Origin: Nitrososphaerota archaeon
GTDB lineage: Archaea; Thermoproteota; Nitrososphaeria; Nitrososphaerales; Gagatemarchaeaceae
Direction of reading: 5' to 3'
Length of the DNA stretch: 64,000 bases
NCBI GenBank assembly: GCA_027887005.1
Contig: JAPCJI010000001.1
Coordinates: 248,001 to 312,000, forward strand
Shown here: piece after piece, positions 1 to 64,000 of the stretch
Position numbering within the stretch: the first letter of the stretch is position 1
Layout: every line of letters starts with the position of its first letter
Translations under genes and position numbers: made by a program
Notes under the pieces: model-generated
The model's database searches: none
Told to the model about the DNA's origin: nothing
Seen by the model: the letters and a program-made list of their open reading frames with translations, nothing else

Positions 1-118
1 CGTTCAGATACCTGGGTTTTACGAGCGAACCGAGGCTGGTGACCACCATCAATCCCAGGAATGCTGGACCAGCGGTGGAGGCCAACCATGCCAGGAAGCT
101 GGTGGAGAAGTCCAGCAT
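1..118 (-). CDS. N-terminal part of a small membrane protein, cut by window edge
   Basis: Reading the reverse strand from an ATG at 118 gives 39 codons to the window edge with no stop. The peptide begins MLDFSTSFLAWLASTAG and continues with an uncharged hydrophobic stretch typical of a transmembrane helix, followed by basic residues (KPRY). A TATA-like GTTAAACT (reverse strand, 144-151) is centred about 30 nt upstream, fitting a leaderless or short-leader transcript. The gene would diverge from the operon starting at 224. The family is not recognisable from this fragment, and the coding call rests on composition plus promoter spacing. Confidence 0.4.
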   Translation of the reverse strand, partial: MLDFSTSFLAWLASTAGPAFLGLMVVTSLGSLVKPRYLN

Positions 119-183
119 GCATTGCGATATGTGGCCTGGAATCAGTTTAACTGTTGTGGCTCAATCCGTGAACCCCGCTAAGG

Positions 184-191
184 CTTAAATT
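184..191 (+). promoter_or_regulatory. TATA-like box for the 224-2822 operon
   Basis: CTTAAATT lies with its centre about 36 nt before the ATG at 224, so transcription would start some 10 nt before the start codon. It matches the CTTAAATA-type boxes found before several other genes in the window. Confidence 0.45.
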
Positions 192-223
192 TTGAGAGTG
201 GCTCCCAGAGTTGGTTCGCGCCA

Positions 224-508
224 ATGTTTCTCAGCTTGCAGGAGGCAATCGTCCACACAACCACAGTAACTCTTTCGATCGTCGTTTTGGGAATTTCCGT
301 AGCTGCCTACCGGAGGAGGGGTGGCAACAGGTATGCTGCGCTCACCATTGCCTTCCTCTTCTTAGCTCTAAGCGAGGTGGTCCAATTTGTGGAGTCCGCA
401 TCACTCAACGCATCCATCTTTGTCCCTGTGCTCGAAATCCACCTATCGCATTTGCTTGATCTGGCGATGCTCGTCAGTTTTGGATTCGCCTTGGTGACCA
501 AGGGATGA
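224..508 (+). CDS. small three-TM membrane protein, partner of downstream winged-helix regulator
   Basis: A 94-residue protein with about three hydrophobic helices (roughly residues 8-27, 38-56 and 71-90) separated by a short basic loop (YRRRGGNRY). Its stop overlaps the ATG of the next gene (ATGA at 505-508), so the two are translationally coupled with a DNA-binding protein. The helix pattern resembles the first helices of the membrane protein at 57551-58174, which also sits beside a winged-helix gene. A sensory role for the membrane part is inference from this pairing. No enzyme motif is visible. Confidence 0.6.
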   Translation: MFLSLQEAIVHTTTVTLSIVVLGISVAAYRRRGGNRYAALTIAFLFLALSEVVQFVESASLNASIFVPVLEIHLSHLLDLAMLVSFGFALVTKG

Positions 509-1023
509 AAGTGGGGAGCACGTCAGTGAGTCTGAACCGCGCACGAATCGTAGACGCGGTCGAACGCTCGCCAGGTATACACCTGCGTGCCCTTCAGAGG
601 GTGGTGGGCCTTTCGTTCACGACCGTGAGGTATCACATCTCGAACTTGGCAAATGCGGGTGAGATAGAATGCTCCGTCGTAGGTAGATACACGAGGGTCT
701 TCCCGAGGGGATTCCCTGAGTCTGAAAGGAGCCTCGCCTCGATCCTCCTGGGAGGTAGTTCCAGGCGGGTCCTAAAAGAGGTCTTTGAAGCCAAGGTCGC
801 ATCGAACAAGGAGATTTCAATCGCGACAGGTCTCGCGGAGTCGACTGTCTCGAAGCACATGAGACGACTTCTGAGTCTCGGAATCGTGTCTAGAACTGGT
901 CCCTTCGAAGGGAGACCCGGGTATGCGATGAAAGACCCGGGCCGCGTCACCCGGCTGGTGCGTGCCGGGAGCGTCCAACTAGAACGAGCTTCAGAACGAT
1001 ATGTTGAGTTGTGGGACTTCTGA
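505..1023 (+). CDS. transcription regulator with two winged-helix domains
   Basis: A 172-residue soluble protein. Residues about 10-60 form a first winged helix (VERSPGIHLRALQRVVG, then TVRYHISNLANAGEIE), and residues about 85-150 form a second (KEISIATGLAESTVSKHMRRL). Both show the tri-helical recognition-helix pattern of ArsR/MarR-like archaeal regulators. It is coupled to the membrane protein at 224 by an ATGA overlap, and its own 3' end overlaps the GTG start of the secreted propeller gene at 1011. The three probably form one operon, so it may control the envelope gene. The ligand is unknown. Confidence 0.75.
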   Translation: MKVGSTSVSLNRARIVDAVERSPGIHLRALQRVVGLSFTTVRYHISNLANAGEIECSVVGRYTRVFPRGFPESERSLASILLGGSSRRVLKEVFEAKVASNKEISIATGLAESTVSKHMRRLLSLGIVSRTGPFEGRPGYAMKDPGRVTRLVRAGSVQLERASERYVELWDF

Positions 1024-2822
1024 AAAGCAACCTTGATGATCGAGCGCCTGGTGCATTTCTTGTTTTCGCCTGCGTGGCCATCTCCCTTATTGGAGTCTCT
1101 TCGATCGCAGGAATAGCCAGCTCAGCCCAAGGAACTTCGATCAAGTTCTCGGCTTCTTCGATTCTGTCCGACCCCATGCCCATCAAGGAGTACTCTGTCC
1201 CTCTCCAGAATGCAGGCCCCGAATCAATCGCAACCGCCTCAGATGGTTCATTCTGGATCGCCGAATACAAAGCTGGAATGATAGCACACTTCTTCCCCTC
1301 AAATGGCACATTCAGCCAGTTCTCTGTCCCCGAATCCAGGGCCCTCCCGACCTACATTACGCTTGATGTTTCAGGGCGCGTTTGGTTCTCCGACCAGAAG
1401 GACTTTGGGAGCATATGGATGTTCGACCCATCCGTACTGAAATTCACTCAGCATAGCATCCCCACGCCGTTTTCCTATCCAGTTGGGGTGCTCGCTGACG
1501 GGCAGAATAACATTTGGTTCGCCGAGGACTCCGGCAACAAGCTCGGAGAACTCACCTATCCGAGCTATTACATGGAGGAGTTCTCGTTGCCGAACCCTAA
1601 CTCAGGCCCTGCAGAACTCGCACTTCAACCGGGCGGAGTGGAACTCTGGGTTACTGAGAGTCTAGGAAATCGGATTGCGAGATTCGACATGGTGACTCAC
1701 GCCTTCAGCGAATTTCTGCCTTATGTTCTATTCAATTCGCCCGTGGGAATAGTCTTGGACTCGATGAACAACGTTTGGGTCTCTGAGCACGGGGGGAGCT
1801 CGATAGTTCGCTTCGATCCGACGACTGGTAGTTTCACGAAGTTCCTGACATCACCGCCCGATGCAAACTCCTCATATGGGAACTCGGCCCCAGCAACACT
1901 CGCTATTGACAAACTGGGGCGCTTCTGGTTTGTCGAACACTTCTCCAACAGGATCGGCAGGTTCGACCCCGTCACGAAGTCGGTGGACGAATTCGTTATT
2001 CCTAGCAGCGGGGTGTACTCTGTGCTGAGCGCGATAGACGAAGAAGGCAACTTCTGGTTCACCGAATTCGATGCTAACAAGATAGGGATGGTGTTGGGCA
2101 ACGCCAGCCTACCCGTGGACGTACGGGCCCTCGGTGAGGCGCCCAGCACAACAGCCGGGCATACCCAAACCATATACTTCAAAGTGTCAGACAAAGGTCC
2201 CTCCGACATAGGCGTCCGGCTCAGCGGGGCGAGCACCTTCCTGCAGAACGCGGTAACCAGTGCCTCCCAGGTCTCTTTGAATGTGACCTCGTTGTCACTA
2301 ACTCCCGGCGCAAGCGTGACAGTCTCCGCCACCTTCACGCCAGACAGCGGGACCGTTCCGGGGAGCTACTCTGTGGGTGTCTCGGCCTCTTATGCCGATT
2401 CATCCTCAATAGGAATCGCATCCTTCAGCGTTACTCCCACGCTAATCAATATTCTTCTCTTTCAGACCTTCCCTGACCTCCTCGCAGTCGCTATTATCCT
2501 TCTAGTGATAGCCGACTTGGTAATTTGGAAGAGAATTAGGAACAAGAAAGAACCCAAGGAGAGGAATGCCGTCAGATCACTGTTGTTCGTCGTCAGCCTC
2601 TTGGTCCTGCTCATGTTCGCACTTTCACCAGTGCCGCCGGTAATGGCGAAGTGCCCTGGGCTGCCAGGGTTGGGTCCCTCTTCCAGCGGGCCAAGCTACG
2701 GGGGAATAATACTCGATGCCGTGGAATTGTTTGTGACGGTGGTTCTAGCAGAGGTCTTCATCAGGAGCCTGAGAGAATACAGGCGCCAACGAAGGGAGCC
2801 AAATAAGGCAAATGCGAACTGA
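1011..2822 (+). CDS. membrane-anchored Vgb-like (NHL/streptogramin-lyase fold) beta-propeller protein
   Basis: The 603-residue product starts at a GTG overlapping the upstream gene by 13 nt. An N-terminal signal/anchor helix (about 15-38) is followed by repeated blades of about 40-45 residues carrying W-F/V-x-E/D motifs (FWIAEY, VWFSDQ, IWFAED, VWVSEH, FWFVEH, FWFTEF), as in virginiamycin B lyase-type six-bladed propellers (about 55-360). A beta-sandwich domain follows (about 370-470), then two hydrophobic helices (about 482-503 and 521-542) and a further hydrophobic segment near 565-585. Propeller family membership is clear. Antibiotic-lyase activity should not be assumed, because environmental archaea use this fold for surface binding. 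Confidence 0.75.
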   Translation: MGLLKSNLDDRAPGAFLVFACVAISLIGVSSIAGIASSAQGTSIKFSASSILSDPMPIKEYSVPLQNAGPESIATASDGSFWIAEYKAGMIAHFFPSNGTFSQFSVPESRALPTYITLDVSGRVWFSDQKDFGSIWMFDPSVLKFTQHSIPTPFSYPVGVLADGQNNIWFAEDSGNKLGELTYPSYYMEEFSLPNPNSGPAELALQPGGVELWVTESLGNRIARFDMVTHAFSEFLPYVLFNSPVGIVLDSMNNVWVSEHGGSSIVRFDPTTGSFTKFLTSPPDANSSYGNSAPATLAIDKLGRFWFVEHFSNRIGRFDPVTKSVDEFVIPSSGVYSVLSAIDEEGNFWFTEFDANKIGMVLGNASLPVDVRALGEAPSTTAGHTQTIYFKVSDKGPSDIGVRLSGASTFLQNAVTSASQVSLNVTSLSLTPGASVTVSATFTPDSGTVPGSYSVGVSASYADSSSIGIASFSVTPTLINILLFQTFPDLLAVAIILLVIADLVIWKRIRNKKEPKERNAVRSLLFVVSLLVLLMFALSPVPPVMAKCPGLPGLGPSSSGPSYGGIILDAVELFVTVVLAEVFIRSLREYRRQRREPNKANAN

Positions 2823-3188
2823 ATTGTAAGTGAAATTTCGCCTAGCAGATGGGCTGAACCAAACAGCATGGCCAATACAACCATGAGATTTGAACCCACA
2901 AAGAATCTGGGCCCAATTGGCGTAGTTTAGTCTAGAAGGGAATCCCGATGTTTCCCGAGTTTGGTGCGGAGGTATCCCGTTCAGCACGTCGATTTTCAGA
3001 CTGTCTCATGCGAAGTTAAGTGCGGGGGGTGCGCACTGAACTTTAGGTTCGAATCCCACCAGGCCCGAACCCGAGCCATGGAATCCATAAGGGGTAGGAT
3101 TCGCTCAATTATCTAAGCGCATCCCGTCGGGCCCGCTTCCAAATACCTCAATCCAGACTCTGTGCATCAGAAGAAGCTCAGCGCGGCG
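2823..3188. other. 366-bp intergenic region with tRNA-like fragments and a hairpin
   Basis: No convincing gene. Short stretches resemble tRNA pieces without forming a foldable tRNA: GGGCCC followed by a D-arm-like GGCGTAGTTTAGTC (about 2910-2932), and a T-loop-like GGTTCGAATCCCACC followed by AGGCCCG (3046-3067), whose T-stem does not pair properly. A hairpin at 3097-3124 pairs 8 of 9 positions (GGATTCGCT with AGCGCATCC). The convergent ends of the flanking genes at 2822 and 3189 mean that terminators may also lie here. Confidence 0.5.
3091..3124. repeat. intergenic hairpin element sharing a 15-mer with 8277
   Basis: GGGGTAGGATTCGCT at 3091-3105 is identical to 8277-8291. In both places the 15-mer runs into a hairpin. 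Here GGATTCGCT (3097-3105) pairs with AGCGCATCC (3116-3124) with one mismatch across a 10-nt loop. Confidence 0.5.
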
Positions 3189-4175
3189 CTAGATTTCACG
3201 GCGCTTCTCGACTGTCTGACTCCCTTCGTCCTCTAAAGCTTCACTGGCGTTCTGCGAAACTAGAGCGACCGCAACAAGATTCCCTGCTGACTTGGGTTGC
3301 GCACCGCGAGAGCCGTTGACATAGATGCCAGACAGGATTAGGACGCCGCCCACGACGAGCGCTAACGAAATTCCCTCTGATAGGAAGAAGACTCCCATGA
3401 GGGCGGTTAGCACGGGGACAAGCAACTGAACGAGGCCGCCTAAGGACGCGGTAACCCGCCGCAGCACGCTATTCCACACCACATAACTCAGCGCTGTACT
3501 AATCATTCCCATGTAAAGCACCAACGCCAAACTCGGGATCGAGATTCCTGTCCACTGTTGGGTCCCGGTTAACGAGGCACTCGCAAGAGCTAGGACGGAA
3601 CCCACAATCCCGAAGAGCAGGAAGCTGTTGTAGGTGTAGCCGAAGGAGCTGTCTGACTTCCTCCCATGAACCGAGTACAGGCCCCACGACGCTCCTGTCA
3701 GGGCCATCAACGCCACTCCCTGGACGGATATCGCTCCTATTCCGCCGAAGGTAAGGATGACGATCCCAAGGAAGCCCAAGACGATTCCAATGAGAAGCCG
3801 CAGTGTGAGCTTCTCCCCGTCCCTGGCAACCGAGTACGAGCTCATCGTGATTACGACCATGCCGTAGAAGACTAGGGCTCCGGCGCCAGCCGGGATGAAG
3901 AAGTATCCAAAAGAAATCGCGAAGGCATAGAGCCCGAGGAACAGGGCCCCTGCTAGGTCTCGCGCTCTAGCCTTTGTCTTCTTGAAGCGGCCGGAGAATC
4001 CCGTGATCATCAGTTGGAGAGTTACGAACCCGCTGACGAATCGGATTATGGTGAGCGGGAAAGGGCCGACGAGGTTGCCGGACACCAGGTATCTGGTGAT
4101 TATGCTGTTGATAGAAAAGCTGAAGATTATGACGAGGAATATGGTTGGGACTGCGAACCTGCCTCGGCTGGCCAT
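3189..4175 (-). CDS. EamA/DMT-family transporter
   Basis: The 328-residue protein has ten hydrophobic helices arranged as two EamA repeats, the layout of drug/metabolite exporters (RhaT/YdcZ/PecM relatives). The second repeat holds the typical segment STALSYVVWNSVLRRVTAS followed by LVPVLTALMGVFFLSEG. About 45 hydrophilic residues follow the last helix, longer than usual. The start is an ATG with a TATA-like CTTAATTT (reverse strand, 4200-4207) centred 28 nt upstream, so it is probably leaderless. It transports a small metabolite across the cell membrane, but the substrate cannot be read from sequence. Confidence 0.85.
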   Translation of the reverse strand: MASRGRFAVPTIFLVIIFSFSINSIITRYLVSGNLVGPFPLTIIRFVSGFVTLQLMITGFSGRFKKTKARARDLAGALFLGLYAFAISFGYFFIPAGAGALVFYGMVVITMSSYSVARDGEKLTLRLLIGIVLGFLGIVILTFGGIGAISVQGVALMALTGASWGLYSVHGRKSDSSFGYTYNSFLLFGIVGSVLALASASLTGTQQWTGISIPSLALVLYMGMISTALSYVVWNSVLRRVTASLGGLVQLLVPVLTALMGVFFLSEGISLALVVGGVLILSGIYVNGSRGAQPKSAGNLVAVALVSQNASEALEDEGSQTVEKRREI

Positions 4176-4199
4176 CGAATGCCTGGTGCCAGACGGTGG

Positions 4200-4207
4200 A
4201 AATTAAG
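4200..4207 (-). promoter_or_regulatory. TATA-like box for the EamA transporter
   Basis: CTTAATTT on the reverse strand, centred 28 nt before the ATG at 4175: leaderless spacing. Confidence 0.4.
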
Positions 4208-4231
4208 GCAGACGTCGAAGCGGTCTTGTTG

Positions 4232-5605
4232 CTACGCAGGCGCGATGTTCTGGTTGATGTGGAAGACGTTCTCCGGGTCATATTTCCTCTTGGCAGCTTG
4301 GAGGCGTCCGTAGTTCCTCCCGAAATTAGCGGCGACCCGATTCATGTCGTCACCGGCAGCGAAGTTGATGTACCCTCCCTCCTCAGAATAGGGTGCGAGG
4401 GCCTTGTAGTAATCGCGGACCCACTGGACATTTTTCTCGTTCTGGGCAGGGTCAGGCCACATCCCGGCGATGACGACGGCGTATTTCGCGTCTCTATGGC
4501 CGAAGGCTGTGGCGTCAGGCCCAACGTCGTGCACAGCTCCGTTGATCGAATAGATGTGGGTAGTCGAATTCACGACCGGAACCTTGGGGCCGAACTTCAT
4601 GTGCGCCTCGATTGCGCCATCACTTAGGTCGCGCGCAAAGACCGCCTTCCAATAGTGCTGGAGTCCCGGAGGAAGAAGGGCGTCGAACAGGCTATTCAGC
4701 GTGGGAAGGGGCATCGGCTGGACGAATTCGGCGACGACCGGAGCAGCTTCTCGCAGGGGTGCGATTGCCTTGCTCGCCTGGTCAGGCGGGCCGGTCCAGC
4801 ACACGACCATGGCGCAGAACGTGTCGCCATGTCGGTTCTGGGGAATGAAAGGCAGCGGTGGCGCAATCTGCCATGCGAAGAAAGCCCCAAGCTGTCTTGG
4901 CGCTTCGTTGATGTACTTGTCGTAGGCGCGCATTACGGCTGGGGCATCCTTGACCTCGAAGAACATCGGCCCTCCTACGATATCCTTGACGTCGCTGATT
5001 CGATACTTGAAGCTAGTAACCAAGCCAAAGTTCCCCCCGCCCCCGCGCATCGCCCAGAAAAGCTCAGGATTCTCCTTTTCACTCGCTTTGACGAACGACC
5101 CATCTGCGAGCACCACATCGGCCGAAATCAGGTTATCCAGTGACAGGCCGGCGCCCCTGGAAAGATAGCCAAATCCCCCACCCAGCGTGAGCCCGGCTAT
5201 CCCAGTGGTGGAAATGATTCCTCCGGGAACGGCCGACCCGAAGCCGTATGTCGCGTGGTTAAGGTCCCCCCAGGTGCAGCCGCCTTCTGCCCTAACTGTC
5301 CTACTCGCAGGGTCAACCCTGATTCCTTTCATTCGCGAAAGATCAACGACAAGGGCATCGTCGGCAGTCCCGAACCCGGGAACACTGTGACCTCCTCCGC
5401 GGATCGATACCGAAAGGCCCTCCTTGCGGGCGGCCTTCAACGCAGCCATTACGTCCCCCGCGTCTACGCACCTGACGACGACCGCAGGCCTCTTGTCGAT
5501 CATCGCGTTGTAAACCCTCCGGGCCTGCTCGTAGGCCGCGTCCTCCGGGAGGATTACCTCGCCCCTGACCTCACCCTTTAGTGTCGTTAGCGTTGATGGG
5601 TCCAT
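4232..5605 (-). CDS. FAD-binding oxidoreductase of the berberine-bridge (PCMH/BBE) type
   Basis: A 457-residue flavoenzyme if started at the ATG at 5605. This start has a strong GGAGAGAGGT a few bases upstream, whereas a longer reading to 5665 lacks one. The FAD-binding PCMH domain spans about 35-210, with SIRGGGHSVPGFG supplying the histidine (about H73) that normally carries 8-alpha-linked FAD. The second attachment cysteine of bicovalent members is absent (the GIAG-LTLGGG region), so mono-covalent flavin is predicted. The C-terminal BBE segment (YDPENVFHINQNI) is intact. Family members oxidise sugars, alcohols or alkaloid-like substrates. The substrate here is unknown. Confidence 0.85.
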   Translation of the reverse strand: MDPSTLTTLKGEVRGEVILPEDAAYEQARRVYNAMIDKRPAVVVRCVDAGDVMAALKAARKEGLSVSIRGGGHSVPGFGTADDALVVDLSRMKGIRVDPASRTVRAEGGCTWGDLNHATYGFGSAVPGGIISTTGIAGLTLGGGFGYLSRGAGLSLDNLISADVVLADGSFVKASEKENPELFWAMRGGGGNFGLVTSFKYRISDVKDIVGGPMFFEVKDAPAVMRAYDKYINEAPRQLGAFFAWQIAPPLPFIPQNRHGDTFCAMVVCWTGPPDQASKAIAPLREAAPVVAEFVQPMPLPTLNSLFDALLPPGLQHYWKAVFARDLSDGAIEAHMKFGPKVPVVNSTTHIYSINGAVHDVGPDATAFGHRDAKYAVVIAGMWPDPAQNEKNVQWVRDYYKALAPYSEEGGYINFAAGDDMNRVAANFGRNYGRLQAAKRKYDPENVFHINQNIAPA

Positions 5606-6057
5606 TCTTACCTCTCTCCTGGTTTGGTTCCCGATATAAGCACTGACTCCGCGGTCGCTAGGCATCAGCGCAGGTTCTCATTGCCAGGGTGCTTTCAACA
5701 TACCAATTAGATTCGGCCAGGGCGCCACAGAACAACTCAAGTCCAAGAAGGCACCTTGCTTTGATCAGAACCTGACCCAAGGGCGATCCCCTCCGGGCAG
5801 TAACCTTCTTGCAGGCCGAGATGGATTCGAACCCATATGGGTTCAGCCCAAAGTCAATTCGAACCTCTGCATGATTGGGTCCATTCGCATCCCGTTTATG
5901 GAGCGAATCCCTCTAAGCCCGTATTCTAGAAGAGGACCAGGCACCGGGCTCCAGGTTCTAATCTCCTGAGTTTCCGGATTGATCCCCAACACTCGAGGTT
6001 AACTGTCCCGTAAGAGCAAAGCAGCAAAAGGGCGCGAAATCGCAACCCGAAAGCCGG
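5606..6057. other. 452-bp intergenic region with palindromes
   Basis: No gene is apparent. It holds a perfect 16-bp palindrome at 5829-5844 (GAACCCATATGGGTTC) and a hairpin pairing ATTCGC (5883-5888) with GCGAAT (5903-5908). Several T-arm-like GATTCGAACC motifs recall those in other intergenic regions of the window. Read on the reverse strand the hairpin begins GGATTCGCTCC, like the elements at 3097 and 8280. Confidence 0.5.
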
Positions 6058-6435
6058 TCAAGTGTCAGCTCTGTCCTTCTTTCTTGTGAGGTCTTCTTCC
6101 AACGTTCTAGCTTCTTTCTCCACAAGCTCCAGCCCCTCCCTCCACAGTCGACCCAATGCGGGAAGAAGATTGAACACCAGACTCGCGATTACTGTTATGA
6201 CCGAGATGAACCCCATTGTTGACGCGAAGATCTTCCCGGAGTCGGTGTACAGCGTGAATGGCGGGCCCTGCCCGGCCGCCATCATGCTTTCAAAGTAGAA
6301 GCCATCGACGTAACTCACTCCTTCGAGCAGATGGAAACCAATTGTCCCTATGGTTAGCACAGCGGCAACCGCTGAGAGGGAGTAGAGGGCTCTTCTGACT
6401 GCAGCCCTGTGACGTCGTCTCGAGACGTTCACCAT
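6058..6435 (-). CDS. two-TM pore-domain-like membrane protein (degenerate ion-channel fold)
   Basis: A 125-residue protein: basic N-terminus, TM helix about 14-36, re-entrant-like segment, TM helix about 70-90, then a charged coiled-coil tail. The order helix, FYFESMMAAGQGPPFTLYTDSGKIFA, helix matches two-TM potassium-channel pore domains (Ion_trans_2). There D-x-x-Y-F-x-x-x-T-x-T-T-V-G-Y-G is followed by T-x-x-G-K. The selectivity filter TVGYG is replaced by AAGQG, so potassium selectivity is doubtful. The assignment rests on layout and the D-S-G-K after the pore. The gene stands alone. Confidence 0.5.
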   Translation of the reverse strand: MVNVSRRRHRAAVRRALYSLSAVAAVLTIGTIGFHLLEGVSYVDGFYFESMMAAGQGPPFTLYTDSGKIFASTMGFISVITVIASLVFNLLPALGRLWREGLELVEKEARTLEEDLTRKKDRADT

Positions 6436-6731
6436 GTTCTAATTCGTAAAGATTCATCCGGGAGGGAAGGAATTAATTGTTCTGGTTGACTCTGCGGGGA
6501 CTGACAGGAGCGCATCTCCTAGGTCTGGATGGATGGTGAAGTGTGGTTTGTTCTCCCCCGTCCTGTCAAGAGTCTCTATCTCCTCAGGACTCCACTTTCG
6601 AACCCATCCAGGGACGGGCCCCAACGGCAACTGCCGGGGAATTCTTTCACGTCAGTCCTGCCGACCCCGGCGGGATTCACGGTTCAACTGAGTCCCTGGC
6701 CGCCAAACGTGCACGGAGCGTCGTGGCCTGA

Positions 6732-7007
6732 CTAGTGCTCTATCTTCGTCAGGTCGAATCCGACCACTTTGTAGTCGTTGTCGAGTTGCAACGTAATACG
6801 CTCCGTTTCTTCGCCTTCTGGGTCGATTCCAAACTGGATGGACGCCTCGACAACCGTCTCATCAGCAGACTTCCAGAAACGGTAGATCGAGACCACCCCT
6901 TTGTACTGATAACTCGCCCGGCTGACGTGCTCTTTGAGGTATGCGTTTGGGAACTCTGTCTTGGCCCATTCGTCTATGACTGCGAACAACCGCTCTAGGT
7001 CAACCAA
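6732..7007 (-). CDS. small conserved-looking hypothetical protein, 91 aa
   Basis: A soluble, acidic 91-residue protein with predicted alpha-beta order: an N-terminal helix (VDLERLFAVIDEWAKTEF), then beta strands with alternating polar and hydrophobic residues (GVVSIYRFWKS, VVEASIQFGID, ERITLQLDNDYKVVGFDL). No catalytic or metal motif is seen and I do not recognise the family. It lies alone between two intergenic stretches. The composition and a well-formed secondary-structure pattern support real coding, whereas the opposite-strand reading is biased and unstructured. Confidence 0.5.
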   Translation of the reverse strand: MVDLERLFAVIDEWAKTEFPNAYLKEHVSRASYQYKGVVSIYRFWKSADETVVEASIQFGIDPEGEETERITLQLDNDYKVVGFDLTKIEH

Positions 7008-7202
7008 GCGAGCTCAGAAGAAGTTCGATTGAGGTGTCTTAAATCGATTCTGGAGGGAAGCCATTCCGGGCGAAAGAGAATCTCTCCTCGTGCGGGTCGG
7101 GCGCCCGCCAAGGAAGGAAGAACCCAAGAAGAAGATGGATTGACTCATCACAAAGCTAATACGCCAAGAAGATGGACGCAATAAAAGCGATAGAAACTGT
7201 CG

Positions 7203-8258
7203 TTGCCACGTTGTCCGATATGCCAGAATGAAGTGGGTGTCGACTATAGCTTCTGCCCGAAATGTGGAACGCGGCTCGCCCCCGTGCCCGAAATAGGCAG
7301 CGTGCCTCCGGTTGAGACTAGGACCACTGCTCCGCAAGGACGGCCCATACGATCCCGAATGAGTGTCTCGGCCGCGGTCCTAATTGTATTGCTGGTGGTG
7401 GCCCTCGCAGTGTTCGCCGCTAATCCACATGCCTCGCAGGTCAGCTCCAACACTACCGTCCAGACGGGGTGCCCATCCACCACCAACTCGTCCGGCAACG
7501 TTACAGCGCCGAATCCAAGCTACGACGTCCAGGAGTTGATGGGATTCGCCCAGTCGTACTCCCGGCTGGAAGTCAATGTCACAGCCGTGGCCCAGTGCGA
7601 CGCAAACGGGTACGGGCCTGCTTACCTTCTTAACGGACTCTCTAACACAGGTTACTGGTACCAGGTCGGGATAAACTGGAATTGGCCGCTTCAGACGGGC
7701 GGCTACAGCCCGGGCTTCGGGTTCGTCAGTGAGACGTGGGCTCCGGGCGGACTTACGCGAGCGCCAGCCACTTCTGCGTTGACGGGCACGGTCAATAATG
7801 GCGACACCGTCGAGCTGAGCCTCTCTTTCACTGGGGGCCGATTGGTCGCGTTCGCACATGACCTGAACACTGGGGCAAACGGCTCGAGTAGTTACCCTGC
7901 GAGGGCTGCTACCATATTCGTCGGCACGGAGGCGCAGCAGTCGCATTCAAGGTTCTCGTTTGCGACGCAAGGCTACTTCACAGGCCTCATGACGGAGTGG
8001 TATCATGTAAACGCGAGTGAAAACGGAGTCGAGCAAAAGGTGACTTACTCCGAGAATACGACGGCAATAGCGTCTGCTACTCTGGGCGTCGGCGAATGGA
8101 ACTTCACGGTTCCAGCCCCCAGCTCGGTCTTCACTGCCGCGGCGAATAATGGGAACCCTATAGACTTGGGTGCAAAGCCGTATCAACTCCAACAGTTTAC
8201 GCTCAACGGATACACGGTCACAGCTGACGCGTACGAGTTCTCAACCGGACGGCCGTGA
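7203..8258 (+). CDS. zinc-ribbon/TM-anchored protein with large extracellular domain
   Basis: The 351-residue protein starts at TTG, which places a zinc ribbon at the very N-terminus (C4-P-I-C7 and C18-P-K-C21). A hydrophobic helix follows at about 55-77, and then a roughly 270-residue Asn/Thr/Ser-rich beta domain with several N-glycosylation-like sequons. The ribbon would face the cytoplasm and the C-terminal part the outside. The outer domain has regular beta strands with W and Y pairs (YWYQVGINWNWPLQ) but no family I can name. The architecture resembles the zinc-ribbon membrane proteins at 29457 and 31176. Confidence 0.65.
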   Translation: MPRCPICQNEVGVDYSFCPKCGTRLAPVPEIGSVPPVETRTTAPQGRPIRSRMSVSAAVLIVLLVVALAVFAANPHASQVSSNTTVQTGCPSTTNSSGNVTAPNPSYDVQELMGFAQSYSRLEVNVTAVAQCDANGYGPAYLLNGLSNTGYWYQVGINWNWPLQTGGYSPGFGFVSETWAPGGLTRAPATSALTGTVNNGDTVELSLSFTGGRLVAFAHDLNTGANGSSSYPARAATIFVGTEAQQSHSRFSFATQGYFTGLMTEWYHVNASENGVEQKVTYSENTTAIASATLGVGEWNFTVPAPSSVFTAAANNGNPIDLGAKPYQLQQFTLNGYTVTADAYEFSTGRP

Positions 8259-8276
8259 GATTAGCGAAGCTTTCCG

Positions 8277-8305
8277 GGGGTAGGATTCGCTTGGAGGACC
8301 AAGCG
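8277..8305. terminator. hairpin element after the 7203-8258 gene
   Basis: GGGGTAGGATTCGCT (same 15-mer as 3091-3105) leads into a perfect 7-bp stem, CGCTTGG (8288-8294) and CCAAGCG (8299-8305), with a 4-nt AGGA loop. It sits between the convergent gene ends at 8258 and 8358. There is no U-tract, so termination is only one possibility. A dispersed repeat is another. Confidence 0.4.
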
Positions 8306-8357
8306 CGCGCCTCAGCGCTCCCGCTATGGCAAGTCCAGGATCAACATACTAGACGCT

Positions 8358-10829
8358 TCAGTCTCGGCCATTGCTGAGAAGATCCCTCGGAGCTACAGTG
8401 CGGCGTCTCAATCTCAGAATAATCCACGCCACCACCAGAATCAGTATGAGCAAGGCAACAAGAAGAAGGTAGGGCAGTGAGCCCCACTCAGAACCTGAAG
8501 TCGTCGAGCTTGTAGACGACGACGTTGATGATGTCGATGAAGACGTGACCGACGTATGAGTGGTGGAACCGGACGATGTCGTCGCAGTAGTCGAGGTAGA
8601 ACTTGACGAAGTCGTTGAGCTTGTAGACGACGACGTTGATGATGTCGATGAAGACGTGACCGACGTATGAGTGGTGGAACCGGACGATGTCGTCGCAGTA
8701 GTCGAGGTAGAACTTGACGAAGTCGAAGTCGTCGAGGTCGAAGACAACTGCTGATAGTAGTCGTAGGCGAAGACGATGGCCAGATTACCATTGACAGTGG
8801 GGCACGAGGTAGCGGTAACCCATCCTTCCGTCTGCGTAGAACCTGACAATGGATTCGTGGTCGAACAGGTCGCTGAATTGTCGAGCCAGTAGCCTGTCGG
8901 CGTAGTCGTCAGCGGTGATGTATATGCCGCTCCGAACTGGGTAGACGTCAAGGTGGGCGGTGTCGGGGTTCCTCCTCCGACCACGGAATAACTCAAGGTG
9001 TAGAGGAATTGGTGATAGTAGCCCGTCGTGACCGATGCCCCAGCCGACGCCGTTCCAGAAGTCTCTGAGGCTGCCTGCCACCTTTCGACAGTTCCTGGAC
9101 CACCGAGCGGATTGGAGGTGCTCCACCCAGATCCAAAGTCTAGCCACTCTGAGGTCAATGTAGTAGTCTCATTGTATGTTGACTTTGAACCCAGCGAAGT
9201 GAAGGAAAGGGTCGGAGCAGAATAGCCGGTCCCGCCGTTGGCCACAGAATAGGCGAACTGCTCGCTCAACTGGTAGTAGATTACGGCCGAATACGACGGG
9301 CATGTGCCCGGTGATCCACACGTCTGAATAGAAAGTGAAGACGCGCCTGCAGGGCCTTCATAGCGAGTGTTTCCAGCGCTGGGCAGAGATGCTGTAATGG
9401 TACAGGCAGCAGTTGCCTGGACAGTCTGAGTGGACCCGTCCGCAGTTATTGACGCTGGAGAAACGGAGCAGCCCGACAACGTGACTGTGGGAGCCTGAAC
9501 AGATTCAATGAGTGCAATCTGGATAGGCTGGGCCACCATGAGGACTGTTACTGTGAGACTGAACGTTCCCGAGCTGCCTAGGTTATTCGAGTCACCGCCG
9601 TAAGCCGCCTGGATGACGACGCTCCCCGCGCTGGCCCCTGACACCGTCAGAGAGCATGAGCCGGATGCGAGGGTGCACTTGGAGGACGAAGAGAAGTTGA
9701 CTGTGCCCGTGCCAGACTGTGTGAAAGTGACTGTGCCCGTGGGGAGGTAGCCGGTTACTGTCGCGGTGCATGTGGTGGATGAAATAGTGTAGAGCGAAGA
9801 CGAAGGGCAGTTTACAGAGGTCGATGAGGTGTGTATGCTGTCGAGTATCACGGTAACCGTGTTAGATCCAAAATTGCTCACGAACACATCTCCCTTCCCC
9901 GAGTCGTAGGCTACGCCCCAGGGGTTGCTTCCCACATTCACCGTCGCGACGACCGTGTTGCTGGTGGCGGATATCACAGAAACGGTGTTGGAGCCGTAGT
10001 TGGTTACGTACACCTCTCCCTTGCCGGAGTCGTAGGCTAGGCCGTATGGACTGGTTCCGACGTTCACCGTCGCGACGACTGCATTGGTGGTGTCAGATAT
10101 GACGGAGACAGTGTTGGAGTGGGAATTGGCCACGAACAGTTCTCCCTTGCCCGAGTCGTAGGCTAGGCCATTGGGATAAGTCCCCACGTTCACAGTTGCA
10201 ACAACTGTGTTGCTGGTGTCGGATATCACAGAAACGGTGTTGGAGTCGGAATTGGCCACGAACACCTCTCCCTTGCCGGAGTCGTAGGCGAAGTTATGGG
10301 GACCACCCCCCGCGTTCACCGTCGCGACGACCGTGTTGCTGGTGTCGGATATCACAGAAACGGTGTTGGCATCCTCATTGTTCACGAACACCTCTCCCTT
10401 GCCGGAGTCGTAGGCGAAGTTATGGGGACCACCCCCCGCGTTCACCGTCGCGACGACTGAATTGGTGGTGTCCGATATAATGGAGACAATCTTAGAGTTG
10501 TTGTTGGCCACGAACACCTCTCCCTTGCCGGAGTCGTAGACTACGCCGTAGGGACCTGTTCCTACGCCCACTGTCGCGACAACTGTGTTACTGCTATCAG
10601 ATATGACGGAGACAGTGTTGGAGAAGGAATTGGCCACGAACACCTCTCCCTTGCCGGAGTCGTAGGCCGCGCCGTTGGGACTGATTCCCACGTTCACGGT
10701 ACCAACGACCGTCTGCGCGTGTGAAACCGGCACAACTCCGAGAAGGGGGACTAACGCCAGTGATAGCACAACCAGCAACGCAAGCGAGCCGTGACGCACT
10801 TCTGTGCCGCCGTTGAAGGTAATCCTCAC
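8358..10829 (-). CDS. surface YVTN-repeat beta-propeller protein with Ig-like domain and Ser/Thr-rich stalk
   Basis: An 823-residue protein from a GTG start. It has a signal peptide (about 15-38), then seven or so 42-residue YVTN-type propeller repeats (about 40-330; each reads like VVATVNVG...AYDSGKGEVFVAN...SNTVSVISDT). An Ig-like bacterial-type domain follows (about 335-430), then further beta domains with paired cysteines. Next comes a Ser/Thr-rich stalk with a duplicated 37-residue unit, a C-terminal TM helix (about 785-808), and a basic tail (RLRRR). The protein is anchored at the C-terminus with the propeller displayed outside, probably for adhesion or binding. Neighbouring repeats are nearly identical in DNA, implying recent recombination. 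Confidence 0.85.
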   Translation of the reverse strand: MRITFNGGTEVRHGSLALLVVLSLALVPLLGVVPVSHAQTVVGTVNVGISPNGAAYDSGKGEVFVANSFSNTVSVISDSSNTVVATVGVGTGPYGVVYDSGKGEVFVANNNSKIVSIISDTTNSVVATVNAGGGPHNFAYDSGKGEVFVNNEDANTVSVISDTSNTVVATVNAGGGPHNFAYDSGKGEVFVANSDSNTVSVISDTSNTVVATVNVGTYPNGLAYDSGKGELFVANSHSNTVSVISDTTNAVVATVNVGTSPYGLAYDSGKGEVYVTNYGSNTVSVISATSNTVVATVNVGSNPWGVAYDSGKGDVFVSNFGSNTVTVILDSIHTSSTSVNCPSSSLYTISSTTCTATVTGYLPTGTVTFTQSGTGTVNFSSSSKCTLASGSCSLTVSGASAGSVVIQAAYGGDSNNLGSSGTFSLTVTVLMVAQPIQIALIESVQAPTVTLSGCSVSPASITADGSTQTVQATAACTITASLPSAGNTRYEGPAGASSLSIQTCGSPGTCPSYSAVIYYQLSEQFAYSVANGGTGYSAPTLSFTSLGSKSTYNETTTLTSEWLDFGSGWSTSNPLGGPGTVERWQAASETSGTASAGASVTTGYYHQFLYTLSYSVVGGGTPTPPTLTSTQFGAAYTSPLTTTPTGYWLDNSATCSTTNPLSGSTQTEGWVTATSCPTVNGNLAIVFAYDYYQQLSSTSTTSTSSSSTSTTATTSSGSTTHTSVTSSSTSSTSSSTSSTTSSSSTSTTATTSSGSTTHTSVTSSSTSSTSSSTSSTTSGSEWGSLPYLLLVALLILILVVAWIILRLRRRTVAPRDLLSNGRD
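8506..8727. repeat. two tandem copies of a 111-bp unit in the stalk-coding region
   Basis: Copy 1 (8506-8616) and copy 2 (8617 to about 8727) are essentially identical and encode a 37-residue Ser/Thr stalk unit containing SSGSTTHTSVTSS. The period is a multiple of three, so copy-number change would lengthen the stalk in frame. Confidence 0.85.
10135..10700. repeat. near-identical 126-bp propeller repeats
   Basis: The YVTN units recur every 126 bp. A stretch of about 70 bp beginning with acgaacacctctcccttgcc occurs almost unchanged at about 10258 and 10385, and shorter versions recur at 10512 and 10636. DNA identity beyond what the protein requires points to gene conversion or slippage. Confidence 0.75.
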
Positions 10830-10852
10830 CCTAACTAACGAATCTCAGTCTC

Positions 10853-10860
10853 TTTATATG
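10853..10860 (-). promoter_or_regulatory. TATA box for the YVTN gene
   Basis: CATATAAA on the reverse strand, centred about 27 nt before the GTG start at 10829, so the transcript is predicted to be leaderless. Confidence 0.55.
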
Positions 10861-10868
10861 CAATCTGA

Positions 10869-10876
10869 CCTTTATG
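10869..10876 (+). promoter_or_regulatory. possible TATA-like box for small basic ORF
   Basis: CCTTTATG on the forward strand would give a transcript starting near 10900, about 49 nt before the ATG of the 37-residue basic ORF at 10949. It overlaps the upstream region of the divergent YVTN gene. Confidence 0.25.
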
Positions 10877-10948
10877 TCAAATCTGATTTGGCAGACTCTT
10901 CCGATGGCCGGAGGCGCGCGCAGAAAAGGCTGTCGTGTTTGAGCTAAT

Positions 10949-11062
10949 ATGTCTGCGGCACTTCGATCGAAATCTCCTAGTCGGCCCAGGGGAAAGCGGA
11001 AGGCAACCAGAAAGGCGAAGGCCCCGCTCAAGTCCCAGCAGCTAGTAGGTCTGTCTAGGTGA
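10949..11062 (+). CDS. candidate very small basic protein, 37 aa
   Basis: An ATG-started reading of 37 codons encodes a strongly basic peptide beginning MSAALRSKSPSRPRGKRK and continuing with further Lys/Arg-Ala repeats. More than a third of the residues are Lys or Arg, with Ser, Ala and Pro between, like a histone tail or other nucleic-acid-binding segment. It lies in the 370-bp gap between two reverse-strand genes, and no other gene explains this region. A TATA-like box 49 nt before a plausible leader is the only regulatory support. It could be chance, and homologues would decide. Confidence 0.3.
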   Translation: MSAALRSKSPSRPRGKRKATRKAKAPLKSQQLVGLSR

Positions 11063-11199
11063 CTATTTCCTCGGCCATCTCCCCTTGCGACACGAGAATC
11101 GCAGGGAGGTATAGGAACTAAGAAGACAGCGCCTCGACTGGCGTCCCCGCACCTCGCCGGGTCACGCTCTCTCCCCACCCCTTGGTCGCCTATCGCTCG

Positions 11200-11736
11200 T
11201 CATCTGATCCCGGTGTCGATGTTGAAGTCGATGGTGTATGTGCCAGCGACAAACGTTTCATGAACTGGAAAGACCTTGGAGCAGCCCATCCAGCTGCAAT
11301 TGGGCATAGCCAATGTGTAGTTACCTGGGGGCAATGAAATGCCATAATGACCGTCGGAATTTATGATTGCAGTGTAGGCGATTATGTATAGCGGGCAAGC
11401 TCCATTCGCTGGCAGACAGTTCGGGTACTTGTAGAAGCCAAGCTGGTAGCCAGTGATGTTCACGTTGCATGGCTGTCCAGCGGTGCACACCGGAGTCGCA
11501 GGCCCTACAGTTACGATCCCTTGAACAAGCACGCTACACCCAGACAGGCAAGTCTGGATACTGGTGGTCACCGTCGTCGCTGAAGTGGTAATCGTTGATG
11601 TTGAGGTCAGTTGCATTGAGCTGGATGAATTTGTTCCCGACAGTGAAAGTGAAAAATAGCCCATCGTACCCACAATTATGACCACTATGACGGCTAAAGC
11701 CGTTGATGCAGTTGCGATCGCTCTTGTGCGGGACAT
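11200..11736 (-). CDS. membrane-anchored secreted protein with carboxypeptidase-regulatory-like domain
   Basis: The 178-residue protein has an N-terminal TM anchor (about 10-32), a Ser/Thr-rich linker (about 36-60) and an extracellular beta domain. That domain ends with SDGHYGISLPPGNYTLAMPNC, the prealbumin-like strand pattern of carboxypeptidase regulatory-like (CarboxypepD_reg) domains. Six or more cysteines occur in the outer domain and probably form disulfides. It stands alone on the reverse strand next to another surface-protein gene. A binding or structural role at the surface is inference. Confidence 0.6.
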   Translation of the reverse strand: MSRTRAIATASTALAVIVVIIVGTMGYFSLSLSGTNSSSSMQLTSTSTITTSATTVTTSIQTCLSGCSVLVQGIVTVGPATPVCTAGQPCNVNITGYQLGFYKYPNCLPANGACPLYIIAYTAIINSDGHYGISLPPGNYTLAMPNCSWMGCSKVFPVHETFVAGTYTIDFNIDTGIR

Positions 11737-11811
11737 TCGTGTGTGTCTTTTGGTGACTGTAGGTGTATAGTTCTACCGTCTAGAACAACGACCGCATTCT
11801 CGTAAAGGCGC

Positions 11812-13188
11812 ATGCAACTTCTCTCTAATCCAAGGCTAAATAACGCTCCCCTTGCCTGGTCCAAAGGATCACGTGGGCGAATGGGGATTTCACCACATGA
11901 GAGGATGAAGGTTCTCTATGCCACCTGGATGTCGAGACTCACACTCACCCCCAGGGTGAAACTACTCGTCCTTGCCGTTGTGGTCCTCGCGTTCGTACTC
12001 CAGGCCCTCCGGGTCTTTCTCAAGGCATATCCAGTAATGTCGGTGGGAGTCATCCCAGGAAACAACTTCTCCCTCGACTTCGGGTCGTACTACGCCTCCG
12101 GATGGCGGCTCCTCCATAATGCCTCGCAGCTCTATGCCCCTGGCGATGTGAGCGGATACTACCCTCTGGGCCTTAGGCCAACCGACTTCAAATATCTTCC
12201 ATTCTTCTCCTTCTTCATTCTCCCCCTACTGGCACTGGACTACGTTCCGGCTTTGATCGCTTGGAACGTCTTCCAGCTTCTCCTCATGCCCGTCATGGGC
12301 TTGCTCCTCTACAAGGCCTTGAAGAGATTCAACGTTGTCGTAATCGTCGGGGTGCTCTGGGTCGTCCTCCTCCAGCCTCTCCCAATTGGTCCCCATTACA
12401 CGATCAGTTTTTACGATCTGTACACCTCTCAGAGCTACTACTGGCAGTGGGCCGAAGGCCAAGCGAAGGTCTTCATGACCTTCTTGATCATAGCATCTTA
12501 CTACCTTTCAAAGAGTCGCAGGCCCTACCTGGCGGGCCTTGCATACGGACTGGGCTTCTTCGACCCCCGTTTTCCTCTATATGCGATCCCGCTCGTCCTG
12601 CTGGTGAATAGGGGTCAATACAGGAGATTTTCTTCCGCAACCCTGCTGACGCTGATTGCTGGGGACGCAATTCTGCTCTATGATGGCCTGGGTGCCTCTT
12701 TCATGACGATGGTAGAGACTTCCGGGGTAGGCACCCTCTTCTACCAGTACACTTGGATCCCGTTTTACGCCATTGCAGCTCTCACGGCGGTTGAAGGGTT
12801 TGCTTTCATCCACCAAACCTGGCGTCAAAGGTCGAAATCAGCATCGTCTTCGGGCCCCCTGCACAAGCTTCAAGACGGAGTAAGACTTTGGGGGAGGCGT
12901 GAATTCCTACTCCGTTCATTTCAAGTTCAGCCAGCACTTCGACTTCCCACCCGAGCGGGCCTACGAATGGTGCACCGACTACGAACCGGGGGACATCAGG
13001 CTCCAGGGCAAAGATGGGGTCCGGAAGGTCCGATGGGTCAACGAAGACACAATCTTGCTGACAGACACAGACTTCACGGGTGCGAGGGAGGTCGCCAGGC
13101 GGAAGCTCGTCAGGCTATATCCGGAGCGCCTCTCCTGGACAAACACCCGCATCAGCTCCGAAGGGAGACATTCTCAGTTCTTGTATGA
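11812..13188 (+). CDS. GT87-type polytopic mannosyltransferase-like protein; C-terminus probably frameshifted
   Basis: Residues about 45-340 form eight or nine TM helices of the glycosyltransferase-87 (DUF2029) type. These have an Asp-containing first outer loop (FSLDFGSYYASGWRLL) and the later WAEGQAKVFMTFLI and GLAYGLGFFDPRFPLYAIPL segments. Such enzymes move mannose from a polyprenyl donor. After the last helix, from about residue 363, the reading frame runs for 97 codons inside the next gene in another frame and turns into low-complexity Arg/Gly/His sequence. A one-base shift would instead end the gene at the TGA at 12900-12902, overlapping the GTG of the next gene. The true end is therefore probably near 12902. 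Confidence 0.6.
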   Translation: MQLLSNPRLNNAPLAWSKGSRGRMGISPHERMKVLYATWMSRLTLTPRVKLLVLAVVVLAFVLQALRVFLKAYPVMSVGVIPGNNFSLDFGSYYASGWRLLHNASQLYAPGDVSGYYPLGLRPTDFKYLPFFSFFILPLLALDYVPALIAWNVFQLLLMPVMGLLLYKALKRFNVVVIVGVLWVVLLQPLPIGPHYTISFYDLYTSQSYYWQWAEGQAKVFMTFLIIASYYLSKSRRPYLAGLAYGLGFFDPRFPLYAIPLVLLVNRGQYRRFSSATLLTLIAGDAILLYDGLGASFMTMVETSGVGTLFYQYTWIPFYAIAALTAVEGFAFIHQTWRQRSKSASSSGPLHKLQDGVRLWGRREFLLRSFQVQPALRLPTRAGLRMVHRLRTGGHQAPGQRWGPEGPMGQRRHNLADRHRLHGCEGGRQAEARQAISGAPLLDKHPHQLRRETFSVLV

Positions 13189-13360
13189 AGTAGTCGCGGA
13201 GAAGGGAGGGTCTCGCCTCGACTTCACCGGCTCGCAGGTCTTTCTCGGCAAGAAACCATCTTCCGCCAAGCTTGCAACCATGGCTGCCGAACTGGTGAAA
13301 GAAGATTCTGCTACCTGGCGGAACCTTGCCAAGGCCATGGCCAAGGACCTTTCAGGCTAG
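12899..13360 (+). CDS. SRPBCC (START-like) ligand-binding protein
   Basis: A 153-residue protein from a GTG start, with the helix-grip pattern of polyketide-cyclase/START-like proteins. It has an N-terminal strand and helix (FKFSQHFDFPPERAYEWCTDY), a run of antiparallel strands, and a long C-terminal helix (ATMAAELVKEDSATWRNLAKAM). The fold binds hydrophobic ligands, and no catalytic residue can be assigned. It directly follows the GT87 gene, with an expected GTGA stop-start overlap if that gene's frameshift is corrected. A joint role in envelope glycolipid handling is possible. Confidence 0.7.
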   Translation: MNSYSVHFKFSQHFDFPPERAYEWCTDYEPGDIRLQGKDGVRKVRWVNEDTILLTDTDFTGAREVARRKLVRLYPERLSWTNTRISSEGRHSQFLYEVVAEKGGSRLDFTGSQVFLGKKPSSAKLATMAAELVKEDSATWRNLAKAMAKDLSG

Positions 13361-13482
13361 CCCGGCGATGGAGCCTAGACCTTGAATGGAAGACAGGAAC
13401 AGTTGGAGCGCACAACTTACTCGATTGGATGCGCTGATCGCCCCCAGGGGCTCTGGTGCGTCTTCGGGTGATTCCTGAGAGT

Positions 13483-13523
13483 GTTGCGTATCGGGTGATT
13501 CTAACTCCCTGTTGCGTCGCGGG
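13483..13523. repeat. left arm of a 41-bp inverted repeat
   Basis: This arm is the reverse complement of 14108-14148 apart from two compensating single-base indels. The core contains CGGGTGATTCTAACTCCC. The motif TGTTGCGT...CGGGTGAT occurs twice in tandem within it (from 13482 and 13510), and a third CGGGTGATT lies at 13465-13473. The two arms bracket the single gene 13539-14054. Confidence 0.8.
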
Positions 13524-13538
13524 TGATGGTCTCGATGC

Positions 13539-14054
13539 TCAGTAGTGATACGAGATTGAAATTGACTGCAGTGCTGTAAGGCCTGGTGATTGATAGAGAA
13601 AAGCCGAAAGGTTGGTCATTCCCCTGATAACAGGAACGATAGTCCATCCAGGAGTTGTTCGTGGATACGCCCCCGCAGAATAGTCCCACTGTTGATGACC
13701 CGACCCCTCACCGTTGTTATACAACCAAGCGAAGACCAAATAGCCCAGCGTGCTATTCGAAGAGTAGACGGTGACATTGAGGTAGCCTGGAGTCTGCAGG
13801 CTCATGTTATAGGGAAAGCTCCATTGCCACTTATTCGCAACATCACACCCTTGGGGAGAACAGGGTAGAAGAATCACATTTGTTCTTGGTAGCAGAGTCA
13901 CCGAATGACTGAATGTTCCCTTCGCGTTGAGGTCTCCGATTGTGGATTGAGTTTGATAATAGTAGATTGAGAAGCCTGCAACGACCAACACAAGAGCGAC
14001 GGCCAAGGCGATTAGTGGTAGCCGAGGCCTCCTTCCTTCATTGACGTTGCTCAT
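13539..14054 (-). CDS. membrane-anchored extracellular protein bracketed by inverted repeats
   Basis: A 171-residue protein: short cytoplasmic basic start, TM helix (about 13-32), then an extracellular beta-rich domain with a cysteine pair (LLPCSPQGC) and several Asn-sequons. I do not recognise the domain. Strand patterns (YLNVTVYSSNSTLGYLVFAW) suggest a jelly-roll-like sandwich. It is the only gene between the 41-bp inverted repeat arms at 13483-13523 and 14108-14148, and it diverges from tbp. No transposase is present. Confidence 0.55.
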   Translation of the reverse strand: MSNVNEGRRPRLPLIALAVALVLVVAGFSIYYYQTQSTIGDLNAKGTFSHSVTLLPRTNVILLPCSPQGCDVANKWQWSFPYNMSLQTPGYLNVTVYSSNSTLGYLVFAWLYNNGEGSGHQQWDYSAGAYPRTTPGWTIVPVIRGMTNLSAFLYQSPGLTALQSISISYHY

Positions 14055-14107
14055 CTATTGTTCGCTGAAGTAGGCTTAGCCACTTATTCCTTCCCCCTAG
14101 TCCTATT

Positions 14108-14148
14108 CCCGCGAGCAACAGGGAGTTAGAATCACCCGAATACGCAAC
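14108..14148. repeat. right arm of the 41-bp inverted repeat, in the tbp upstream region
   Basis: Reverse complement of 13483-13523 with about 39 matching positions. It lies 54 bp upstream of the reverse-strand gene at 14054 and about 25 bp before the TATA-like CCTATATC of tbp, so it could also act as an operator. Confidence 0.8.
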
Positions 14149-14171
14149 AACCCCGCCCCCAGACCAACCAA

Positions 14172-14179
14172 CTCCTATA
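14172..14179 (+). promoter_or_regulatory. TATA-like box for tbp
   Basis: CCTATATC is centred about 31 nt before the tbp ATG at 14207, giving a very short leader. Confidence 0.4.
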
Positions 14180-14206
14180 TCCACCCTCTTGTCCTGACGC
14201 ATCCCA

Positions 14207-14764
14207 ATGCCCCAAACAAAAGCAATCGTAAGCATCCAGAACGTCGTCGCTTCTGCCTCGATAGACCAGAGGGTCGACCTGAACCTGATAACCAAGAACT
14301 TTGCCGACGTCGAGTATCATCCCGACCAGTTCCCCGGACTGGTATTCAGGCTAAAGGACCCAAAGACCGCCACCCTGGTTTTCAGCTCCGGGAAAATGGT
14401 CTGCACGGGCGCCAAATCGGAGGAGCTGTCAAGAAGGGCGGTGCAAGAGGTCGTCAGGAGGCTGAAGAAGGGGGGCATCCCCATCAAGAACGAGGCAAAG
14501 GTAGAGATACAGAACATCGTGGCATCGGTGGACCTTGGAGGGAAGATTGACCTAGAGGAAGCGGCCAAGAAGTTGCCAAAATCGATGTACGAGCCGGAAC
14601 AGTTCCCCGGCCTGATCCACAGGATGGCTGACCCCAAGACAGTGATACTTATCTTCGCCTCTGGGAAGCTCGTCTGCACTGGAGCTAAGCGGGAGGGCGA
14701 CGTCTACAGGGCCGTGACCAACCTGCACGTGATGCTTGAGGAAAAAGGGCTCATGATCTACTGA
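14207..14764 (+). CDS. tbp: TATA-box-binding protein
   Basis: The 185-residue protein has the two imperfect repeats of the TBP saddle (about 5-90 and 97-182). Each carries the hallmark pattern: IQNVVASASI / IQNIVASVDL, then P-D/E-Q-F-P-G-L-V/I, then a strand ending SGKMVCTGAKS / SGKLVCTGAKR. The length is standard for archaeal TBP. It recruits TFB and RNA polymerase to TATA boxes such as those noted through this window. TFB itself is at the right edge. The upstream region contains one arm of a 41-bp inverted repeat. Confidence 0.97.
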   Translation: MPQTKAIVSIQNVVASASIDQRVDLNLITKNFADVEYHPDQFPGLVFRLKDPKTATLVFSSGKMVCTGAKSEELSRRAVQEVVRRLKKGGIPIKNEAKVEIQNIVASVDLGGKIDLEEAAKKLPKSMYEPEQFPGLIHRMADPKTVILIFASGKLVCTGAKREGDVYRAVTNLHVMLEEKGLMIY

Positions 14765-14894
14765 CGACGCGCGCGGCGATGGGTTTCAGATAGTATTAGT
14801 TTTTGGAACCCGTTCAGGCAGAGGGGCCCCACCGGGCCCATTTCACATTCATTAAGATCAGTGTGTTTCTCAGGCTTTAGAAACGTGTCCCATC

Positions 14895-14902
14895 CTTAAA
14901 TA
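14895..14902 (+). promoter_or_regulatory. TATA-like box for the 14933 gene
   Basis: CTTAAATA is centred about 34 nt before the ATG at 14933. A GGAGG sequence also lies between them at about 14911. Confidence 0.5.
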
Positions 14903-14932
14903 ACTTCACCGGAGGTTTCCTGGCCTAGTAGC

Positions 14933-15475
14933 ATGCAACAGATGCAGGGAAAGTGGGCCTCAAGGTTCATCTCGGCTTCGATTATCCAGGGCTTCATCGC
15001 AGTTATCGTGACCGTCCTTATCGCAGAACCCTTGACCATCTTCGGCATCAACTGGTACTACGCTCCGTCGAAAGTAATCGCTGGGGGCGGGGGCGGGACG
15101 TGGATGTTTACAGGCTACGTCTTGTACCTTATCGTGGGCGTCGTCGCGATGGCAGTCACCGCAGTCTTCTACTCCTACATCGAAGGTACGATGGGTAAGG
15201 TGTACAGCGGACTGACGAACTACCTCGCCTGGGGGCACCTCATCTTCATGAATGTCGGGGTCGCCGGGAGTATGCTCCTGATGATGTGGGGGGGTTACTT
15301 GGCAGGCTGGTCGGGTGCCGCCGTTTCCTCTGGAGGTCTAGGATACACAGGCGGACAGATCCACGTCGCCTATCTCGGCCAACTTGTGAACCCCATCGGC
15401 GCATTGGTCATGCTGGCGGCCCTGGGCGCGGTTCTTGGAGGCCTGGGATATGTTATCAGAAGCAGAATGAAGTAG
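14933..15475 (+). CDS. four-TM membrane protein of unknown family
   Basis: A 180-residue protein with four hydrophobic helices (about 13-36, 55-83, 98-121 and 150-174). The third helix reads LAWGHLIFMNVGVAGSMLLM and contains a histidine and a Gly-rich face, reminiscent of haem- or quinone-interacting helices. There is no second conserved histidine to support that. The Gly-rich loop (VIAGGGGGTWM) lies outside. Coding is supported by a good promoter and strong helix periodicity. It is monocistronic and the function is unknown. Confidence 0.6.
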   Translation: MQQMQGKWASRFISASIIQGFIAVIVTVLIAEPLTIFGINWYYAPSKVIAGGGGGTWMFTGYVLYLIVGVVAMAVTAVFYSYIEGTMGKVYSGLTNYLAWGHLIFMNVGVAGSMLLMMWGGYLAGWSGAAVSSGGLGYTGGQIHVAYLGQLVNPIGALVMLAALGAVLGGLGYVIRSRMK

Positions 15476-15554
15476 TATTCGCTACCGGTCTCTGTTCTTC
15501 TTAAGCGCCGCTCATGTGTGATTCAATTTCCGGACCCGATTGGGGGCGACTCCC

Positions 15555-15625
15555 ATCGGGCCCGCTACATCCCTTCATCAGTTCGTAAGTTGGGGCGCCT
15601 ACCTAGGATGACAAGGCCCGACCTG
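15555..15625. repeat. dispersed intergenic repeat, copy A (upstream of first cyclase)
   Basis: Contains ATCGGGCCCGCT followed by TTGGGGCGCCTACCTAGGATG and ACAAGGCCCG spread over about 70 bp. The same blocks occur in order at 23521-23576 (B), 26764-26833 (C) and, more diverged, 20654-20711 (D). All copies are intergenic. A and C both lie about 75-80 bp before the paralogous cyclase genes. Confidence 0.6.
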
Positions 15626-15704
15626 GGCGCCCGACTTGCAAGAATCTCCCTTGCGACCGTAAATGGCTTTATCCTCCAGTTTTCGCCCCGATTCAAGACC
15701 AACC

Positions 15705-17630
15705 TTGTCCCAGGGAGAACGCAGACTTGCAGCGATAATGTTCACTGACCTAGTCGGATACACCGCTCTTGCTCAGAGCGACGAATCCCTCGCCCTGAAA
15801 CTCCTCGACGGCCACAGGGACTTGATCCGCCCTCTCTTCCCAAAGCACTCGGGGCGCGAGGTGAAGACAGTTGGCGATGCATTCCTTGTCGAGTTCGACA
15901 GTGCCCTGGATGCCACCGAATGCGCAGTGGAGATTCAAAAGCGTCTTTACGAATACAACCAGAGCGCCAAGGACAGAGTTCTGGTCAGAATCGGGATCCA
16001 TCTTGGCGACGTGATTCACAGGGAGGGGGACGTCTACGGCGACGCAGTGAACATCGCCTCTAGGATCGAGCCTTTGGCTTCTGGTGGAGGCATATGCATC
16101 TCCGAACAGGTCTACTATCAAGTGAGGAATAAGGTTCCATACAAGCTGGTCAAGCTAGAGCTCAGAGAGTTGAAGAACGTGGCGTTTCCGATCGAAACTT
16201 TCAAGGTGGAGCTGCCGTGGGACGAGGAGAAACCCGCTCAAGCCATGCAACTCGACAGCAATCGCATAGCCGTCCTCCCCTTCGTCAACATGAGCCCCGA
16301 CCCCAATGACGAGTACTTCGCCGACGGGCTCACTGAGGAGCTCATCACCCGTCTCTACGACGTGAAAGGTTTGGAAGTCATAGCAAGAACCTCCGTGATG
16401 AACTACAAGAAGAAGGAGAAGAACATCACGCAGATAGGGAAGGAGCTGAACGTCGGTTCCATCATAGAAGGGAGCGTCCGCAAGGCGGGAAACAACATCC
16501 GGGTCACAACCCAGCTGATCAACACCACTACGGAGGGCCACATATGGGCATCCACCTACGACAGGAGCTTGGACGACGTCTTCGCAGTCCAGAGCGAGAT
16601 CGCTTCCAAGGTCGCCGAGTCGCTTTCAGTCGCCCTGACGAAAGGAAGCTCAGCAGTCCCCCTGGAGAAGGACACGGAGAACGTCTCGGCGTACACGGAT
16701 TTCCTTCAGGGGAGGGAGCTCGTCCACGAGACGAAGGAGGAGCCGCTCCGACAGTCCCTCCGCTTCTTCGAGCAGGCAGTGCGCAAGGACCCGCGCTTCG
16801 CCAGGGGATATGTGGGAATGGCTCAGGCGTACGTCTCGCTTGGAGGGCATGGTTTCATCTCTTTCCGCGAATCGATAGACACCGCCAGATCTTTCCTTCT
16901 CAGGGCCATGGCGTTGAACGACAGGCTGGCCGAGATTCATGCCCTGCTGGCCGAGCTGGCTTTCATGAACGACGATCCTTTCGAGATTACGGAAGCGGAG
17001 GCCCGCAAGGCAGTCGAGCTGAACCCCAACCAGGCGGACGCCTACATGGAGCTCTCCAGCGTGATGGCCGTCACGAGGAGAATGGAAGAATCGGTGCGTC
17101 TACTTGAGACAGCCTACCATCTAGACCCTCTTTCAACCGCCATCATTTCCGACCTTGGGCGGGCCTACTACTACTCGGGAAGGGAAGCCGAAGCCCTCAA
17201 TCACTGGGACAGGACCCTCCATCTCGAACCGCTTAACGCCCACCGATGGCTGTGCGAATATCATCTAGCCAAGGGGAGTCTCGACGAAGCAAAGAGTGAG
17301 GTCGCCAAACTTGAACTGCTTGACTCAGCCTGGGAGTTCACGATGTACTACAAGGGGTACGTTGCCGCGCTCGCCGGGGACAGACAGACTGCGTTGGGCA
17401 TGATTGCGGCTCTCGGAGAGGCCCACAAGGAGGGATGGGCGAGGTCGTGTTTGGCTGGAATGATCCAGAACGCCTTGGGAGACACTGATGCTTTCTTCCA
17501 GGCAATGCGCGTCGCTGCTCAAGACCACACGCTGCGTGCCATCGACCTGATCTACTCACCTCTTTTCGTGAACGCCCGGACCGACCCTCGAATGAAGGAA
17601 GTCCTGGCGATCATTGGAATGATGCTCTAG
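15705..17630 (+). CDS. class III nucleotide cyclase fused to TolB-like domain and TPR repeats (paralogue 1)
   Basis: I prefer the TTG at 15705 because it aligns exactly with the TTG start of the paralogue at 26906 and sits about 34 nt after a GCTTTATC box. An ATG at 15663 adds 14 unmatched residues. The cyclase domain (about 5-180) has both metal aspartates (D15 in FTDLVGY, D58 in VGDAF), the base-selecting Lys54 and Asp109 of adenylate cyclases, and N116/R120 of VNIASR. A FlgO/TolB-N-like domain (about 190-315; [21 protein letters not shown]) and TPR-like helices (about 330-640) follow. No TM segment is seen. Predicted role: cytosolic cAMP synthesis with a protein-binding tail. This architecture is common in bacteria. 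Confidence 0.85.
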
Positions 17631-17700
17631 CGCATGGAACGCAGCCGCCGATTGTCCTCGCGCGGGAGCATCATCCTCACGCGAAATTGATTAGGAAGTC

Positions 17701-17955
17701 ATGCGCAGGAAAAGTATGCTCCCTATGGTGAAATCGATTCACGTGGTCTCTGCCGAGTGGTGTCCCCACTGCGTTCCGACCACCGTCGAACTGATGAAGA
17801 ATGCTGCGGACCAGGGCAAGCCCGAGACGAGAGCAGTCGAGCCCCATCAGTTCCAGAAGCAGCGCGTAGATCTCGAATTGGTACTCGGGCGACTTCGAGC
17901 GGGAATCCCACCCCTGCCCAGAACTTCTGATGAAGCCGTGAGTCGCCAGCGTTAA
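17701..17955 (+). pseudogene. probable decayed thioredoxin-like gene (CPHC motif)
   Basis: The first third reads as a thioredoxin/glutaredoxin-like start: a beta strand IHVVSAEW, then C-P-H-C and a helix VPTTVELMKNAA. After about residue 40 this frame loses fold features (KPETRAVEPHQFQKQ, then Arg/Pro-rich). Another frame downstream (about 17871-17941) gives NWYSGDFERESHPCPELLM, which looks more protein-like, so one or more frameshifts or a deletion are likely. A full thioredoxin domain would need about 90-100 residues. I call it a remnant, but a sequencing error is possible. Confidence 0.4.
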
Positions 17956-17982
17956 TAACAGGTGAAATATGGCGCGAGCTCG

Positions 17983-18063
17983 ATGTCAGAAGAGGACGAT
18001 GAGCTCGACGACGGCGACGGCGACGAGGATGAAGGCGGGGACGACGAGGAAACCGAGGAATAG
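17983..18063 (+). CDS. candidate ultra-small acidic protein, 26 aa
   Basis: An ATG-started 26-codon frame has 18 Asp/Glu residues, begins MSEEDDELDDGDGDEDEGG and ends at TAG. A TTAATAAC box at about 17952-17959 is centred about 28 nt before the ATG, the leaderless spacing seen elsewhere in the window. A GTG at 17962 would extend it by 7 residues. The reverse strand also reads open here as poly-Ser, which is the expected shadow of an Asp/Glu run. Acidic peptides of this kind could mimic nucleic acid or bind cations. No function is assignable. Confidence 0.35.
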   Translation: MSEEDDELDDGDGDEDEGGDDEETEE

Positions 18064-18197
18064 CTGCCGTCAGGCCTGTTTGTCTTCTCCCTTGGGGGGG
18101 TCCCGAATTTCCGACAGAACCTCCAATTGACGGATTCATTAGGTAGCAAGGACCGAGAGACAGCGTGGGGGTTTCATCCTCAACTGGACGGACTAGG

Positions 18198-20612
18198 ATG
18201 CGGCTCATCGCTCGTCGCGTGTTCATCGGTGTCGGAATGGCACTCGTTCTTCTCCTCGCAATCCTGCCAGGGCTTCCAGCTCAGAACGCTTACGCGACAT
18301 CAGCTTCCATCTCCTGCACGGTCACCTCCGTACTGGTCTACGGTTTCACCCAGTGCACGGCAACTTTTGGGGGAACAAGCCCGGACGGGAACATTAACTG
18401 GTCGAGCACCCGGCAAGGAGGGTTCTACCCTCCATCGTGTGACAGCGGCAGCGAGATCCATCATTCGACCGACGTCCAATGCACTGCCTACTACGTTCCT
18501 ACCTCGCTTGCCTCACCGGTTACGATAACGGCCAGCTTTGCGGGCGACTCGAACAATCCGCCCACTTCTGGCAGCACCGACCTTGCGGTGACCACATCGC
18601 CGACTTCGGCCCTGGTCAACTGCTTCCCCTCGACAGTCCCGGTCGGCTTGGTGGCGACCTGCACGATCTACCTGAGCTACAACATGTACCAGATTGTCAA
18701 TTACCCCAATGCGACCCCGCCGCCTCCCACAGGGACCGTCCAGTGGACGAGCTCGGGGGGCCAGGGCTCATTCAATTCCACGTCGTGCACGCTTCCTCCC
18801 GAGTCCTGCACCGTCACCTACGCTCCGTCGTCCAGCGCTTCGCCCGTCACGATCACGGCAAACTATCCGGGGAACGGGTTCTATCAGCCCGCTTCCTCGA
18901 CCTACCAGCTTGCGATTACGGCAGGGAGAACCTCGACAACCTCCAGCACGACCAGTTCCTCCTCGGCATCCACCAGCACCCCCTCGAAAACACTGACCAC
19001 TGCCTCGACTAGTGCGAATTCGACATCTCTGGGTTCAACTGTGGGCGGTTTCACGCTCCCGAACTACTGGCCCGAGGCCTCGTTGGCCATCGTCGCCGGG
19101 TTGGGACTTTTTGGCTACTATCTTTACCAAAGGGGATGGCCGAGTGATGATGATGAAAGGTATGAGAAGTCGGAGGACGTCAGAGGGGTTCTCGACCGGC
19201 TTCGGTGGAAAAAGCCAGAGAAACCCACAATAGAGCCAGACACGCCGATCACACCACTGCCATATACCCCTGTCACCCTACCCCCGCTGCCGCCAGAGCT
19301 AGTCATCACAGGGACGCCGCCGATTGTCGTTCCCGTCACGCCGGAGCCAGTGACGCCGGTCACGCCAACGTCTCCGACCCCCGTGACGCCGTCTGAAACC
19401 CCAGTTCAGCAGCACGATGAACATGGCCCCGGCTGCGTGATTTCGTACCGGTGGCAGCACCAGCTCATGGACCTCTTCATCTTCCCCAACAACAAGGCTG
19501 TCGGTAAGGTCCTCAAGTATGCGAAGACCACCAAACGCGGAGCCTTCCAGTTTGTGACGGCCGCGGAGGAGCCGGTTCCACTCAGGGCCGAGTCGAGTGA
19601 CTGGCACCTTCTGATCCACGAATGCTCGTGTCCGGGCATCGACGGCGACCTGAGTAGGAAGTCGTACGCCCTCCCAGCCAACCTCAGGGTCACGTGGAAT
19701 CTGGAACAGGGTGAAGGTGGATTCGTGAACAGGAGCGAAGGTTCCCTCTTGTCCGAGAACTGGGGACTTCCCGCCCCAGTGGATGGCGGCGACGAGGTCC
19801 TTTTCCAGCCCGGACCAATTGACCGACCCGAGCCAGGTTCCAAACCGTCAGTTGTAACGTCAGTAGCAAAGAAGGTGAAGATCAGAGTCACGGCCTATCA
19901 TGACGACCTGACAAAGCCTCCCGACCACGAACCGATTCAGACATTCATCACGATGGAGATAACGCGGAGGGTTACCATTAAGGAACCAGTGAAAGAATCA
20001 CCCTTCTATGATGTAGTGGATGAGTACGTGTATGACTATTGGGTCGACCCCGAGCCCCTCGTCTCTGGAGCCGAAGTGGAGGACATGCTAGGCGACTGCC
20101 AACCTGGCCACTCATGGCCCGGGCGGGACCCAATCTCGGCCAAGATCTCGATGATGCCCGAGACCTGCGAGACAGGCGAATATGTCAGGTTCGTCGCCGT
20201 GGGTGGGGACACTGATGACCTTGAACTCACGTGCACCCCGAGCGGCAAGGCCTGCAAGAAGGGCACAACCCTCCTGATGACTGGTCTTAGCGACATACTG
20301 ACCTTCTCATGGCACGCCGACAAGGGGGAATTCCCCAGGGGCGCCGAACATGAGACCGATAGTCGGCTCGACCAGGGGAACAGTGTGATATGGCACGCCC
20401 CGGCTGAGGAAGGAACTGTGAGCATAAGGCTCAGGGTCAACGATTCGGGGAGGGAGTTCCCCGACAAGACGCTGACAATCGAGAAGAAGATTAAGGTCGA
20501 ACGGCCTCCGTCCACGGATGCACCGCCTCCGACGACCAAGCCCGACGGTCCTGCTACAAGACCCCATCACATTTCCCACGATTCAAGCAATAGAGACGTC
20601 ACCCGGCAGTGA
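18198..20612 (+). CDS. large anchored protein with Ig-like repeats, Thr/Pro-rich linker and C-terminal domain
   Basis: The ATG at 18198 (RLIARRVFIGVGMALVLLLA signal sequence) is preferred to a GTG 33 nt earlier, giving 804 residues. Two Ig-like domains follow (about 35-130 and 135-230), each with a cysteine pair and the pattern ITASFAGDSNNPPTS / ITANYPGNGFYQPAS. Then come a Ser/Thr-rich stretch (about 235-285), a TM helix (about 298-316) and a Pro/Thr linker of TPVTP repeats (about 345-400). The rest, about 400 residues, is acidic and beta-rich and ends in a Pro/Thr tail. If the N-terminus is outside, the large C-terminal part would be cytoplasmic. The function is not recognisable. Confidence 0.65.
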   Translation: MRLIARRVFIGVGMALVLLLAILPGLPAQNAYATSASISCTVTSVLVYGFTQCTATFGGTSPDGNINWSSTRQGGFYPPSCDSGSEIHHSTDVQCTAYYVPTSLASPVTITASFAGDSNNPPTSGSTDLAVTTSPTSALVNCFPSTVPVGLVATCTIYLSYNMYQIVNYPNATPPPPTGTVQWTSSGGQGSFNSTSCTLPPESCTVTYAPSSSASPVTITANYPGNGFYQPASSTYQLAITAGRTSTTSSTTSSSSASTSTPSKTLTTASTSANSTSLGSTVGGFTLPNYWPEASLAIVAGLGLFGYYLYQRGWPSDDDERYEKSEDVRGVLDRLRWKKPEKPTIEPDTPITPLPYTPVTLPPLPPELVITGTPPIVVPVTPEPVTPVTPTSPTPVTPSETPVQQHDEHGPGCVISYRWQHQLMDLFIFPNNKAVGKVLKYAKTTKRGAFQFVTAAEEPVPLRAESSDWHLLIHECSCPGIDGDLSRKSYALPANLRVTWNLEQGEGGFVNRSEGSLLSENWGLPAPVDGGDEVLFQPGPIDRPEPGSKPSVVTSVAKKVKIRVTAYHDDLTKPPDHEPIQTFITMEITRRVTIKEPVKESPFYDVVDEYVYDYWVDPEPLVSGAEVEDMLGDCQPGHSWPGRDPISAKISMMPETCETGEYVRFVAVGGDTDDLELTCTPSGKACKKGTTLLMTGLSDILTFSWHADKGEFPRGAEHETDSRLDQGNSVIWHAPAEEGTVSIRLRVNDSGREFPDKTLTIEKKIKVERPPSTDAPPPTTKPDGPATRPHHISHDSSNRDVTRQ

Positions 20613-20653
20613 GGATGTCACAACGCTAGTCCCATGGGGTCCATGACCTCCCT

Positions 20654-20711
20654 CCATCCGCTAGTACGTCGAGGGCCCACATGGAATGGCGAGTCCCGGC
20701 CAGGGCGGCAG
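20654..20711. repeat. dispersed intergenic repeat, copy D (diverged)
   Basis: CGAGGGCCCACATGGAATGG followed by CGAGTCCCGGCCAGGGCGG aligns with the right half of copy C (GGGGCGCCTACGGAGGATGG, then CAATTCCCGGCTAGGGCGT). It lies between convergent genes ending at 20612 and 20740. Confidence 0.45.
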
Positions 20712-20739
20712 ACTGAAAGTGGGTCGGATGCGTCGCCGC

Positions 20740-21135
20740 TTAGGGGCCGGACTTCGATGGCATCATGCCACCCAGCACGTCCGTCAGAGGCGGTATACTC
20801 ATCGGTTCATCCTCCACGATCTTCCCGTTAGCGAGACGGTAGTAGGTGATGACTCGACCAGAGACCTTCTTCCCGCTGGCGAGGGTCCAATGATAGTTTC
20901 CACGAAGTACGACCGAATCGCCTTCGGCTACCAGATTCGCGATTTCGAAGTCGCGTACCGGCATTGCCGCTTGCAAGCCGGAAACCACGGCCTTGAAGCC
21001 ATCACGGTTGGTGACACCCATGCTCGGGTTCGCATAATCCGGCGCAAGCAACTCGTCCATTACGCCGACGTTGCCTCCACTCAAGACCTCGCTTATGAAT
21101 CGGCGGACGACCCGTTTGTTCTCTTCTGTGGACAT
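20740..21135 (-). CDS. SnoaL-like (NTF2-fold) protein
   Basis: Started at the ATG at 21135, which follows an AGGTGGG sequence, this is a 131-residue NTF2-like cone fold. It has a helix (ENKRVVRRFISEVLSGG), a second helix (VGVMDELLAPDYANP), a central helix (RDGFKAVVSGLQAAMP), then the strand set VLRGNYHWTLASGKKVSGRVITYYRLANGKI typical of SnoaL/ester-cyclase relatives. Such proteins bind or isomerise small hydrophobic compounds. It is 10 bp downstream of the ABM-like gene at 21146-21433 on the same strand, so the two probably form an operon for oxidation or turnover of a small organic molecule. Confidence 0.75.
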   Translation of the reverse strand: MSTEENKRVVRRFISEVLSGGNVGVMDELLAPDYANPSMGVTNRDGFKAVVSGLQAAMPVRDFEIANLVAEGDSVVLRGNYHWTLASGKKVSGRVITYYRLANGKIVEDEPMSIPPLTDVLGGMMPSKSGP

Positions 21136-21145
21136 GCCAACCCAC

Positions 21146-21433
21146 CTAAGCGAATGATCGGCTTGCAGCTTTGTCGAGGAAGTAGATGTCAGGCTTGTCG
21201 GCGACTCCCGCACGCTGCATTATCTGCTTCAGCTCATCCGATTGCACGAACGCACGCGCCGTGGCTGCGTCATCGAACTCGCTGATGACAACCAACTCGT
21301 TCGGATTGTCCGTGCCTCTAAGAATCTGGGCGCTCCTGACGCCGTGGGTCTTGTGGAAGGAGTCTAGGGTGTCATATTCAGATTTCCACTTCGCATAATC
21401 CTCTACCTTATGTCTAACCAATACTGTGGTCAT
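21146..21433 (-). CDS. small ferredoxin-like alpha-beta barrel (ABM/cyclase-type) protein
   Basis: A 95-residue protein with the beta-alpha-beta order of dimeric alpha-beta barrel proteins (antibiotic-biosynthesis monooxygenase relatives). It has a strand VLVRHKVEDY with helix KWKSEYDTLDSFHKTHG, then ILRGTDNPNELVVISEFDD and helix TARAFVQSDELKQIMQRAG. The family oxidises quinol-like compounds without cofactors or degrades haem, but catalytic residues vary and none is diagnostic here. The ATG at 21433 has a TATA-like CTTATGTA (reverse strand, 21457-21464) centred 27 nt upstream. It is the first gene of a two-gene operon with the SnoaL-like protein. Confidence 0.65.
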   Translation of the reverse strand: MTTVLVRHKVEDYAKWKSEYDTLDSFHKTHGVRSAQILRGTDNPNELVVISEFDDAATARAFVQSDELKQIMQRAGVADKPDIYFLDKAASRSFA

Positions 21434-21456
21434 TGGTTATCGATTATACTAGTGCA

Positions 21457-21464
21457 TACATAAG
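21457..21464 (-). promoter_or_regulatory. TATA-like box for the ABM/SnoaL operon
   Basis: CTTATGTA on the reverse strand, centred 27 nt before the ATG at 21433: leaderless spacing. Confidence 0.45.
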
Positions 21465-21565
21465 GCTTGTACTGGGAGAAATCCATCCTCGTCAAGTAGT
21501 TTGTGGTGAGTTTGGTTCAGCGTGCAAGTCGATTGCTTGTCAATCTATGGGACTGTTCGGAGTGC

Positions 21566-22525
21566 TCAGGCCTTGGTCACCGACGTTATCCGCAAGGTAC
21601 TGGAGTATGTTAGCGATCCACCGGTCGCCGGATAGAATGCCCCTGCTTCCGACCAGAGTGGCACGAGTGTCATGGTGGTTCCGGAGACTTTGCCGACCTG
21701 AAGCAGGAAACGACTGTTCGTTATCACCCCGGAACCATTACAGAACGAGGTTGGCGAGCTGATCCCATAGTTGGTAACCGTCAACGTGGTCGGTCCCAGA
21801 GTCAGACTGGTCTGGTTGATTTGGTGCATCCCAGGGAATGACAGGTATGCTTGAAGGGCTATCCCATATTGGAACACAACCGGGAACGGGGCCGTCAGCA
21901 GCCCCGCCTCTCCAAGGGCGACCGCGCCGGTGGAATTGTGTCCGGACATGTAAATGGCGATGATCATTCCGTCTGGCTGGATCCACATCATCCCCGCTTC
22001 TGAAGGGTTGTATATCGATTCGGTGAAATTGACCTTGTAGGCGCTCGCGCCCGTCTTGGGGCTGTACAGGACCCTATACGACGAAGTGCCGTTGTATTGA
22101 TACGTAGCACCAGTGGTGGAATTGTGAGAGTATCCGTAGCTGTTGACCTTCATCGCTGAGAAGTTGCCGAACATCTCGACAAGCTGGTGCAGGTACGCCG
22201 GTGTGCCCGTCATTGAGGTGGTGGTCGTAGTGCTCGTGCTCGACGAGATTGTTGTTGAGGTGGTAGGGCAGGTTAGCGAGGTCGAAGTGCTGAGCGATGT
22301 GGAATATGTCGAGGTCGAGGATTGAGACGAGGCCGAGGCGCTGCTCGTAGTCGATATGGAGGAAGACAATGATGAAGTTTGGCTAGAAGTAGCAAGGCTC
22401 GTGGACGAACGGGTGGAGCCACCAGTGGAAGTCAGAAAGTAGGCTCCGGCGCCGGCTACAGCAATAATCAAGATTATGGCCACCACGACGATACTTCTAG
22501 CGATTCCTGACTTCTTCGAGGTCAA
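21566..22525 (-). CDS. Ser/Thr-stalked membrane-anchored protein (paralogue of 47442-48368)
   Basis: I prefer the TTG at 22525: a CCTAAATA box (reverse strand, 22548-22555) is centred 27 nt upstream, and the GTG at 22564 lies before that expected transcription start. The 319-residue product has a TM anchor right after a basic start (SIVVVAIILIIAVAGAGAYF), about 70 residues of Ser/Thr stalk ending LTCPTTST, and a roughly 210-residue outer beta domain. The protein at 47442 shares this plan, including the cysteine at the end of the stalk and a second cysteine after a VTNY strand (VTNYGISSPTSFC). A disulfide is likely. The ligand is unknown. Confidence 0.65.
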   Translation of the reverse strand: MTSKKSGIARSIVVVAIILIIAVAGAGAYFLTSTGGSTRSSTSLATSSQTSSLSSSISTTSSASASSQSSTSTYSTSLSTSTSLTCPTTSTTISSSTSTTTTTSMTGTPAYLHQLVEMFGNFSAMKVNSYGYSHNSTTGATYQYNGTSSYRVLYSPKTGASAYKVNFTESIYNPSEAGMMWIQPDGMIIAIYMSGHNSTGAVALGEAGLLTAPFPVVFQYGIALQAYLSFPGMHQINQTSLTLGPTTLTVTNYGISSPTSFCNGSGVITNSRFLLQVGKVSGTTMTLVPLWSEAGAFYPATGGSLTYSSTLRITSVTKA

Positions 22526-22978
22526 CCAAAGACCCTTGAATTTCCAGTATTTAGGAGGACTCACGTTAAGAAATGAGTGGCTTGCTCACCCTATCGGTCA
22601 CGTTATCTAACCGACAACCGATCCGCTGGGACTCCTACCGAAAGTGAAAACCCCGTCCAGGGTGTTCGCTCCGACCGCCTCCCGGAATCCACTTTCAGAA
22701 CCTGTTTGGAGTTGAATCCCAATTGGATGTAGCTTACTTGCAGGTCTGAACAGATTCGAACCCAATTAGATTCACCCCCCTAGCCGGGCTATCTGAAACA
22801 AGCTCCGTTTAGCAGAAAGAACCTGATTCAGACTTCTTGAATGATAGGCTGCACTGGGGCTCGACGGGACTATCAGCCTAGAACTGGCGGAGATGTACTT
22901 GAAGTTCCGCCCGTCACGGGACACACGGTGCGGACACAAAGTAGATATTTCAGGGAGCCAAGCCTACGGTTGAAAGGA
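22526..22978. other. about 450-bp intergenic region between divergent genes
   Basis: No gene is supported. Two similar segments, GAATCCCAATTGGAT (about 22708) and GAACCCAATTAGAT (about 22757), form a loose direct repeat about 50 bp apart. GATTCGAACCC recalls the T-arm-like motifs in other gaps. AGATATTT at about 22942-22949 may be the TATA element for ridA. A reading extending ridA upstream to 22841 lacks support. Confidence 0.45.
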
Positions 22979-23371
22979 ATGCGAAAGGAGAACATCATTA
23001 CCTCAGAGGCGCCCAGCTCAACGCTTTATAGTCAAGCGGTGAAGGCAGGGAACTTCATCTATCTGTCGGGATTTGTTGGGATTGACTCCAAGACGAAGAA
23101 GATGTCGGGTGAAACAATCGAAGAGCAGACTCGCCAGGCGATTCAGAATTGCATCTCTGTTCTCAGGTCTGCGGGGTCTACCCTTGAGGAAGTCGTTCAA
23201 TGCATCGTGCTGCTGAGTAACCCAGAGGATTTCGACGGTATGAACAGAGAATACGCCAGGTTCTTCACCAAGAATCCGCCTGCAAGAATGGTAACGAAGC
23301 TGGGCGTTGCTCTACCGAACGTCAAAGTTTCTATTGCAATGACCGCGGTCGTCAATTCGGACTCCGCCTAG
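22979..23371 (+). CDS. ridA: RidA-family (YjgF/YER057c/UK114) enamine/imine deaminase
   Basis: From the ATG at 22979 (preceded by TTGAAAGGA) the protein is 130 residues, the standard RidA length. The conserved features are present: A-P-x-x-x-x-Y-S-Q-A at the start, FIYLSGFVGID, the helix EEQTRQAIQNCISVLRSAG, and NPPARMVTKLGVALP, whose arginine binds the substrate carboxylate. RidA trimers hydrolyse reactive enamine/imine intermediates such as 2-aminoacrylate released by PLP enzymes. The gene is monocistronic here. Confidence 0.9.
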   Translation: MRKENIITSEAPSSTLYSQAVKAGNFIYLSGFVGIDSKTKKMSGETIEEQTRQAIQNCISVLRSAGSTLEEVVQCIVLLSNPEDFDGMNREYARFFTKNPPARMVTKLGVALPNVKVSIAMTAVVNSDSA

Positions 23372-23816
23372 CATCGGGCTTTGTGTCGCGATGGTCGGGT
23401 TAGATGAAAGACTAGGGCCGTGTCGGAAGGCGGAACCCCCCGCCTATCGGGGATAATCCGTGAGGCGTTATGTCTGTCCCAGCTTGTTCTGGGTTCAGCG
23501 TCAGGTATGATTCCTCCAGGACCCACCGGACCCGCTTACCAATTCGGGCGCCTACTTGGACTGACAAGTCCCCGCCAGTATGTACTACTTTGAATTAGAT
23601 CCGCCTAACCAAAGAGGGGCCCGCCAGCTCATCATTTTTTTTGAGTGGGGTTCCTGAGCTCAACCAAAGGTAGCCACTCTAGCCCCATCAGTCGGATCTG
23701 GGTTAGTCGAGGAAATACCCCCTTTGGTCCTAGTTCTCGACCTCCACCCAACGAAGAATGGACCACTAATCCATAATGGTCTTATTCCAAGACGACGTTC
23801 TGAACAGCAGCAACGT
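23372..23816. other. 445-bp intergenic region with hairpin and repeat copy B
   Basis: A hairpin AGGCGG (23428-23433) with CCGCCT (23440-23445) follows ridA and may terminate it. Dispersed repeat copy B occupies about 23521-23576. A run of eight T at about 23634-23641 follows. No coding sequence is supported before the ATG at 23817. Confidence 0.5.
23521..23576. repeat. dispersed intergenic repeat, copy B
   Basis: ACCCACCGGACCCGCTTACC is followed by TTCGGGCGCCTACTTGGAC and TGACAAGTCCCCGCC, colinear with copies A and C but with a shorter spacer. Confidence 0.55.
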
Positions 23817-24716
23817 ATGAACCAATTGGGCGTTCGGAAGGCGTTTGTCCTGTTCTCGATGTGTGCTTTGCTGACGACGTTGGCATTCTCCCCGGTGGCG
23901 AAAGCGGCTGCCAACGGCCCATATTCGATCTCGTGGGCGGATTCGGTCTGGAACAACAGGTATCCAGGGAACACGGTCGAGTTCGACTTTTATCTAGTCA
24001 ACTCTGATCCGACTTCACCGACCGACACGATAAGCTCGTTCCAGCTAGTGACCCCGTGGCAGACGTACTTTCCATCCGACCTCCCGGCCTCCTTGTGCGA
24101 TGGGTGCGACTACTACTACTTCGTGAACGTCACGATTCCAAGTTCGGTCCAGCCAGGCGACGTTACGTGGACATACAGTTTCTCGGGCACCTACAGCGAT
24201 AGCTCTCACTTCTGCGCAAGCACGGGGAACGTCTGCACCAATACGATTACACTCACACTGAGTCCAGACCCCTATGCCCTTCAGACGCAGGTGACAAATC
24301 TCGAATCGTCGATAACCACGCTCAACTCGAACATCGCTTCTCTTAACACGCAGCTCACGACAGCAAAGTCAAACGTAACGTCACTTCAGGCTCGTGTGAT
24401 TTCCTACCAGAGCCAAGTTGCGAGTCTGATGGTCGCCGAGACACAGCTCCAGGGACAACTCGCCCTAGCGAAAGGCAACGAAACCTTGCTCCAGCAGCAG
24501 CTTACCACCTCCAGGGGGGATCTTACTACCGCGAATACCGCACTCGCCGCCGCCGAGTCCCAACTCGGTGCTTCTCAGTCCCAACTCAACACAGCCCAGT
24601 CGTCCCTTTCCACGTACTCATCGGTGTACCTTCCATTGGCCGTTCTCGCCCCGAGCATCATTGCTGTTCTGCTACTCGTCCTGTACCTCAGAAAGGGCCA
24701 CAAGACGGTTCCATAA
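23817..24716 (+). CDS. secreted, C-terminally anchored coiled-coil protein
   Basis: The ATG at 23817 gives 299 residues starting with a signal sequence (VRKAFVLFSMCALLTTLAFS, cleavage near AKAAA). A beta-sandwich domain with three or four cysteines follows (about 35-150). Then comes a long coiled coil (about 155-265) built from heptads rich in Gln, Ser, Thr and Leu (LESSITTLNSNIASLNTQL), a C-terminal TM helix (about 270-290) and a basic tail (RKGHK). The coiled coil would hold the beta domain away from the membrane. An upstream reading to 23724 has no signal-peptide logic. Likely envelope structural protein. Confidence 0.65.
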   Translation: MNQLGVRKAFVLFSMCALLTTLAFSPVAKAAANGPYSISWADSVWNNRYPGNTVEFDFYLVNSDPTSPTDTISSFQLVTPWQTYFPSDLPASLCDGCDYYYFVNVTIPSSVQPGDVTWTYSFSGTYSDSSHFCASTGNVCTNTITLTLSPDPYALQTQVTNLESSITTLNSNIASLNTQLTTAKSNVTSLQARVISYQSQVASLMVAETQLQGQLALAKGNETLLQQQLTTSRGDLTTANTALAAAESQLGASQSQLNTAQSSLSTYSSVYLPLAVLAPSIIAVLLLVLYLRKGHKTVP

Positions 24717-24751
24717 CAGGACACCTTCGGCTACCACAGATTGATATGGAG

Positions 24752-24767
24752 CCCTAATTCATTAGGG
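24752..24767. promoter_or_regulatory. perfect palindrome, possible operator or terminator
   Basis: CCCTAAT-TC-ATTAGGG is a perfect 7-bp inverted repeat with a 2-nt spacer, 36 bp after the stop of the coiled-coil gene and 23 bp before the GTG at 24790. A regulator dimer site and a weak terminator are both possible. Confidence 0.4.
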
Positions 24768-24789
24768 TTACAGTCCGCCGCCGACCCGA

Positions 24790-25241
24790 GTGGTTTTTGC
24801 CTTGCAGAAGAGCGAGACTGAAGACATAGTGGAAATACCGTTTGAGTATCTCCTCACGACCCACATCCAAATGAATGCGATGTATGAGAAGCTCAAGGAA
24901 CTTCTCGGACAATCGGGAGCCTCACGCTCTTTGCGATGTCGGCCGATGCCGGACTGCCTGCGAAACAGCCAACCCCCTCCTCGAGCGTCGACGAACTCAG
25001 GAAGCTCATCAACGGGGTCGGCTACGAGTTGACCGCAGAACTCAAGGACGACCTCGTGAAGTTCCGCCTAGCCTGCCCATATGCCGATAGGATACACCCG
25101 CACCTTGGGAATGAAGCTACCTTCTGTCCGATGTCAATGACTGTCTTGAGCGCTATTCGTAAGAAATACTGGAAGTCAATGGTCACCGGCACTAGTCTTG
25201 TGCATGGTGGCTCGTCTTTCACAATCAAGATCCAAGAGTAG
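24790..25241 (+). pseudogene. hypothetical gene split by a frameshift near 24915-24935
   Basis: Two overlapping frames seem to be halves of one gene. Frame 1 from GTG 24790 gives a sensible start (IPFEYLLTTHIQMNAMYEKLKELLGQSG) and then degenerates. Another frame carries on with TIGSLTLFAMSADAGLPAKQ and a well-formed C-terminal half to 25241 (SVDELRKLINGVGYELTAELKDD, then C-P-Y-A-D-R-I-H-P and F-C-P-M). The composite would be about 150 residues. The cysteines with His could bind metal or form part of a V4R-like ligand domain, but I do not recognise the family. Either half might still be expressed. Confidence 0.4.
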
Positions 25242-25292
25242 TGGGCTCATACCCCTTGGCCGAATCCCACCGGCATGTGTACCACTTTGATA

Positions 25293-25688
25293 TCAATTGG
25301 CATTATCTGGGTAGTTCCCTTCCTCGTCCTTGATTCGATGCTCGTGGAGGAATACTGGCTTTTCGCCTGAGGTTGGACTCTGCGCCGGCCCTAGCTGCTG
25401 CAGCAATCCGAGAATTGGGGGAGCCTGGCTGGAACCATAGAGCCCCATGTCTACGTATTTGATGATGGGTTCATAAACCCCCATTGCCCCTCTACCGAAC
25501 ATCTTCGACATCTCCCGGACGAAGTGCTCAGGTTCGTTCAATGCCCTTCCAGAGAGGTCCCGGAGAAGAACGTCCACTGCTCCTCCGAACTTCCCGGTCA
25601 ACGCTTCTCTTGCCAATTCTTGAAAATCAACGCCTGAGTTCCTCAGACGCGTCGTCTTCAGGATGAATGTCTTCTCATAGTCGTTCAA
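25293..25688 (-). CDS. hypothetical soluble protein, 131 aa
   Basis: A TTG-started 131-residue protein, mostly helical: NDYEKTFILKTTRLRNSGV, then FQELAREALTGKFGGAVDVLLRDL and EPEHFVREMSKMFGRGAMGVYEPIIKYVD. The C-terminal 40 residues are Pro/Gly/Gln-rich and look disordered. The FGRGA...VYEPI segment resembles small archaeal proteins that regulate helix-rich partners, but I cannot name a family. Its convergent neighbour ends at 25241. The composition (many Glu, Lys and Leu in helices) supports coding. Confidence 0.5.
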   Translation of the reverse strand: MNDYEKTFILKTTRLRNSGVDFQELAREALTGKFGGAVDVLLRDLSGRALNEPEHFVREMSKMFGRGAMGVYEPIIKYVDMGLYGSSQAPPILGLLQQLGPAQSPTSGEKPVFLHEHRIKDEEGNYPDNAN

Positions 25689-25779
25689 TGCTGGTCCCTC
25701 AGAGCTATCCTCGCGGTGGTCATGGGGCGTTGTTGAGGAGTGGAGGGTATTCGTGATTCAGAGCATCTCATGCTAGTCC

Positions 25780-26592
25780 TCAGAACTCCTTCCTGTGGAC
25801 GTAGAACGCCAGGGCAAGGACTAGGTATGCTAGCAAGAAGAGGAGGTCATCCAAGCTTCCGTTGTAGTAGGTGCCCCCGGCGGCCTGATAGAGAAAGAAC
25901 TCATCCCCGATGACGTACAAGATTGCACCCATGCCAAACAGCATCCACCACCTTGCGATGGTCCCCCCGTAGAATATTGCAAGGGACAGAATGGCTAGGG
26001 AAAGCAAGACAAGGTCCAGAACCGGGTAGATCATGTCCGTCATGAGATTGAACGGGGAGAGGCTCTTGGCAAGTTCTGTAGGCAACACAAATGCCATCGC
26101 GAGCACAGTCGAAATTGCAATAACGACGATGGCGAACCCCAGCCTCTGCCTCGACATTGCTACGCGGAATGTCCCCAGGTAGGCACCAAGCCCTGCGATG
26201 ATTGGCAAGTAGCCCCCAATGTAGAAGACATCGGCGAGGGACGGATATGGCACCTGAATGTCGAGAACGAAGTAGTAGATCGCCCAGGATGCCTCAGCGA
26301 AGACCCACAACCCAGTTCCAAGTGCAAAACAGAACCAGACAGCTTCGAAGCTTCGAAGACCGAACCCGTACCTCCGTAGGCAAAGGAACGCTGAAGCAAA
26401 GGCACCTGACGCACATACGGTGGGAAGCGCGTTGGACAAAGGCCCAATCAGGTCAGGGTAGAACGACTGCAGCGCAAAAGTCGTCGTGAGGGCGACAGTG
26501 CTAGCCAGCCACACCCTGAAGCCTAGGAGAGACGAGAGGCTCTGAAGCCGTCTCTCGCCCCTCAGGTCCTTCGGAGTTTCCTTCGAGTTCAA
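25780..26592 (-). CDS. polytopic membrane protein, about eight TM helices
   Basis: A 270-residue protein from a TTG start. The N-terminal 25 residues are charged, and the rest forms eight hydrophobic helices with short loops. Conserved-looking features include W-V-F-A-E-A-S-W-A-I-Y-Y and YPSLADVFYIGGYLP in the middle and GDEFFLYQAAGGTYYNGSLDDLLFLLAY near the end. The YPS-ADV-Y-G-Y-P motif is typical of the seven/eight-TM sensory domains found in front of GGDEF or kinase modules, here without an output domain. It diverges from cyclase paralogue 2. A sensory role is inference. Confidence 0.6.
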   Translation of the reverse strand: MNSKETPKDLRGERRLQSLSSLLGFRVWLASTVALTTTFALQSFYPDLIGPLSNALPTVCASGAFASAFLCLRRYGFGLRSFEAVWFCFALGTGLWVFAEASWAIYYFVLDIQVPYPSLADVFYIGGYLPIIAGLGAYLGTFRVAMSRQRLGFAIVVIAISTVLAMAFVLPTELAKSLSPFNLMTDMIYPVLDLVLLSLAILSLAIFYGGTIARWWMLFGMGAILYVIGDEFFLYQAAGGTYYNGSLDDLLFLLAYLVLALAFYVHRKEF

Positions 26593-26763
26593 ATGAACCC
26601 CTTTTTTCTGAGACTAGGCCCGGACAGAAAAGGAGTCATTGTATGGGACTGCCCACCAGAAAAACAGCCTTCCGGAGTCGCCGGTCCAAGATGAATCAGG
26701 TACGTAAGGGGTCAAAGGATAAAAAAGCCGTGTGGATTCTGGCTCCATCAAGCGGTGCTGCCT

Positions 26764-26833
26764 CACGGCGCCCGCTTCCTCCCCTTTCGTTGGGGCGCCT
26801 ACGGAGGATGGCAATTCCCGGCTAGGGCGTACA
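26764..26833. repeat. dispersed intergenic repeat, copy C (upstream of second cyclase)
   Basis: CGGCGCCCGCTTCC, then TTGGGGCGCCTACGGAGGAT and CAATTCCCGGCTAGGGCG. It shares TTGGGGCGCCTAC and AGGATG with copy A, and both are at a similar distance from their cyclase start codons. Confidence 0.6.
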
Positions 26834-26905
26834 GCCTACCGCGGAGTGTCTTCCAGCCCCACAATGTCTTTATGAGCCAATCATCCCCTGGATGGAAAGA
26901 AAGAG

Positions 26906-28855
26906 TTGTCACATGGGGAGCGAAGACTCGCGGCCATAATGTTCGCCGATGTCTCTGGCTACACTGCCCTCACCCAGCAGAACGAACCATTCGCCCTTCA
27001 GGTTCTTTCGAAGATCAAGCATTTGATAACGCCAGTTCTTGAGAAGCATGGCGGAAGACTGGTCAAGACGATGGGGGACGGGTTATTGGTGGAGTTCTCC
27101 AGCGCGATGGACGCTGTCCTCTGCGGAATCGAGCTTCAGAATGCGATGCGGGAGCGGAGACGAGACTCGGACATGGAACCCGTCCAGTTGAAGGTGGGGA
27201 TTCACGTTGGCGACGTCATCCACGAGAACGGGGATGTGTTCGGTGACGCTGTTAACATCGCATCGAGGATTGAGCCACTGGCAGGGCCGGGCGGAATCTG
27301 CATCTCGGGTGATGTGATGAATCAGGTGAAGACCAGGCTAAGCTACGCAACCACTTCAATGGGGCCACAGAAGCTCAAGAATGTCGCAAGCCCAATGGAG
27401 ACGTACCGCGTGCTCCTCCCTTGGGACCGCGAGTCGCCAGTCGGCTCTCAAGAAGCTGGTCGAGACAAGCACCGGCTAGCGGTCCTCCCGCTGAGCAGCT
27501 TCAGCCCTGACCCCAACGATGAGTACTTCGCGGACGGAATGATGGAGGAGATAATCACCAAACTTTCGGGTGTCAACGGACTCAAGGTCATCGCCAGGAC
27601 ATCGGCGATGAAATACAAGGGAGTCCGGAAGTCTGTCCAAGAGATAGGCACAGAGCTGGGAGTAGGCTCCGTCTTGGAGGGGAGTGTTCGGAAATCAGGT
27701 CAAAGGGTTAGGATAACTCTCCAGTTGATTGACGCGTCGACCGAGGAACACCTATGGGCGAACAGCTACGATCGAGACCTTACCGACATATTCGCGGTCC
27801 AGACAGACATCGCTCAGAGCGTCGCCGGTTCGCTCGAAGTGAAGCTTTTGGCGAAGGACCTAGAGGCCATAGGCCGTCCTGAAACGCAGAAGCTCGGGGC
27901 GTACAGCCATTATCTGAAAGGGCGCAGAGCGATGCCAAGCAGGACTGACGAGGGATTGAAGGAAGCAAGAGCCGAATTCGAGGCTGCCATCGCAGAGGAC
28001 CCCTCCTATGCACGGGCATACTCAGGGTTGGCCGACTGCATGATGGTGATGGCGAGCTATCAGATCATTTCACAAGAGGAAGGGGGGAAGAAAGCGAGAC
28101 CACTCGTCATCAAGGCCCTAGAGATTGACGACGGGCTGGCTGAAGCGCACGCTTCTCTCGCGCTTCTGCTCAGCACGTATGACCTTGATTGGGCAGGGGC
28201 GGAGCGCGAATTCAAGCGAGCTCTGGAGATCAACCCAAGCTATGTCCCTGCCCATCATTGGTACGCAAACCATCTTTCAGATCTAGGAAGGACGGATGAG
28301 ATGCTCGCGGAGGCGCAGAGCGCACTTGAGCTCGACCCGCTCTCGGCTGGTGTTACTGTGTCAGCGGCGATTGCGTCTTACTACACACGGCACTATTCCC
28401 AGGCCCTGTCTCTGGCAAGGCGGGTCCTTGAACTCTCCCCGCAGAACAGAGGAGCGAAGTTCATGGTCCCCCTGATACTGTCCGAGATGGGGAGACGGGA
28501 CGAGGCGATCGCTGAGGGATTGAAGTTCGCAGAAGAAACGGCGCGCCGTGCCGATTCGTTGGGGGCCCTAGGATGGGCCCTTGGAAGGGCTGGGAAGGTG
28601 GAGGAGGCTAGGGGAATCGTAGAGGAGATGGAGGAGCTGAAGCTCCAAGGCAAAGCTCTTGCAGGGGACATCTGGTTCGTGTATGTCCCCCTCGGAGACC
28701 TGGACAGGGCCTTCGAGTACCACGACCAGGCGATCGACGCGCGCGACCAAGACGTCGCCGTGATTCGGCTCGCGCCGGGCCTGGAAGCGATGCGGGCCGA
28801 CCCCAGGTACGAAGCCCTGTTGAAGAGATTGCGCCTGGCCGGTTCGAGCGGCTAG
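26906..28855 (+). CDS. class III nucleotide cyclase fused to TolB-like domain and TPR repeats (paralogue 2)
   Basis: The 649-residue protein starts at a TTG about 36 nt after a CTTTATG box. The cyclase domain (about 5-180) keeps D15 (FADVSGY), K54, D58 (MGDG), D110 and the VNIASR N117/R121, so metal binding, adenine selection and transition-state residues are all present. A TolB-N/FlgO-like domain follows (about 190-315; [21 protein letters not shown]), then about seven TPR-like repeats (325-640). It is colinear with the 15705 gene throughout. Two such cyclases in one archaeal window suggest duplication after acquisition of a bacterial-type gene. That origin is inference. Confidence 0.85.
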   Translation: MSHGERRLAAIMFADVSGYTALTQQNEPFALQVLSKIKHLITPVLEKHGGRLVKTMGDGLLVEFSSAMDAVLCGIELQNAMRERRRDSDMEPVQLKVGIHVGDVIHENGDVFGDAVNIASRIEPLAGPGGICISGDVMNQVKTRLSYATTSMGPQKLKNVASPMETYRVLLPWDRESPVGSQEAGRDKHRLAVLPLSSFSPDPNDEYFADGMMEEIITKLSGVNGLKVIARTSAMKYKGVRKSVQEIGTELGVGSVLEGSVRKSGQRVRITLQLIDASTEEHLWANSYDRDLTDIFAVQTDIAQSVAGSLEVKLLAKDLEAIGRPETQKLGAYSHYLKGRRAMPSRTDEGLKEARAEFEAAIAEDPSYARAYSGLADCMMVMASYQIISQEEGGKKARPLVIKALEIDDGLAEAHASLALLLSTYDLDWAGAEREFKRALEINPSYVPAHHWYANHLSDLGRTDEMLAEAQSALELDPLSAGVTVSAAIASYYTRHYSQALSLARRVLELSPQNRGAKFMVPLILSEMGRRDEAIAEGLKFAEETARRADSLGALGWALGRAGKVEEARGIVEEMEELKLQGKALAGDIWFVYVPLGDLDRAFEYHDQAIDARDQDVAVIRLAPGLEAMRADPRYEALLKRLRLAGSSG

Positions 28856-29456
28856 GATTGACAAGACTCGGCCGGGGACTTTCCGCCAGCAGGTAGAATC
28901 GAGACAGATGCCTTAATTCAGGGAAACCGTTCCGTCGCAACAGACCTTCGACGTATTGGGATCAGATTCGTCAAGGAGGCGGGGGCTAGTGCAACTCAAG
29001 TGCATCTCATTCATGCAAGCATCACATTGGGCGGGCACGAGTGGTTCAGACGCCAGCCCCGATAAAGGTTAGACGGTGAACCCAATCCCAGACGCTTAAC
29101 ACCTTCCCTTGGTACTTTGGGAAGATGAATAGGTCGACCAGGAACCAAAGTGAGCCTCTAAGGAAGTTTTACGTGTAACCGACTACTTGATCCTCCCCGT
29201 CTTCACACTGGGCGACTTCCTGGGCCTGTCGGCAAGACAGTGGATGTGCCTTTCGTTCATACCGATTGGGTTTGCCGTTAGAATCGCCCGATTTTTCGAG
29301 GGCAAAGATTGACCGGATGAACTGGAACTCGTTCTCTGCAAGACCCTGCTGGCGGTGTAGCCCCAAGCATCAAACTTCGGCTTTATAGGAGCGGCTGCAG
29401 TGCAGACCGGCTTAGGGGACATAGCTAAAGCAGGCGCTCCACCGCATGCAAACCGT
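28856..29456. other. about 600-bp region, mostly non-coding
   Basis: After the cyclase, AGGATTGACAAGACTCGGCCGG (split here: AGGATTGACAAG at 28855-28866, then ACTCGGCCGGGG) resembles the right end of the dispersed repeats. A 41-codon frame at 29187-29312 is listed separately. GGCTTTATAGG at about 29379-29389 could be the TATA element for the zinc-ribbon membrane gene at 29457. Confidence 0.4.
29187..29312 (+). CDS. candidate small hydrophobic peptide, 41 aa
   Basis: A TTG-started frame gives about 41 residues with two short hydrophobic stretches (ILPVFTLGDFLGLS and MCLSFIPIGFAVRIARFF) separated by ARQW and ending in charged residues. It reads like a small membrane peptide or the remnant of a larger membrane protein, since the frame is open somewhat upstream without a better start. 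There is no clear promoter and the call is weak. Confidence 0.2.
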   Translation: MILPVFTLGDFLGLSARQWMCLSFIPIGFAVRIARFFEGKD

Positions 29457-30038
29457 ATGTTCTGCCCGAAGTGCGGCAAGGAGCTCGTCCCTGACGCAGC
29501 CTTCTGTCACAACTGCGGGGAAAGTGTCGGGGCGCCATCAAATATGGCAGGGCAGGGATGGAATTGGGAGCGACGGTGGAGGCCCGATAGGGGAACCACC
29601 GATGGATGGTGGGGAGCGGTCAGCGCCTTCGGGTTCCTCATAATCATCGGGCTGACGATAAGCCAGTACCCAAACGCGTTCACCCTCATGAACAGGTACT
29701 TCATCGGCTGGGGTACGGTCGGTTACCCATTCCTTCCCGGATACGCTCTTGGCCAAGTCGTCATCTACTTCTTCACCCTATGCGGCATCTGGGGCCTGGT
29801 GAGCGCGGGGCTGAGGTTCGCCTTCACCAATTCCATCTCGAGGCCGATGAGGAGCGTCGTCGGGGCTCTGTTCGCCTTCTACATCGCCAGCGTGTTCTCG
29901 CAGTACTACGCGGGAACAATCGCGGGGAGTGCACTCGTGCTGACCTTCTTCGTCGGGCTTGGGGTCGTGATAGTCGCCAACGCGTTAATCGCATATTATG
30001 TCCCGCGACGCCTACCAAAACAAGCGTTTGAGCACTAG
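29457..30038 (+). CDS. zinc-ribbon membrane protein, four TM helices
   Basis: Starting at the ATG at 29457 puts a zinc ribbon first (M-F-C-P-K-C and F-C-H-N-C, C3/C6/C17/C20). A Trp/Arg-rich linker (WNWERRWRPDRG) and four TM helices (about 52-70, 95-115, 126-145 and 152-176) follow, giving 193 residues. The ribbon is cytoplasmic. Its 3' end overlaps the next gene (GH3-like) by 41 nt, so they are likely co-transcribed. A reading from 29400 would begin too close to the TATA-like box at 29379. The function is unknown. Confidence 0.65.
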   Translation: MFCPKCGKELVPDAAFCHNCGESVGAPSNMAGQGWNWERRWRPDRGTTDGWWGAVSAFGFLIIIGLTISQYPNAFTLMNRYFIGWGTVGYPFLPGYALGQVVIYFFTLCGIWGLVSAGLRFAFTNSISRPMRSVVGALFAFYIASVFSQYYAGTIAGSALVLTFFVGLGVVIVANALIAYYVPRRLPKQAFEH

Positions 30039-31179
30039 TCCGGATGAAACCGATGGGGCCGATTCGAGCTCCTCTATCCTTCGGCAGATTGTCGACCCCT
30101 GGTATGCGTCCCTTGCCAACCCGGCAGGCGAGCAGGAGAAGGTCCTCAAGGAACTCGTGAGAGGGTACTCACAAACGGAGTACGGAAGAGACCACGGGGC
30201 GGATGCCGCCGATGGAATCGAAAAGTTTCAAACATCCTTCCCGATCTCGAACTACGCTAGCCTCTCACCGTACATCAGGAGGGTAAAGCTCGGAGATCAC
30301 AAAGCTCTCCTCCCCGAGCCGGTGAGGAAGTGGGTGATGACGAGGGGCTCGACGGGCGCCTCGAAAGTCATTCCGACAACTGAAACTCACCTGTCTCTGG
30401 TCCTTTCTCTGGGGGCCAGGGCCGTCGTCAACTTTGCAGCTAGGGGGAACCCGCAAGTCCTCGAGACACCTGTTCTAAACCTGAACTTTCCATCCGAAGT
30501 GCACGAGTTCGAGACAACAGCGGGCAAGGAGGCCTACGGATACAGCTCAGGAACCTACGCCCGCCTTTACCCTGAGCTCCTCGGGGCCAGGCTACTCCCG
30601 AGGCAGGAGGAAATCGACTCCCTCGGGGGAGGGATCTCGAAGGGTGACTGGGCGAAGCGGTTCGAGCTGGTTTACCAGCGCGCGAAGGGGGAGGACGTGG
30701 GGAGCCTTATCGGGGTCACCCCCGTCATGCTCGCATTCGCAACTTTCGTCAGAAAGAAGCACGGAGTACGGCTCAGAGACCTATGGAAACCCCGGGCCCT
30801 CTTTTGCACCAGCGTAGCCAAGATTCACACGAAGTATGAGCCGACTCTGCACTACCACTACGGCCCGTCTCCCGTCATGGAGATGTACACAGCTACCGAG
30901 GGGGTCTTTGCCCAGCAGCTAGACGGAAGCCCATACGTCTCCCCTAACTACGATGGGTACCTATTCGAGGTTGTGACTGGAAGAGGCATCAAGATGCTCC
31001 ACGACCTCCAACGAAACCAGTGGGGAAGGCTGGTGGTCTCCACACCGATGCTCCCCAGGTACGATATGGGCGACCTAATCGAGTCTCTAGGAAAGGGCTA
31101 CTTCAGGGTGTTCGGGAGGAACCGCATTCTCACCAGAATCGAGCACCTGCTGTTCAATGTCGTGGCGTTGAGACGCTAG
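29998..31179 (+). CDS. GH3-like acyl-adenylate-forming enzyme, short form
   Basis: A 393-residue protein of the GH3 branch of adenylating enzymes, which activate a carboxylate with ATP and couple it to an amine or amino acid. Visible motifs are the P-loop TRGSTGASKVIPTT (about 115-128), VTPVMLAFATFV, the A5-like MEMYTATEG and the later YDMGDLIE. Plant and bacterial GH3 proteins run to about 500-600 residues. Here the chain stops about 25 residues after the hinge (FGRNRILTRIEHLLFNV), so the C-terminal lid domain is missing or replaced. The first 25 residues are Ser/Asp-rich and may be disordered. It overlaps the upstream membrane gene by 41 nt. Confidence 0.75.
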   Translation: MSRDAYQNKRLSTSPDETDGADSSSSILRQIVDPWYASLANPAGEQEKVLKELVRGYSQTEYGRDHGADAADGIEKFQTSFPISNYASLSPYIRRVKLGDHKALLPEPVRKWVMTRGSTGASKVIPTTETHLSLVLSLGARAVVNFAARGNPQVLETPVLNLNFPSEVHEFETTAGKEAYGYSSGTYARLYPELLGARLLPRQEEIDSLGGGISKGDWAKRFELVYQRAKGEDVGSLIGVTPVMLAFATFVRKKHGVRLRDLWKPRALFCTSVAKIHTKYEPTLHYHYGPSPVMEMYTATEGVFAQQLDGSPYVSPNYDGYLFEVVTGRGIKMLHDLQRNQWGRLVVSTPMLPRYDMGDLIESLGKGYFRVFGRNRILTRIEHLLFNVVALRR

Positions 31180-31724
31180 GGAGCTGGCACCCTTCGGCGG
31201 GAAGCCAGCGCGGCGAAAACAACAAACAATCCTAGCGCAACCAAGAACAGTGGCCAAAACCGCGTCGAGAGGTTAAGTTGGCTGTCAGCGATGGCGCTGA
31301 GGCCAATGAATGTGATGACGGCTCCTCCGATCAGCGAACCAAGCCCGCGGTGTCCTTGTGAATAGAGAACGGCCCCCCGAAGTATCAATATCAGTCCCAG
31401 CCCGGAAACGAAGTAGGCCCACCAGATGTTGCTCCCAAGGTAACCGTTCTGCTCAAGGAAGAATGTCACGCCGAGCCAGATCAGAATGGAACCGCCCACG
31501 GAGGCGCCAAGCATGCTACTCCCTGCCCCTTTCTCACCTTTCTCGTTCTTCTCGTGCTTCTCGTGTTTCTCGCCCTTTTCTCCATACATGGCCCTACGAG
31601 GCTGTTGAGGTCCCGTCGTCGGAGCTGCGCCCGAAATGACAGAAGCGCCGCACTTAGGACAGAATGTGGCACCGGCTGGCAGCCGAGTCCCGCACCTGTG
31701 GCAGTACGATGCGTCCTCAGGCAT
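31176..31724 (-). CDS. zinc-ribbon membrane protein with Glu-Lys-His linker
   Basis: A 182-residue protein: zinc ribbon (Y-C-H-R-C and F-C-P-K-C, C8/C11/C22/C25), Pro/Thr linker, a repetitive linker of EKHEKHEKNEKGEKG, then three or four TM helices (about 72-90, 98-114, 124-143 and 153-172). The helix part resembles LiaF/DUF5668-type modules (ILIWLGVTFFLEQNG, then FWPLFLVALGLFVVF), also seen alone at 49395-49748. A TATA-like TTTTATAT (reverse strand, 31745-31752) is centred about 24 nt before the ATG. It overlaps the end of the convergent GH3 gene by 4 nt. Confidence 0.7.
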   Translation of the reverse strand: MPEDASYCHRCGTRLPAGATFCPKCGASVISGAAPTTGPQQPRRAMYGEKGEKHEKHEKNEKGEKGAGSSMLGASVGGSILIWLGVTFFLEQNGYLGSNIWWAYFVSGLGLILILRGAVLYSQGHRGLGSLIGGAVITFIGLSAIADSQLNLSTRFWPLFLVALGLFVVFAALASRRRVPAP

Positions 31725-31744
31725 CGCTGGAATCCCTTTTGGAT

Positions 31745-31752
31745 GATATAAA
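31745..31752 (-). promoter_or_regulatory. TATA box for the 31176-31724 gene
   Basis: TTTTATAT on the reverse strand, centred about 24 nt before the ATG at 31724: leaderless spacing. Confidence 0.5.
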
Positions 31753-31941
31753 ACGGTTTGAACAGATGGCTTCGCGGATTGAATGGTCGCGTCAGGTCGG
31801 CTGAGTCTGCGAATCCACGGCCTTGGGTCGTCTATCTTGTATTAGGGACGAAGGTTCGCTTTCTCGAAGAACTGAGCGTAACGGGGGTCCGCTACTTTGA
31901 CAAGATGTCCCCGAATTTGCGACCGGATCTACTCTCAGATC

Positions 31942-32130
31942 TTACATTAGGCCCAGACAAAGGGGGCAGAAGTAAGTATTGTGCCGCATGTAGTTCATCT
32001 CGACTTGATGGATAGCACAACGCATCGGAATCGGTTGAGGGGCTTCAGGTCGCTGGATCAGTTGCATGGCTTGTTCTAGGTTCGAAGGTTGATTGAGAGT
32101 CCTGAAGTTATGAACCCTAGTTGTTTCCAT
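31942..32130 (-). CDS. small zinc-finger protein, 62 aa
   Basis: A 62-residue protein whose second half reads M-R-C-A-I-H-Q-V-E-M-N-Y-M, then NTYFCPLCLGLM: a C-x2-H...C-x2-C metal site about 20 residues apart, like compact treble-clef or zinc-ribbon proteins. The first half is a polar helix (NLEQAMQLIQRPEAP). Similar minimal zinc proteins are common beside regulators in archaea. It is monocistronic with no clear TATA box. Coding is inferred from the metal-ligand spacing at the exact C-terminus. Confidence 0.45.
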   Translation of the reverse strand: METTRVHNFRTLNQPSNLEQAMQLIQRPEAPQPIPMRCAIHQVEMNYMRHNTYFCPLCLGLM

Positions 32131-32331
32131 GCCTTGCCATCTATTGAAGGGGTCTGGTCCATAATACCTTTAGGGAGTACTGCTCTAGCTTTCTAGTCCA
32201 TCTTGAACTGACCTATCCAGCGTTGCCTGGAAGTCCATTTTCCCCCCCCACGAGAATGAGAACCCCCGGACGAAGGGCGTTTGCCATAACAAGAGGCTTA
32301 AGTTCCTCCAGATTACAAACGATCGGACAAC

Positions 32332-32421
32332 TTGAGCAAGCGGTGGAGAAGAGCGTTGAGTATCCTGGCAATGCTCCTTCTGGTCCTGTCGGCTGTCGTG
32401 AGCATCCTGATCTATCTCTAA
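32332..32421 (+). CDS. candidate single-TM mini-protein, 29 aa
   Basis: A TTG-started frame gives MSKRWRRALS followed by an uninterrupted hydrophobic helix of about 20 residues and a stop. A basic start plus one helix is the classic form of a small inner-membrane peptide. CTTAAGTT at 32297-32304 is centred about 31 nt before the TTG, matching promoter spacing used elsewhere in the window. The frame is well below usual gene-calling limits. Confidence 0.35.
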   Translation: MSKRWRRALSILAMLLLVLSAVVSILIYL

Positions 32422-32574
32422 CCTCCCCCCCACACGTCAACGCTGTCAGAAACCATCCTCCAAAGTCCAAATAGACTCACGCTCCGTAAACATCCAGAAT
32501 GGTCAGTCCTACCGCTTCACTCGAAGAGGAGTTCCTAACCAAAGACCGAGTCCCTAACTGATGTAGGGCAGAAA

Positions 32575-33816
32575 TCACATCTTCTTCGCTACTTCGTCAA
32601 CGACAGTTCTGGCTATCTCGCTTTTCGAGCGTTCGCCCACAATTCTCCTACCTTTGCCGTGGAGGATCAGCACGCTGTTGGTATCCGCAGCGAAAACCTT
32701 CCCACCGCTGACGTCGTTCGCAACGACCATGTTTACGCCCGATTCCTTCATGAATCGCTTCGCCGCCTTCGCCAAGTCTCCCCTGGAAGGTGCCGTCTCA
32801 GCCTTGAACGCAACCAGGAAGAGTTCCGGCCATCCCTCCCTGACCTCGTCGATTATTTTCTGGCTAGGCCTGAGCTTGAGAACAAAGATCCCTTCCCTCG
32901 TGTGAATCTTGCTCTTGGCCTGTGATTCTGGCGTGAAATCTGCCGGCGCTGCGGCCATTATGAAGGCATCACATTGCCCCCCCTCCAGCTCGTTGATTAC
33001 CGCGTCCCGCATCTCCGATGTCGTCACGACCTTCTTCGACTTGATGAACTCGGGAGGAGGGAGCCCCCCGCCAAAGATGTAAGACACGTCTGCCCCCCTC
33101 AGCCATACCTCCCTCGCAAGTGCGAGCCCCATCTTACCAGAACTGAGGTTGGTGATGACCCTGACCGGGTCGATAAACTCTGCCGTGGGACCTCCCGTAA
33201 CTATGAACTTCCTACCACTCAGGTCCCGGGTCGCCAGCCTGCGTATCGAAGCATCCACAATTTCGCCCACAGTCGCCATCTTCGCCTTCCCTTCCTCGAA
33301 CCGCGGCCCGACGAACACCACCCCTTGCTCCTTCAGACGCTCCAGGTTCGCTGTCACCGCGGGGTTCCTGTACATCGGTTCGTGCGCGGCAGGACAGACC
33401 ACCAGAGGTATGCCCCCGCCCAGGGCCATTGACGCGATGGTCGTGACCGGAGTATCGTCTATGCCAAGGGCTATCTTAGATATCGTGTTCGCAGTGCATG
33501 GTGCTACAAGAACCAGGTCGGCCTTCCCCTTCCAATCGCCGGCGAGCCTGACATGTTCGGTCCCGCCAGTCAGTTTTCTCACGACCGGGTTTCCGGTCGC
33601 CCACTCTAGCGTCTCCGGCCTCACCAGCCTCTCAGCCGATTCCGACATGACCGCAGTCACCTCAGCGCCGTGGCGCATTAGCTCTCTTGCGAGCGAGGGG
33701 ACCTCGATCGACGCGACGCTCCCGGTCACGCAGAGAACAATCTTCCTACCGGCCAATTCCTTCCCGCGCGACGATCTTATGTCCTTGAGGGGATCACGCC
33801 CCTGTCTCTTTTCCAT
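32575..33816 (-). CDS. coaBC: bifunctional phosphopantothenoylcysteine decarboxylase / phosphopantothenate-cysteine ligase
   Basis: The ATG at 33816 fits a TAATACT-like box about 30 nt upstream, whereas a TTG at 33834 lies too near it. The 413-residue protein has the CoaC flavoprotein domain (about 20-190: KIVLCVTGSVASIEVPSLAR, APCTANTISKIALGIDD, PAAHEPMY). It is fused to the CoaB ligase domain (about 195-413), seen in FIVTGGPTAEFIDPVRVITN, SSGKMG and the later AAAPADFTP with a Lys. It makes 4'-phosphopantetheine from phosphopantothenate, cysteine and a nucleotide triphosphate (CTP in bacteria) for coenzyme A. It diverges from the amidase at 33907. Confidence 0.93.
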   Translation of the reverse strand: MEKRQGRDPLKDIRSSRGKELAGRKIVLCVTGSVASIEVPSLARELMRHGAEVTAVMSESAERLVRPETLEWATGNPVVRKLTGGTEHVRLAGDWKGKADLVLVAPCTANTISKIALGIDDTPVTTIASMALGGGIPLVVCPAAHEPMYRNPAVTANLERLKEQGVVFVGPRFEEGKAKMATVGEIVDASIRRLATRDLSGRKFIVTGGPTAEFIDPVRVITNLSSGKMGLALAREVWLRGADVSYIFGGGLPPPEFIKSKKVVTTSEMRDAVINELEGGQCDAFIMAAAPADFTPESQAKSKIHTREGIFVLKLRPSQKIIDEVREGWPELFLVAFKAETAPSRGDLAKAAKRFMKESGVNMVVANDVSGGKVFAADTNSVLILHGKGRRIVGERSKSEIARTVVDEVAKKM

Positions 33817-33906
33817 GCTCGCGATTCGTCCCAATGGCCGAGTATTAGCCTTGCTGAGGGGTCTCTCAGAAATGCAGAATAGGCACGCTCCGGGCCTACC
33901 AGCAGC

Positions 33907-34707
33907 TTGCGAGGGCTAAGGGTCGCGGCAGTCCAGCTCGGACTGTACAGGGGCCGACCAGACAAGACCGTGGCAGAGGCTGAGCGCCTAGTGCGACAGG
34001 CATCGAGGAGGGGTGGCAGACTAATCTGCCTGCCGGAACACTGGCTGCTTTCAAGGGTCCTCAAAGAGGACGACGGAGTCATGCGCCGGTTCTCAGCACT
34101 GGCCAGGGAGCTCGATGCTTTCATCAACATGGGTGCCAACTTCGAGCAGAGGGGCGTTGAAACGTATATGACAAGCACGACCCTGTCGCCGGAGGGACAC
34201 GTCCTCTCCCGTCAGGACAAGATACATCTGTATCGGAGAGAGAAACAAAGAGCCCTCCCGGGTTCGCGATTCGACATCATGACCATCGACGGCTTCAAGG
34301 TTGCCGTCCTGGTCTGCCACGACGTTGTCTTCCCCGAGACAGCAAGAGAGGTGACTCTGGGGGGAGCCGAACTGCTCTTGGTCCCGTCCCTGATATCCGC
34401 AAAGGGAATCGAACCTTGGCTAATCTATTTGAGGGCTCGTGCTCTCGAGAACCGAATCCCTATCGTGGCTCCGAACATTTTCGCCCCTCCTAGAATCCCG
34501 GGCCGAAGCTGTGTCGTTGATCTGAAATATGACAGGGAGGAGCACGTGATGGAGCTGGTCGAACGAACGTTACGCGGACGGCAGACATCGATTGTGGTTG
34601 AGCTCGACCTCCTTTCAAAGAGGGATTTGCGGGAAGAAAGACTTCACGAATTGCGCAGGTCGTTCCCGTGGGCCCCAACTGGGATTAGGGCTCCAGAAAG
34701 CAAATAG
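33907..34707 (+). CDS. nitrilase-superfamily carbon-nitrogen hydrolase
   Basis: A 266-residue protein from a TTG start, with the complete Glu-Lys-Cys triad: E44 in ICLPEHW, K105 in RQDKIHLYRREK, and C137 in LVCHDVVFPE. The alpha-beta-beta-alpha core is of normal length. The sequence after the cysteine (RAREN-like RARALENRIPIVAPN) is typical of amidase and omega-amidase branches rather than true nitrilases. It hydrolyses a small amide such as a carbamoyl or omega-amide substrate, and the specificity is not readable. The winged-helix membrane gene follows 24 bp downstream. Confidence 0.85.
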   Translation: MRGLRVAAVQLGLYRGRPDKTVAEAERLVRQASRRGGRLICLPEHWLLSRVLKEDDGVMRRFSALARELDAFINMGANFEQRGVETYMTSTTLSPEGHVLSRQDKIHLYRREKQRALPGSRFDIMTIDGFKVAVLVCHDVVFPETAREVTLGGAELLLVPSLISAKGIEPWLIYLRARALENRIPIVAPNIFAPPRIPGRSCVVDLKYDREEHVMELVERTLRGRQTSIVVELDLLSKRDLREERLHELRRSFPWAPTGIRAPESK

Positions 34708-34731
34708 CCGTGCGCTAGGGGCGCTGAGACA

Positions 34732-35172
34732 ATGGGCCAGCCCGCCGGGAAGACGACTCGCGAAGTCAAGGGGAACACTCTGAGGGTGTATCTCTACCTC
34801 CTGCATACGGGGAACTCAGAACTCAGGGACGTCCAAAAGTCCCTGGGGTTCTCGACCCCTTCTCTCGCCTCCTACCACCTGGGAAAGCTGGTTGAGGCAG
34901 GCTATGTCTCCCAGGACGAGAAGGGAAAGTACGGAGTAGTCAAGGACTCCACTAATGAGATCCTCGAGGGATACGTCCGGATTGGGGCAGTCGTTTTTCC
35001 TCAGCTCTTCTTCTTCTCTGTGCTCTTCACCGGGGTCATAGGCTTCCTTGCGTTCGCGTCCTTCTACTCCTCTTCCTACGTCCCGCTTCTCGCGGGTGCC
35101 TCGGTGGCCCTTGTGGCCGCGTTCTGGTACGAAACGGTCAAGGTCTGGAGGCGGTTGACCTCGTGGACCTGA
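34732..35172 (+). CDS. winged-helix domain fused to two TM helices
   Basis: A 146-residue protein: a winged helix at about 12-70 (TLRVYLYLLHTGNSELRDVQ, then SLASYHLGKLVEAGYVSQ and a short wing) and two TM helices at about 85-108 and 112-135. DNA-binding domain and membrane segment are thus joined in one chain, in contrast to the separate genes at 224/505 and 57551/57263. A membrane-tethered regulator is predicted. It lies 24 bp after the nitrilase gene, probably in the same transcript. Confidence 0.75.
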   Translation: MGQPAGKTTREVKGNTLRVYLYLLHTGNSELRDVQKSLGFSTPSLASYHLGKLVEAGYVSQDEKGKYGVVKDSTNEILEGYVRIGAVVFPQLFFFSVLFTGVIGFLAFASFYSSSYVPLLAGASVALVAAFWYETVKVWRRLTSWT

Positions 35173-35364
35173 GCCAAGGCCGACTATTGCCTCTTGACCC
35201 TACGCTTTCCGGCTGGGCCGACCCTCCGGCCTGCAACCCTTTTGCAAGATCAAGAGAATTCGAACCTATGACAGGTCTTAGCTCATCGGGCCCCGCTTAG
35301 CGCGTGCGAGGGGAGGGTGGAGGGTGTCTGCCCATTTCGGCCCAACCGCACCGAGCCTCCACGG

Positions 35365-35721
35365 TCAGCGCAACCCGGTCAGACGTTTGACGGTTCTGTC
35401 ATCTCTAATCCCAAGGATCTCATTGACGTACTCTTGAATTTGGGCTTTCGAGGGGTCTTCTTTCCCTTCTCGGCGCTCACGTCGTACAAGAAAATCGCAC
35501 CTAATCCTGTCCTTCTCCACCGGCCGCTCATGCTTCACGCAGTAGAGCCCCGTCGAGCGCTCGCGAATTTCGCATCCCTCAGTCAACTCAATCAAGGTCG
35601 ACCTAATGGCAAGAAGGGTCTCGTCGAGGGGTTGCTCTGGAGGCCTTGGTTCGCTCGGGTCTTTCGCCTTGATCCAGAGATGGTAGGCGTACGGCCTATG
35701 GGGTTCCTCCTGTCCCGTCAT
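35365..35721 (-). CDS. hypothetical charged protein, 118 aa
   Basis: A soluble, highly charged protein. A Pro-rich start is followed by a helix (LDETLLAIRSTLIELTEGC), a beta hairpin (EIRERSTGLYCVKHERPVEKDRIRCDFLVRRERR) and a C-terminal helix (KAQIQEYVNEILGIRDDR). Three cysteines and a His may bind metal, but the spacing is not a standard finger. The forward-strand reading across it (35317-35793) lacks structure, so I take the reverse frame as the gene. The family is not recognised. Confidence 0.5.
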   Translation of the reverse strand: MTGQEEPHRPYAYHLWIKAKDPSEPRPPEQPLDETLLAIRSTLIELTEGCEIRERSTGLYCVKHERPVEKDRIRCDFLVRRERREGKEDPSKAQIQEYVNEILGIRDDRTVKRLTGLR

Positions 35722-35947
35722 TCAATGACCAATGGGAATGGAGGGCTGAAAAGTCTTTGCGAACGTGGACTGAAGGACCTACCTGGATGCTAGCCCCTCC
35801 TGACCATAACCTTGTTGCGGGCTGAAATGCATCCGAAATCAAATGAAAGCGGACCGGAAAGGGCTTGCTGTACGAATCCATCAGTTCGCGTGGGGGCAGG
35901 GAGGTCCGTTTCTAAGGAAGTTGCCTGCGGACAACCTCAATCTTGTC

Positions 35948-36307
35948 TTAGCCGGGCGACCTGTTCGGGTGATACTCGCGAACGTGTTCCCTTTTGGCGA
36001 ACTCCAGGTCAGAGTCATCCGCCGAATCCAGCTCCGCACCGCAGTCGGGGCACTTCCAGTGCGAATTCAGGGGTTTTGGGGGACTATGGGTGTCGATGGA
36101 AACTGTTCTCCTAGGCCAGTCCGGTTTCTTTGGCTCTTTGCCAAACCCCAATTCGACATCACTTGGCGGGTTATTCCCTGGTCGCGCTTGCAGTCTTTCT
36201 TTGAGGGCATAGACTATTCCGCAATTGTCGCAATACCCAAAGAGGCTCGAGTCGTCTATGGGTCTCACTTTTCCCCCGCAAACTTCACAACCTTTGGAAC
36301 TCGACAA
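35948..36307 (-). CDS. protein with N-terminal zinc ribbon and C-terminal C2H2-like finger
   Basis: A 119-residue protein. The N-terminus has C-E-V-C (residues 7-10) and C-D-N-C (26-29), a zinc ribbon. A basic, Pro-rich linker follows, then a second finger with C-P-D-C-G near residue 85 and H-V-R-E-Y-H near the end (C2H2 spacing). A TATA-like CTTAAATC (reverse strand, 36332-36339) is centred 28 nt before the ATG, indicating a leaderless transcript. The two fingers suggest nucleic-acid or protein binding. Confidence 0.65.
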   Translation of the reverse strand: MSSSKGCEVCGGKVRPIDDSSLFGYCDNCGIVYALKERLQARPGNNPPSDVELGFGKEPKKPDWPRRTVSIDTHSPPKPLNSHWKCPDCGAELDSADDSDLEFAKREHVREYHPNRSPG

Positions 36308-36331
36308 CCAATTGTGACTCGTCCGGGCGTC

Positions 36332-36339
36332 GATTTAAG
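36332..36339 (-). promoter_or_regulatory. TATA-like box for the two-finger protein
   Basis: CTTAAATC on the reverse strand, centred 28 nt before the ATG at 36307. Confidence 0.5.
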
Positions 36340-36516
36340 GAGAGACCCCGTCCTTGGGTCAAGGCCGTTGGGCTCGGCGGGGCCGATAGGGCCCGACAAG
36401 GGCGCAGGCGGACAACCCTTGTTTCAAAAAGCCCGCCCGTGGGGACAGACCCGATCCGTGTCGTTGTCGACCTAGACTTCATGCTTAAAAGCCACCAAGG
36501 CTCGCAATTCGGCCTA

Positions 36517-37434
36517 TTGCGGCGCTTACAGGCGCTAATCTCGACCGTCCTTCCAGACCTGTTCAAGATGCCGAGAACAACCACAGACCCCAACTCTCCT
36601 CTGATTTACTCCGGATCGCTGCTCCACGTGTCAGACATTCAGATGCTCCCTGTGCAGAGGAATGAACTCGCCCGAAAAGGCAAGTCTGGAATCAGGCTCT
36701 ACGGCGCGTTCGGGAGCTATGCTGTGCTCCAGAGCATACTCATTCTTCCGCCTGAGAACGCATACCAATTCCTGTGGACGCCAACGCGTGACTCGCTCGT
36801 CTGGATAGGGTCCGTCTCGTCGGATAGCCCTTTTGATAGGCTCCTATCCGTCTTCGAAGCTACTGGATTCGGGGCTGCCAGAGTGTCAAAACGGCAAATT
36901 CACACCCTGATTACCTTGGAGGATGTGGTCAACCTCATAAGGATGGGAGTGCTGACCTCAGAAGTCAGGATAAGTTCGATTTCGAGCGAGCCGATTACCA
37001 CTTCGCGCGATACGACGTTAGCAGACGCTCTCCAACTCATGTTTGAAGGAAAGGTCAGGCGCCTGTTCCTTGACGACGAGCCCCGGAAATATATCTCGGA
37101 TCGGTCCATCCTCGCGCTCCTCTTTAGCCCATACATGCTCAAGGTCGCGAGAGACTCCCCAGGGAAGTGGCTTGATCTCCGGGTCAATCAAATTCCAAAG
37201 AGAGAGGCGACCTCCGTTCCAAGTGAGGCATCATTACTGGATGCCGCGAGCTTGCTGACTCAGGGATCTGACGAGTGTCTTGTCACGAGCAAGAACCGCG
37301 TTGTCACACGATGGGATATCGTCATCAAGTCATGGAAGAAGGATCTAGAATTCGTCGCTGAGCAACCAATCTCACCTGAAGTTCGAAACAAGTTCTCCCA
37401 TCGTGCGCGAATCCGAGATGCTTCGAAGGAATAG
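36517..37434 (+). CDS. CBS-pair (Bateman module) protein with novel N-terminal domain
   Basis: CTTAAAAG at about 36484-36491 implies a transcript starting near 36513, so the TTG at 36517 is the preferred start (305 residues). An ATG at 36568 is the alternative. Residues about 30-130 form an unrecognised alpha-beta domain (SGIRLYGAFGSYAVLQSILI). The C-terminal half holds two CBS motifs, ISSISSEPITTSRDTTLADALQLMFEGKVRRLFL and VPSEASLLDAASLLTQGSDE (quoted in part; each about 55 residues). CBS pairs bind adenosine nucleotides, so this may be an energy or nucleotide sensor. No enzyme domain is attached. Confidence 0.65.
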   Translation: MRRLQALISTVLPDLFKMPRTTTDPNSPLIYSGSLLHVSDIQMLPVQRNELARKGKSGIRLYGAFGSYAVLQSILILPPENAYQFLWTPTRDSLVWIGSVSSDSPFDRLLSVFEATGFGAARVSKRQIHTLITLEDVVNLIRMGVLTSEVRISSISSEPITTSRDTTLADALQLMFEGKVRRLFLDDEPRKYISDRSILALLFSPYMLKVARDSPGKWLDLRVNQIPKREATSVPSEASLLDAASLLTQGSDECLVTSKNRVVTRWDIVIKSWKKDLEFVAEQPISPEVRNKFSHRARIRDASKE

Positions 37435-37855
37435 ATTGCCCATAAGGAAGGTGTTCGCACGAAGAAGATCAATCACGAGCGCTTTGGACCATGTTTTGGA
37501 GGGTTAGTTGAAAGTTGAGGGTGCGCGCACTCACAGGACCCTGAAGGAGAATCTCCTTTATGCTTCAGAAACACGAAGCCTTCGACAAAGAGCGGTCAGC
37601 TTTGCATCAAGAGGGACGCGTGGCTCGGAGGCCCCTGGGGGGAAGCTATGACCTAGGTCTGGCGGGGTAGCACCACCCCGGATCTGCTAAGCTACTGAGC
37701 TCCGCTTCTGGTATTTCCCTGAATCGGAGTCCTTCTCGTGCTCGCCTGCATGAGACGAAGGCTTTCAAGACCCTTGAAACCCAGCCCTCCGGGCCTCGTC
37801 AGACATTCAAAAGCCTAGGATTATCTCCCCTTCGGTCGTAGGCTGGCCGAATAAG
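37435..37855. other. 421-bp intergenic region
   Basis: No gene is supported. An ATG at about 37560 opens 36 codons of polar sequence without any supporting site. GGATTATC at about 37816-37823, some 36 nt before the next ATG, may be the promoter of the DUF4382-like gene. GCTAAGCTACTGAGCTCCGC (37687-37706) resembles a reversed D-arm but does not fold into a tRNA. Confidence 0.4.
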
Positions 37856-39115
37856 ATGTCAGTCAAACGGAATACGATCAGGTACGGCGCCGCAGCGGCG
37901 GTGCTGGCCCTTGCTATCATTGCAACCTCTTCATTCCTCGCAGGCTCTTCAGTCCTGCCGAGTTCGAGCTCTAGCTCAATCCAAGGTCCCAAGTCACTTC
38001 TGGTCATCCAACTCACGGATCCACCGCATGTCCCCGTTGGGACTTTGTGGTTGAACATGACCTACTCCTCTCTTGACTTCTTGGTCGGCGAGCCAACAGG
38101 AGTCGACAATCAGGTAACCCCGAAGACAATCACTAACTCAACTTCTGCGACCCTCGACCTCTTGAGACTCCAGAACATATCTCAGACAATCGGCTCAATC
38201 AGCCTTCCTGACGGGTCGGTCATTTACTCGGTTACATTCCATGTCTCGGGGATTGTGATTGATATCAACGGGACAAAGCCCTATCCCTCTGTCTCTCTAG
38301 CCTCTGGGACAAGCTTCACCGTCGCAGTGGCGGGGAACCACCAGCTCCACGGAACTAACAAAGTCCTACTGCAATTGAACCCAGTTGTGGTGTACACCGG
38401 ATCGGTCTACAACATGATCCCCTCGTCCGTGGGCGTCCTCAGACAGTCTGAAGGCGCGGGCGAGAGCCAAATCGGATGGGAGCATAGGCTCACTTCAAGC
38501 GATACGAAGGACTTGGACAGCGCCCAGGGGAACCTCAGCGCAAACCTCCTTACATTATCGGTCGTTACCTCGACCTCTAGCACTACCCTGACTGTGCAGG
38601 TTAACAACACCGGGAGCCAATCAATCACTCTAAACGCAATCGGAGTCTCTGGAAACTTCACGGCCCAGGGGAACAGCTGCCCATGGAGTGAGTCTTCTAC
38701 GACAACCACTACCACCCTCCACACCGAATCGCCCCAGGTCACTGATAATTCGGCCAAGGATCAGCCGCGGTGCTGGCCGAACTTCTTCTTGCACGTGGTC
38801 GCCTTCGTCCCAGTCATTCCTCCAACCTCGGCACAAACCTCCACTTCCTGCGCCCTTGGCCAGTTGAGCCTGGTCACCGACGATCTGATCGGCGAACACC
38901 AGGATGGAGGTCTAGTCCTCGCTCCAGGCGAATGCATCAACCTCACATACGTTGGGATAATCAAACTAGGTGGTTTGCCGGTCGTGTTGACCCCCTCCAC
39001 CGCACCAGGACAGCCCTACGGCGTCCACATTTTCGCTTCGAACGGAGCAAATCTACAGCTCGACTGCGTTCTTCCGACAGGCGCAAACAGCTGCAAAGTA
39101 GACCAGCATCCATAG
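37856..39115 (+). CDS. secreted DUF4382-like protein with second beta domain
   Basis: A 419-residue protein with a signal/anchor helix (about 10-30) and a Ser-rich linker. A DUF4382-type domain follows (about 45-190), recognised by LLVIQLTDPPHVPVG at its start, the WLNMTYSSLDF strand and the closing GNHQLHGTNKVLLQLNPVV. A C-terminal beta domain (about 225-410) has five or six cysteines, and there is an unusual Thr run (SSTTTTTTLHTES). DUF4382 proteins are envelope proteins of unknown function. The transcript ends at the terminator at 39129-39165. Confidence 0.7.
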   Translation: MSVKRNTIRYGAAAAVLALAIIATSSFLAGSSVLPSSSSSSIQGPKSLLVIQLTDPPHVPVGTLWLNMTYSSLDFLVGEPTGVDNQVTPKTITNSTSATLDLLRLQNISQTIGSISLPDGSVIYSVTFHVSGIVIDINGTKPYPSVSLASGTSFTVAVAGNHQLHGTNKVLLQLNPVVVYTGSVYNMIPSSVGVLRQSEGAGESQIGWEHRLTSSDTKDLDSAQGNLSANLLTLSVVTSTSSTTLTVQVNNTGSQSITLNAIGVSGNFTAQGNSCPWSESSTTTTTTLHTESPQVTDNSAKDQPRCWPNFFLHVVAFVPVIPPTSAQTSTSCALGQLSLVTDDLIGEHQDGGLVLAPGECINLTYVGIIKLGGLPVVLTPSTAPGQPYGVHIFASNGANLQLDCVLPTGANSCKVDQHP

Positions 39116-39128
39116 CAAGATTAGGTGG

Positions 39129-39165
39129 TCCGCGGCGAACCCCGCGGATCGCTTTCTCCTTTTTC
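39129..39165 (+). terminator. hairpin plus T-rich terminator
   Basis: TCCGCGG (39129-39135) pairs with CCGCGGA (39142-39148) over a 6-nt loop and is followed by a pyrimidine run CTTTCTCCTTTTTCTC. It begins 14 nt after the stop of the DUF4382-like gene. Confidence 0.65.
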
Positions 39166-39203
39166 TCTGACCCTGAATTTCCCTTTTTCCAGGTAGTCCG
39201 GTC

Positions 39204-39557
39204 TCATCTATGAGAGCCGTGGGAGCTTCCTCGCATGAACTCCAGAGTGTGCCTGGAGCAGTAGGTGTCCCCGCTTATCGGACTCCCAATCCACCAGCTT
39301 GCCAGTTCATAGCACGTGGAGTCCTCGCAGAATGAGAGGTACTGAACGCGCCTGAGGATGCTCTCACTTCGCTTAGCCCTAGGTTCAAAGCTCCTCCTTC
39401 GTTGACGCCCCTCGAACCTTCGACTCAAAGTCTGTTCTCCCCAGAACCAGGACGAGACAGAGGAGTCCCTCGCCGCCCCTTCAGATCGGCGCCCCCTGGG
39501 TTGGCTTCGCGATTCACTTTCGTCTCCAGAACGGTCCAACAATAGATTCACCTTCAA
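39204..39557 (-). CDS. hypothetical protein with C-terminal Cys/His cluster
   Basis: A 117-residue frame from TTG. The first 65 residues are Arg/Ser/Glu-rich and probably disordered. The last 50 look like a folded metal-binding domain: YLSFCEDSTCYELASWWIG, then Y-C-S-R-H-T-L-E-F-M (C-x4-C...C-x2-H). The conserved-looking WWIG and HTLEF support a true gene. An AGATTTTA box on the reverse strand about 33 nt upstream is a possible promoter. The true start may be further in. Confidence 0.4.
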   Translation of the reverse strand: MKVNLLLDRSGDESESRSQPRGRRSEGAARDSSVSSWFWGEQTLSRRFEGRQRRRSFEPRAKRSESILRRVQYLSFCEDSTCYELASWWIGSPISGDTYCSRHTLEFMRGSSHGSHR

Positions 39558-39635
39558 CGTGTGTGCTTCACAAATTGGTAAAATCTATTCGAACGCCTAC
39601 AAAGGTTAAAGCAATGAGCCTCCTCCGCCGGTAAT

Positions 39636-40406
39636 GTGAAGCCGAAGGTCGCCGCAGCCGTCCTCTGTGGAGGAAGAGGTGAGAGGCTGCGACCTCTTAC
39701 AGACTTCTTCCAGAAGACAATGATCCCGATCGGAGAACGAAGGCGCCCGTTGCTCGAGTACATCGTCAGGCTCTTGGTCCACCACGGAATTCGCGACATA
39801 ACCATGCTCGGGAGCTACAGAATGAAGGAAATCAGGGATTACTTCAAGGAGGGTTCCGCCTTCGGAGCAAGGATAGCGTATTCCAAGGACAAGAAGGGAG
39901 AAAGAGGGAGCCTCAGCGCACTTGCCGGAGCTCTAAGTAGGGCATCCATACCGAAGTGCGACGTGCTGATAGTGTATTATGGAGACATTCTCTCCGACCT
40001 TGACATTACTAGGCTGGTCTTGGTCCACAGCAACGAGAAGGCAGATGCCACCCTCGTCCTGTCGAGGGGATACACCTTGCCAATAGGTGTCGCCACGGTG
40101 AGGGGCGGCCGTCGGGTCGTCGCCATGGAGGAGAAGCCTACTCTAGACCTCAGCATTACCACTGGTTGCATGGCCCTCGGACCGCGGGCGATGAGGTCGG
40201 CCCTTGAAATCGCAGGAAAAGGGAGGGGTGACCTGATGTCGGACTTCGTTCCCGAGCTCCTCAAGCGAAAGGTCAAGGTCGCTGCGTACTACACAACTGG
40301 ACTTTGGTACGATGTTGGGGCGCTAACCAGCTATGAGAAACTTAACTCAGAGCTCAAGGACGACTCCCTGTCCTATATTCGGGATCAACCAGCGGCGCAC
40401 CCTTGA
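39636..40406 (+). CDS. sugar-phosphate nucleotidyltransferase (NTP_transferase family)
   Basis: A 256-residue protein from a GTG start with the signature AVLCGGRGERLRPLTDFFQK at residues 8-27 (GGxGxRLxPLT; the later Lys binds phosphate), then the YYGDIL metal site (D about 112) and VVAMEEKP. The C-terminal WYDVGALTSYEKL is typical of glucose-1-phosphate thymidylyl- and mannose-1-phosphate guanylyltransferases. It has no left-handed beta-helix domain, so it is the short, single-domain form. It makes an NDP-sugar for surface glycans or protein glycosylation, which suits the many Ser/Thr-rich surface proteins nearby. The base and sugar are not decided. Confidence 0.85.
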   Translation: MKPKVAAAVLCGGRGERLRPLTDFFQKTMIPIGERRRPLLEYIVRLLVHHGIRDITMLGSYRMKEIRDYFKEGSAFGARIAYSKDKKGERGSLSALAGALSRASIPKCDVLIVYYGDILSDLDITRLVLVHSNEKADATLVLSRGYTLPIGVATVRGGRRVVAMEEKPTLDLSITTGCMALGPRAMRSALEIAGKGRGDLMSDFVPELLKRKVKVAAYYTTGLWYDVGALTSYEKLNSELKDDSLSYIRDQPAAHP

Positions 40407-40758
40407 GGTTGGTCAGGTGGAAAAGGCCAGAGGTCCGAAACCTCGGACAACCTTGACTTCAAGTGCCTTCCAATAAGGTAGGAACCTCCACTCATTGCAA
40501 GATTGAGGGGCAGCGGAGCTGGGGTTCACCCAGCCCCTGATTACATGGACCCTAGACGTTCCTCAGTGCGAAGAACTTCTGCCCCGAAATCCAGTTCAGC
40601 GCCTTCTCTAGTTAGGGCTTCTTGCCGTTTCCAATGTGAGAATGGGGAATCCGGTCCCAAAAAGGCAGCCCTCCTCCCCACTTGCCCCTCTGAGAGATGG
40701 TGCTCCCGCGGAGAAGGAATAAAATGACTTGTCTGAACCTGGCGGCGGGGCGGAGAGT
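40407..40758. other. about 350-bp intergenic region
   Basis: Contains a GC-rich hairpin around 40508-40541 (GGGGC...CTGGG-GTTCA-CCCAG...CCCC) that could end the nucleotidyltransferase transcript. GAATAAAATG at 40717-40726 is a TATA-like element before the next gene. Frames across it on both strands lack structure. Confidence 0.4.
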
Positions 40759-41244
40759 TTGACGATAGTACCTTTGGCGAAGTTCGGGGGGATGCCGGGA
40801 ATCGGGACGATAATGCTGAACTCTGCTGGCGAATTTCGTGACAAGGAAGGCTTGGGAGTTCCCGGCTACATAGCAGAAGAAGCAGGTAATTTGTTGAGCA
40901 AGCTCGCATCTCCTGGCCCTCTGTCACGTCCACTCGTAGTAACTGGCAAGTCAGGGATAGTGCACACATTTGCCTTCGGCTTTGGCGACCTAGGAAAGCC
41001 AACAGTAGCATGTGATATCGTCGTCGGCTCCAATCCCGTCGATGAGACGAAAGTTCTCTCCCTCTTCATCAAGGTGTACGACGTTGGGGCCAAGAACGCC
41101 ATCCTCTGTGTGATTCCGAGCCTCATGCCTCAGGCCAAGAAGCTGGCAGGTCTTTACAAGATAATAGTGGTCGAAGCGCTTGACAAGAACCAGGCCGCCT
41201 CTAGACTGGCCGAAGTCCTCGAGAAAATCTCCACGCCCAGGTAG
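40759..41244 (+). CDS. unknown protein, paralogue of 42216-42623 (restriction-endonuclease-like fold suspected)
   Basis: Started at the TTG at 40759 (a TTG at 40729 is too close to the TATA-like GAATAAAA), the protein has 161 residues. Its C-terminal 105 residues match the protein at 42216 closely. Shared blocks are G-K/R-S-G-I/V-x-H-x-F-x-F-G, P-V/I-D-E-T-K/R-x-L-S-L, IKVYDVGAK-x-AILC, P-S-x-x-P-x-A-x-KL and LY-x-I-x-VVE. The G-x-SG-x-x-H-x-F start, beta strand with IKV and the later ILC...VVE strands recall Mrr/RecB-like nuclease folds, but the usual catalytic D...E-x-K is not intact. It is followed by an ACT-V4R sensor gene. Confidence 0.6.
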   Translation: MTIVPLAKFGGMPGIGTIMLNSAGEFRDKEGLGVPGYIAEEAGNLLSKLASPGPLSRPLVVTGKSGIVHTFAFGFGDLGKPTVACDIVVGSNPVDETKVLSLFIKVYDVGAKNAILCVIPSLMPQAKKLAGLYKIIVVEALDKNQAASRLAEVLEKISTPR

Positions 41245-41311
41245 ACTAACCGGTAAACCTATATGAATCGGAAGGTGAAAGAACGGGTAAGGCTGTCTTC
41301 TATTCTACCGA

Positions 41312-41319
41312 CTTAAATA
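41312..41319 (+). promoter_or_regulatory. TATA box for the ACT-V4R gene
   Basis: CTTAAATA is centred about 37 nt before the ATG at 41353. Confidence 0.55.
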
Positions 41320-41352
41320 ATCCGACGAAGTGGTGTATCGTACAACTAAGAC

Positions 41353-42135
41353 ATGAAACAAGCCAAGCGACGTATTTTCGCCTATCATTATGCTCCAGGT
41401 AAGAAGCTTTTCAACGTCGTCGTGACTCTAAAGGACGTTCCCGGCGCCCTGAGCAGTGTCTTGGAGCTCCTTAGCGACAGGGTGAATCTCATTGGAAGCG
41501 TGAGCTACGCGACTGGTGATGGCAGTGCGATCTGGAGTGGTTTTGCTCAATCTCTTTCTCAAAGAGAATCAACTGCCAATCTGAAACGTCTCCTAGGAAG
41601 GTCAAAGATGGTTAAGGAGTCATGGGTCGGACAAGGCCAACAAGGCTTCCTCGTCGACTCGTTTCACACTGGCATCGATATCGATAGCGAGTCCTTCATG
41701 CTATCACCAAGGAAGGGCACGTCGCAGATGTTCGAGATGCTGGTGAAGACATTCGGGACTGGAGGAGAAACAATACTCTTCAATGAAGGAGTGGAGATGG
41801 GTAGATTTACGGCGGAGTACTTCAGAAAGATCCTGGGTCCAGAGCTCGCCAAGAAGAACCCCTCGAAGTACGGTTCGGTATTCGGGGCTGAAGGGTGGGG
41901 TGCTGGTACTCTCTTAAAGAGTCGGACTGATGGGAAGGTCAGGATCAGAGTAGCAGAATGCTTCGAATGCTCAACCAAGAGCGATGTCAGGACGACCTGC
42001 ACCTTCAGGAGAGGTCACATCCAGGGCTTTACCTCGACGATCCTAGAACGCCCGATGACGAGCGTCGAGACTACCTGCCGGTTTAGGGGTGGGCCTTACT
42101 GTCAGTTCGAACTGAGCGACGCGAGGCCGAAATGA
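41353..42135 (+). CDS. ACT-like domain fused to a V4R ligand-binding domain
   Basis: The 260-residue protein has an N-terminal ACT-like fold (about 17-95: LFNVVVTLKDVPGALSSVLELL, quoted in part, then VNLIGSVSYATG). The C-terminal half (about 120-256) is a 4-vinyl-reductase/XylR-type V4R domain. It has the helix FNEGVEMGRFTAEYFRKI, the strand VRIRVAECFEC and the end motif CRFRGGPYCQFEL. V4R domains bind small hydrophobic or aromatic ligands and often hold cysteines, of which this one has four or more. There is no DNA-binding domain. It lies between two paralogous unknown genes, all on the same strand. Confidence 0.75.
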   Translation: MKQAKRRIFAYHYAPGKKLFNVVVTLKDVPGALSSVLELLSDRVNLIGSVSYATGDGSAIWSGFAQSLSQRESTANLKRLLGRSKMVKESWVGQGQQGFLVDSFHTGIDIDSESFMLSPRKGTSQMFEMLVKTFGTGGETILFNEGVEMGRFTAEYFRKILGPELAKKNPSKYGSVFGAEGWGAGTLLKSRTDGKVRIRVAECFECSTKSDVRTTCTFRRGHIQGFTSTILERPMTSVETTCRFRGGPYCQFELSDARPK

Positions 42136-42215
42136 GGCACTTCCTCACCGAGGGCGTTGAATTATCTCGTCGAACGAGATCTGATCGCCTGGAAGAAGAA
42201 TCAGGTGCCTATTAG

Positions 42216-42623
42216 ATGGTCTCAGCGATGGCTTCTGAGTCCGACCGTGTAGCCCGAGAAATCGTCCAATCACTGAATGAGCATGAGCCTGGCGCGCCAT
42301 TCGAAAGCCCCATCACTGTTGTGGGCAGGTCCGGGGTTCGCCATTCTTTCTCCTTTGGCTCCAAGACCAACGAAGGTGCGAACGTAGTCGGGGATATCAT
42401 CTTCTCATCGAGTCCAATTGACGAGACAAGGATCCTGTCTCTGTACATCAAGGTCTACGACGTGGGGGCGAAACGTGCCATTCTGTGTGCCCTGCCCTCC
42501 ATCACGCCAGAAGCAAGGAAACTCTCAGACCTCTACAGCATTGCCGTTGTCGAGAGCCCGGACGAGGGGGAACTCGCGGAAATGGTCTCAAAGACTGCCC
42601 AGAAGCACTTGAAATCGCATTAG
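42216..42623 (+). CDS. unknown protein, paralogue of 40759-41244
   Basis: A 135-residue protein matching the C-terminal two-thirds of the 40759 product block by block (VVGRSGVRHSFSFG, SSSPIDETRILSLYIKVYDV, AILCALPSITPEARKLSDLY). It differs in lacking that protein's N-terminal 40-odd residues (KFGGMPGIGTIML), having instead a short helix (ESDRVAREIVQSLNEHE). Together with the paralogue it flanks the ACT-V4R gene, suggesting a hetero-oligomer regulated by the sensor. The nuclease-like fold is a suspicion only. Confidence 0.65.
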   Translation: MVSAMASESDRVAREIVQSLNEHEPGAPFESPITVVGRSGVRHSFSFGSKTNEGANVVGDIIFSSSPIDETRILSLYIKVYDVGAKRAILCALPSITPEARKLSDLYSIAVVESPDEGELAEMVSKTAQKHLKSH

Positions 42624-42724
42624 CCGGACAGCTGGGCCCGACCTAGGGAAGGGCGAACCAGACTCAGCAAGATTGAAATACGAATCGGCCGCCGATTCGA
42701 CTTCTTGCAGGGTGCTTTGTTCCG

Positions 42725-43546
42725 TTGAACTGCGAATTCTGTGGGAAAGAGGAAGCCCTGCCGTTTGTTTGCAACTATTGCGGAAGCGCCATCTGTCCTG
42801 ACCACAGGCTACCTGAGGCGCACCAGTGCAAGGGAGACCTGTCTCAAAGGAGGACCATAGTCGCACCCCCGCAGACCACCTTCAGCTGGCAGGATTCAGC
42901 CACATCTCAGCCGCTTCCCCCGCCTCAGCGGACAGGGGTCTTCTCAGCGATAGAAGTCAGAGACATACTCATAGCTTGGCTCGCCCTCGGGGTCGCGTTC
43001 TCCCTCGCTCTTTCCGGAGTAGGACTCACATTCTTGTTCGGAGGCCAAGGTCTAGGACTTGGGGACATCATCGCCCTGTTCCCGATTGCCCTAGTCACCG
43101 TGGGGTCGGGTTTCGTACTCCACGAACTCAGCCACAAGTTCGTCGCCCAGAGGTACGGTTACTGGGCTGAATTCAGGATGTGGCTTCAGGGCCTCTACCT
43201 CGCGCTCATTACGTCCCTCTTCGGTGTTATCATCGCCGCGCCGGGCGCCACCTATATTTCTGGGATCAGTATCTCCCGCGTCCAAAACGGGTGGATCTCC
43301 CTGGCAGGGCCCCTGACCAACGTCGCCCTCGCCGCTGTTTTCCTTCCTGTCTTCTACTTTGGAGGGGGGACTTGGCAACTCCTCGGGTACCTCGGAGTGC
43401 GTATCAACATCCTCCTTGCAGCCTTCAATATGCTCCCCCTCGGCCCTCTGGACGGCGCTAAGGTCTTCAGGTGGAGTTTCGTGCTCTGGGTTCTAGTATT
43501 CGCCCCGCTTGCGGGCGCCTATGTCTACACCTCCTGGATTCTGTAA
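42725..43546 (+). CDS. AN1 zinc finger fused to an M50-type membrane metalloprotease
   Basis: A 273-residue protein. Residues 3-35 form an AN1 finger with all ligands in order (C3, C6, C16, C19, C24, H27, H33, C35). After a Pro-rich linker, five or six TM helices follow. One carries the zinc-protease motif H133-E-L-S-H137 (HExxH), and a later one N-M-L-P-L-G-P-L-D-G-A-K, supplying the third ligand Asp of site-2-protease relatives. It cleaves within or beside membranes. The TTG start places the finger at the exact N-terminus. AN1-M50 fusions occur in archaea, and the substrate is unknown. Confidence 0.88.
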   Translation: MNCEFCGKEEALPFVCNYCGSAICPDHRLPEAHQCKGDLSQRRTIVAPPQTTFSWQDSATSQPLPPPQRTGVFSAIEVRDILIAWLALGVAFSLALSGVGLTFLFGGQGLGLGDIIALFPIALVTVGSGFVLHELSHKFVAQRYGYWAEFRMWLQGLYLALITSLFGVIIAAPGATYISGISISRVQNGWISLAGPLTNVALAAVFLPVFYFGGGTWQLLGYLGVRINILLAAFNMLPLGPLDGAKVFRWSFVLWVLVFAPLAGAYVYTSWIL

Positions 43547-43561
43547 TATCGGTCCAGGAGA
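43547..43561 (+). repeat. left member of a short direct repeat flanking the transposase-like gene
   Basis: TATCGGTCCAGGAGA matches TATCGGTCCGGGCGA at 44207-44221 (13 of 15). The pair encloses the IS6-like gene, possibly a trace of insertion. Confidence 0.35.
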
Positions 43562-43649
43562 GAATTTGTCATATCAAACGACCCACTCTGTTAAGATAAT
43601 CCATCTCGGTCTGCTAAAGCATCGAGCGGGCCCTAACTTAACGGTCAAG

Positions 43650-44195
43650 ATGTCATCCCTCCAGCCGCTTGGACTTCTGATGGTACTCAAAGAGTGGGCT
43701 GTCTCCACCGGGGCCTTCCGCCGGAACCGCATGGACCCGGGGAAAAAGGTGCTCGCAGCGGCGCTGTGCAACGCAGGCTACTCCTACCGGGAGGTCGCGG
43801 GCATGGTCGGAGGGCTTTCATACATCGCCGCCAGGGACGCCTACTTGGCCTTGCTCACCAGTCTTCCCGAGGAGGCCAGGAAGTACCGCCGCGAAGTTGC
43901 GATCGACGGCGCGGACGTTACCGTAGGAGGGCGCGGATTCTATCTTTGGATTGCGAGGGACGTCGACAGCGGGGAGATAATGTCGTTCCACGGATCTTCG
44001 TCAGGCTCGGCGGAAGACTCCGCAAGATTCCTTGCGAGCGTCGGTGCTCAATGTGCCAACAGGCCCCTCGTCAGGCTCGGAGTGGGGCAGAACTTTCCTC
44101 GAGAACTTCTGAACTTGGATTTGTACTTCCAAATGGCACCCACTCAGTCTCTGATCGGAAGGCTGGGAAGGATATTCATGGGTTCAGGACAATAG
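43650..44195 (+). CDS. IS6-like DDE transposase homologue with lost catalytic residues
   Basis: The ATG at 43650 gives 181 residues. An N-terminal helical DNA-binding region (about 1-75; KKVLAAALCNAGYSYREVAGMVG) precedes an RNase-H-like core, EVAIDGADVTVGGRGFYLW, then ARDVDSGEIMSFHGSSSGSAEDSARFL. In IS6-type enzymes the first Asp lies in a D-E-T segment (here DGA) and the second in V-D-G-G (here R-L-G-V-G). The second Asp is absent and the third region is cut short (LIGRLGRIF). It is therefore inactive or domesticated, not a mobile transposase. A short direct repeat flanks the gene. Confidence 0.6.
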   Translation: MSSLQPLGLLMVLKEWAVSTGAFRRNRMDPGKKVLAAALCNAGYSYREVAGMVGGLSYIAARDAYLALLTSLPEEARKYRREVAIDGADVTVGGRGFYLWIARDVDSGEIMSFHGSSSGSAEDSARFLASVGAQCANRPLVRLGVGQNFPRELLNLDLYFQMAPTQSLIGRLGRIFMGSGQ

Positions 44196-44206
44196 GGTCT
44201 ACTTGC

Positions 44207-44221
44207 TATCGGTCCGGGCGA
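44207..44221 (+). repeat. right member of the short direct repeat
   Basis: TATCGGTCCGGGCGA; see 43547-43561. Confidence 0.35.
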
Positions 44222-44447
44222 CACCCTAGTCTTCATGCCCCGCGACATACTTGTTTGCGAATCCGACTCGGGCCCTGTACCAAGTTCCTCTAGAAAGGGG
44301 CCACGCTCTCAGTCTCCGGGCAGTACCGACGTTGATATCAAACTCGATACTCTCCTCAGAGAGCCCAACATTCAATTTCAATGTGTTCAGAAGAGGAGCG
44401 TACTACACACAAAATGGGCACGAGGGCGGGGCTCTTTACTATCTCTT

Positions 44448-45593
44448 TCAATTCATGTTAGAGAACCCGAGGAGCGCGCTCGCTTCCTCTGCCCGGGGGC
44501 CAAGGGTCCTGATTCTATTTTTGACGAAGTCAAGGGTCAACGTCTCATCGACCAAGGTCGAATTCCCGTAAAGAGCGTTGATTAGGGACCGGAACCTGGG
44601 AATCATCACCTTGACTACTGCGCTCAGGAGGTCGAAGCAATTCAACTCCTGAAGGACGTCGGTTGCCCCTAGACGAACCTTCGAAATCGAAACCTTCCTC
44701 TGCTTCATCTCGATCATTAGGGCAAGGATGCTTTCCATGGCAGCCTCCACTGGTTTCGTCTTCAGGTGTTTGCGGAGCGTCTCCATCTCGCTGACTTCGA
44801 CGGTCCCTTGGGCGTTCGTATAGGTTATGGTCACATACTTTCGCTCATTTAACCAAGAGTGAATCAGGTTGAGTTTCTTCCCTTCCCCGCCATCAAGATC
44901 CACGACCAGCGAAGTGTCTGAAAGCTCAACCCGCTTGATGATGTATTGGTCCACCCTCTCAAAGACAGGTGCCGACTTCCTCTTCACCAGCGACTTCGCA
45001 AATCCAATCGGTATTCGGAGTTCCTTCTTTAGGAGCCCAAACCCAACTGGTTTCGCAAGAATCTCCTCAGCTTGTGCGTCAAGTGAGAACTGATACTCGA
45101 TTCCGCCTTCGCACTTTTCCATTAGGCTCGCCTCGTACTCCTTGTCAACGAGCCGCAAGGTCAACAGGGTTTCGGTGACTGGCAAAGGGGAAGAAGCGAA
45201 ATACGCTTCGAGGCTCCTGATTGCCTTCGTCCGCTCAGTGACTAGGTGAGAGTTGAACTCCTCTTCGTCCGCTTCCACTTCAGCCTTTACCCTGGCCTTC
45301 GCGTTCACGATAGCACCATCAAGCGCGCTCATTACTTGGGCTGACATTAGCTCTGTGTACTTGCTCGGTATCTCGACCTTAAGCTGTTCAAGGACCCTGC
45401 TCACTTCAATCCTAAATTCATCGACCTTCGCTCCCTGGCTATCGCCTGCGAGTCTGGCGGTTGCCGCCCTCTGTTTGAGTGCCTCGGCGGTGCTGGCAAA
45501 CCTGACGGCATCGAAGAGGTTGGTCAGAAACTGCTTGAACGAAGCCAAGTCGATGTATCGGGCCGAGGAGGGTTTCTGGGCGACATTATACAT
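44448..45593 (-). CDS. unknown 381-aa protein downstream of cdvA
   Basis: A soluble, mostly helical protein. The N-terminal half contains long charged helices (LKQRAATARLAGDSQGAKVD, then VKAEVEADEEEFNSHLVTERTKAIRSLEAYF). The middle has strands (VDQYIIKRVELSDTSLVVDLDGGEGKKLN). The C-terminus has helices with LALMIEMKQRKVSISKVRLG. No nucleotide-binding or metal motif is seen. It is 103 bp downstream of the CdvA-like gene on the same strand and may be co-transcribed, so a link to cell division or membrane remodelling is possible but unproven. I do not recognise the family. Confidence 0.6.
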   Translation of the reverse strand: MYNVAQKPSSARYIDLASFKQFLTNLFDAVRFASTAEALKQRAATARLAGDSQGAKVDEFRIEVSRVLEQLKVEIPSKYTELMSAQVMSALDGAIVNAKARVKAEVEADEEEFNSHLVTERTKAIRSLEAYFASSPLPVTETLLTLRLVDKEYEASLMEKCEGGIEYQFSLDAQAEEILAKPVGFGLLKKELRIPIGFAKSLVKRKSAPVFERVDQYIIKRVELSDTSLVVDLDGGEGKKLNLIHSWLNERKYVTITYTNAQGTVEVSEMETLRKHLKTKPVEAAMESILALMIEMKQRKVSISKVRLGATDVLQELNCFDLLSAVVKVMIPRFRSLINALYGNSTLVDETLTLDFVKNRIRTLGPRAEEASALLGFSNMN

Positions 45594-45696
45594 CGGGTCT
45601 CACCAAGGGTCTCCCCCAGCGGAAGTTTGAGCGCGCTTATGGACCCTCATAGGCATCTTTGGGTCGCCCATCCCCGATGCCATCACACAGGTGAAT

Positions 45697-46356
45697 TCAG
45701 GAGCCGGTCGCCTTAATCGTCGCCTTGATGCTAACCGGAGCGCTCTCGGGTCCCATCACGTCTCGACCAATCAGTTCTGAGATCGAATCCAGCACCCTGT
45801 TGAGCTCTTCTTTCTCGCGTGCATCTCTCGCGGTCATCGAGTTCGACATCTCCATCATGGCTTTGTACCCTGCTTCGTCGATCTCCCCCGAGCGTGAGTA
45901 GACTTTGATGTTGACAAGGAACTCCTCCAACACCTCTTCTTGCTGTTCGAGCTCCTTGACTCTCTGGGTGATCTTCTTGCCAAACTCACTGAAGGATATC
46001 TGAATCTTATCAAATTGTTCCTCGTACTGCTGGTACATCCTGTCATGCGTCACCTTACTTATTTCGCCCTCCTTCCTGAGATCAGTCAGTGCCTGCAGTC
46101 TTTTCTTGACCATCTCCTGCTCTCTTGAGAGCACCTCGCTTTCAATCTTCCAGGCCGGCACGACAACAAAACCATCTTTGTCAGTGAGCAGGCGAGAAGA
46201 GGGGTACTCCGCGAATTTACCCTTTCCCTCATCCACGCCTATGGATTTCACCTCACCCGAAGTGTCAATCGAGAAGCCGATCGCGAGTCCTGCATTTCTG
46301 CCGTACAGGTCCTTAACTGGCTTGCCCACCAAGGGTGTTATTGAGTCAGGTTTCAT
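45697..46356 (-). CDS. cdvA: CdvA-like cell-division protein (PRC barrel plus coiled coil)
   Basis: The 219-residue protein has an N-terminal PRC-type beta barrel (about 8-70: LVGKPVKDLYGRNAGLAIGF and FAEYPSSRLLTDKDGFVVVP). A continuous charged coiled coil follows (about 75-200: VLSREQEMVKKRLQALTDLRK, quoted in part, to NRVLDSISELIG), then a short tail (SAPVSIKATIKATG). This order and length match CdvA of Sulfolobales and Thaumarchaeota, which coats DNA and membrane at midcell and recruits the ESCRT-III protein CdvB through its C-terminal tail. CdvB and CdvC are not in the window, consistent with their being unlinked in some thaumarchaea. Confidence 0.75.
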   Translation of the reverse strand: MKPDSITPLVGKPVKDLYGRNAGLAIGFSIDTSGEVKSIGVDEGKGKFAEYPSSRLLTDKDGFVVVPAWKIESEVLSREQEMVKKRLQALTDLRKEGEISKVTHDRMYQQYEEQFDKIQISFSEFGKKITQRVKELEQQEEVLEEFLVNIKVYSRSGEIDEAGYKAMMEMSNSMTARDAREKEELNRVLDSISELIGRDVMGPESAPVSIKATIKATGS

Positions 46357-47441
46357 GTAACCTTCAGTTCATGATACGAGTATTATCGCGAGGAGTGAAT
46401 TTCCCTTCTTAATGTTGTCAATTGACATACAAGCTTAGCTGGGCAGTCGTGCCAGACATGGTCTCGTGACCGCTGGACCTGCTGACCAATTGGCACCACC
46501 TGCACGTAACCCCAAACATGCTGCGAAAGCCTCTTGCTTGCGTGGAAGTGGGCACTAGGCGTCCAGCTCCATAATCAGCCGATAAAGGACGGTCCCGGTC
46601 ATGATGGTGGTCATCCTCCTTGCTTTCACGGTTAGCAACGCGCTTTCCCGAGCTCCAACGCATGTCACGAAGGAACTCGCGCTGAATGGGGCGGTGATGT
46701 GTCTCGCCCAATCCTTCAACGCATCCATTCGAGGGGACCGGACATGATAACAATCCAGATACTCATTCCACAGGAGCCTCGGGTCAGGGTGCATGTGCTC
46801 GAGGTATCACCAAGTGGCGTTGCTATCAGAGCTATCCGCAACGAGGTAAGACCAAAAGAAGAACCTAGTTCAGCTCAAGCACTCGCGCGCCAAGGACTCG
46901 CGGCTAACGCTCGAGGATCTCCGAAATCCAAACCCGAGGGTATGTTGCCTGCTGTCGGAAATCGTCCACGACGGACCATAATGCAGTGAGGAACCAGGGG
47001 GTTCAGGGTCAACAAAGGGTCAATCGAAGAGGATATTTGACCGTGGTCTAATCGACGGGGGCTTTTCCCTAGACGCCTTTGATGAGTTCCCTCCTAGGGT
47101 CACCTCCTGACTCGGAAAATCTGTCACTTCGAATTAGGGTGCTTCTTTGGTCCCAGGTGCCGTTCTGTTACCCTTTGGGGACACTATAGGTGGAGAAAGC
47201 TTGTTTCGTGGCACTATCCTCAAGGGGAACTAGATGCAAATGGGCGAAAGCGGCCCGGAGTGGCGGAAACGAATTTCTCGAGATTCCAGGAAAGAGGGAC
47301 CCGCCTCTTGTCGAGTGCGGGTCCCCGACTGAATCCAGGCATCTGTGATTTGGTAAATTGCTAACGTTGACCCCTCATTGGTTAGGTCAAATGGAAAGCT
47401 TATCTAGGCTTCACGTCTTACTTCATCTTAAGGTAGCGATT
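46357..47441. other. about 1.1-kb gene-poor region
   Basis: Only one weak candidate frame (46555-46794, reverse) is listed. A forward frame from 46744 (ITIQILIPQEPRVRVHVLEV, then low-complexity Arg/Pro/Ser) might be a remnant. From about 46990 to 47390 I see no coding signal, repeat or RNA. GCTTATCT at about 47398 may be the promoter of the anchored protein at 47442. Confidence 0.4.
46555..46794 (-). CDS. weak candidate small protein, 57-79 aa
   Basis: Frame of 79 residues, or 57 from the internal ATG near 46728. The end reads SALLTVKARRMTTIMTGTVLYRLIMEL, a strand followed by an amphipathic helix, like the end of Pcc1/CTAG-type KEOPS subunits (strand, then a helix starting A-x-x-x-x-x-L). 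The beginning lacks the rest of that domain. I list it only because the helix pattern is good and nothing else explains the region. Confidence 0.25.
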   Translation of the reverse strand: MHPDPRLLWNEYLDCYHVRSPRMDALKDWARHITAPFSASSFVTCVGARESALLTVKARRMTTIMTGTVLYRLIMELDA

Positions 47442-48368
47442 TTGCAGGTTAATCGAAGGGCCATCAGCTCGATATTGGTAGTATTAGTTGTCGTGATTCT
47501 TGTCGGCGGAGGTGCGGTTGCATACTACGTGGTATCGACAAAGCCAGCGAGTACTGGCTCGGCAACGTCAACAACAGGGACGTCCACAACGTCGGCCAGC
47601 ACAAGCGCCGCTGCTACCACCTCTACCACTGGAACGACTGCCTCAGCGAGTTCTTCTGCGGTCACGACTACGACGCCTTCAGGAACAACTACCGCTACTA
47701 TCAGTGAGAGTTCCGCCACTAGCACTTTGACCTGCCAAACGACTACCACTACAACCTCAGCTACGGATCACACGCCTCAATACATCATGCTAGTTCAGCA
47801 ATTCAAGGCGATCCAATTCAAGGCCGCTGGGGTAACAAACGGAACTCAACACTTTAACGAAACGTTCGGCTACCATGTAACTTCTAACTCTGGAGGAATA
47901 ATCAACATGACAATTACGTCGGTCTCTGGGACTCAAGGCACTTCAATTGTGGCTCTGGTGGACTCGAACAACAACACGGTCCTGTCTGTCTCATTCTCAG
48001 GGTTCAAAGTAACCGGGAGTCAAGCGAAGACGGAGTTCGATAGTTTCATGGCCTTGTTCGGGTTAGAAGGGTACTACGGAGGGCAGGTTGGTGTGTTGAC
48101 AGACTCATCATACTTCCATTCCACGGGTACGTCGTCGTTCACAAACGGGACTTCGTTCCAAGTCACCAACTACGAGGCGAATACTCTTCCGCAGATGGTT
48201 AACTCGTGCGGGTTTGGTTTCAATCTCACTGCCTACACTCTCTCGGTCGGGACTCCCCCTAACACATCACTTCAATTCATTACATTCCTGCACATTGCAG
48301 GGACAAATCTATCGAACCAGAGCACCGAGGACTACACTTTCCAGCTGGTCTCGATGACCGTCGCCTAG
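47442..48368 (+). CDS. Ser/Thr-stalked membrane-anchored protein (paralogue of 21566-22525)
   Basis: Started at the TTG at 47442 the protein has 308 residues: basic start (QVNRRAISS), TM anchor (about 8-30), Ser/Thr/Ala stalk (about 32-100) ending LTCQTTTTT, and an outer beta domain (about 105-305). The domain shares with the 21.6-kb protein the stalk-end cysteine, a VTNY strand and the following second cysteine (VTNYEANTLPQMVNSC), predicting a conserved disulfide. Upstream codons to 47358 are open but precede the likely promoter. Surface exposure is likely. The function is unknown. Confidence 0.65.
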   Translation: MQVNRRAISSILVVLVVVILVGGGAVAYYVVSTKPASTGSATSTTGTSTTSASTSAAATTSTTGTTASASSSAVTTTTPSGTTTATISESSATSTLTCQTTTTTTSATDHTPQYIMLVQQFKAIQFKAAGVTNGTQHFNETFGYHVTSNSGGIINMTITSVSGTQGTSIVALVDSNNNTVLSVSFSGFKVTGSQAKTEFDSFMALFGLEGYYGGQVGVLTDSSYFHSTGTSSFTNGTSFQVTNYEANTLPQMVNSCGFGFNLTAYTLSVGTPPNTSLQFITFLHIAGTNLSNQSTEDYTFQLVSMTVA

Positions 48369-48444
48369 GTTCCTCTTTCCGCGAGTGAAGCTCAGGACTT
48401 CGATTTTACGTAGCCCTTGTGGCCTATCACCAATCGCGACAAAC

Positions 48445-48452
48445 GATTTTAT
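48445..48452 (+). promoter_or_regulatory. TATA-like box for the 48484 gene
   Basis: GATTTTAT is centred about 35 nt before the TTG at 48484. Confidence 0.35.
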
Positions 48453-48483
48453 CGTCACTCCCGGCGTGCTACGGCCGTAGACT

Positions 48484-48906
48484 TTGGCAAAAAGCATCAA
48501 ACTCTACTGGAACGAAAGGACTCTGAACAGCGGGGACGCCCTAGGCCTCCTCTTTGGGGACAGGAAGGAGACTTTGAAGGCGGCGAAACTTGTCATCTCA
48601 AGGATGAAGGAAGCGAACACCCTCTCGATGACCAAGAGGGAGCTCCGGTTCTTCGCGAAGGAACTGCAGACCGGAAAGCTGGGGGTGAAGTACAGCTATC
48701 ACAACTTCTACACGAAGCTGCTCAGGAAGCTGCTCGACCTGGGTTTCGTCGAAAAGGACGTCCTGATCTGGGACCAGAAGAGACGTAAGACGGTCGCGGT
48801 GTATCAGCTGAAGATCCAGTCCATCCCCGAAAGAGCTCCCTCAGGGGGTTTCGTCCGGCATGCCTGGCAGGTGGCCAAGGGGTGGAACGACCTCGTCCAG
48901 AGCTGA
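48484..48906 (+). CDS. winged-helix-like DNA-binding protein, 140 aa
   Basis: A basic 140-residue protein from a TTG start. After a short start (SIKLYWNERTLNSGDALG) come helices KETLKAAKLVISRMKEAN and MTKRELRFFAKELQTGKLG. A likely recognition helix follows (YSYHNFYTKLLRKLLDLGF), then a beta wing (EKDVLIWDQKRRKTVAVYQLK), the signature of a winged helix at about 40-112. The C-terminus (GFVRHAWQVAKGWNDLV) is helical. It is a probable transcription factor. Together with the next gene it begins the GC-rich dense half of the window. Confidence 0.7.
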   Translation: MAKSIKLYWNERTLNSGDALGLLFGDRKETLKAAKLVISRMKEANTLSMTKRELRFFAKELQTGKLGVKYSYHNFYTKLLRKLLDLGFVEKDVLIWDQKRRKTVAVYQLKIQSIPERAPSGGFVRHAWQVAKGWNDLVQS

Positions 48907-48984
48907 AAGCAGCGAAGGCGAGGGTTCCAGTATTCGCATCGATGTTGATATCAACAATGATAGTGGAAAAGCAGGTCGCTTCCC

Positions 48985-49374
48985 GTGATTGATGTGGACT
49001 GCAGCGAGCTGACAACGGACGAACAGCTCGCGCTGGCATCTGAGATAAGCGACGCCCTGGAGGGAAGGTGGGTCGCCCTAGTCAGAGACCAGAAGATAGT
49101 GCTCGGACAGGTGACGGGAGGGGAGCTTGACAAAGGGGTCGTGCAGTCGGTGGTCGAGGACTTTGTAAGTCGGCGTAAGGGGCACGAATGGTACTCGTTG
49201 GAGAGGAAGGGAGACACGCTCTTCGTCCACGGAGCGGACCCCATCCCCGCGATGGAGAAGAGGCCGAAGCCGGGACTCCCTCCGAACGTGCTGCAGTGTC
49301 CATTCTGTCCGTTCGTGACTCCGTACCAGGAGGCCTTGGTAGTCCACACCAGGGCACATGGTTTCGTGGCATGA
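48985..49374 (+). CDS. hypothetical protein with C-terminal C2H2 finger
   Basis: A 129-residue protein from a GTG start. Residues 1-85 form an alpha-beta domain (TTDEQLALASEISDALEGRW, VALVRDQKIVLGQVTG, VVQSVVEDFVSRRKGHEWYS). The C-terminus is a classical C2H2 finger with C105-x2-C108-x12-H121-x3-H125 (CPFCPFVTPYQEALVVHTRAH, quoted in part). Single C2H2 fingers at the C-terminus are frequent in archaeal small proteins and can bind DNA or protein. The N-terminal domain is not recognised. Confidence 0.65.
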   Translation: MIDVDCSELTTDEQLALASEISDALEGRWVALVRDQKIVLGQVTGGELDKGVVQSVVEDFVSRRKGHEWYSLERKGDTLFVHGADPIPAMEKRPKPGLPPNVLQCPFCPFVTPYQEALVVHTRAHGFVA

Positions 49375-49394
49375 CTGAGAGGGGTTTCCCCTGG

Positions 49395-49748
49395 CTAGTA
49401 GTTCTGGAAGCTGCGGATCCTGAACGCGCCTATCACGAGGGCGATCCCCGCGATCACCAGCAGAACGGGGAGGAACGGGACTTGATAGCCGAAGAAGACA
49501 ATCGGCGCGTATATCACGGTCAGGAGGGCGCCAAGTCCGATGGTGAGGGGGCTAAGCTTCAGGCGCGATAGGGTGCGGATGAGATTGAGGAGGAGCAGCA
49601 GCAGGCCGACCCCAAGGGCAAAGCGGGCGTCGCTGATGGCCTCGGTGATGCGCAGGATGTTGCCGCCAAAGTAGACCCCCCAGACTGTGCCGAGCCATAT
49701 GAGGACGATGCCCCAGAAGATGTTGTTCAGCGTCTCGTTGTGGACCAA
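49395..49748 (-). CDS. small four-TM membrane protein (LiaF/DUF5668-like)
   Basis: A 117-residue protein with four hydrophobic helices in two pairs: NIFWGIVLIWLGTVWGVYF, then ALGVGLLLLLLNLIRT, LTIGLGALLTVIYAP and LPVLLVIAGIALVIGAFRI. The W-G-I/L-V/I-L-I-x-L-G pattern at the start matches LiaF N-terminal-type modules, also present after the zinc ribbon in the 31176 gene. It lacks an output domain. Envelope-stress membership is only suggested by family resemblance. Confidence 0.6.
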   Translation of the reverse strand: MVHNETLNNIFWGIVLIWLGTVWGVYFGGNILRITEAISDARFALGVGLLLLLLNLIRTLSRLKLSPLTIGLGALLTVIYAPIVFFGYQVPFLPVLLVIAGIALVIGAFRIRSFQNY

Positions 49749-49797
49749 CCGATGGCTCTCCCCACGGGAAGTTCTCTTAAAGAGATGCTAGTCACGC

Positions 49798-50550
49798 TTA
49801 GAGCGAGAGCCTTCCCTTCCCAAACACCTTCTCAAGGTAGGCACCCAGCCTCGAGGCCCGGTCCCTGAAAAAGAGCTGATTCACCGCAATGCCCCCGAAG
49901 GCAATGGCAGCCCCCAGGGCAATACCGCCAAGTACGTCCGTCGGGTAGTGGGCCCCGACGTAGACCCGGGAGAAGCAGACGACCGCGGCCTCGACAGCGA
50001 GAAGGGACGCGACCCACCTACGGCGGAAGGTCGCGAGCGAGTAGACGGCCCCGATAGAGACAATCAGAGCATGACCGGAGGGGAAGGAAAAGTCTGTGTC
50101 GAAGGGCACGCGCAGGGAGAAAGACGGCAAGGAGGCAAAGCTTCCTTGGCCGATGAACACCGCGATCCTCTCTCTCATCACCAGGGCCTTGGCCACCTCA
50201 CCGGCGGCTATGCCCACCAGGAAGACCAGAGCCAAGCCGAGGGCAAGAAGCCGGGTGCGGCGGTCCCCGAAGAGAAAGACCAAGCCCACAACTGGCACCC
50301 AGAAGTACTCCCGACCATAGAGCGCGGCCGAAACGAAAACTGCGTTCAGGGTTGCGCCGACGCCCAGTCCGTTGACCCAAAGGGCGGCCTGGAAATCAGC
50401 CTGGTAGAAGGAGGTGGAGAAGGTGACAGCCGCTGCGAGGAGGACGAATACGAAGAAGGGAAGCAACGCAAGGGCTGCAAGGGGTCTGCTTCTCAACAGC
50501 GACAGCGTCCGCTTGAAGGCGCTATTTCTCCTTACCTGACCAGCTTCCAT
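49798..50550 (-). CDS. PAP2-family membrane phosphatase
   Basis: A 250-residue protein with six TM helices and the three phosphatidic-acid-phosphatase motifs. Motif 1 is degenerate (KALVMRERI, where K-x6-R-P is usual). Motif 2 is intact in DFSFPSGHA (S-G-H). Motif 3 is intact in SRVYVGAHYPTDVLGG (S-R-x5-H-x3-D). The catalytic histidines face the outside. Likely substrates are isoprenyl pyrophosphates (archaeal lipid-carrier recycling) or phospholipid phosphates. Substrate choice cannot be read. Confidence 0.85.
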   Translation of the reverse strand: MEAGQVRRNSAFKRTLSLLRSRPLAALALLPFFVFVLLAAAVTFSTSFYQADFQAALWVNGLGVGATLNAVFVSAALYGREYFWVPVVGLVFLFGDRRTRLLALGLALVFLVGIAAGEVAKALVMRERIAVFIGQGSFASLPSFSLRVPFDTDFSFPSGHALIVSIGAVYSLATFRRRWVASLLAVEAAVVCFSRVYVGAHYPTDVLGGIALGAAIAFGGIAVNQLFFRDRASRLGAYLEKVFGKGRLSL

Positions 50551-50688
50551 ATTCTCCCAGGCTTTCTGGAGGTGTTAAGCTAAGGGGGGGCAAGGATGAC
50601 ACGCATCGGGTAGAGTTATCCTAACAGCCGCAAACGTCCCGGGACCAGTCCATTGTGGCGGGTTAGGAGGGAGGCAACGGCGTAAGGC

Positions 50689-50696
50689 ATATAATC
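50689..50696 (+). promoter_or_regulatory. TATA box for the pgk-gap operon
   Basis: CATATAAT is centred about 33 nt before the pgk ATG at 50725. GGAGGA at about 50709-50714 could serve as a ribosome-binding site on the short leader. Confidence 0.55.
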
Positions 50697-50724
50697 GCAC
50701 GGAACGGGCGGAGGACAGGGCCCC

Positions 50725-51951
50725 ATGCCCATCAAGATGTTGACGCTGGAGGACCTGGAACTCCAAGGCAAGCGGATCTTCTTGCGGGTCGACATCAATA
50801 CGCCTATTCATCCTGAGACTGGCAAGCTGATTGAACATGCGAGGCTGGAGGAGGCGGCTGCCACCATCGCCGACCTGTCGGAGTCTAGGGTCATCGTGGC
50901 CTCGCACCAGGGGAGGGTCGGGAGGCCGGACTACACCAGCCTTGAAGCCCATTCCGAAGCTCTGCAGACTATCCTGGGGAAACCGGTCAACTTTGTGCCC
51001 GACGTCTTTGGGCCCGAGGCCCTGCGAAGGATGGATTCGATGTCCAACGGAGAGGTTTTGATGCTGGACAATCTCAGGTTCACGGCCGAGGAGAACCAGG
51101 AATACAAACCAGGGGACGCGGAGAAGACGTTCCTGGTCAAGAGGTTGAGGGAGCACGTGGATTCGTGCGTCTTGGACGCGTTTTCGACTGCCCACCGAGC
51201 GTCCCCAACCATAGTTGGCTTCGCGGGCCTGGTCCCTACTTGCGCGGGGCGGACTGTGGGGAGGGAGCTCAGAATGCTCGACAGAATAGTCGCCGTGGAG
51301 AAGGGGCCTTACGTCACGGTCCTCGGGGGGGCGAAGGTGAACGACAGGCTCGAGGCGATTGACGCGCTGATCATGAACAACAGGGCGGACAAGGTTCTCC
51401 TCTGCGGGGTCGTGGGCCTAGTGTTCTTGAAAGCGGTCGGCAAGTACAGGGGCGAACTAGGCATCGACAACGAGCAGAAGCACCTCCTAAAGGCGAGGCA
51501 GCTACTTGACGCGGACCCAGAAAGGTTCGCCATGCCAGTCGATGTTGCCATCAGAGTCGGCGACGGAAGGAAGGAGGTGGAGCTCAAGGACCTGACCGGA
51601 CAGATTCAGGCCCTGGACATTGGCCCGCAGACCGTCGAGCGGTATGAGAGGTTCATAAAAGGAGCTGGGACGGTGTTCATGAGCGGACCGCCGGGGGCTT
51701 TCGAATTGGAGGGGTTCAGCTACGGGACCGAGCACCTTCTAAGGGCGATGGCCTCTTCGCTCGGGACCACGATCATCAGCGGCGGGCACCTGTCTTCGGC
51801 CCTTCGGAGGTACGGCATCCACGACCAGATCGACCACATCAGCACGGCCGGAGGGGCCCTTGTGCAGTATCTCGCGGGGAAGAGGCTTCCCCTGATCGAC
51901 GCACTCGAGAGGTCGGCCGACAGGTGGGGGGCTGGGAACGCTTTAAGGTGA
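50725..51951 (+). CDS. pgk: phosphoglycerate kinase
   Basis: The 408-residue protein keeps the kinase signatures: RVDINTPI near the start (R-V-D-x-N-x-P), VIVASHQGRVGRP, LDNLRF, DAFSTAHR (D-x-F-x-x-x-H-R), LGGAKVNDR, and the nucleotide-binding end HISTAGGALVQYLAGKRLP. It interconverts 1,3-bisphosphoglycerate and 3-phosphoglycerate with ADP/ATP in glycolysis and gluconeogenesis. The start ATG follows a TATA box (50689-50696). gap follows after 6 nt, so the two catalytic neighbours in the pathway are co-transcribed. Confidence 0.97.
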   Translation: MPIKMLTLEDLELQGKRIFLRVDINTPIHPETGKLIEHARLEEAAATIADLSESRVIVASHQGRVGRPDYTSLEAHSEALQTILGKPVNFVPDVFGPEALRRMDSMSNGEVLMLDNLRFTAEENQEYKPGDAEKTFLVKRLREHVDSCVLDAFSTAHRASPTIVGFAGLVPTCAGRTVGRELRMLDRIVAVEKGPYVTVLGGAKVNDRLEAIDALIMNNRADKVLLCGVVGLVFLKAVGKYRGELGIDNEQKHLLKARQLLDADPERFAMPVDVAIRVGDGRKEVELKDLTGQIQALDIGPQTVERYERFIKGAGTVFMSGPPGAFELEGFSYGTEHLLRAMASSLGTTIISGGHLSSALRRYGIHDQIDHISTAGGALVQYLAGKRLPLIDALERSADRWGAGNALR

Positions 51952-51957
51952 GGCCGG

Positions 51958-52989
51958 GTGGTTGAGAAAGCGATGATCAGGGTCGGGGTCAACGGCTTCG
52001 GGACCATAGGCCGGCGGGTGGCGGACGCGGTCATGAAGCAGAGCGACATGGAGCTGGCCGGGGTGACGAAGACCAAGCCTGACTACAAGTCTATCATAGC
52101 CGAGAAGAAGGGAATCCCGCTCTACGCCGTCGACATGAAGAGCCTGGAGGCCTTCAGGACGGCCGGGGCCAGCGTAAAGGGGACCCTCAACGACCTCCTT
52201 CAGAGGGTGGACGTGGTGGTGGACGCGGCGCCCGAGGACACGGGGCCGGTCAACAAACCGATCTACCAGATGGCGAAGGTGAAGTGCGTCTTCCAGGGCG
52301 GGGCAGGGGACAACATCGCAGATGTCTCCTTCGTGGCCCAGTGCAACTTCGAGGCGGCCCTGGGGAAGGAAGCCGTGCAGGTTGTGTCCTGCAACACGAC
52401 CGGGCTCTGCAGAACCATCGATGCGATAGACAAGGGGGTGGGGGTGTCCAGGGCCAGGGCCGTCCTTGCGAGGAGGGCAACGGACCCAGACGATGTCAAG
52501 AAGGGGCCCATCGACGCGGTCGTTCTGGACCCCACAACGTTGCCGTCGCACCACGGTCCGGACGTTCAGGCGGTGCTGAAGGGGCTGAAGATAGTCACCA
52601 TGGCGTTCAAGGTCCCGACTACCCACATGCACCTGCACAGTCTGATCCTGACCCTGAAGAAGGACGCGACGAGGGACGATGTGCTAAAGGCCCTTTCGAC
52701 TGCGCCCCGGATACAGCTGGTCGACGGGAAGTCGGGGTTCAAATCCACGGCGAGCATAATGGACATGGCGCGCGAGATGGGACGGCCGAGGAACGACATC
52801 TACGAAGCCACGGTGTGGAGCGACTCGGTGACTGTGGTTGACGGGGAGGCGTACATGTTCCTCGCTGTCCACCAGGAGGCGATAGTCGTACCAGAGAACA
52901 TAGACGCGATTAGGGCGGTGTACGGAGGGTACACCAGGGAGGATTCGATGAAGATGACGGACGCTTCTTTGAGCATCGTGCACAGGTAG
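51958..52989 (+). CDS. gap: type II glyceraldehyde-3-phosphate dehydrogenase (phosphorylating, archaeal)
   Basis: A 343-residue protein from GTG 51958 (AGGTGAGG lies just upstream; an ATG at 51973 is the alternative). It has the Rossmann start RVGVNGFGTIGRRVADAV and the archaeal active site VVSCNTTGLCRTI, whose first cysteine is the catalytic nucleophile. It also has archaeal-specific segments such as TTHMHLHSLI. It oxidises glyceraldehyde 3-phosphate to 1,3-bisphosphoglycerate with NAD(P), usually running in the gluconeogenic direction in archaea that use other enzymes for glycolysis. It is 6 nt after pgk, and the convergent glyA ends 3 nt away. Confidence 0.96.
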   Translation: MVEKAMIRVGVNGFGTIGRRVADAVMKQSDMELAGVTKTKPDYKSIIAEKKGIPLYAVDMKSLEAFRTAGASVKGTLNDLLQRVDVVVDAAPEDTGPVNKPIYQMAKVKCVFQGGAGDNIADVSFVAQCNFEAALGKEAVQVVSCNTTGLCRTIDAIDKGVGVSRARAVLARRATDPDDVKKGPIDAVVLDPTTLPSHHGPDVQAVLKGLKIVTMAFKVPTTHMHLHSLILTLKKDATRDDVLKALSTAPRIQLVDGKSGFKSTASIMDMAREMGRPRNDIYEATVWSDSVTVVDGEAYMFLAVHQEAIVVPENIDAIRAVYGGYTREDSMKMTDASLSIVHR

Positions 52990-52992
52990 CTG

Positions 52993-54192
52993 CTACGGCA
53001 GCCTGGGGATATCCTTCAGGACGTACTTGGGTTCTTGGAACTGCCTGACGAGGGACTTGACCCGGCTCTTCACGAAATCCACGGGTTTCTTCCCCAGGAC
53101 CACCATGGCGACAAGCTCGGCCACCTCCTCCATCTCTGACGGGCCGAATCCCATCCTGGTCAGCTCTGCAGTGCCGATTCTCCCTCCGCTATCCGAGATG
53201 ATGTTGGCCTCTTCGAGCTTCTTGGCCAGGGAGGCGAGCTTCACGACGTGGTAGTCGAGGAGGGCCTGGTGAGATTCGGTGTAGCCGTGGCTCGCTCCGC
53301 GGACCTTCACACCTTCGTCCACGAGGGCTTTGGCGACCGCCTTCGAGTTCTTGACAACCGCCTCGGCGTAGGGCTTCCCGAACTGCATCATCTCGAGGAG
53401 AGCGATGGCAAGGGCCGCGATCCTGTCGAGGTGGATGTTGTCCACTGCGCCGTAGTAAAGCTTGGAGGAGACCCTGGAATAGATTTCCTCGCTGTTCGAG
53501 AGGATAATCCCACCCTGGGGGCCCGGGAAGCTCTTGTGGGTCGAGCCGATGAGAAGAGAACAGCCTTCCCTCAGGGGGTCCTGGAAGACCCCTCCTGCGA
53601 TGAGGCCGAGGACGTGCGAGCCGTCGTAGACGCAGGTCCCGGCGGCAGCTTCGGAAAGCTTCCTCGTGGGGTGCGGGAAGGGGATGAAGCTCGACCCGAA
53701 GAAGATGACCTTGGGGCTCGCCGTCTCGATCAGCCGGGCGGAACCCTTGGGTTCGACGTTCACGGCTTCGTCGTCGTAAGGGAAGAAGGAGTTCTCGAGC
53801 TTGAGGAGCCTTCCCAGGCCATCCTGGGTTATGCCCGGGTATCCGCCGTCCTTCGGAGACACGGAAAGGACCCTGTTTCCGGGTTCCGTGAGGGCGAATA
53901 GCACTGCCATGTCTGCGACGTGCCCCGAGAGGGGGCTGACGTTCGCGTAGCGCGCCCTGAAGACCTTCCTGGCGATCTCCTCGGTCAGCGAGACCAGTTC
54001 GTCAAGATACCGCGTCCCCCTGTGGAAGTCTTCGGGGTCGGTGTACCTGTTCCCCAGGTCGCTCAGGAATGCCGACCGGGTCTGGGGACTGGTCCGGTTT
54101 TCAGCGGGTTCGAGGTTCAGGCACTCCGTGAGCCTCCAGTCTTCGTGGGCTTTGATTGTGCGGTTCAGACGTTCGAGATAGGAATAGGCCAT
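52993..54192 (-). CDS. glyA: serine hydroxymethyltransferase-like PLP enzyme (archaeal branch)
   Basis: A 399-residue fold-type I PLP enzyme. The schiff-base lysine is K220 in STHKSFPGPQGG, and the pyridine-N aspartate lies in YDGSHVLGLIAGG (D190), both exactly as in SHMT. The start (ECLNLEPAENRTSP) matches the N-x-x-x-S-E-N region of SHMT, with E-P-A-E-N here. Archaeal SHMTs are divergent and may use tetrahydrofolate or a methanopterin-type C1 carrier. It converts serine to glycine and transfers the C1 unit. It converges with gap and stands about 75 bp from the FixCX gene upstream. Confidence 0.85.
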   Translation of the reverse strand: MAYSYLERLNRTIKAHEDWRLTECLNLEPAENRTSPQTRSAFLSDLGNRYTDPEDFHRGTRYLDELVSLTEEIARKVFRARYANVSPLSGHVADMAVLFALTEPGNRVLSVSPKDGGYPGITQDGLGRLLKLENSFFPYDDEAVNVEPKGSARLIETASPKVIFFGSSFIPFPHPTRKLSEAAAGTCVYDGSHVLGLIAGGVFQDPLREGCSLLIGSTHKSFPGPQGGIILSNSEEIYSRVSSKLYYGAVDNIHLDRIAALAIALLEMMQFGKPYAEAVVKNSKAVAKALVDEGVKVRGASHGYTESHQALLDYHVVKLASLAKKLEEANIISDSGGRIGTAELTRMGFGPSEMEEVAELVAMVVLGKKPVDFVKSRVKSLVRQFQEPKYVLKDIPRLP

Positions 54193-54266
54193 TGATGGCG
54201 CCTGGGTTTCTGGTCCGCCCTTGCCCAGAGGGTATTATCCTTTGTTTGGTCTGAGAGGACCCGACC

Positions 54267-55964
54267 CTACCCGAACTTGTACCTTACCCCGTGGCCATCC
54301 TCTTCGTGGGCAAACTCCACCAGTTCCGCGGGGCCGATGGAGCCGCAGGTTCCGCAAGAGACGCACGAAGAATGGTCGAAGCGTAACCTACCTTCGGCAA
54401 CGTCTCGTTTGGTTTCTGAGAAAGCCTTCCTCCTGATTGAGGGCGGGGGATTCGTCCCTGTGGAGAGGAGGCGAAGGTTGTGCTCGTAAAGGTCCCTGAA
54501 CGAGGCGAACTCTCCTTTGGAGGTCTGAAGGACGAAGCAGTTGGCGGGGCAGGTGGGGACCCAGGGCTTGGTTATCGACATCGAGGCAAGGTTGGTGTCG
54601 ACCTTGATTTGCTGTCGCTCTCCGTCCAGGTCAAAGGAGAGGAGATTCAATCCTGCGCTCACTCTCTGTATAGTGTTTTGGTGCGTCGAGGGTCGGGCCC
54701 TTGGCACGAAGTTGAAGGTCTCGGAGATAAGACGGGTGCCGAAGATGACCCGCGGCAGGGTGTGGTAGGTGAAGGAGCTTTCGGAGATGAAGCTGTCCCT
54801 TCCGGACCGTCCCACGTCGTCGTAGATCGGCCCGAGCATTTCTCGGTACCGTGAGAGGTTTCTGGCCCTGAACGAGCCAGACGAGTTGGCCCTGGCGAAC
54901 GCCTCGGCGGCCATGATGCCCGAGGCTATCGCCCCTCTCATCCCGTCGACCATGGGACCCATCTTTACAAACGAGCCCAGGGCGTCCCCCGCGACGAGGT
55001 ACCCGTCGGCGTAGGGCTTCTTCAGGATAGACTTGAAGCTCTTCGGGGTGTTGTGCGCCGAGTACTCCAGGAGGGTGGCTCCGTCGAGGAGCTCGGCGAC
55101 CATCGGATGACCTTCGAACTCGTCCTGCACGTCGATGAGCTTGCCTACCCGGTCGAAGTGCTCGGTTGTCGCCCTGACCAGAGAATCCAGTTCGACAACG
55201 AGGCCAACCGAGAGGGTTTCTTTGTTGGTGTAGACGAATGCACCGCCTCCGATGCCTTGCATGAAGCCGCCGAGGTAGAAAGCGGCTCGTCCTTTCCCGG
55301 CGCCCACTCTGAACCTCCTCTCGATGACTCCGGGGTCGAGGCCGTAGACGCGTTTGATCCCATGATAGAGCTGACGGGGGGATAGCGTCTTCCGGAGCCC
55401 TGCCTCCTCGACCAGGGTTGAGGTAACTCCAGACGAGTCTATCACCACCTTGGACCTAAGACTCTCGTGCGTCGTCATTACGCCAGCCACGACGCCGTCT
55501 TCTTTGATGAGCCCCACGGCTGTGGTGCTCGTAGATAGGGTGGCGCCTTCCTTGACTGCAAGGTCTGCAAACCAGCTGTCGAACGGCCGGCTCAGGACGG
55601 AGAAGTCATGCCCAGTTTCAATACTGGCGGAGAAGAGCCCGAGCTTCCCCGCGAGCGAAGTCTTTGTCATCCGGTAGAACTGAGCAGTTCCCTTCTCCTC
55701 GTCGGGCGCCCCAAGGACTACGACTTCATGAGAAATAATCTGCCGCTCGAGAGGCGCGGAGCTATCAAAGTCGGGGACAAGGCTTCGGATTCCCTGGCCC
55801 CCCGGGAAGTCCCCGTAGAGCACTCCTCCGGTCATACTCTTCTCCCCCGGGACCTTTCCCTTCTCGAGCATCAGTACGCTGACTCCCCTGCGCGTCAGTG
55901 ACAGGGCTGCGGCGGAGCCTGCCGGACCGGCACCGACCACTATGACGTCGAATTCAGACTGCAC
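54267..55964 (-). CDS. fused FixC-FixX electron-transfer flavoprotein:quinone oxidoreductase
   Basis: A 565-residue protein. The FixC-like flavoprotein part (about 1-440) has the FAD motif VVGAGPAGSAAALSLTRRG, LVAGDALGSFVKMGPMVDGM and a membrane-associating region. A FixX-type ferredoxin follows (about 480-565): CPANC, then C-V-S-C-G-T-C and the closing HGVRYKFG. The iron-sulfur ligands are one Cys from CPANC and three from C-x2-C-x2-C, as in mitochondrial ETF-QO. In many archaea these are separate genes. It passes electrons from electron-transfer flavoprotein (FixAB) to quinone. FixA and FixB are not in the window. Confidence 0.85.
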   Translation of the reverse strand: MQSEFDVIVVGAGPAGSAAALSLTRRGVSVLMLEKGKVPGEKSMTGGVLYGDFPGGQGIRSLVPDFDSSAPLERQIISHEVVVLGAPDEEKGTAQFYRMTKTSLAGKLGLFSASIETGHDFSVLSRPFDSWFADLAVKEGATLSTSTTAVGLIKEDGVVAGVMTTHESLRSKVVIDSSGVTSTLVEEAGLRKTLSPRQLYHGIKRVYGLDPGVIERRFRVGAGKGRAAFYLGGFMQGIGGGAFVYTNKETLSVGLVVELDSLVRATTEHFDRVGKLIDVQDEFEGHPMVAELLDGATLLEYSAHNTPKSFKSILKKPYADGYLVAGDALGSFVKMGPMVDGMRGAIASGIMAAEAFARANSSGSFRARNLSRYREMLGPIYDDVGRSGRDSFISESSFTYHTLPRVIFGTRLISETFNFVPRARPSTHQNTIQRVSAGLNLLSFDLDGERQQIKVDTNLASMSITKPWVPTCPANCFVLQTSKGEFASFRDLYEHNLRLLSTGTNPPPSIRRKAFSETKRDVAEGRLRFDHSSCVSCGTCGSIGPAELVEFAHEEDGHGVRYKFG

Positions 55965-56041
55965 GAGGATTCGCTTCCACGGCGCGATGGTCCGCGGTCT
56001 TGAGCGTATATAGTGAGCTCGGAACCTAAGGATGTAGGGCC

Positions 56042-56302
56042 ATGGGGGTCAGCCTGAAGGGAAAGTCAGGGGTGTCGCTCATGTTCGGACAAGGAGATTT
56101 CAGTGTGCCAAACGGCCTTCAGGACCTGCCATTCACTGTCACGGATTTCTACACGCGCGAAGTGAACGACTTCGACGTGATCCGGTTCTACCTGATGTTG
56201 TCTGACACGGGGGTCCACCGGGGACGGATAATGGCGCCTTCGTTCAGTGCTGCGGCGAAACGGCTGGCAGAGGGCTACTCGCTGACGCTTGAGTTGGCCT
56301 AG
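56042..56302 (+). CDS. small hypothetical protein, 86 aa
   Basis: An 86-residue protein from an ATG. Strands near the start (VSLKGKSGVSLMFGQGDFSV) are followed by DFDVIRFYLMLSDTGVHRGR and a C-terminal helix (FSAAAKRLAEGYSLTLELA). No motif is recognised. It diverges from the FixCX gene, and its last 4 nt overlap the convergent mdh end (56299-56302). The balanced composition supports a real gene of unknown function. Confidence 0.5.
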   Translation: MGVSLKGKSGVSLMFGQGDFSVPNGLQDLPFTVTDFYTREVNDFDVIRFYLMLSDTGVHRGRIMAPSFSAAAKRLAEGYSLTLELA

Positions 56303-57210
56303 ACAGCGAGCGTTCCGATGGCTTCTCTGAGGGCGTCGGCGCCCTTGTTGAACCAGTCGCGCTCCCTGTCCGTGAGCTTGAGCTCGTAGATCTTTTCGAC
56401 ACCGCCTGCGCCGAGCTTGACGGGCACTCCTATGCAGAGACCGTTGAGCCCGTACTCCCCTTCTAGGTAGGCAGATGCGGCGAGGACCTCCTTGGTGTCG
56501 TCGACGATGGCCTTGGCCATGCGGGCGACAGAGCGTCCCGGGGCGAAGATCGTGGCTCCCTTCTTCGAGATTACTTCAGCAGCGACTTTCCTCGTGTCCT
56601 CGATCGCCTGCAACACTTCCTCGTCGCTGAGCATGGTGCTCAGGGGGACCCCGCTAATGTAAGTGTGGCTCGCGACTGGGATCATGTTCTCGCCGTGCTC
56701 CCCCATTACCAGGGAGGTGATTGACCCCCTTGAAACGCCGAGCTTCTTCGCGAGGACGTACTTGAACCTGGAGTTGTCCAAGACACCACCCTGGCCGACC
56801 ACGCGCGCTTTGGGAAACCCTGAAGATTTCAGAGCGACGTAGGTCATGGCATCCATCGGGTTGGTGACCATGAGTATCACGGACTCCGGAGCGTACTTCG
56901 CGGCCTCTTTCGTTACGGATGCGATGATGCCGGAGTTCTTCGAGAGGAGGTCCATCCTCGTCATGCCCGGCTTGCGACCGAGGCCCGCGGCCACGACCAC
57001 CAGACTGGCTCCAGTAAGACCAGAGAAGTTGGAAGACCCCCTTACGTCTACGTCCACCCCTGCGTCGGCGAGCCTGTGGCTGATGTCTAGGGCCTCCCCT
57101 TCGGCCAGACCCGGGATTATGTCCACCAGCGACACATCGTCGAGGCCCATGGACGCGATCTCCAATGCAGCTTGGGCTCCTACCTTGCCGGCGCCCGCTA
57201 CTCCAATCAT
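56299..57210 (-). CDS. mdh: malate dehydrogenase (NAD-type, LDH/MDH family)
   Basis: A 303-residue protein with GAGKVGAQAA at the start, Asp30 at the end of the second strand (SLVDI) favouring NAD over NADP, and GRKPGMTRMDLL giving the malate-specific arginines (R80, R85). It also has N-P-M-D with DNSRF (D145, R148) and the catalytic H172 in GEHGENM. These are the full active site of malate dehydrogenase in the LDH-like group, which interconverts malate and oxaloacetate. It lies between the small 86-aa gene and the winged-helix gene at 57263. Confidence 0.93.
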   Translation of the reverse strand: MIGVAGAGKVGAQAALEIASMGLDDVSLVDIIPGLAEGEALDISHRLADAGVDVDVRGSSNFSGLTGASLVVVAAGLGRKPGMTRMDLLSKNSGIIASVTKEAAKYAPESVILMVTNPMDAMTYVALKSSGFPKARVVGQGGVLDNSRFKYVLAKKLGVSRGSITSLVMGEHGENMIPVASHTYISGVPLSTMLSDEEVLQAIEDTRKVAAEVISKKGATIFAPGRSVARMAKAIVDDTKEVLAASAYLEGEYGLNGLCIGVPVKLGAGGVEKIYELKLTDRERDWFNKGADALREAIGTLAV

Positions 57211-57262
57211 GCTGTCGGGGGCGAGAAATCGGAACTATAAACTGGTTTCGGGGACGAGGGAA

Positions 57263-57550
57263 CTACAGTCTAAGACCGAAGGATTGGGCGAAGTCCTCGA
57301 AGTTATAGTAGGCGGCGAGGAACTCGATGCCCTTCTTTGAAATCATGTACTTCGAAATCTTGTCGCCACTCAACTCCAGCATTAATCCAGATCCAACAAG
57401 TTCTGCCAACAGCTTTGACATGCGTGAATAGGACATGTTCCCTCGGCGGAGTAAGGTGGTAACGCCAACTCCCTCCCCTTCGGTGTTCATGTCACGTGCA
57501 GTACTCAGAACATCTGCTATGATCCTGAACTGCGTCCTATACTGGGCCAT
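57263..57550 (-). CDS. winged-helix regulator (HTH_45 type), coupled to membrane protein
   Basis: A 95-residue protein with the compact archaeal winged helix: RTQFRIIADVLSTARDM, then GVTTLLRRGNMSYSRMSKLL as the helix-turn-helix, LVGSGLMLELSGDKISKYMI as wing, and a C-terminal helix (KGIEFLAAYYNFEDFAQS). This is a very common thaumarchaeal regulator type. It starts immediately after the stop of the membrane protein at 57551-58174 (no gap), so the two are co-translated. A signal from the membrane partner to the DNA-binding protein is inferred. Confidence 0.85.
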   Translation of the reverse strand: MAQYRTQFRIIADVLSTARDMNTEGEGVGVTTLLRRGNMSYSRMSKLLAELVGSGLMLELSGDKISKYMISKKGIEFLAAYYNFEDFAQSFGLRL

Positions 57551-58174
57551 CTACTTCTTGACCCCCACTGCGAACCGCAGCACCGGGACGAACAGTATCA
57601 TCAGACCCATCTCCTTCAGAAGAATCTGTCCAAGTAAGAGGACTTGTGAAACAATATCAACCTGGATGTACAATAGTGATAACCACTGGGCGAAGGTCCC
57701 GACCCCTATCAGGGCCAGGCCCCCTGCGATGAGCATGGTGTCAGGCTTCCTGGTTCTGTTGTATGAATACAGCGTCTCAACAACGGCATAAAGCACGAAG
57801 AAGAATGACATGAAACTGAGGATGTCCGAAAGCTGGGTTCCCGTCAGGCTGATCATGGGGAAGACCAGGAGGGCTGCGCCCATTCTCTTGGAGATCGTAA
57901 CGTCGATTGCGTGAGAAAAGGCGAGGAAGAAGTAGCCTGTGGTCTCAAGGAGAAGGCCGATTACCACGACAGTGGTAGTGGAAAGAGAGAGAGTCGGTAT
58001 GATCGAGCCGAGGCCCACGAAGCCTTCCACCATGAACCCGAACCCCAGGAAGATGAACGCTGTGGCGAGCCTGAGCATTGAAGAACTCTCCGTCTGCCTG
58101 ACCCCGCGGAAGGCGACGTAGGCTATGGAGAACGAAACGAAAACCCCGATGAATTGCAAGACGTCTTCGATCAT
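57551..58174 (-). CDS. seven-TM membrane protein, partner of winged-helix gene
   Basis: Starting at the ATG at 58174, because the TATA box at 58223-58232 would place the transcript start near 58200, downstream of the longer reading. The 207-residue protein has about seven hydrophobic helices with short loops, including AFRGVRQTESSSMLRLATAF and ETLYSYNRTRKPDTMLIAGG. The A-x-R-x-R...S-x-M-x-R-L-x-x-A-F-I-F-L pattern of the first loop resembles the small membrane protein at 224. The winged-helix gene follows without gap. A sensor function is inference. Confidence 0.65.
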   Translation of the reverse strand: MIEDVLQFIGVFVSFSIAYVAFRGVRQTESSSMLRLATAFIFLGFGFMVEGFVGLGSIIPTLSLSTTTVVVIGLLLETTGYFFLAFSHAIDVTISKRMGAALLVFPMISLTGTQLSDILSFMSFFFVLYAVVETLYSYNRTRKPDTMLIAGGLALIGVGTFAQWLSLLYIQVDIVSQVLLLGQILLKEMGLMILFVPVLRFAVGVKK

Positions 58175-58222
58175 CGTCAGGTCAGCTGAGACCAAGGTAC
58201 AATTGGCCCAAGCCGGCATTCT

Positions 58223-58232
58223 GGTATAAAAG
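58223..58232 (-). promoter_or_regulatory. TATA box for the 7-TM/winged-helix operon
   Basis: GCTTTTATAC (reverse strand) lies about 54 nt before the ATG at 58174, giving a leader of roughly 25 nt. Confidence 0.5.
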
Positions 58233-58256
58233 CGTGGCGACGGGGGTCGAAGGAGA

Positions 58257-59354
58257 TTACTTGGTTATGATGGTCAGGACGTCCTGGTCCATGAGCCGGT
58301 GTGTCAGCCCCACGCGCTGGCCGCCGAACTTCACGCTCTTCCCCCAGACCTGGGCGTACTTGAAATCGTCCTTCATGTTCCTGTGGACCTTGCCGCACAC
58401 CTCCAGTACCGTGGAACCATTCTTGACTATCATGGGTTCCTCAAAGTCCGTCTCTCCGGTCCTGCGGCGCATGTAGACTCGGACGAAGTCAAGCCTGCGG
58501 TGGATCTCCTCCCTCAGCGCCTGGAGGTTCACGTCCCCTTCGGCAGAGATGGGCACGAACTTGTAGGGGAGTTTCCTTGTGAGTTCGTTGGTGAAGCCAG
58601 AGTTGACGAGGTCGATCTTGTTCATCACAGTCAGGGACGGGACGTAGGTCCTGTTCCCGGCGAGGACGTCGATGAGCTGTTGGTCGTCGATGTCTTGTCT
58701 GAGGAGGACCCTCGCGCTGTCGACGTCGTAAACCCTCAGGATGTCCTTGACAAGTTCCTCGGTTAGCTTCGTCAGCTTGACCTGGGCCGAGACCGAGATG
58801 CCGCCCGCATCGGTCTTCTCGATCACCACGTTCGGGGGCCCCTCGTCAACCCTGATGCCGACCGTCCTCAGCTCCTTCTCGAGGATAGGCCTGGCCTCGG
58901 GCTGGAAGACGTCGATTATGAAGACCACGAGGTCGGCGCTCCTCGCCACGGCGAGGACCCGCTTGCCGAGGCCCTTCCCGGTCGAGGCCCCCTTGATTAT
59001 CCCCGGCAAGTCGAGGACCTGGATCCGGGCTCCCTTGTGCTCCATTATCCCAGGGACGACCTCGAGGGTGGTGAACTGGTAGGAGGCAACCTTCGACTTC
59101 GCGTTGGTAAGGCGATTGAGGAGGGTGGACTTCCCCACGCTGGGTAGGCCGATGAGGACTACGGTGCCGTCCCCGGACTTCTTAACTTCGTAGCCGGTGC
59201 GGCTCCCGGTACGCCTGGTCTGCTGCTCCTCCTGCTCAGCCTTGAGCTTGGAGAGCTTTGCCCTCAGGAGGCCCACGTGGTGCTCGGTCTTCTTGTTGAC
59301 CTGGGTCTTGTGCAGGTCGTCTTCTATCTTCTTGATCTTCTCTGGGAGTCCCAC
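58257..59354 (-). CDS. DRG-family translational GTPase
   Basis: A 365-residue protein. An N-terminal charged helix (EKIKKIEDDLHKTQVNKK) precedes the GTPase domain with G1 GLPSVGKST (about 69-77), a Switch region (SYQFTTLEVVPG), G3 DLPG (115-118) and G4 NKID (about 242-245). A C-terminal TGS domain spans about 290-365 (DFVRVYMRRR, VCGKVHRNMKDDFKYAQVWG). DRG proteins bind ribosomes and are universal in archaea and eukaryotes. The 42-residue N-terminal helix and S-x-G/K loop agree with family layout. The gene is monocistronic. Confidence 0.93.
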   Translation of the reverse strand: MGLPEKIKKIEDDLHKTQVNKKTEHHVGLLRAKLSKLKAEQEEQQTRRTGSRTGYEVKKSGDGTVVLIGLPSVGKSTLLNRLTNAKSKVASYQFTTLEVVPGIMEHKGARIQVLDLPGIIKGASTGKGLGKRVLAVARSADLVVFIIDVFQPEARPILEKELRTVGIRVDEGPPNVVIEKTDAGGISVSAQVKLTKLTEELVKDILRVYDVDSARVLLRQDIDDQQLIDVLAGNRTYVPSLTVMNKIDLVNSGFTNELTRKLPYKFVPISAEGDVNLQALREEIHRRLDFVRVYMRRRTGETDFEEPMIVKNGSTVLEVCGKVHRNMKDDFKYAQVWGKSVKFGGQRVGLTHRLMDQDVLTIITK

Positions 59355-59444
59355 CGAATATTACCTGAAGAGCCGTCGGGAGTCGAGCTGAGATATTAAC
59401 TTGAGGCGTTCAACAGAGACGATTTCACGAGCATCGCTGTCCCC

Positions 59445-59452
59445 CTTATATC
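59445..59452 (+). promoter_or_regulatory. TATA box for the zinc dehydrogenase
   Basis: CTTATATC is centred about 35 nt before the ATG at 59484. It supports that start over the GTG at 59466. Confidence 0.5.
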
Positions 59453-59483
59453 CAGCCCCAGGCGCGTGTCTACGAGTCTGGCA

Positions 59484-60515
59484 ATGAGGGCGGTCATACT
59501 GGGCAATGGCCCATCAGGCAGTCTGGCTGAAGTCGCCGAATTGTCCGTCCCTTCGATATCGCGCGGGGAGCTTCTCGTCGAGATGAAGGCTTGCGGACTT
59601 TGCGGGACGGACATCGAAAAGCTCAGGGGGCATTACACGGCAGCGATGCCGGTCCTCGGACACGAAGCAGTCGGAATCGTTTCGACTGTGGGGGAAGGGG
59701 TCGCGGGGTTCAAGGTAGGGGACAGGGTGTTCCCACACCACCACGTGCCCTGCGGCAAGTGCTACTACTGCGCCAATGGGAGCGAGACGATGTGCAAGGA
59801 ATACAGGACCAGCAACATCGACCCAGGAGGCTTCTCAGAGTTCTTCAGAGTCCCAGCCCAAAATGTGAGCCGAGGAGGGGTCCTCAAGCTCCCCGATAGC
59901 CTCGGTTTCGAGGAGGCCAGCCTCATAGAGCCGGTGGCCTGCTGCATCAGGGCTCAGGAGAGGTCTCGGGTCCGGCCGGGCGAGGCTGTCCTGGTGGTGG
60001 GCGCAGGGCCTGTCGGGATGACCCATGCGCTCCTGCTTCGCTCGAACCAGGCGAGGGTGATGATCAGCGATGTGAGCGAAGAAAGGTTGGATTTCGCGCG
60101 CAAGTTCCAGTTCGAGCTGGTGCTGGACCCCCGGGAGGAGGACGTGGCCGAGGCTGTAAAGGGAAAGACCTGGGGCAGGGGCGCAGACCTCGTAATCACT
60201 GCCTCGGGGAGCAACGCAGCCATCCTCCAGTCCCTGCAATCAGTGCGGAAGGGGGGGAGGGTCTGCCTGTTCGGGCTGCCTCCGAAGGGCACTGTCCTCG
60301 ACTACGACATCAGCGACCTGTTCAACTCTGAAGTGTCGGTGGTGACGAGCTATGGGGCGACCGAGAAGGAAACCAGCAGGGCGGTTGAGGTAATCTCCGG
60401 GCACCGGGCGGAATTCGCCTCGCTCGTCACCGACCGGATTCCCATCGGAAGGTTCCAGGAGGCGGTTGAGACGGCGACGGCGGGCAAGGGGATGAAGGTA
60501 CTTCTTACCCCCTGA
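59484..60515 (+). CDS. zinc-dependent medium-chain alcohol/polyol dehydrogenase
   Basis: The ATG at 59484 fits the TATA box at 59445-59452. The 343-residue protein has the catalytic zinc Cys and His (ACGLCGTDIEKL, LGHEAVG). The four structural-zinc cysteines are C-G-K-C-Y-Y-C-A-N-G-S-E-T-M-C, and the Rossmann motif is VLVVGAGPVGMTH. The family (threonine/sorbitol/galactitol dehydrogenase branch) oxidises secondary alcohols with NAD(P). SDVSEERL after the Rossmann fold has an Asp at the end of the second strand, favouring NAD. The substrate is undetermined. The LsrF-type aldolase follows 71 bp downstream on the same strand. Confidence 0.88.
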   Translation: MRAVILGNGPSGSLAEVAELSVPSISRGELLVEMKACGLCGTDIEKLRGHYTAAMPVLGHEAVGIVSTVGEGVAGFKVGDRVFPHHHVPCGKCYYCANGSETMCKEYRTSNIDPGGFSEFFRVPAQNVSRGGVLKLPDSLGFEEASLIEPVACCIRAQERSRVRPGEAVLVVGAGPVGMTHALLLRSNQARVMISDVSEERLDFARKFQFELVLDPREEDVAEAVKGKTWGRGADLVITASGSNAAILQSLQSVRKGGRVCLFGLPPKGTVLDYDISDLFNSEVSVVTSYGATEKETSRAVEVISGHRAEFASLVTDRIPIGRFQEAVETATAGKGMKVLLTP

Positions 60516-60586
60516 CCGTTTGGAAAACCCCGAGGCACGCTTAAAATGGTGGGCCTGAGCCTGCCGGCCCGAGAGGAGATTCGTAG

Positions 60587-61363
60587 TTGGACTGGGGTCT
60601 GAGCAACAGGCTTTCGCGGATAATGCACGGAGGAAAGACGGTCATGCTCGCGGTTGACCACGGCTACTTCCAGGGGCCAACCACTGGGCTCGAGAACCCG
60701 CGCCGGACGATCACTCCCCTTCTGCCCTACGCAGACTCTCTGATGCTGACGAGGGGGGTACTCCGCACGTCCGTTGACCCAGGGCAGAGTCCTCCGATTG
60801 TCCTCAGAGTCTCGGGAGGCACGAGCATACTCAAGGAACTCTCGGACGAGGGGGTGACGACTTCCATTGAGGAAGCGATCAGGCTGGATGCGTCAGCCGT
60901 CGCGGTTTCTATCTTCGTCGGAGGAGAGCATGAGAAGGAGTCGCTGATGAATCTGGCACGGCTGGTCAATGAAGGAGAGCGGTACGGCATGCCGGTCCTT
61001 GCTGTCACCGCCGTCGGGAGAGAAATGGTGCGAGACGCAAGGTATCTGGCGCTGGCGTGCAGGATCGCGGCGGAGATTGGGGCCCGTGTCGTGAAGACGT
61101 ACTACTGCGACGAGTTCGAGAAGGTAGTAGACGCCTGCCCGGTTCCGGTGGTGATCGCGGGAGGGAAGAAGCTTCCTGAGAGAGAGGCTTTGGAACTGGC
61201 GCAGAAGGCCGTCTCCATGTGCGCTTCTGGGGTGGACATGGGCAGGAACATCTTCCAGTCGTCGAACCCGGTGGGGATGATAACTGCGGTCCGTGCCATC
61301 GTTCACGAGGGGGCGAGCGTGGACGAGGCGTTCGGGATGTTCAACGCAAGCAAGCCCGCGTAG
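60587..61363 (+). CDS. class I aldolase of the DhnA/LsrF family
   Basis: A 258-residue (beta/alpha)8 enzyme from a TTG start preceded by GAGAGGAG. It has MLAVDHGYFQGPTTGLEN near the start, MPVLAVTAVGREMVRDARYL, the strand VVKTYYCDEFEKV carrying the schiff-base lysine, PVVIAGGKK and GVDMGRNIFQS. It is closest in pattern to LsrF (autoinducer-2 phosphate thiolase/aldolase) but shares the fold with archaeal fructose-bisphosphate aldolase and ADH-synthase of shikimate metabolism. In an archaeon with pgk-gap nearby, a sugar-phosphate aldolase role is plausible. The exact substrate is open. Confidence 0.82.
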   Translation: MDWGLSNRLSRIMHGGKTVMLAVDHGYFQGPTTGLENPRRTITPLLPYADSLMLTRGVLRTSVDPGQSPPIVLRVSGGTSILKELSDEGVTTSIEEAIRLDASAVAVSIFVGGEHEKESLMNLARLVNEGERYGMPVLAVTAVGREMVRDARYLALACRIAAEIGARVVKTYYCDEFEKVVDACPVPVVIAGGKKLPEREALELAQKAVSMCASGVDMGRNIFQSSNPVGMITAVRAIVHEGASVDEAFGMFNASKPA

Positions 61364-61493
61364 TCTTGTCCCCGCAGGCGTTGCAGTATTCGGTTGGCAA
61401 CCGATACTCGGGGGGAACACGTTAGCACCTAAATGAAGAAGACGATGGAAACCTGATACCGTTTTAAGCGCCCTCAGGGGGCACGTTCCAGAT

Positions 61494-61721
61494 TTGGAGC
61501 CGCCAGGGGACGAAAGCGGAGAAGGACCCAGGTTCACCCGGAGGAGCCCCTTGAGGCCTGTCAGAAGGCTCTGCCCAAGGTGCCTCAGCCCACTTGAGTC
61601 GGGAAGCGAACTCGGCGGGTGGCTGGTCCCCCAGGACTACTACTGCCCGAAGTGCGGATACCGTGGGACGGTGTTCATCGAGGAGGGAATCCAGAAGCCG
61701 GGGAAGGAGCCCGGAAGTTGA
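61494..61721 (+). CDS. small zinc-ribbon protein, 75 aa
   Basis: A TTG-started protein with a polar, Arg-rich start and a zinc ribbon C-P-R-C (residues 27-30) and C-P-K-C (51-54) followed by GYRGTVFIEEG. Its stop overlaps the TTG start of the membrane protease gene (TTGA at 61718-61721), so the two are co-translated. It may act as a regulatory or binding subunit for that protease. Similar ribbons are fused to membrane proteins elsewhere in the window, but here they are encoded separately. Confidence 0.75.
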   Translation: MEPPGDESGEGPRFTRRSPLRPVRRLCPRCLSPLESGSELGGWLVPQDYYCPKCGYRGTVFIEEGIQKPGKEPGS

Positions 61722-62773
61722 CGACGGAACAGATAATCCCCGATTCCGAAGTAGTGAGCGCGAAGGTAGTACTCGGGCGCATCGCCGCCTGGGTCTTCCT
61801 CGCCCTGTTGCTTTACGCTGCCATACTCGTCATCGTGTCCTTCCCCATCGGGGTCTACACGGTCTTCTTCACACACCTCTCGAATTCTACGACGGCAGCC
61901 TCCCTCGGGACCCCCTATCTTTGGCTGGGGCCGGTCGCTTTGCTCCTCCCCTTCCAGACGTCAGTCGGGGTCGCATTCCTCGCAGCGTCCGCGGTCTACG
62001 TAGCGATGTTTGTCTTCGCATTGACGCAGGGGAGGGGTGCTCTCGAGACCATTGCAGCCGCGCTCAGGAACGGTGTCGGTGAATTCTTCGCAAATGCGGG
62101 TCTTGTCACCCTGATCGCGATTGGCTTCTTCATCTATACTGCTTCCATCGTGATCAACATTACATCGGCCTTCGGGCCCCCAATTGGGAATCCCTTCTCC
62201 GGCATTGACCCTCTCCAGGCATTCATCGGGTTCACATTGGCCCCTCTCCGCGAAGAGTTTGGGTTCAGGGTGCTGATAATCGGCGCCGTGGCCTTCGCCG
62301 TTTCCTTCTGGCGGTCTAACCGGGTCGCTCTCAGGTCCCTCTGGAGGCCCTCCATCGCCTACGAAGGACTCCCGAGGTACAGCTTGGCTGTGCTGCTGAT
62401 AGTGGCGGCCTGGGCGTTGAGCTCTGGGGTCTTCGGGGCGTGCCACGTCGTCTGCGGAGGTGGCGGCTGGGACCTGGGCAAGCTGCCTGAGGCTATCTAC
62501 GGTGGAGTCGTCCTGGGGTACCTGTACATCAGGTACGGGTTCCACGTGGCAGTGCTGGGACACTGGGGGGTAGACTACCTCGGCAGCGCCTTCGCGTTCT
62601 ACGCCCAGGGGGCCTACGGCATCCCATTCACGTCCACGAGCGTCCCCGATGCGGTCTTCTCCGTCGGCCTTTCCCTCTTCGGGATCGCGTGCATAATCGT
62701 TGTCGCGTATCTGGGGGTGAGGAGGTTGATGGTCAACAGGGCGAGAGCCGTCGCCCTGGTCGGAGGTTCTTAA
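61718..62773 (+). CDS. CPBP-family intramembrane metalloprotease
   Basis: I place the start at the TTG at 61718, which overlaps the preceding stop (TTGA), giving 351 residues. The longer frame from 61619 runs inside the upstream gene. About nine TM helices carry the CPBP/Abi (Rce1-like) motifs: E-E-F-G-F-R (EExxxR), then SGVFGACHVV (F-x3-H) and, further on, HWGVDYLG (H with N/D). These are the glutamates and histidines of this glutamate-type or metal-dependent intramembrane protease family. Large outer loops precede the motif region. Substrates are unknown. Confidence 0.82.
   Translation: MTTEQIIPDSEVVSAKVVLGRIAAWVFLALLLYAAILVIVSFPIGVYTVFFTHLSNSTTAASLGTPYLWLGPVALLLPFQTSVGVAFLAASAVYVAMFVFALTQGRGALETIAAALRNGVGEFFANAGLVTLIAIGFFIYTASIVINITSAFGPPIGNPFSGIDPLQAFIGFTLAPLREEFGFRVLIIGAVAFAVSFWRSNRVALRSLWRPSIAYEGLPRYSLAVLLIVAAWALSSGVFGACHVVCGGGGWDLGKLPEAIYGGVVLGYLYIRYGFHVAVLGHWGVDYLGSAFAFYAQGAYGIPFTSTSVPDAVFSVGLSLFGIACIIVVAYLGVRRLMVNRARAVALVGGS
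62766..62773 (+). promoter_or_regulatory. TATA-like box for the dCTP deaminase/dUTPase-fold gene
   Basis: GTTCTTAA is centred about 36 nt before the ATG at 62806. It overlaps the 3' end of the protease gene. Confidence 0.35.
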
Positions 62774-62805
62774 GCCCCGTTGCGGATGGTCGGTCGGCGA
62801 GCGCG

Positions 62806-63336
62806 ATGACAGTTCTAGGAGTTTCGATAGTGAAGGAGATGGTCGCGAAGTACAAGTCCATCTACCCCAGCCAGGACGTTGCGTTTGACGGGGACGGTTA
62901 CGTGCTCACCGTGAGGGAGGACAGGACGCTCCACTATCTGGAGCATCAGAACATGATCTCGAGGGAGATCGTGTTCACCCCGCCTGACTGCGTGGCGCAC
63001 CTGACTTCCAAGAGCAAGTTCGGGAGGCTTGGGCTGTCGTTCCTCAATTCGGTGAAGGTCCACAGCGGCTTCGTGGGCAGGCTGGCGCTCGAACTGGTGA
63101 ACCTCAGCAACGAGAGGACCCCCATCACGATCAAGCAGGGCGACCCCCTGATTCACATCGAGTTCATGCGAAGGGAGGGAGAACCTGCCCCGTACATCGG
63201 GAAGTACATGTTCCAGTTCATGAACGACGAGGAGACTGACATTTACATGAAGATCCTGACGGAGAACTTCCCGAAGGTGTTCCCGATGGACAGGCTGTCC
63301 CAGGTAAGAAAGGAACGATTGGTCAGAGAGGACTAG
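62806..63336 (+). CDS. dCTP deaminase/dUTPase-superfamily protein
   Basis: The ATG at 62806 gives 176 residues. The frame continues upstream to 62689 only by overlap with the protease gene. The core has the trimeric beta-fold signature SKSKFGRLGLSFLNSVKVHS, quoted as S-K-F-G-R-L-G-L then GFVGRLALELVNLSNERTPITI and GDPLIHIEF, as in Dcd and Dut. The phosphate-binding S-S/K-x-x-R-L-G and the G-x-x-G after it are present. Whether it deaminates dCTP, hydrolyses dUTP or both cannot be decided. The N-terminal region (about 1-40) is longer than in Dut, favouring the Dcd branch. Confidence 0.75.
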   Translation: MTVLGVSIVKEMVAKYKSIYPSQDVAFDGDGYVLTVREDRTLHYLEHQNMISREIVFTPPDCVAHLTSKSKFGRLGLSFLNSVKVHSGFVGRLALELVNLSNERTPITIKQGDPLIHIEFMRREGEPAPYIGKYMFQFMNDEETDIYMKILTENFPKVFPMDRLSQVRKERLVRED

Positions 63337-63342
63337 TCGTCT

Positions 63343-64000
63343 TCAGATTCCGAGGGCAGACCTCAGCCCCTTGTACCTGTTCCTGATTGTGACTTCCGTG
63401 ACCCCCGCGGCCTCAGCAACGTCCTTCTGGGTCTTGTCTTCGCCTTCAAGGGTGCACGCGACGTAGAGCGCGGCCGCGGCGAGCCCCATGGGGTCCTTCC
63501 CTGCGGTAATGCGGGTCTCTTCTGCCCTCCTCAAGATCTCGAGGGCCCGCCTCTTCGTCTTCTCCGAAAGCCCGGCTTTCGAGGCAATCCTGGAGACGCA
63601 CTTGGCTGGGTCGACCACCGGCATTTTGATGTCCATTTCCTTGATGAGGAGCCGGTAGCACCTTGCGATGTCCTTCTTCTTGACGTTGCTGACGGCGGCG
63701 AGGTCCTTGAGCGTCCTCGGGGTCTGGGTGTCTCTGCAAGCGGCGTAGAGGGACGCAGCAATGATCGCCGAGATTGACCTGCCCCTCACCAGCCCGCGCT
63801 CGAGCGCCTTCCTGTAGATGTAGGCTGCCTTCTCCACCACGGCGTCTGAAACCGAGAGCTTGTCGGAAAGCCTGTCGAGCTCGCTGAAGGCCTGCCGCAG
63901 GTTTCTGTCCACGGGCTCGTGTACCTGGCTGCGGGAGTCCCAGGTCCGGAGTCTGTCGACCGTTGCCTTCATCGAAGAAGACAGGGACTTGCCAGAGGCG
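63343..64000 (-). CDS. tfb: transcription initiation factor B (TFB), N-terminus outside the window
   Basis: The reverse strand is open from the stop at 63343 to the window edge. Beyond the ATG at 63972 the frame continues ASGKSLSSS, matching the linker of TFB, so the zinc ribbon lies beyond 64000. Visible are the B-linker (MKATVDRLRTWDSRSQVHEP) and two cyclin-like repeats (about residues 40-125 and 130-209 of the visible chain), each with the helix set A-x-x-I-Y-R-K-A and the LYAACR/LYVACT motif. The last helix has the recognition sequence EVTIRNRYKGL. TFB bridges TBP-TATA and RNA polymerase. The protein ends 6 bp from the convergent gene. Confidence 0.95.
   Translation of the reverse strand, partial: ASGKSLSSSMKATVDRLRTWDSRSQVHEPVDRNLRQAFSELDRLSDKLSVSDAVVEKAAYIYRKALERGLVRGRSISAIIAASLYAACRDTQTPRTLKDLAAVSNVKKKDIARCYRLLIKEMDIKMPVVDPAKCVSRIASKAGLSEKTKRRALEILRRAEETRITAGKDPMGLAAAALYVACTLEGEDKTQKDVAEAAGVTEVTIRNRYKGLRSALGI

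Follow-up and report, generated by a model that had tools for sequence, protein, structure and literature searches.

The window, a 64,000-nucleotide stretch spanning positions 248001–312000 of contig C1 in a 1.6-Mb archaeal genome (G000), contains three co-directional ORFs on the + strand at 40729–42623. Two of them encode the paralogous flanking proteins P1 and P2, and the one between them encodes V, an ACT-V4R protein; the nuclease-like domain of P1 and P2 is referred to as P. The features of the locus, with the evidence for each, are as follows.

40729–41244, + strand: P1, a free-standing degenerate Mrr-like domain protein of 171 aa (paralogy with P2, P-family profile match, motif residues).
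41313–41321, + strand: TATA-like TTAAATAAT, ~36 nt 5' of the V start codon (read directly from the sequence).
41353–42135, + strand: V, a putative ACT-V4R sensor protein of 260 aa (Pfam V4R, model fold, homology to ACT-V4R proteins of relatives).
41383–41655, + strand: ACT domain region of V, about residues 11–101 (model secondary structure, Foldseek match to the Ser33 ACT domain).
41710–42120, + strand: V4R domain region of V, about residues 120–256 (13-protein alignment, fold search).
42216–42623, + strand: P2, a free-standing degenerate Mrr-like domain protein of 135 aa (AlphaFold model, AF1548 fold match, lost catalytic residues).
42725–43546, + strand: gene for an AN1 zinc finger and M50 peptidase protein, outside the module, a syntenic marker common to congener G088 (Pfam; 61% identity to the G088 gene 3' of P–V).
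56042–56299, + strand: a third short P-like ORF of about 85 aa, not adjoining the trio (P-profile match, 8e-16).

The start codon of P1, a TTG, is uncertain, and the initial annotation had taken an in-frame TTG at 40759; the P domain within P1 extends over roughly 40855–41241. Intergenic gaps are 108 bp between P1 and V and 80 bp between V and P2. The TATA-like element is a possible promoter of V–P2, so that V–P2 may be transcribed apart from P1, and the two gaps together with this element do not prove a single transcript.

P1 and P2 were 44% identical over 119 gap-free aa (BLASTP, E=3e-36), a likeness far beyond chance, indicating that they are true paralogues. All motifs of the block pattern originally ascribed to the two flanking proteins were found in both of them, with GKSGIVHTF, DETKVLSL and KLAGLY in P1 corresponding to GRSGVRHSF, DETRILSL and KLSDLY in P2, and with IKVYDVGAK, AILC and VVE common to both; their N-termini, which had been described as different, indeed differed. 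In the tree, P1, P2 and a protein from G154 formed one group (94/88) with no fixed inner order; P1 and P2 may be a lineage-specific tandem duplication. P1 and P2, for which the initial annotation proposed divided roles, differ in charge: the pI is 8.9 for the P1 domain and 5.5 for P2. V has a pI of 9.6, and this mixture of a basic P1 domain, an acidic P2 and a basic V would suit a heteromeric complex.

Direct scans of P1 and P2 against Pfam, NCBIfam and PADLOC matched no family, Pfam Mrr_cat included, and P1 matched the profile of the 73-member P family at 1.7e-34. An AlphaFold model of P2, built from an alignment of 69 P domains, had a mean pLDDT of 90.7 and a pTM of 0.84; in it, an initial helix and four strands were followed by a helix, a strand, a helix, a strand and a final helix. 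When the model was compared with the PDB by Foldseek, AF1548 (1y88) was the best match (E=4e-6), followed by MspJI and the CRISPR nucleases Cdn1 and Can2, with RPB5 lower. The 69-domain P profile also recovered 1y88 among PDB sequences (E=2.6e-5). A PDB search with the six-sequence alignment of the P1/P2-like clade alone found no chain, indicating that the AF1548 link needs the broad alignment or structure. The same six-member clade, built without L100, matched the intact Mrr domain of L100 with an hhalign probability of 93.9. L100, a member of the P family encoded by congener G088, is at the same time an ordinary member of Mrr_cat (Pfam E=2e-22, GRSGAEHQID...VIEAKS) and was matched by NA-iREase1 (PF22722). 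The predicted structure, the Foldseek and profile matches and the hhalign comparison together show P, at the level of models and alignments, to be a PD-(D/E)XK domain of the Mrr/AF1548 type. AF1548 is a predicted restriction endonuclease with the catalytic residues D38, E51 and K53 (PMC1821046). P has the fold, the G-x-SG-x-x-H/Q-x-h-D segment and the order of elements in common with AF1548 and Mrr_cat (PF04471), whereas the catalytic D and E-x-K are gone in P1 and P2.

The triad, present as D, E and K in L100, was replaced by A and D-x-V in P1 and by S and D-x-I in P2, where D, E and K correspond to S46, D60 and I62, so that P1 and P2 do not carry the catalytic D and (D/E)-x-K of active Mrr-type nucleases. 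All members of the P1/P2-like clade (P1, P2 and the proteins of G154, G010, G072 and G088) were without D and K, and a complete D, D/E-x-K was found in 2 of the 69 aligned P domains. Conserved instead, in P2 numbering, were G37, S39-G40, H43, K79, D82 and Y107, with K79 kept in 56 of the 69 domains and D82 in 66. Judged by the aligned residues, P is shown to be a CATALYTICALLY degenerate nuclease domain. The initial annotation, which had taken the two proteins for a degenerate Mrr-type nuclease, was therefore right on both counts, the AF1548-type fold with its profile match and the loss of the catalytic residues; the opposite outcome that it had considered, a fold unrelated to nucleases, does not apply. 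The N-terminal domain of RPB5 and NA-iREase1 are likewise nuclease folds without an active site that serve as structural or recognition modules, but P1 and P2 had no direct family match to them. A literature search for inactive restriction endonucleases in archaea, or for an archaeal combination of ACT and V4R, found none.

V matched Pfam V4R (PF02830) with E=1.6e-10 and 41.4 bits against a cut-off of 31. The match to Pfam ACT was below threshold (E=0.028); the assignment is by fold, as the ACT region aligned in 74 columns with the ACT domain of Ser33, a phosphoglycerate dehydrogenase (Foldseek, rmsd 1.8 A), with weak profile matches to 2f06 and 1vr9. An ACT domain fused to V4R between the two paralogues, as first read, is thus backed by profile for V4R and by fold for ACT. 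In the model of V (pLDDT 79, pTM 0.56), the V4R half matched PoxR, MopR, DmpR, MJ1460 and eukaryotic Bet3/TRAPP by Foldseek, and V4R is homologous to Bet3 (PMC2253512). C206, E239, C242 and C250 were invariant in 13 aligned ACT-V4R proteins. The zinc ligands of DmpR are Cys151, Glu172, Cys177 and Cys185 (PMC7264223), and the three Cys and one Glu that characterize PoxR, MopR and DmpR were assigned in V from their positions and from how far apart the last two Cys lie, a correspondence drawn without residue-level superposition. V resembles PoxR/MopR/DmpR, MJ1460, MsvR and Bet3 in V4R fold and metal-ligand residues; it differs from PoxR/MopR/DmpR, MJ1460 and MsvR in having an N-terminal ACT instead of an HTH and in lacking both an AAA+ and a DNA-binding domain. 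Since the V4R fold, the metal-ligand residues and the ACT domain occur together, V looks like a metal-stabilised small-molecule sensor, and its modelled V4R domain with a predicted zinc-ligand site plus the ACT domain make this role plausible. The small-molecule responsiveness suggested by the initial annotation is plausible on the same grounds, a phenol-sensor V4R fold among them; the ligand is something that we infer. An ACT-V4R paralogue in the same genome (L052:7693–8942; G000:C1 about 68.7–69.9 kb) lies directly 3' of a winged-helix gene resembling the HTH_45 genes of the pilus loci.

P relatives were present in 78 of 300 genomes of the order. Among 71 full-length P proteins, 29 matched TackOD1 (PF18551), five HTH_45, four to five TrmB models and three PadR. 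Of the 250 genomes sampled across the phylum, 165 had TackOD1 and 153 had P. P was encoded in the same ORF as TackOD1, as its C-terminal half, at all 30 TackOD1 loci examined (L129–L158), which were the best-scoring TackOD1 matches, so that weaker ones may differ. In the 2018 census, TackOD1 is a cysteine-rich stretch of about 200 residues with a function termed obscure (PMC5847659). A description of the C-terminal domain was not found in the openly available TackOD1 literature or in the census passages on the family. TackOD1 (arCOG06883), which sits in thaumarchaeal pilus loci (PMC4858521, PMC5847659), has the same P domain as its C-terminal half, whereas P1 and P2 are free-standing, lack the cysteine-rich domain of about 190 aa with CxxC motifs by which TackOD1 is defined, and flank an ACT-V4R gene. 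No TackOD1 match was found in the window's genome, which contains four free P domains: P1, P2, one at G000:C1:84636–84938 and one in the short window ORF at 56042. A scan of genome contigs with the single P2 sequence gave no match, and a scan with the six-sequence P alignment recovered three MAGs; MAGs of the Nitrososphaerales/Thaumarchaeota make up the named close relatives. No P relative was found among viral contigs, and hence no virus link. The folds and families were already known, and the combination, together with P as the constant half of TackOD1, appears to be new. At a further locus (L085:369–2389), a V4R-only gene is followed by an HTH_45-P-DUF835 fusion, placing P between a DNA-binding and another signalling domain.

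The three-gene order, whose conservation elsewhere had been proposed as a check, was not conserved: within the sample, P1–V–P2 occurred solely in the window's genome. The P–V pair alone recurred in 3 of the 30 other genomes of the genus (G010, G072 and G088), with P directly upstream of ACT-V4R. A close V homologue was detected in 13 of the 31 genus genomes and a close free P in four, always beside V. Within the genus, a free P of the P1/P2-like clade has V next door. A second ACT-V4R copy was located downstream in G010 and G072, where the window has P2, and the order in G017 was V4R–P. V without a nearby P was found at at least ten further loci, and the G154 protein, which comes from outside the genus, had no V beside it but followed nucleotide-sugar dehydrogenase-like genes near a contig end. 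The scattering of the flanking genes without V4R neighbours, which the initial annotation had named as a sign against its reading, was therefore seen in part, yet P–V proximity was above chance: outside the window's genome, 8 of 80 P matches lay <=1.5 kb from a V match compared with 0.59 expected from random placement, a count that is only indicative because related genomes are not independent. The P proteins of G010, G072 and G088 carried a strongly hydrophobic N-terminal stretch, suggesting that they are probably membrane-bound, with a membrane hairpin likely by prediction.

In G088, genes for a T2SSE ATPase, T2SSF and Pilin_N and a V4R-only gene were located within about 8 kb of P–V, and the pairs in G010 and G072 had the same small neighbour genes as that of G088. 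P lies beside secretion ATPase/pilin genes in all three. TackOD1-P is similarly placed in G044, G142 and G052, where its neighbours are pilin and T2SSF-type genes and an ACT-V4R gene lies about 4–6 kb off. These arrangements stand alongside the tie between arCOG06883 and thaumarchaeal pilus loci made by Makarova et al. (PMC4858521). The window locus was syntenic with the P–V side of the G088 pilus region: both have the AN1-M50 gene downstream, at 61% identity, and a transposase-like gene, at 69%. The genes on the pilus side (one V4R-only, one winged-helix, one coiled-coil and two membrane-protein genes) have their homologues in a separate type IV pilus-like locus of the window's genome (L054, G000:C1 about 110–128 kb), and secretion ATPase/pilin genes were not found beside the trio in the window. 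Since the genome's own pilus locus lies elsewhere, the pilus link rests on relatives, not on local neighbours. L054 (G000:C1:110000–128000) contains TadA/TadC-like genes, a V4R-only gene and several winged-helix genes, and its sugar nucleotidyltransferase is 32% related to one at window 39636. TackOD1-P was preceded by a small-GTPase gene in both G012, where it is of the Ras family, and G026, and ACT-V4R followed about 1.5 kb on. Ras/Rab-like small GTPase genes directly adjoin TackOD1-P at L106:110–643, L072:2–367 and L044:9239–9892; at L106 and L072, ACT-V4R, with its Bet3 fold, lies about 1.5 kb beyond, a possible archaeal partnership of GTPase and V4R.

With a confidence a little short of even, we propose that the trio is a split signalling module of the non-catalytic nuclease-fold proteins P1 and P2 and the ligand-responsive V, tied to the regulation of the cell surface or type IV pili. 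Because P is the other half of the pilus-linked TackOD1 family, the trio is probably a signalling module and not a weapon, and the fusion of P elsewhere to winged-helix regulators and to TackOD1 argues for a regulatory role. P1 and P2 would be pseudo-nucleases that have lost D and K and act as non-catalytic binding modules. V would bind a hydrophobic, aromatic or amino-acid-like ligand and, once bound, would change its oligomeric state or its contacts; P1 and P2, probably as homo- or heteromers, would pass the state of V on, and cell-surface functions, type IV pili being the likeliest, would in turn be regulated differently. P and the TackOD1 zinc-ribbon domain belong to a single chain in most relatives; the window's genome uses free P domains. 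The proposal builds on the gene set, the paralogy, the folds obtained by prediction and comparison, the lost motif, the occurrence of P with TackOD1 and DNA-binding regulators, the P–V proximity and the pilus neighbourhood of relatives; physical interaction, ligand, direction of signalling and pilus output are what we infer. Against it stand the restriction of the trio to the window's genome, the small number of other genus genomes with P–V (three) and the frequency of V without P.

P1 and P2 could instead be non-cutting DNA-binding proteins that serve as transcription (co-)regulators under V, the trio being a one-component regulator split over several chains. The fusions of P to PadR, TrmB and HTH_45 DNA-binding domains and the position of the ACT-V4R paralogue in the same genome directly 3' of a winged-helix gene are consistent with this. 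The V4R domain of MsvR reportedly regulates transcription. V4R also regulates transcription in DmpR (PMC7264223). However, P2 is acidic, P need not be a DNA binder given its probable membrane anchoring in three relatives, and it need not bind DNA itself in the fusions, where it adjoins an existing DNA-binding domain; we therefore regard this explanation as unlikely. That P and V, both multi-copy signalling domains, became neighbours by accident and without function would agree with the mostly unlinked occurrence of the two families, many V loci having no P and many P loci no V, but it is improbable in view of the excess of proximity across different contexts (P–V, V4R–P and TackOD1-P with ACT-V4R) and the V adjoining the close free P in three of three congeners. 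V, through its Bet3 fold, might also form with P a TRAPP-like platform for recruiting or controlling either a Rab-like small GTPase or some membrane process, with P as the tether. The Ras-family-type GTPase, TackOD1-P and ACT-V4R genes within about 4 kb of one another in G012 and G026, the homology of V4R to Bet3 (PMC2253512) together with the Foldseek matches to Bet3/TRAPP, and the hydrophobic N-terminus of P in three relatives point this way; yet no GTPase gene lies beside the window trio, the GTPase link is confined to one other family and V4R also suits a plain ligand sensor, making such a platform very unlikely. It would be still more surprising if P1 and P2 were active nucleases, for instance a regulated toxin or defence enzyme, with a lysine relocated to K79, which lies in the helix that follows the core sheet. 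Lysine relocation is known among PD-(D/E)XK enzymes, and the conservation of K79 and D82 and the retention of D60 would be expected of such an enzyme, but the D of motif II is also gone in P1 and P2, and no PADLOC model of a known anti-phage defence system matched P1, V or P2. In addition, AF1548, whose own E-C-K is intact, carries R and D at the positions aligned with K79 and D82, indicating that K79 need not be a replacement lysine; as a catalytic residue it is possible, not favoured.

The split signalling module may be one instance of a wider scheme, which as a whole we consider somewhat unlikely, in which P is an undescribed pseudo-nuclease signalling domain across TACK archaea that, as the constant half of TackOD1 or as a free subunit, couples V4R/ACT sensing, in some lineages together with a Rab-like GTPase, to pilus or surface control. 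If true, P-based coupling would be a type of signal transduction independent of kinases. In TACK archaea, signalling proteins of the TackOD1 family are common and unexplained; their ending with a degenerate Mrr fold provides a testable handle, and P also stands alone beside a V4R sensor, giving two small proteins and one candidate sensor to work with. The locus may be a further example of a nuclease fold recruited for signalling, here beside a protein homologous to Bet3, a subunit of eukaryotic TRAPP.

Other genes of the window were also recorded. The P-like ORF at 56042–56299 (+) lies between FAD-dependent reductase-like and malate-dehydrogenase-like genes and has kept the SG motif, with a truncated N-terminus. 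The transposase-like gene at 43509–44195 (+), like a gene at L039:12791–13255, is weakly similar to IS6-family transposases (NCBIfam E=6e-5); with 69% identity and the same position in the congener, it is perhaps domesticated. A CdvA-like gene is present at 45697–46356, in keeping with a TACK archaeon. Two large similar proteins, encoded at 15663–17627 and 26906–28852 (+), have an adenylate/guanylate-cyclase-like N-terminal segment, which is unusual for an archaeon.
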